Assembly: GCA_040756715.1 (NCBI GenBank)
Contig: JBFLYE010000046.1
Coordinates: 1-9,181 of the forward strand
Source: JBFLYE01 sp040756715 [NCBI: bacterium]
Lineage (GTDB): Bacteria; UBA9089; UBA9088
Direction: 5' to 3'
DNA length: 9,181 bases
In this document: positions 1 through 9,181 of the stretch, in pieces
Layout: each line of letters begins with the position of its first letter
How positions within the stretch are numbered: position 1 is the stretch's first letter
Position numbers and translations under genes: made by a program
Notes under the pieces: model-generated
The model's input: only the letters and a program-made list of their open reading frames with translations
Databases searched by the model: none
What the model was told of the DNA's origin: nothing

Positions 1-458
1 CCCTCTTTTTCTTTCTCTCTACCCTCTTTGTCTTTATCTTTGTCTTTGTCTTTATCTTTGTCTTTGTCTTTATCTTTGTCTTTGTCTTTAATGATTAAAT
101 AATCATTAGGCAATGATTGTTTTACATTAAATAATAATTTATGAACGATTAACTCATCTCGTACAGATATAATCGCAGGTTTATGAGAATTTAAACCTCG
201 TGGATATTGTAACCTAAGGAAATCAGGAATAAAATAATAATCTCCCTTATCTATTATTTTATCTTTAAAAGCTTCTTTAAATTCTTCTTCTGTTATGTTG
301 CTTTCACAACAGAAATTAAGCATTTTAAAATTTTTAATCCATCTGCCCGCAGGAGTGCAGGTATCTAAAACATATATCCATATTAACTTATTTTCTTTAG
401 ATAACTCTAAAAACCATCCGTCCAGCCATTTTTCTGTGAATGTAAATCTTCTAGCCAT
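1..458 (-). CDS. Phage replication-initiator-like protein, N-terminal part (runs off the left edge)
   Basis: This reading frame starts at the ATG at 456-458 and is still open at base 1, so only about 152 residues are visible. An in-frame TAA lies two codons upstream, which supports this start, although no clear Shine-Dalgarno is present. The N-terminal 120 residues have the pattern of the winged-helix domain of many phage replication proteins: aromatic-rich start (MARRFTFTEKWLDGWF), then KLIWIYVLDTCTPAGRW, an acidic helix (ITEEEFKEAF), YYFIPDFLRLQY, and a further helix (VRDELIVHKLL). From about residue 124 it enters a Lys-Asp alternating tract. Such charged linkers between the DNA-binding head and a C-terminal helicase-loader-type domain are common in this group; the C-terminal domain is outside the window. 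It is the last visible gene of the leftward early operon, 38 bases after the 3D-domain gene. Family assignment is by pattern only; a DnaD-like or other phage DNA-binding protein is the alternative. Confidence 0.72.
   Translation of the reverse strand, partial: MARRFTFTEKWLDGWFLELSKENKLIWIYVLDTCTPAGRWIKNFKMLNFCCESNITEEEFKEAFKDKIIDKGDYYFIPDFLRLQYPRGLNSHKPAIISVRDELIVHKLLFNVKQSLPNDYLIIKDKDKDKDKDKDKDKDKDKDKEGREKEKE
25..90. repeat. Hexamer tandem array with 18-bp period encoding (Lys-Asp)n
   Basis: Eleven uninterrupted hexamers of TCTTTG or TCTTTA occur in a regular order, so the real unit is 18 bp (TCTTTA-TCTTTG-TCTTTG). Read on the minus strand it is AAAGAC/AAAGAT, giving an alternating Lys-Asp tract in the replication-like protein. 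The array lies inside a coding frame and its unit is a multiple of 3, so expansion or contraction keeps the frame. Confidence 0.95.
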
Positions 459-496
459 TGTTTATTTAAATGAAATCACTTTTTAATAGTTTTCAT

Positions 497-946
497 TTAT
501 CTATACCAAATTATTGTTTTTCTTTTTCCATATTCGAAAGCTTTCTTTTTGTCCCAACAAAATATGTCTATTCGATAATCTTGCCACTTCTTATTCATTC
601 TATCATTGACAATATAAAATTTGCCGTCAATGTAGACCCAACTTCCTAGAGGCAAAATTTTTTCCAGAGGTCTTGATACAGCAATCCCACCTTCTTTTAC
701 TCTTTTGTTGATTGCTGTGATGTAAGGGTCGTTATCGCACTGTCTTCTCTCTGGAGAATAGGCAGTCGCAACAGCTTCTACGGATTGAATGCCGTTGAGT
801 TGGATGTTGTTTTCTTCTCTTTCCAGCCTTCTGCCCTGCCATATCCCTACCTGCACCCCTGCTATAAAAATCCCTAACCCAATAACACATCTAAATATCC
901 ATTTTTCTATATCTATCCTTTTATTTTCTTTTGTTTCTTTTTCCAT
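497..946 (-). CDS. Membrane-anchored 3D-domain protein (double-psi beta-barrel, cell-wall related)
   Basis: The 149-residue product has a charged N-terminus, one hydrophobic segment at about residues 16-36 (signal anchor or uncleaved signal peptide) and a 3D domain at about 56-149. Visible domain marks are VATAYSP (59-64), PYITAINKRV, GGIAVSRPL, PLGSWVYIDGKFYIV, NDRMN with Asp115, and YRIDIF with Asp127, ending in AFEYGKRK. 3D domains share the fold of RlpA and the C-terminal domain of MltA-type lytic transglycosylases and usually act on peptidoglycan outside the membrane. Here there is no separate peptidoglycan-binding domain. The start is fixed by an excellent Shine-Dalgarno (AGGAGGG at 951-957). 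The gene sits between the resolvase and the replication-like gene, an odd place for a lysis gene, so a role at the envelope (superinfection exclusion, wall modification) is as likely as lysis. This part is inference. Confidence 0.8.
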   Translation of the reverse strand: MEKETKENKRIDIEKWIFRCVIGLGIFIAGVQVGIWQGRRLEREENNIQLNGIQSVEAVATAYSPERRQCDNDPYITAINKRVKEGGIAVSRPLEKILPLGSWVYIDGKFYIVNDRMNKKWQDYRIDIFCWDKKKAFEYGKRKTIIWYR

Positions 947-1075
947 TTTCCCCTCCTGTTTTCCATCCCCATTTTGTAATATTATCTTTCAGTATTTCCA
1001 TTTCGCGTTAGGCTTTTGGTGTTGTGGCAATACAGAAAAAGCCTCCTGAATGTCTTTTTCAACGGATATATTTGT

Positions 1076-1573
1076 CTATGATTTCTCATAATATATTCTC
1101 CTTCCATATTCCATTAACAGAAGAGCATCTGCAAAGTTGTGGTCAGGTTTTTTACACCTCTCCGTTCTATACAGGCTTACTTCTGGAAATAATCTTTCTG
1201 CCTGTAAAATAGCTTTTCCTTTAGGGTTATCCCCTGCGCAATCCTTTAGCATTTCCCTTTTCCAAGTGCAAGGTTTGACTTTCACAAAGGGCAGTTGCAA
1301 GGCACTAACTATGCCTTCAATTATTCCCAGCCCTCGTCCTGTTTTATATGACGAGACCCTACCTTCTTTGGGCATTACTCCTCCTTCTTCTACTATCACA
1401 AAAACTTCATTCCATTTATATTTTTCAATAATTTTTACTATTTTAGAAATATCATAATCTCTTTTATTTTTGGTTTTCAAGATTGCAATAGTAGGCATAG
1501 AATAGATTTTAATTTTGCCATCGTTGATGGCAATTGCTCCTGTTATTCCTGGGTCAATACCGATGTAAATCAT
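1076..1573 (-). CDS. RuvC-like Holliday junction resolvase, phage type
   Basis: The 165-residue protein begins with the RNase H-fold first strand MIYIGIDPGITGAIA, giving catalytic Asp7. The second acidic site is VIVEEGG (Glu62/Glu63), and the C-terminal motif PDHNFADALLLMEYG provides Asp144, His145 and Asp149, the last expected metal ligand. Length is close to cellular RuvC and to resolvases of Gram-positive phages. Such enzymes resolve four-way or branched junctions made during recombination and before packaging. The exact residue corresponding to the third of the four RuvC acids is uncertain (Asp144 or Asn146). The gene follows the RecT and nuclease genes in the same operon, which fits a shared recombination task. 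It is the only gene of the window that ends with TAG, and its frame stays open for 28 codons after that stop (see findings). No strong Shine-Dalgarno precedes the start. Confidence 0.88.
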   Translation of the reverse strand: MIYIGIDPGITGAIAINDGKIKIYSMPTIAILKTKNKRDYDISKIVKIIEKYKWNEVFVIVEEGGVMPKEGRVSSYKTGRGLGIIEGIVSALQLPFVKVKPCTWKREMLKDCAGDNPKGKAILQAERLFPEVSLYRTERCKKPDHNFADALLLMEYGRRIYYEKS

Positions 1574-1605
1574 TTTTTATGTAGTTCAATCTTTATGTTT
1601 CTTCT

Positions 1606-1671
1606 TTAAATTGTCAATTCTCTTTCTTTTTCATCAAAGGAGAATTCAATATACTTAAGCTTTTTCACCAT
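1606..1671 (-). CDS. Possible 21-residue peptide between the 59-residue unknown and the resolvase
   Basis: An ATG at 1669-1671 opens a 21-codon frame (MVKKLKYIEF, then SFDEKERELTI) ending in TAA at 1606. It overlaps the 3' end of the upstream small gene by 17 bases in another frame and fills the only gap before the resolvase. The start lacks a convincing Shine-Dalgarno, so translation would depend on coupling to the upstream gene. The peptide is charged and resembles nothing I recognise. It could equally be chance in A-rich sequence. Confidence 0.28.
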   Translation of the reverse strand: MVKKLKYIEFSFDEKERELTI

Positions 1672-1834
1672 TTGTTATTTCTTTATCTTCCAAGCATTCC
1701 TTCAAGAATTGTTTGAAAGTCTTAGGAGGATGTTTTTCTACTTTTTTTCTTTTAAAATAATCTTTTAATTCCGTTACAGAGCTTTTAATCTGTAAACCAG
1801 CTATTGTTGGGGTGATTAACACTTTAATCTGCAT
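1655..1834 (-). CDS. Small unknown phage protein (59 residues)
   Basis: The frame encodes a basic, soluble protein with a beta-rich start (MQIKVLITPTIAGLQIKSSV) and a helical, lysine-rich remainder containing HPPKTFKQFLKECLEDKE. The ATG at 1832-1834 is preferred over an in-frame TTG 15 bases upstream because it follows a GAAGAAG stretch and gives the usual short overlap (11 bases) with the end of the RecT gene, suggesting translational coupling. I do not recognise a family. Position directly after the annealing protein and before the resolvase suggests an accessory of recombination or replication, but that is only guilt by association. Confidence 0.6.
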   Translation of the reverse strand: MQIKVLITPTIAGLQIKSSVTELKDYFKRKKVEKHPPKTFKQFLKECLEDKEITNGEKA

Positions 1835-2894
1835 TTTTTTCTTCTTCAAACAGATCTTCTATTTCTTTTTGTTCCTCTTCAAAGCTCTTTTCTTTTTCTT
1901 CCACTAACTGTTTCAAAAGCTTTTCTACTTTCTCAAGTTGCTCGTCATTGGCTTTATCCAGTCCTTCTTTTATCCCCTCAGAAGCAAAAATTTGCTTAAT
2001 AACAAAAGGGTCAACTTCTAATTCATTAAGCCGTTGTTGGTTTTCTTTTATGCTATTTATCTTTCTTTGTCTATCTTCTTCCTGAATATCTACCCATAAT
2101 TCTTGCTCAAAGCTTTTTTCTTTTTTCATTTCCATAATCTGATTTTTTATATTTTCAAGTTCCGATTTAGGAATCAAAGCAGTTTTGTCTACGCAATATT
2201 TTTTTTGCAAGAATTGTTGTAATCGTATTGGCTCAATTGATTGGGCTTTTAGAAGAGCAAATAATTCTTTTCTTTCTTCCTCTGTAATATATTCTATTTG
2301 CTCTTGTTTTTGAGATTCTATATTTACTTTTTCAACTTCTAGTTCTATTTTTTCAGGTTCTATATTCTCTATTTTTTTGGATTTTATACTTTCTATTTTT
2401 TCAAGTTCTATGCTTTCTGCTTCTTCAGGACTCAATATTCCCATTACAAAATCAGGAGCAATTATCCTTAAGGCATCTCCAATTGCTCGCCATCTTAGCA
2501 TTTGTTTGGGATATTTATAATAATTTCCTTCAGGCTTTAGAAGCCCTGCTCGTTCTGCATCATCCATCGTATATGTGCAAGTAATTTTTTCATCTTCTCG
2601 AACCAAAGTTACTACGCATTCATTTTCTTTTTCGTGTAATTCTTTTATTCTTACCCCTAGCCTTTTTGCAAGGGCTAGTTGTAATTGAACACTCATTGTT
2701 AGCCTGCCTTTAATGAAATTCATTGATCGCAGAGACTGCGTAGGCTCTAGTCCCATTTCTTTCCCTGCCTGTATTATTATCATTGCCTGGGCAGGATTTG
2801 TCCCTTGAGGAAGAATACCCGATTGAATAGCTAATTTTCCCCATTTTTCTAATATCCCGAATTCCTGGTCTGATAAAATTAGATTTTTTTCCAT
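1824..2894 (-). CDS. recT: RecT-family single-strand DNA annealing protein with long charged C-terminal extension
   Basis: The first 160 residues match the RecT core: ILEKWGKLAIQSGILPQG, then NPAQAMIIIQAGKEMGLEP, SLRSMNFIKGRLTMS, a threonine- and Asp-rich stretch (TYTMDDAERAGLL) and the hallmark YYKYPKQMLRWRAIGDALR followed by PDFVMGILSPEE. RecT proteins anneal complementary strands and promote strand invasion at ends resected by a partner exonuclease, which is encoded just upstream. Residues 161-193 are a degenerate octapeptide repeat. Residues 203-253 (ITEEERKELFALL to ELENIKNQI) look like the small helical C-terminal domain seen in other phage annealing proteins, and the rest is an acidic coiled-coil tail. 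Its acidic tail could mimic those that contact SSB, which is inference. The ATG at 2892-2894 is preferred to a GTG at 2901-2903 because AGAGGTG sits at proper distance; total 356 residues. Confidence 0.9.
   Translation of the reverse strand: MEKNLILSDQEFGILEKWGKLAIQSGILPQGTNPAQAMIIIQAGKEMGLEPTQSLRSMNFIKGRLTMSVQLQLALAKRLGVRIKELHEKENECVVTLVREDEKITCTYTMDDAERAGLLKPEGNYYKYPKQMLRWRAIGDALRIIAPDFVMGILSPEEAESIELEKIESIKSKKIENIEPEKIELEVEKVNIESQKQEQIEYITEEERKELFALLKAQSIEPIRLQQFLQKKYCVDKTALIPKSELENIKNQIMEMKKEKSFEQELWVDIQEEDRQRKINSIKENQQRLNELEVDPFVIKQIFASEGIKEGLDKANDEQLEKVEKLLKQLVEEKEKSFEEEQKEIEDLFEEEKNAD
2316..2411 (-). repeat. Degenerate 24-bp / octapeptide tandem repeat within recT
   Basis: Residues 162-193 of the annealing protein read as about four imperfect copies of an eight-residue unit: IELEKIES, IKSKKIEN, IEPEKIEL, EVEKVNIE. 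In the DNA this appears as repeated TTCTATATT/TTCTATTTTTT blocks at a 24-bp period. It joins the conserved core to the C-terminal helical domain and is probably a flexible or coiled-coil linker that grew by slippage. Confidence 0.65.
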
Positions 2895-2899
2895 TTTTT

Positions 2900-3082
2900 T
2901 CACCTCTTAAAAATAGCATTTAGCGCTATATCCATAGCATTAGCCATTGATTTCATAGCCTGTAATTCCCAATCAGAAAATACAGATATTCCTTCTAAAT
3001 CTCTCAAATACCCTCCACCCCTTTCCCAATTATCTTTATCTTCAGCTAATTGGGTTGCCTCTTCAGTTGTTAGATTTTCCAT
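2900..3082 (-). CDS. Small unknown acidic protein between nuclease and recT (60 residues)
   Basis: The protein begins MENLTTEEATQLAEDKDNW, continues ERGGGYLRDLEGISVF and ends in a predicted amphipathic helix (DWELQAMKSMANAMDIAL). AGGTG lies just before the ATG and also contains the stop codon of the nuclease gene (TGA at 3086), so translation is tightly coupled. Its own TGA at 2900 lies in the ribosome binding site of recT. I do not recognise the family. The fixed place between the exonuclease and its annealing protein invites the guess that it bridges or modulates them, which the sequence alone does not show. Confidence 0.75.
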   Translation of the reverse strand: MENLTTEEATQLAEDKDNWERGGGYLRDLEGISVFSDWELQAMKSMANAMDIALNAIFKR

Positions 3083-3085
3083 TTT

Positions 3086-3802
3086 TCACCTCGTGAGCCA
3101 CCAGAAGCCCACTAAATGCAAAAATGCCTTACGGTCTTGCTTATAGCTATCGGTAATATCTACCCATTCAGGCATTCCTGTAATTTTATCTAGCTTCAAA
3201 ATACCACCACCCCTTACTTTTTTAGGATATTGCATTTGATTATAAGCACTTTTATAACTTGCCACTTGTAATTTCATTTCTGGATATATGTTAGAAGAAG
3301 TTTTTATATCTATGATATATTTTTTATTTTTGATTATTCCTATAATATCGAGAGTGCCTGCATATCCTATTTTTCTTTTGTGACTATACCAATAGACTGA
3401 TTGCTCGCTTTGCAAAGGTTTAAATTGATATTGTTTTTTCCAACTTAAGAAAGCCTGTATTGGCTTTTCAATATTACTAGGAATATTTGGGATAGTTTTA
3501 TTTTTTTTAAGTAATTCTTTAATATAACTTTCAACCCATTTATGCACTTCTGACCCAATGTTTCCTGCTTCTATTTTTATCCTTTCTGCTTCTTGTTTTG
3601 CTTCCTCAAGGATTCTTATAGCTTCTTCTTCGGTCAATCTATTTTGAATATCGGCAAGATGTTTGCCGATATAATTGACCGTAGTTTTTATCGCCCAATT
3701 AAGAAGGGCAGGTTTATTTAGTAAGCTCAATATAGTTGTTGAGCTTGGTAATCTGCCGTAAGGTGTTTCGTAATATCTTTGATTATTGATTTCTATTTTC
3801 AT
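3086..3802 (-). CDS. PD-(D/E)XK nuclease, RecB/Cas4-like phage exonuclease
   Basis: Numbered from the ATG at 3800-3802 (238 residues), the motifs of the RecB-type nuclease fold occur in order: GNIGSEVHKWVESYI with His87, a strand with Glu133, YAGTLDIIGII with Asp152, YIIDIKTSS with Asp165 and Lys167, and MKLQVASYKSAYN with Gln179. These are the His, Asp, Asp-x-Lys and Gln-x3-Tyr signatures of resection nucleases. No cysteine cluster for a Fe-S centre as in Cas4/AddB is visible. In phages such genes next to recT supply the 5'-3' resection that feeds the annealing protein. The chosen start overlaps the upstream stop in an ATGA arrangement; an upstream TTG at 3829 is possible but overlaps 31 bases of the neighbour. 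It could also be a structure-specific nuclease of the same fold. Confidence 0.82.
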   Translation of the reverse strand: MKIEINNQRYYETPYGRLPSSTTILSLLNKPALLNWAIKTTVNYIGKHLADIQNRLTEEEAIRILEEAKQEAERIKIEAGNIGSEVHKWVESYIKELLKKNKTIPNIPSNIEKPIQAFLSWKKQYQFKPLQSEQSVYWYSHKRKIGYAGTLDIIGIIKNKKYIIDIKTSSNIYPEMKLQVASYKSAYNQMQYPKKVRGGGILKLDKITGMPEWVDITDSYKQDRKAFLHLVGFWWLTR

Positions 3803-4017
3803 TTTATCTGATAATTTCTTAATATACAATCCAGTTTGAAAAAGCCAAATAGGGTTGAGCCCTCAGAATCTCCTTGAAAAAGGTATATAATATCTCCCCA
3901 ATTCATATTTTTAAGGCGTTTTATATTAATTTTTCTACTTACACCTATTTTTTCCGCCTTTTTTATGAAAGCGTTGATGGTATAATATTGGTTTCCAATG
4001 AAATGTAGCCAAGTCAT
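3799..4017 (-). CDS. Small unknown phage protein (72 residues) upstream of the nuclease
   Basis: The product starts MTWLHFIGNQYYTINAFIKK and contains AEKIGVSRKINIKRLKNMNWGDIIYLF and GSTLFGFFKLDCI. The pattern of a leading aromatic strand, a helix, then WGD followed by short strands and a G-x-FG strand suggests a small alpha/beta or barrel protein, and the combination looks like a conserved phage family, but I cannot name it. It ends in TGA overlapping the nuclease start (ATGA), so the two are coupled. The region before its ATG lacks a strong Shine-Dalgarno and carries the dif-like site and phased repeats. Function unknown; DNA or nucleotide binding is a guess. Confidence 0.72.
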   Translation of the reverse strand: MTWLHFIGNQYYTINAFIKKAEKIGVSRKINIKRLKNMNWGDIIYLFQGDSEGSTLFGFFKLDCILRNYQIK

Positions 4018-4030
4018 TTTAATTCATTCA

Positions 4031-4058
4031 GGTTAACATAATATATATTATCACTAAT
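4031..4058 (-). other. Second dif-like (XerC/XerD) site, inverted relative to the one at 5845
   Basis: On the minus strand the right arm TTATGTTAACC (4031-4041) is nearly the consensus XerD half-site, followed by a 6-base centre TATATA (4042-4047) and a weaker left arm ATTAGTGATAA (4048-4058) in which only the inner GATAA fits. From GATAAT rightward it matches the site at 5845-5872 at 22 of 25 positions. It lies in a 50-base gap between two genes. In sequence this AT-rich the inner ATAA/TTAT palindrome could arise by chance; the GTTAACC end is the more informative part. Confidence 0.4.
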
Positions 4059-4072
4059 TATCATTAATTATC
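4043..4072 (-). repeat. Three phased 10-bp direct repeats (operator or iteron-like)
   Basis: On the minus strand the sequence is three adjacent decamers: GATAATTAAT, GATAATTAGT and GATAATATAT. A 10-bp period places each GATAAT on the same face of the helix. The first copy overlaps the end of the helix-turn-helix gene and the last overlaps the inner part of the dif-like site. Possible uses are an operator for the adjacent helix-turn-helix protein or accessory Xer binding. Confidence 0.6.
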
Positions 4073-4271
4073 TCACTTTCATAATTCTTTGAATTTTGGA
4101 CAAATCTTTAGGATGTAGATAGTAATTCCCTGACAGCTCATCTTTTTGTATAAGTCCTTTAAATATTCCCTTTTTTATGTATCGGTAATATGTTGCTCGG
4201 GCAATATGTAAAGTATTCATTATATCGGTTGAATTCAACATATTCACTAATCGTTTAGGTTTACCTTGCAT
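4068..4271 (-). CDS. Small helix-turn-helix protein (excisionase/MerR-like DNA binder)
   Basis: The 67-residue product has a helix-turn-helix in LNSTDIMNTLHIARATYYRYI (about residues 12-32), then KKGIFKGLIQKDELSGNYYLHPKDLSKI, the wing-like tail of small excisionase or MerR-type DNA-binding proteins. It is the first gene after the leftward promoter and leader, a usual place for a phage early regulator or excisionase. The ATG at 4269-4271 has no good Shine-Dalgarno; an internal ATG at codon 11 would still leave the whole domain. It could control its own operon through the leader repeats or the phased decamers downstream; this is inference. A recombination directionality factor is the main alternative. 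Confidence 0.72.
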   Translation of the reverse strand: MQGKPKRLVNMLNSTDIMNTLHIARATYYRYIKKGIFKGLIQKDELSGNYYLHPKDLSKIQRIMKVR

Positions 4272-4288
4272 TAGTATTTGAATTTGAA

Positions 4289-4344
4289 AAAGGGGTCTCT
4301 ACGATAGTGATTAACTTTAAGAAGGCAAAGATAGAGACCCCTTT
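4289..4344. terminator. 13-bp perfect inverted repeat (stem A), terminator-like
   Basis: AAAGGGGTCTCTA at 4289-4301 is the exact reverse complement of 4332-4344, separated by 30 bases. On the minus strand the stem is followed by TTTTTC, on the plus strand by TTTATTTTCTT, so it could stop transcription from either side. The 30-base loop is longer than usual for an intrinsic terminator and contains one arm of stem B, which is why a regulatory role is more likely than a plain terminator. Confidence 0.5.
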
Positions 4345-4378
4345 ATTTTCTTGTGATTTTTTAAAGTTAATCACTATC
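4303..4378. repeat. 18-bp perfect inverted repeat (stem B)
   Basis: GATAGTGATTAACTTTAA at 4303-4320 is the exact reverse complement of 4361-4378. The 40-base interval contains the right arm of stem A. Two perfect long repeats overlapping this way are very unlikely by chance. Confidence 0.9.
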
Positions 4379-4392
4379 TTCATTCTAAAAAT

Positions 4393-4422
4393 AGTATATT
4401 ATATCTTTTTTACTTTTGTCAA
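4393..4422 (-). promoter_or_regulatory. Sigma-70-type leftward promoter of the early operon
   Basis: On the minus strand TTGACA (4417-4422, perfect -35) is separated by 18 bases from TATACT (4393-4398, 5 of 6 to the -10 consensus); the spacer is A-rich and also contains TATAAT nearer the -35. Transcription would start near 4386 and run through the structured leader into the helix-turn-helix gene. The -35 lies at or inside the left end of the dead IS, so the IS may supply it. The same nonamer (CTTGACAAA on the minus strand) recurs twice at 6430-6478, which argues instead for a native phage motif. Confidence 0.7.
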
Positions 4423-5460
4423 GTGTTTTTTGTAAGCGTGTAGTTACAATATCAAAAGGAGGTGTCCTAATGATGGATGCAGGTAACAATGTAACTATGG
4501 AAGACTTTAAAAAGTATGAGGTTTTAGAGAAGCTGATTAGGAAAGAAATAAAGGGTTATCAAGCAGGTTCTTCATTGGGGTATTCAGGGGTTCACATATC
4601 AAGATTAAAGCAGAGTTTTAAGGGATGGATTCCTCTTAAACATCAATGGATTCCATCCATTCCTGTGAAATGGTGGCTTATTGCAATGATTGATGATGCA
4701 ACAAATGAGATTCCTTATGCAAGGTTCTTCTCTTCTGATAATATGTTTGCCAATATGGCTGTTATCAGAGGATTTATTGAAAGAAAGAGATTGTTTTCCG
4801 CCCTTTATGTAGACAAAGCCTCTCATTTTGAAACAACAAGACATGGGGGTCTCCATGTAAATGTTAGCCCTGAACAGGATGAGACCCAGATAGAGAGAGC
4901 CTTGAAGGAATTGGGGATTACAATCATACCTGCCAACTCACCCCAAGCTAAAGGAAGGATTGAGGTTAGATTTAGGCTCTTTCAGGATAGACTTATCAAG
5001 AAAATGGCCCTTCTTAAAATCAAGGATTATGATAGTGCCAATGAGTTTCTTCTCAATAACTTTCTGCCTTGGCACAATAAGAAATATGCCCTTTGTTGTC
5101 CTTCTAATTATCTGGTTTTGCCTTACGGGATTAACCTTGGTACTATATTCTGCAGAAAGATTGAAAGGATTGTTAAGAATGATAACACCATTTCTGTGCA
5201 AGGAGAGATTATTCAAATTCCACCAAACAAGACGAGGTTTTCCTTTGCTAAAGCTAAGGTAGATGTCTGTATCTTAGAAGACAATCGGATTATTGTTCTC
5301 TATAAAGGCTCTATTATCTGCGAAACTATGCTTTTAGGAAAGACCAAGGCTCAAAAGAAGGAAGAGGAGATAAAAGAGCTTTTAGAAAAAAGAGAATATG
5401 TGGAATATGAAATACAAAAAAACTAACATTTTATGTAGTAATTAAATATAACATTTGACG
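4418..5460 (+). mobile_element. Degenerate ISNCY / IS1202-like insertion sequence
   Basis: A transposase gene with an ISNCY-type integrase core is bounded by similar inverted ends: GTCAAGTGTT at 4418-4427 and AACATTTGAC at 5450-5459 (reverse complement GTCAAATGTT, 9 of 10). The right end carries two direct copies of a TAACATTT-NN-GTAGTAAT motif, a layout expected of transposase binding sites. No target-site duplication can be seen flanking these positions, so the boundaries are approximate or the ends have eroded. Its G/C-ending codons (CTT, AAG, GCC, GGG) differ from the neighbouring phage genes, in keeping with later arrival. Confidence 0.6.
4470..5426 (+). pseudogene. ISNCY-family (IS1202-like) transposase with internal deletion
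   Basis: The frame has a strong start (AAAGGAGGTG before ATG at 4470) and 318 codons; members of the family are usually about 430-470 residues. Residues 11-48 are the N-terminal helix-turn-helix (EDFKKYEVLEKLIRKEIKGY, then SLGYSGVHISRLK). It then jumps directly to WIPLKHQWIPSIPVKWWLIA and MIDDATNE of the integrase core. The second DNA-binding region, and with it the first catalytic Asp normally in a D-x4-H-x-W setting just before this point, are missing. The second Asp (LYVDKASHF, Asp115) and the Glu (KGRIEVRF, Glu165) remain, followed by the C-terminal domain. ATGGATTCC is repeated at 4625-4633 and 4646-4654 beside the junction, a possible deletion scar. Frame was kept, yet the enzyme should be inactive. 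A shorter functional subfamily is the less likely alternative. Confidence 0.8.
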
Positions 5461-5468
5461 TAGTAATA
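5424..5468 (+). repeat. Two direct repeats at the right end of the IS
   Basis: TAACATTTTATGTAGTAAT at 5424-5442 and TAACATTTGACGTAGTAAT at 5449-5467 are 25 bases apart and differ at three positions. The transposase stop codon is the first three bases of copy one. They are probably transposase binding sites of the IS terminus. Confidence 0.7.
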
Positions 5469-5638
5469 ACAGTATTTTTTTGGCTTGATTTTATTAGGGT
5501 TTGATTTTTTTGTTTGTCATCACTTTTCCACAGGCAAGGTAGAAAACTGAAAAGGATATTAAAAGATACTAACAGAATACCAACGGGAAAAAATTGAAAA
5601 AAATCGTCAAAAAAAAACAGACCCCCCTCTTACCCCTT

Positions 5639-5700
5639 AAAACTTTTGATTTTATTAGCCTTTTTGATACCTTCTCTTACAAACTTTTGATATTATTGAC
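5639..5700 (+). repeat. Two direct copies of an AAACTTTTGATWTTATT block, 41 bp apart
   Basis: AAAACTTTTGATTTTATT at 5639-5656 and AAACTTTTGATATTATTG at 5681-5698 are near-identical, each followed by a run of T. A third, weaker relative (CTTGATTTTATTAG) is at 5484-5497. They may be degenerate binding sites or simply duplicated AT-rich sequence. Confidence 0.45.
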
Positions 5701-5844
5701 TTTTTTTGGCTTAATCTTGCAATTCCCCTGATTTTTCAAGTTTTTCTGACTGAGGGATGTTTAGAGAGGCCTTTAATTTTTTCCTGAGGTCTTTTTATTT
5801 GTTTTTTCCGTAAGTTGTTGAGTATCAAGGAGTTATGCAGTTTA

Positions 5845-5872
5845 AGTTCCGATAATCTACATTATGTTAACT
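5845..5872 (+). other. dif-like XerC/XerD recombination site
   Basis: The 28-bp layout matches Xer sites: left (XerC) arm AGTTCCGATAA, 6-bp centre TCTACA, right (XerD) arm TTATGTTAACT. The right arm fits the well-conserved XerD half-site of bacterial dif sites essentially fully, and the left arm ends in the expected ATAA. This could be the host dif, the attP or att junction of an element that uses host XerCD, or a pdif-type module boundary. No xer gene is in the window, which fits use of host recombinases. Confidence 0.6.
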
Positions 5873-5886
5873 TGATGTTAACTTGA
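5865..5886 (+). repeat. Tandem 11-bp repeats overlapping the right arm of the dif-like site
   Basis: TGTTAACTTGA occurs twice head to tail (5865-5875 and 5876-5886), then a partial third copy (CTTAACCC). The first copy is part of the XerD arm, so a second partial XerD half-site sits one helical turn downstream. Confidence 0.8.
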
Positions 5887-5952
5887 CTTAACCCATTAAG
5901 TTTTAAAGGGTTATAAAATTTTTTGGTTTTAGGAACGTTCTGAAGAACATAT

Positions 5953-5974
5953 GGAGGGGGAGGGGGGGCAAGGG
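5953..5974 (+). other. G-run motif, possible G-quadruplex
   Basis: Runs of five, seven and three G, separated by A and CAA, can be read as four tracts of at least three G with loops of 1, 1 and 3 bases, meeting the usual G-quadruplex pattern. It is striking in a region so rich in A and T. It also includes GGGGAGGG, which fits the E. coli KOPS pattern GGGNAGGG but points away from the nearby dif-like site. Confidence 0.5.
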
Positions 5975-6074
5975 CAAACTTAAATCTCAATTTATATCCC
6001 CTTCTATCTACAAAATCTACAAAAGAGCCTTTAATCCTTAAAAGAGCTTTTGATTTGAGATTTTAATGTGTTTT

Positions 6075-6108
6075 GTCATTTTTTCAAGTTTCAGCTTGAA
6101 AAAATGAC
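6075..6108. repeat. Perfect 14-bp hairpin with 6-base loop
   Basis: GTCATTTTTTCAAG at 6075-6088 and its exact reverse complement at 6095-6108 enclose the loop TTTCAG. It could form a hairpin in RNA or single-stranded DNA or be a binding palindrome. Neither side has the T run of a standard terminator on the plus strand; on the minus strand it is followed by AAAACACATT. Function unknown. Confidence 0.8.
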
Positions 6109-6224
6109 CGTTATGGTCTAAGTCCCCTCGCCTTTTTGAGGATTTTTCAGCAATTTTACCTGTTATTACTTGTTTTCTCTCAAGAGTTAAACAGATTGCT
6201 TAAGCATATTTCCTGTCTTAAACC

Positions 6225-6356
6225 AGTCAACATTATGCTGGAAGGGGAGAGCCCGAAATGCGCCAGGCTTACCTCCGCACATTTTTTTACCGACTTCAAC
6301 GTAACCTTTCGTTGATGGCTGAAGCTGTTAGACTTTTTTATGGACGCTTCTAACAT
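6225..6356. other. GC-rich island with short open frames and inverted repeats (structured RNA or gene relic)
   Basis: This stretch is visibly richer in G and C than everything around it. It contains short inverted repeats (TCAACG/CGTTGA around 6296-6315, GTTAGA/TCTAAC around 6328-6353). Three short frames cross it: plus 6258-6353, 31 codons, with AGGGGAG eight bases before its ATG (MRQAYLRTFF, then YRLQRNLSLMAEAV); minus 6187-6282, 31 codons (MCGGKPGAFRALPFQHNVDW onward), open for another 16 codons upstream; and minus 6180-6356, 58 codons. None is recognised. The minus 31-codon frame looks most like a true protein tail. A relic of an inserted host or IS gene, a small RNA, or a tiny gene are all possible. 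Confidence 0.4.
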
Positions 6357-6428
6357 TTAACCCCTCACGTCTTTTTTATCACACAAAATTCTGTTTCTTC
6401 AGGGAGAAGTTTAAAATATTAAATATCT

Positions 6429-6478
6429 ATTTGTCAAGAAATTTTTTAACTCCTCCAAAAAATTTACAATTTGTCAAG
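6429..6478 (+). repeat. Paired ATTTGTCAAG repeats upstream of the terminase genes
   Basis: ATTTGTCAAG occurs at 6429-6438 and again at 6469-6478, exactly 40 bp apart (about four helical turns). The core TTTGTCAAG is also found at 4415-4423, in the leftward promoter -35. The arrangement suggests paired operator half-sites for a phage regulator. Confidence 0.5.
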
Positions 6479-6491
6479 GTATTTTTAAAGT
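6463..6491 (+). promoter_or_regulatory. Possible rightward promoter for the terminase genes
   Basis: TTTACA (6463-6468, 5 of 6 to the -35 consensus) is 17 bases from TAAAGT (6486-6491, 4 of 6). Transcription would begin about 46 bases before the small terminase start. One copy of the ATTTGTCAAG repeat lies within the spacer, so a protein bound there would block it. In such AT-rich sequence promoter matches are cheap. Confidence 0.3.
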
Positions 6492-6543
6492 ATTTTTTTA
6501 AAAAATATTTGATAAATTTTTGTTTATTAAATAAACTTTTATT

Positions 6544-7047
6544 ATGATAGAAAAAAAGTCATATGAAAGATATTTCTTTGAAAATGACCCATCAAAAGGT
6601 GGCAGACCAAGAAAACTTGACCCAGTCAAAGCTCTTAAGTTGCGCTTAGAGGGCTATAGCTATTCTGCAATAGGAAGAAAATTGGGAGTAGACCATTCAA
6701 CAGTAATATGTGCTCTTAAGAATTTTAAAAACCTTTTTCAAACTTTATCTGATGCAGAAATTTATGAAAGAATCAAGCCTTCTTGTCTATCAGCCTTAGA
6801 ACTAAAACTTGTGAATGCATTAGCTAATGACGAAAAGATTAACAAAGCATCCTACGGTCATATTGCTTTTGCCATCCGAGAAATAGCAAAACTGAATAAT
6901 TTGGCTAGAGGAAAACCTACAGAGATACAAGATATTACTCAAATTGAGAAAACTTTTAAAGAAATTAAAGAAGAAAAAGAAGAATTATTGAAAGAAATTA
7001 AGAAATTAGGGGAAATTGTAATTGATGGAGAACTTGTAGAAAAATGA
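6544..7047 (+). CDS. terS: Phage terminase small subunit
   Basis: The 167-residue protein has an N-terminal helix-turn-helix of the kind found in small terminases: GGRPRKLDPVKALKLRLEGY, then SYSAIGRKLGVDHSTVICALKNF (about residues 19-61). The middle and C-terminal parts are helical, with a lysine/glutamate-rich coiled coil (EKTFKEIKEEKEELLKEIKK) suited to oligomerisation. Small subunits recognise the packaging start on phage DNA and activate the large subunit. It overlaps the large subunit by 4 bases (ATGA), typical of terminase pairs. The start is ATG at 6544 with no clear Shine-Dalgarno after a very AT-rich leader, so initiation may be weak or leaderless-like. The assignment rests on the helix-turn-helix, size and neighbour; a stand-alone regulator is a less likely reading. 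Confidence 0.8.
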   Translation: MIEKKSYERYFFENDPSKGGRPRKLDPVKALKLRLEGYSYSAIGRKLGVDHSTVICALKNFKNLFQTLSDAEIYERIKPSCLSALELKLVNALANDEKINKASYGHIAFAIREIAKLNNLARGKPTEIQDITQIEKTFKEIKEEKEELLKEIKKLGEIVIDGELVEK

Positions 7048-8480
7048 CTACAGAAGAAAAAGAAGAAAGATTAGAAGAACTTAAAGAGCGTTTTAAAAAA
7101 CTTGAACAAAGAGAAGTTAAATTGCTGGAGGTAATAAAACTTTATCAACTAACCCATAAAAATGAATATTTTAAACCCCTTCCTTATCAGCAAAAAGTTA
7201 TTGATTTGCTTCATCAAAACAAAAAAACTATTGTTTTGGTGGGAGCAAATAAGATTGGAAAGACTACTTTAGCAACAAATATTATTGTCTCTTTTGTTCT
7301 AGGAACTCAAGGATGGGATAAAAAGCTTTCTATCTTTGAAGGAAAGCCAACAAGGGGAAGGATTATTGCCGTAGATTGGGAAAAGACTATCGGTGAAGTT
7401 ATTATCCCTGCTTTAAAAGAATGGCTTCCTAGAGGAACCTATACAACAAGAAAGAATAATATAGGGGTTGATACTTATTGGACTTTTAATAATGGCTCTA
7501 CAATTGAATTAATGACACACAGTCAGGATACAGTAGTTCACGAAGGTTGGAATGGAGATTGGGTATGGTCAGATGAGGTTTTGCCTCGAGATAAATATAT
7601 AGCAAATAAAAGGGGACTTGTTGCCAATAATGGGGTTTTTCTTATTACAATGACAGCTTTAAGCAATTCTAGCTGGGTATTAGACGAGTTAGTTTTAAAT
7701 GTTAAAGACCCTTCTATTGGTTGTATTACAAATATTTCTATTGAGGCAAATACTTATCTTTCTCAACAAGCAATACAAAACTTTATCAATGCTTGTTCTG
7801 ATGAAGAAAAAGAAGCAAGGATAAAGGGAGGATGGTTGGAACTTATTGGGCTTGTTTTAAAAGAATTTGAAAAAGATATTCATATTGTAAAATCTTTTGA
7901 AATTCCTCAAGATTGGATTGTAACGGCATTAATTGATTTACATCTTAATCTTCCTCAAGCAATTGGTTTTTATGCGGTTAATGAAAAAGACTGTCATTAT
8001 GTAATTGATGAAGTATGGAAAAATTTAAGCCCTGAAGAGATTGGGGGGAAAATAGTCGAATTGAAAGAGCAATATAAATGGAACTTAGATTATGCTTATA
8101 TTGACCCTTTAGCGAAAGGAGATAATCAATATGTTAAGAATAGAGTAAATATTGACGATAGTTTTACAATTATTGAAAGAGAATTAAGAAAAGGAGGTAT
8201 TATTTTAGATATTGCTTCAAAAGATAAAGATAGCGGAATTAGAAACTTAAAAAATTGGTTGAAAGGACCAAATAAAATGCCTTCTTTATATTTCTTTGAT
8301 AAGTGCCAAAGACATCTTTACGAAATTGTAAGATGGGTTTATGATAAAGATGGCAAACCTAAAAAAGAAAATGACCATTTTATGGAAAATCTATATCGTT
8401 ATACTCTTACTCCTCAACAAAGATATGTTGAAAGATTTGATTATAGTAAATTAAAATATATAAGACTAATATCTTCATAA
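7044..8480 (+). CDS. terL: Phage terminase large subunit (packaging ATPase-nuclease)
   Basis: The 478-residue protein has a coiled N-terminal segment (1-32), then the packaging ATPase: PLPYQQKVIDLL, Walker A GANKIGKTT (67-75, Lys73), Walker B WVWSDE (173-178, Asp177/Glu178) and the coupling motif ITMTALSNSSW (201-211). The C-terminal RNase H-fold nuclease follows VLKEFEKDIHIV, with likely metal ligands Asp298 (TALIDLH), Asp354 (YAYIDP) and Asp444 (DHFMENLYRY). Length is within the normal range. It pumps DNA into the prohead and cuts the concatemer at the end. The usual next gene, the portal, is missing: an unrelated gene fragment on the other strand begins 2 bases after the stop. The last residues may therefore have been altered by a rearrangement, although the three nuclease acids are kept and the enzyme looks intact. 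Confidence 0.93.
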   Translation: MTTEEKEERLEELKERFKKLEQREVKLLEVIKLYQLTHKNEYFKPLPYQQKVIDLLHQNKKTIVLVGANKIGKTTLATNIIVSFVLGTQGWDKKLSIFEGKPTRGRIIAVDWEKTIGEVIIPALKEWLPRGTYTTRKNNIGVDTYWTFNNGSTIELMTHSQDTVVHEGWNGDWVWSDEVLPRDKYIANKRGLVANNGVFLITMTALSNSSWVLDELVLNVKDPSIGCITNISIEANTYLSQQAIQNFINACSDEEKEARIKGGWLELIGLVLKEFEKDIHIVKSFEIPQDWIVTALIDLHLNLPQAIGFYAVNEKDCHYVIDEVWKNLSPEEIGGKIVELKEQYKWNLDYAYIDPLAKGDNQYVKNRVNIDDSFTIIERELRKGGIILDIASKDKDSGIRNLKNWLKGPNKMPSLYFFDKCQRHLYEIVRWVYDKDGKPKKENDHFMENLYRYTLTPQQRYVERFDYSKLKYIRLISS

Positions 8481-8482
8481 CT

Positions 8483-8983
8483 TTATTCTTGAAAAGTTTG
8501 TAAATAATATTGAATATATAGCTCTGCCGATTTTTGAGGCGATAAATTTTCCATAACATATTTTCTAGGATTGAAATTACTTAAGTTATCCCAAAATTCT
8601 TCAAATTTTTCTTTAAAATTTGAGTAAGTAAATCGCATTCCACATTCAGAAGAAAAATAAGGCGTAGAAGTGATTGGTATATCTCTATCAATTTGAAAAT
8701 ATGAGTGAATATCTATAATTCCTTTGCAATCCCAAGCTAATATAGGAACATTAGAAGCCATAGCAAAATTATACGCTAAACCTTGAGTTTCTGATTTTGA
8801 AAGAAAAAGCATACATTTACTTTTAGCAAGTAATTGTTTGTATTCATCTTCTTTATAGGTTCCGTATTTAATAACTTTATACGATAATTTTTTGCTTTCT
8901 ATAAAATTTTTAACAAAAGGGAATATATTTCTTTCTTGAGTATTTTCTTTATCATAAATTAACACATCTTTTGAAAATTGGCT
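8483..8983 (-). pseudogene. Glycosyltransferase C-terminal half (5'-truncated)
   Basis: The frame encodes the nucleotide-sugar-binding C-terminal domain of a GT-B glycosyltransferase: KDVLIYDKENTQERNIFPFV, then YGTYKEDEYKQLLAKSKCML, then FLSKSETQGLAYNFAMASNV followed by PILAWD, which carries the glutamate-rich motif of GT4-like enzymes, and CGMRFTYSNFKEKFEEFWDN. The N-terminal acceptor domain (normally about 150-200 residues) is absent. A GTG at 8963-8965 is the first possible start, but the family pattern (KDVLIYDK) already begins before it and an in-frame TAG stands at 8984-8986. I read it as a truncated gene whose upstream part was replaced by the hairpin and IS-like sequence at 8974-9040. 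Its stop is 2 bases from the terminase stop, convergent. Such enzymes occur both in host surface-polysaccharide clusters and as phage cargo. Confidence 0.75.
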
Positions 8984-9010
8984 CTAATACTAAATCTAAG
9001 GCCCAATTTT
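8974..9010. repeat. 8-bp inverted repeat at the glycosyltransferase truncation point
   Basis: AAAATTGG (8974-8981) and CCAATTTT (9003-9010) enclose 21 bases. The repeat begins right where recognisable glycosyltransferase sequence ends. The following minus-strand stretch (reverse complement of 9014-9036, including GGGAGTGCAAAATATGTAG and TGCCG) resembles an IS terminus. It may be the footprint of a small mobile element or a terminator of the upstream small ORF. Confidence 0.45.
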
Positions 9011-9042
9011 TTCGGCACTACATATTTTGCACTCCCAAAAAA

Positions 9043-9150
9043 TTACCTAATATTCTCTATTTTACTTAAAAAATCTTTTCTTATTACACCACGAGAAAGA
9101 AGAATGCCTAATATCTTTTGCACAAATGGAGAGACTTTCTTTAACTTCAT
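9043..9150 (-). CDS. Possible small protein or truncated gene start (35 residues)
   Basis: An ATG at 9148-9150 preceded by a good Shine-Dalgarno (AAAGGAGT) opens 35 codons: MKLKKVSPFVQKILGILLSR, then GVIRKDFLSKIENIR, ending in TAA at 9043. The peptide is basic with a helical, amphipathic look. I do not recognise it. The strong ribosome binding site suggests a real start, and the abrupt end before IS-like sequence suggests it may be the beginning of a gene cut off by the same rearrangement that truncated the glycosyltransferase. Confidence 0.45.
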   Translation of the reverse strand: MKLKKVSPFVQKILGILLSRGVIRKDFLSKIENIR

Positions 9151-9181
9151 ATTGTTTACTCCTTTAATCTCAATCTCACAT

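Follow-up and report, generated by a model that had tools for sequence, protein, structure and literature searches.

Introduction

Two perfect inverted repeats, the arms of which interlock in the order A-B-A'-B', lie between a leftward promoter and a group of phage-like genes, and the question raised by this locus is what such an arrangement does in the transcript that runs through it. The window, that is, the whole stretch of DNA analysed (9,181 nt), is contig C46 of a bacterial genome of 1.55 Mb in 218 contigs. The original prediction, made from the letters of the window, had proposed a switch at the entry into the early operon that works through an RNA pseudoknot or a transcription terminator.

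Geometry and context of the leader in the window

A repeat search of the window returned both repeats at the predicted positions, with perfect matches and in the predicted order. The A pair is 13 nt long and 100% complementary, and the B pair is a perfect 18-bp core within a 21-nt, 95% pair. In the minus-strand reading the B pair comes first and is named S1, the A pair is named S2, and the leader of the window is called P1; the four arms then follow one another as S1a, S2a, S1b, and S2b, with gaps of 16, 11, and 1 nt between them (Table 1).

The P1 promoter is a near-consensus sigma-70 promoter, the −10 element of which ends 9 nt ahead of an ATG (4383-4381), and the genes downstream match phage exonuclease, RecT-like, and RuvC-like families. 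The earlier placement of the repeats in the leader of a leftward transcript into phage early genes is supported by this promoter (TTGACA-18-TATACT) and by these families. What had been missed is the promoter-proximal ATG, the reading frame that it opens, and three further leaders in a second prophage.

On its other side, P1 is adjoined by a transposase gene that matches phage transposase families. This gene occupies a segment (4431-5470) between the P1 promoter and sequence resembling the P2 flank of the second prophage, which holds an early operon at that place; the ends of the segment were guessed from the limits of homology. Given that homology to the second prophage ends just upstream of the P1 −35 element, an insertion there is likely. 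At the start of the window (1-95), tandem CTTTGT/CTTTAT units were seen by eye, encoding alternating Lys-Asp in an ORF that leaves the contig end.

Table 1. Features of the P1 leader (window positions).
Feature	Positions	Strand	Remarks
Promoter P1, −35 TTGACA (4422-4417), 18-bp spacer, −10 TATACT (4398-4393)	4393..4422	-	11/12 consensus matches
Predicted transcription start region, AGA directly 5' of ATG	4384..4386	-	Placed from the −10 spacing
Leader ORF, 40 codons plus stop	4261..4383	-	Stop overlaps HTH gene start by 11 nt
S1a (B')	4361..4378	-	5' arm of helix 1, from 2 nt past start codon
S2a (A')	4332..4344	-	5' arm of helix 2, inside helix 1 loop
S1b (B)	4303..4320	-	3' arm of helix 1; in P1b, changes compensate those in S1a
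S2b (A)	4289..4301	-	3' arm of helix 2, 1 nt past S1b
U5 run, possible terminator tail	4287..4291	-	3' end of S2b; read from sequence
First gene after leader, 67-aa helix-turn-helix (HTH)-like protein	4068..4271	-	HTH_17 match weak, below cutoff

Further leaders in a second prophage

Elsewhere in this genome, contigs C202 (L007) and C72 (L008) have an identical 127-nt end in common, and their proteins are 93% (terminase), 83% (RuvC-like), and 51% (HTH) identical to those of the window; they are treated here as one prophage that is probably related to that of the window. This second prophage has three more leaders with the order S1a-S2a-S1b-S2b, named P1b, P1c, and P2. A search of the genome for the motif TTGACA-N15-20-TATACT-N5-8-AGAATG found P1, P1b (on two overlapping contigs), and P2. 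P1b is approximately 80% identical to P1. P1c, with a TTGACA-18-TATAAT promoter at L007 6257 on the minus strand, has 17 perfect pairs in S1 and 13 pairs in S2, including one G-U, and has the S2 core and the ATGAA start in common with P1. P2 follows a promoter at L008 3398 on the plus strand and consists of 11 pairs plus an inner 8 in S1 and 9 pairs in S2; it has in common with the others the promoter type, the ATGAA start, and the topology, and the letters of its S2 are different.

As for the letters of the helices, the S2a core AGGGGTYTCTA is common to P1, P1b, and P1c; P1c differs in S1 and P2 in both helices, and ATGAAAG, located in S1a, is common to P2 and P1c. The link between S1b and S2b is 1 nt in P1, 2 nt in P1c, and 0 nt in P2; in P1b it is 6 nt when counted from a 9-bp core and disappears when S1 is extended. 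Measured from the predicted transcript 5' end through S2b, the four elements are 89-109 nt long. With mostly other letters, this layout stands ahead of further early genes, a recurrence suggestive of a small RNA switch built into the leader.

Other structured stretches were noticed on L008. Compact interleaved inverted repeats (S1 CTGACAACA, S2 ATCCCCAGCCA) lie at 4671-4721 past the stop of a 102-aa early gene, where no promoter was recognized by eye; an identical 127-nt stretch occurs again beyond an N run, probably as an assembly effect. Elsewhere among the early genes of this prophage, by eye, the Shine-Dalgarno (SD) sequence lies within or beside hairpins: a 31-nt arm pair, 81% complementary, surrounds the SD and start of the 137-aa gene (3497-3558), and two similar CCCC...GGGGAGGAGG units precede the 146-aa gene (5028-5112).

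A reading frame that begins close to the promoter

In all four leaders, an ATG 9-10 nt past the −10 element opens a frame that runs through both helices, with 40 (P1), 43 (P1b), 39 (P1c), and 37 (P2) codons. Its stop overlaps the next start by 11, 23, 4, and 4 nt, respectively, with the gene starts being the analyst's choice, and in P1c and P2 the overlap is ATGA. No SD match of at least 4 nt precedes any of the three P1-type first genes. Since 10 of 25 other genes also lack such a match, which is present in 15 (one of the genes, the exonuclease, was read one base off register), the absence of an SD lends weak support to coupling. Selection for the leader peptide itself was considered and set aside: the substitutions between P1 and P1b fall 7/7/5 by codon position, with no third-position bias, and 11 of 13 changed codons among the 31 compared are nonsynonymous.

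Start codons so close to promoters are enriched in this genome, where 47 ATGA were counted 4-12 nt past TTGACA-N16-18-TANNNT versus 6 AGTA, the latter being the one permutation used as a composition-matched control for ATGA, in this genome alone; P1b is counted twice, and at four of the six AGTA sites the promoter has an ATGA as well. Among the matches listed, the four leaders excluded, 20 of 30 promoter-ATGA sites of the genome open ORFs of at least 100 codons. Promoters with ATGAA 4-12 nt past the −10 element also occur in 17 of 19 genomes of the phylum, this one among the 19, a recurrence in sequence that suggests many leaderless mRNAs.

Recurrence of the topology and chance

Whether interleaved helices of this kind stand out from background was judged by several scans. 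The exact scans used an S1 of at least 10, an S2 of at least 8, and a link of at most 6. Eight sources, 74,400 b in all, yielded P1, P2, and, in L009, an AT-rich array of repeats, and 40 Markov-resampled windows gave 0 matches on both strands. Over 164 loci (1.97 Mb), there were 17 matches in 12 loci versus 4 in 3 in the control; five of these are accounted for by P1, P1b, P2, and the compact L008 pair, which counts twice. The remaining 12, in 9 other loci, indicate against the 4 of the control that short exact pairs exceed the Markov level unaided. The loci of the various scans were drawn from relatives (the best 80 of 118 by terminase and the best 80 of 164 by RuvC-like protein), 42 viral stretches in which the promoter-AGAATGAA motif occurs, and promoter sites in 19 genomes, part of which became loci.

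When G-U pairs and one mismatch were permitted and no promoter was demanded, P1, P1b, and P1c ranked 1-3 in 83 loci (864,819 bases), each stem having a stacking energy of −25.0 kcal/mol or better. The weaker stem of the next real pair (L055) is at −19.5, and the best control pair is at −19.7; anything under rank 3 is therefore at the control level, and weak interleaved pairs are common background in these loci (864 real, 645 control). P2 is absent from the 40 best rows owing to its weaker S1. In a scan anchored on 171 promoters, duplicates removed, a score of −35 or better was reached 6 times versus 0.2 expected from shuffles, with P1, P1b, P1c, and P2 accounting for 4 of the 6. The same four also come first among 135 promoter-proximal ATGA sites when these are scored for helices of the interleaved kind, a ranking without shuffles in which the fifth site (L314, −36.5) is close behind P2 (−39.0). 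Being homologues, P1, P1b, and P1c count once, so that the topology has two independent occurrences, the P1 type and P2.

The other two high scores of the promoter-anchored scan are on viral contigs, each after a near-consensus promoter: a 27-pair helix with a 42-nt loop and a weak crossing stem (L187, 17328, plus strand), and a 22-pair hairpin with a 6-nt loop and a 6-bp crossing (L117, 269, plus strand).

All four leaders come from one genome; neither the S2-core pattern nor the HTH protein was found in the other genomes among 19 of the phylum. Viral contigs yielded no relatives of the HTH, 137-aa, and 114-aa proteins, and genome contigs none in the terminase alignment, from collections that may omit records of this genome. 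The S2 core was also tried as a widespread motif and rejected: AGGGGTYTCTA...TAGAGACCCC occurs in 11 genome-contig stretches, 8 of them from Bradyrhizobium, and none of the 11 has a crossing stem of at least 6 bp within 60 nt upstream. The viral contig L029 has the S2 core, and the interleaved pair is absent from it in the exact scans. The eight Bradyrhizobium stretches (L324-L330, L332) have in common a palindrome of the AGGGGTYTCTATC...GATAGAGACCCC type, the resemblance of which to the S2 core is in letters alone.

Covariation and energy balance of the helices

Between P1 and P1b, 9 of the 18 pairs of helix 1 are unchanged, 4 are changed on both sides, 2 have become G-U, and 3 are lost, leaving P1b with 15 of 18. 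When these changes were placed at random, as many pairs survived in 0.96% of trials (0.0096), 27 of 500 shuffles reach the observed value, and a control with slid partners gave at most one double change. The covariation of helix 1 is modest, coming from the only two sequences that are well alignable. The core of helix 2 varies, by eye, only from C-G to U-G and from U-G to U-A, which is consistent with pairing but hardly a test of it. Homologues without compensatory changes had been named in advance as evidence against the structure; the opposite was found, as P1b compensates in the B arms.

The two helices are close in energy in the P1-type leaders. At 8 nt past S2b, forced S1/S2 folds have −25.0/−26.6 (P1), −28.2/−26.7 (P1b), and −31.0/−30.4 (P1c) kcal/mol, that is, gaps of 1.6, 1.5, and 0.6 kcal/mol, and for the leader plus the first start the gaps are 1.6, 0.3, and 1.1 kcal/mol; these are raw energies of forced folds with a single stem. 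Exactly at the S2b end they are 1.3 (P1), 3.8 (P1b), and 1.9 (P1c), with P1b and P1c favouring S1. In P2, S2 is weaker than S1 by 4.3 at the S2b end, 3.0 at 8 nt further, and 10.1 over the full leader, the best fold of which (−36.6) is a third state that closes the downstream start: this start and its SD are paired with S1b and S2b. The leader ATG lies within S1 in P1b, where the helix is extended to include it, in P1c, and in P2; in P1 the helix starts 2 nt past the ATG. RNAs in the S2 form have a mostly open 5' end.

The earlier remark that the two stems may be mutually exclusive fits these near-equal single-stem energies. The H-type pseudoknot advanced with it is not established, and the 1-nt link and the 11-nt connector beside an 18-bp stem would hinder full coexistence. 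Given that the connector between S2a and S1b would have to span the whole of S1, exclusion or exchange would be simpler than coexistence.

Comparison with known systems

By class, the leader is a cis-acting RNA switch, and no known system with which it was compared matched as a family. No Rfam family was found at the gathering threshold in the window. A relaxed search of the P1 leader (4240-4440, E up to 5) gave 17 matches, mostly to hairpin families, of which the lowest E-value (0.0017) belongs to a miRNA precursor family at 25.7 bits versus a gathering threshold of 80; on L007 and L008 (E up to 1) there were 4 matches, none at P1b or P1c. A literature search with limited subscription coverage met no title or abstract opening that describes such a leader. 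Nearest in their working are the pseudoknot switch of ColIb-P9 repZ, the co-transcriptional structures of MS2, hok, and aapA3, the operator of T4 gene 32, and HK022 put RNA.

In ColIb-P9, the repY stop and repZ start are coupled and there is an antisense RNA from the opposite strand. A pseudoknot of the regulatory region, PK-repZ, is described as switching the translation of repZ and repY (PMC12370729). The overlap of the leader ORF stop with the regulated start (11, 23, 4, and 4 nt) is a likeness to it, whereas the present leaders have a promoter-proximal ATG and belong to a phage early operon. For an antisense RNA, the plus strand of 4000-4600 offers promoter-like sites that match at only 9 of 12 positions and do not rise above background (4 sites on both strands versus 3.3 in shuffles). 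The PK-repZ model is absent from the relaxed Rfam lists for 4240-4440, L007, and L008.

The T4 gene 32 mRNA leader has a 5' pseudoknot (a component of approximately 28 nt) upstream of the regulated start, with gp32 as autogenous repressor (PMC535899). The likeness, a structure at the 5' end of a phage mRNA leader, is set against a span of 89-109 nt, a leader ORF, and no known repressor here. In the T4 operator, UUAAA/UAAA repeats lie between pseudoknot and start, and the regulated gene codes for a single-strand binding protein. No match to such a protein was found in the HTH, 137-aa, and 114-aa first-gene proteins (Pfam, PHROGs) or in the 54-aa one (Pfam only). The STAXI RNA motif contains pseudoknots. 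It is a conserved structure near DNA-handling genes, such as that of single-strand binding protein (PMC12370729), but it is not in the Rfam lists of the leaders, each of which follows a promoter.

In HK022, putL lies at PL and putR approximately 270 nt downstream of PR, each put comprising two stem-loops of approximately 70 nt, similar in sequence between copies, that act as nascent RNA (PMC9378689). Put resembles the present element in lying at early promoters with two copies per phage; its stem-loops are adjacent, in contrast to the interleaved arms here. Put antiterminates through the beta' zinc-binding domain of RNA polymerase. The MS2 5' UTR, hok, and aapA3 form metastable structures during transcription, and whether translation is open or closed depends on when they fold (PMC6733600). 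In aapA3, an SD is sequestered, whereas here there is no room for an SD at the first start and the competing helices are interleaved.

Alternative explanations

A transcription attenuator, with S2 and its U-rich tail as intrinsic terminator, S1, which forms first, as antiterminator holding S2a in its loop, and the leader-translating ribosome deciding between them, is an unlikely explanation. The GC-rich S2 is indeed followed by U5 in P1, UAAAU7 in P1b, and U4 in P1c, and S1 and S2 are near balance 8 nt past S2b; to this extent the terminator of the original prediction fits three of the leaders. It fails to extend to P2, where an SD and no U-run comes after S2, so that a hairpin with a U-run is not in every member; taken by itself, an S2 hairpin would enclose 30-36 nt (30 nt in P1), and a tool that considers loops of 3-8 nt only found no compact minus-strand terminator at P1 (4000-4600), P1b, or P1c. 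The terminator-like site on the sense strand of P2 (L008 3486-3501) lies in the S1 loop and arm, not in S2, with 0.8 such sites expected from shuffles. Given that P2 has no U-run at S2 and has the third state, a mechanism common to all four leaders is hardly termination at S2 and likelier translational. Quite unlikely, in turn, is recognition of the leader helices by a specific binder. What P1 and P1b conserve best, by eye, is the S2 core together with the A-rich loop next to it, and the element occurs in several units of one phage; but the S2 letters of P2 differ, S1 is common only in its start-region letters, and no candidate protein was identified. A binder would need to recognize mostly shape, since the P2 letters differ.

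It is very unlikely that the folded nascent leader binds RNA polymerase and confers terminator resistance in the manner of put. The position directly at early promoters, in more than one copy per phage, recalls HK022 putL and putR, but put consists of two stem-loops with a sequence similar between copies, whereas the helices cross here and the P2 sequence differs; moreover, the units of the second prophage, with L007 promoters at 6565, 6257, and 5747, are short. Slightly more improbable again is a DNA-level element (an operator, recombination, or replication site) with no role as RNA. Inverted repeats close to early promoters are often operators, and these lie near such a promoter, but at 4 positions the S1 arms of P1 and P1b keep the pairing over the letters, and in all four leaders the arms begin at or within approximately 10 nt of the predicted transcript 5' end.

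A possible switch at the 5' end of phage early mRNAs

The reading to which the evidence points, at a confidence a little short of even, is a co-transcriptional RNA switch located at the 5' end of early phage mRNAs, in which S1 closes and S2 opens the leader start, thereby gating the coupled first gene. S1 and S2 at full length would exclude each other. In the nascent RNA, the ATG would be open at first and a ribosome could load without an SD; synthesis of S1b would then allow S1 to form and shut the start region, and S2b, coming next, could let S2 displace S1 and reopen the 5' end. Translation of the leader would be limited to early or S2-form transcripts, and that of the first gene likewise through the overlapping stop and start. 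A trans factor may tilt the balance between S1 and S2, and the U-rich tail in P1, P1b, and P1c may contribute some attenuation. The transcript start, the leaderless initiation, and the coupling are predicted steps.

It is a more doubtful proposition that the four leaders represent a reusable phage cassette, in which a strong promoter, a leaderless leader ORF, and two interleaved, energy-balanced helices are employed in several early units of one phage, the letters being rewritten and the topology kept, as RNA timers for leaderless translation.

Messages without an SD give a regulator little to hide, and their control is, to our knowledge, less well understood. If the switch is real, a helix that pairs a 5'-proximal start codon and is balanced by a crossing helix would be a direct way to time SD-less translation, and the phage would be reusing a topology and not a sequence. 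The leader would also offer a compact model in which to ask whether long helices that interleave can be present together in a growing transcript or rule each other out.
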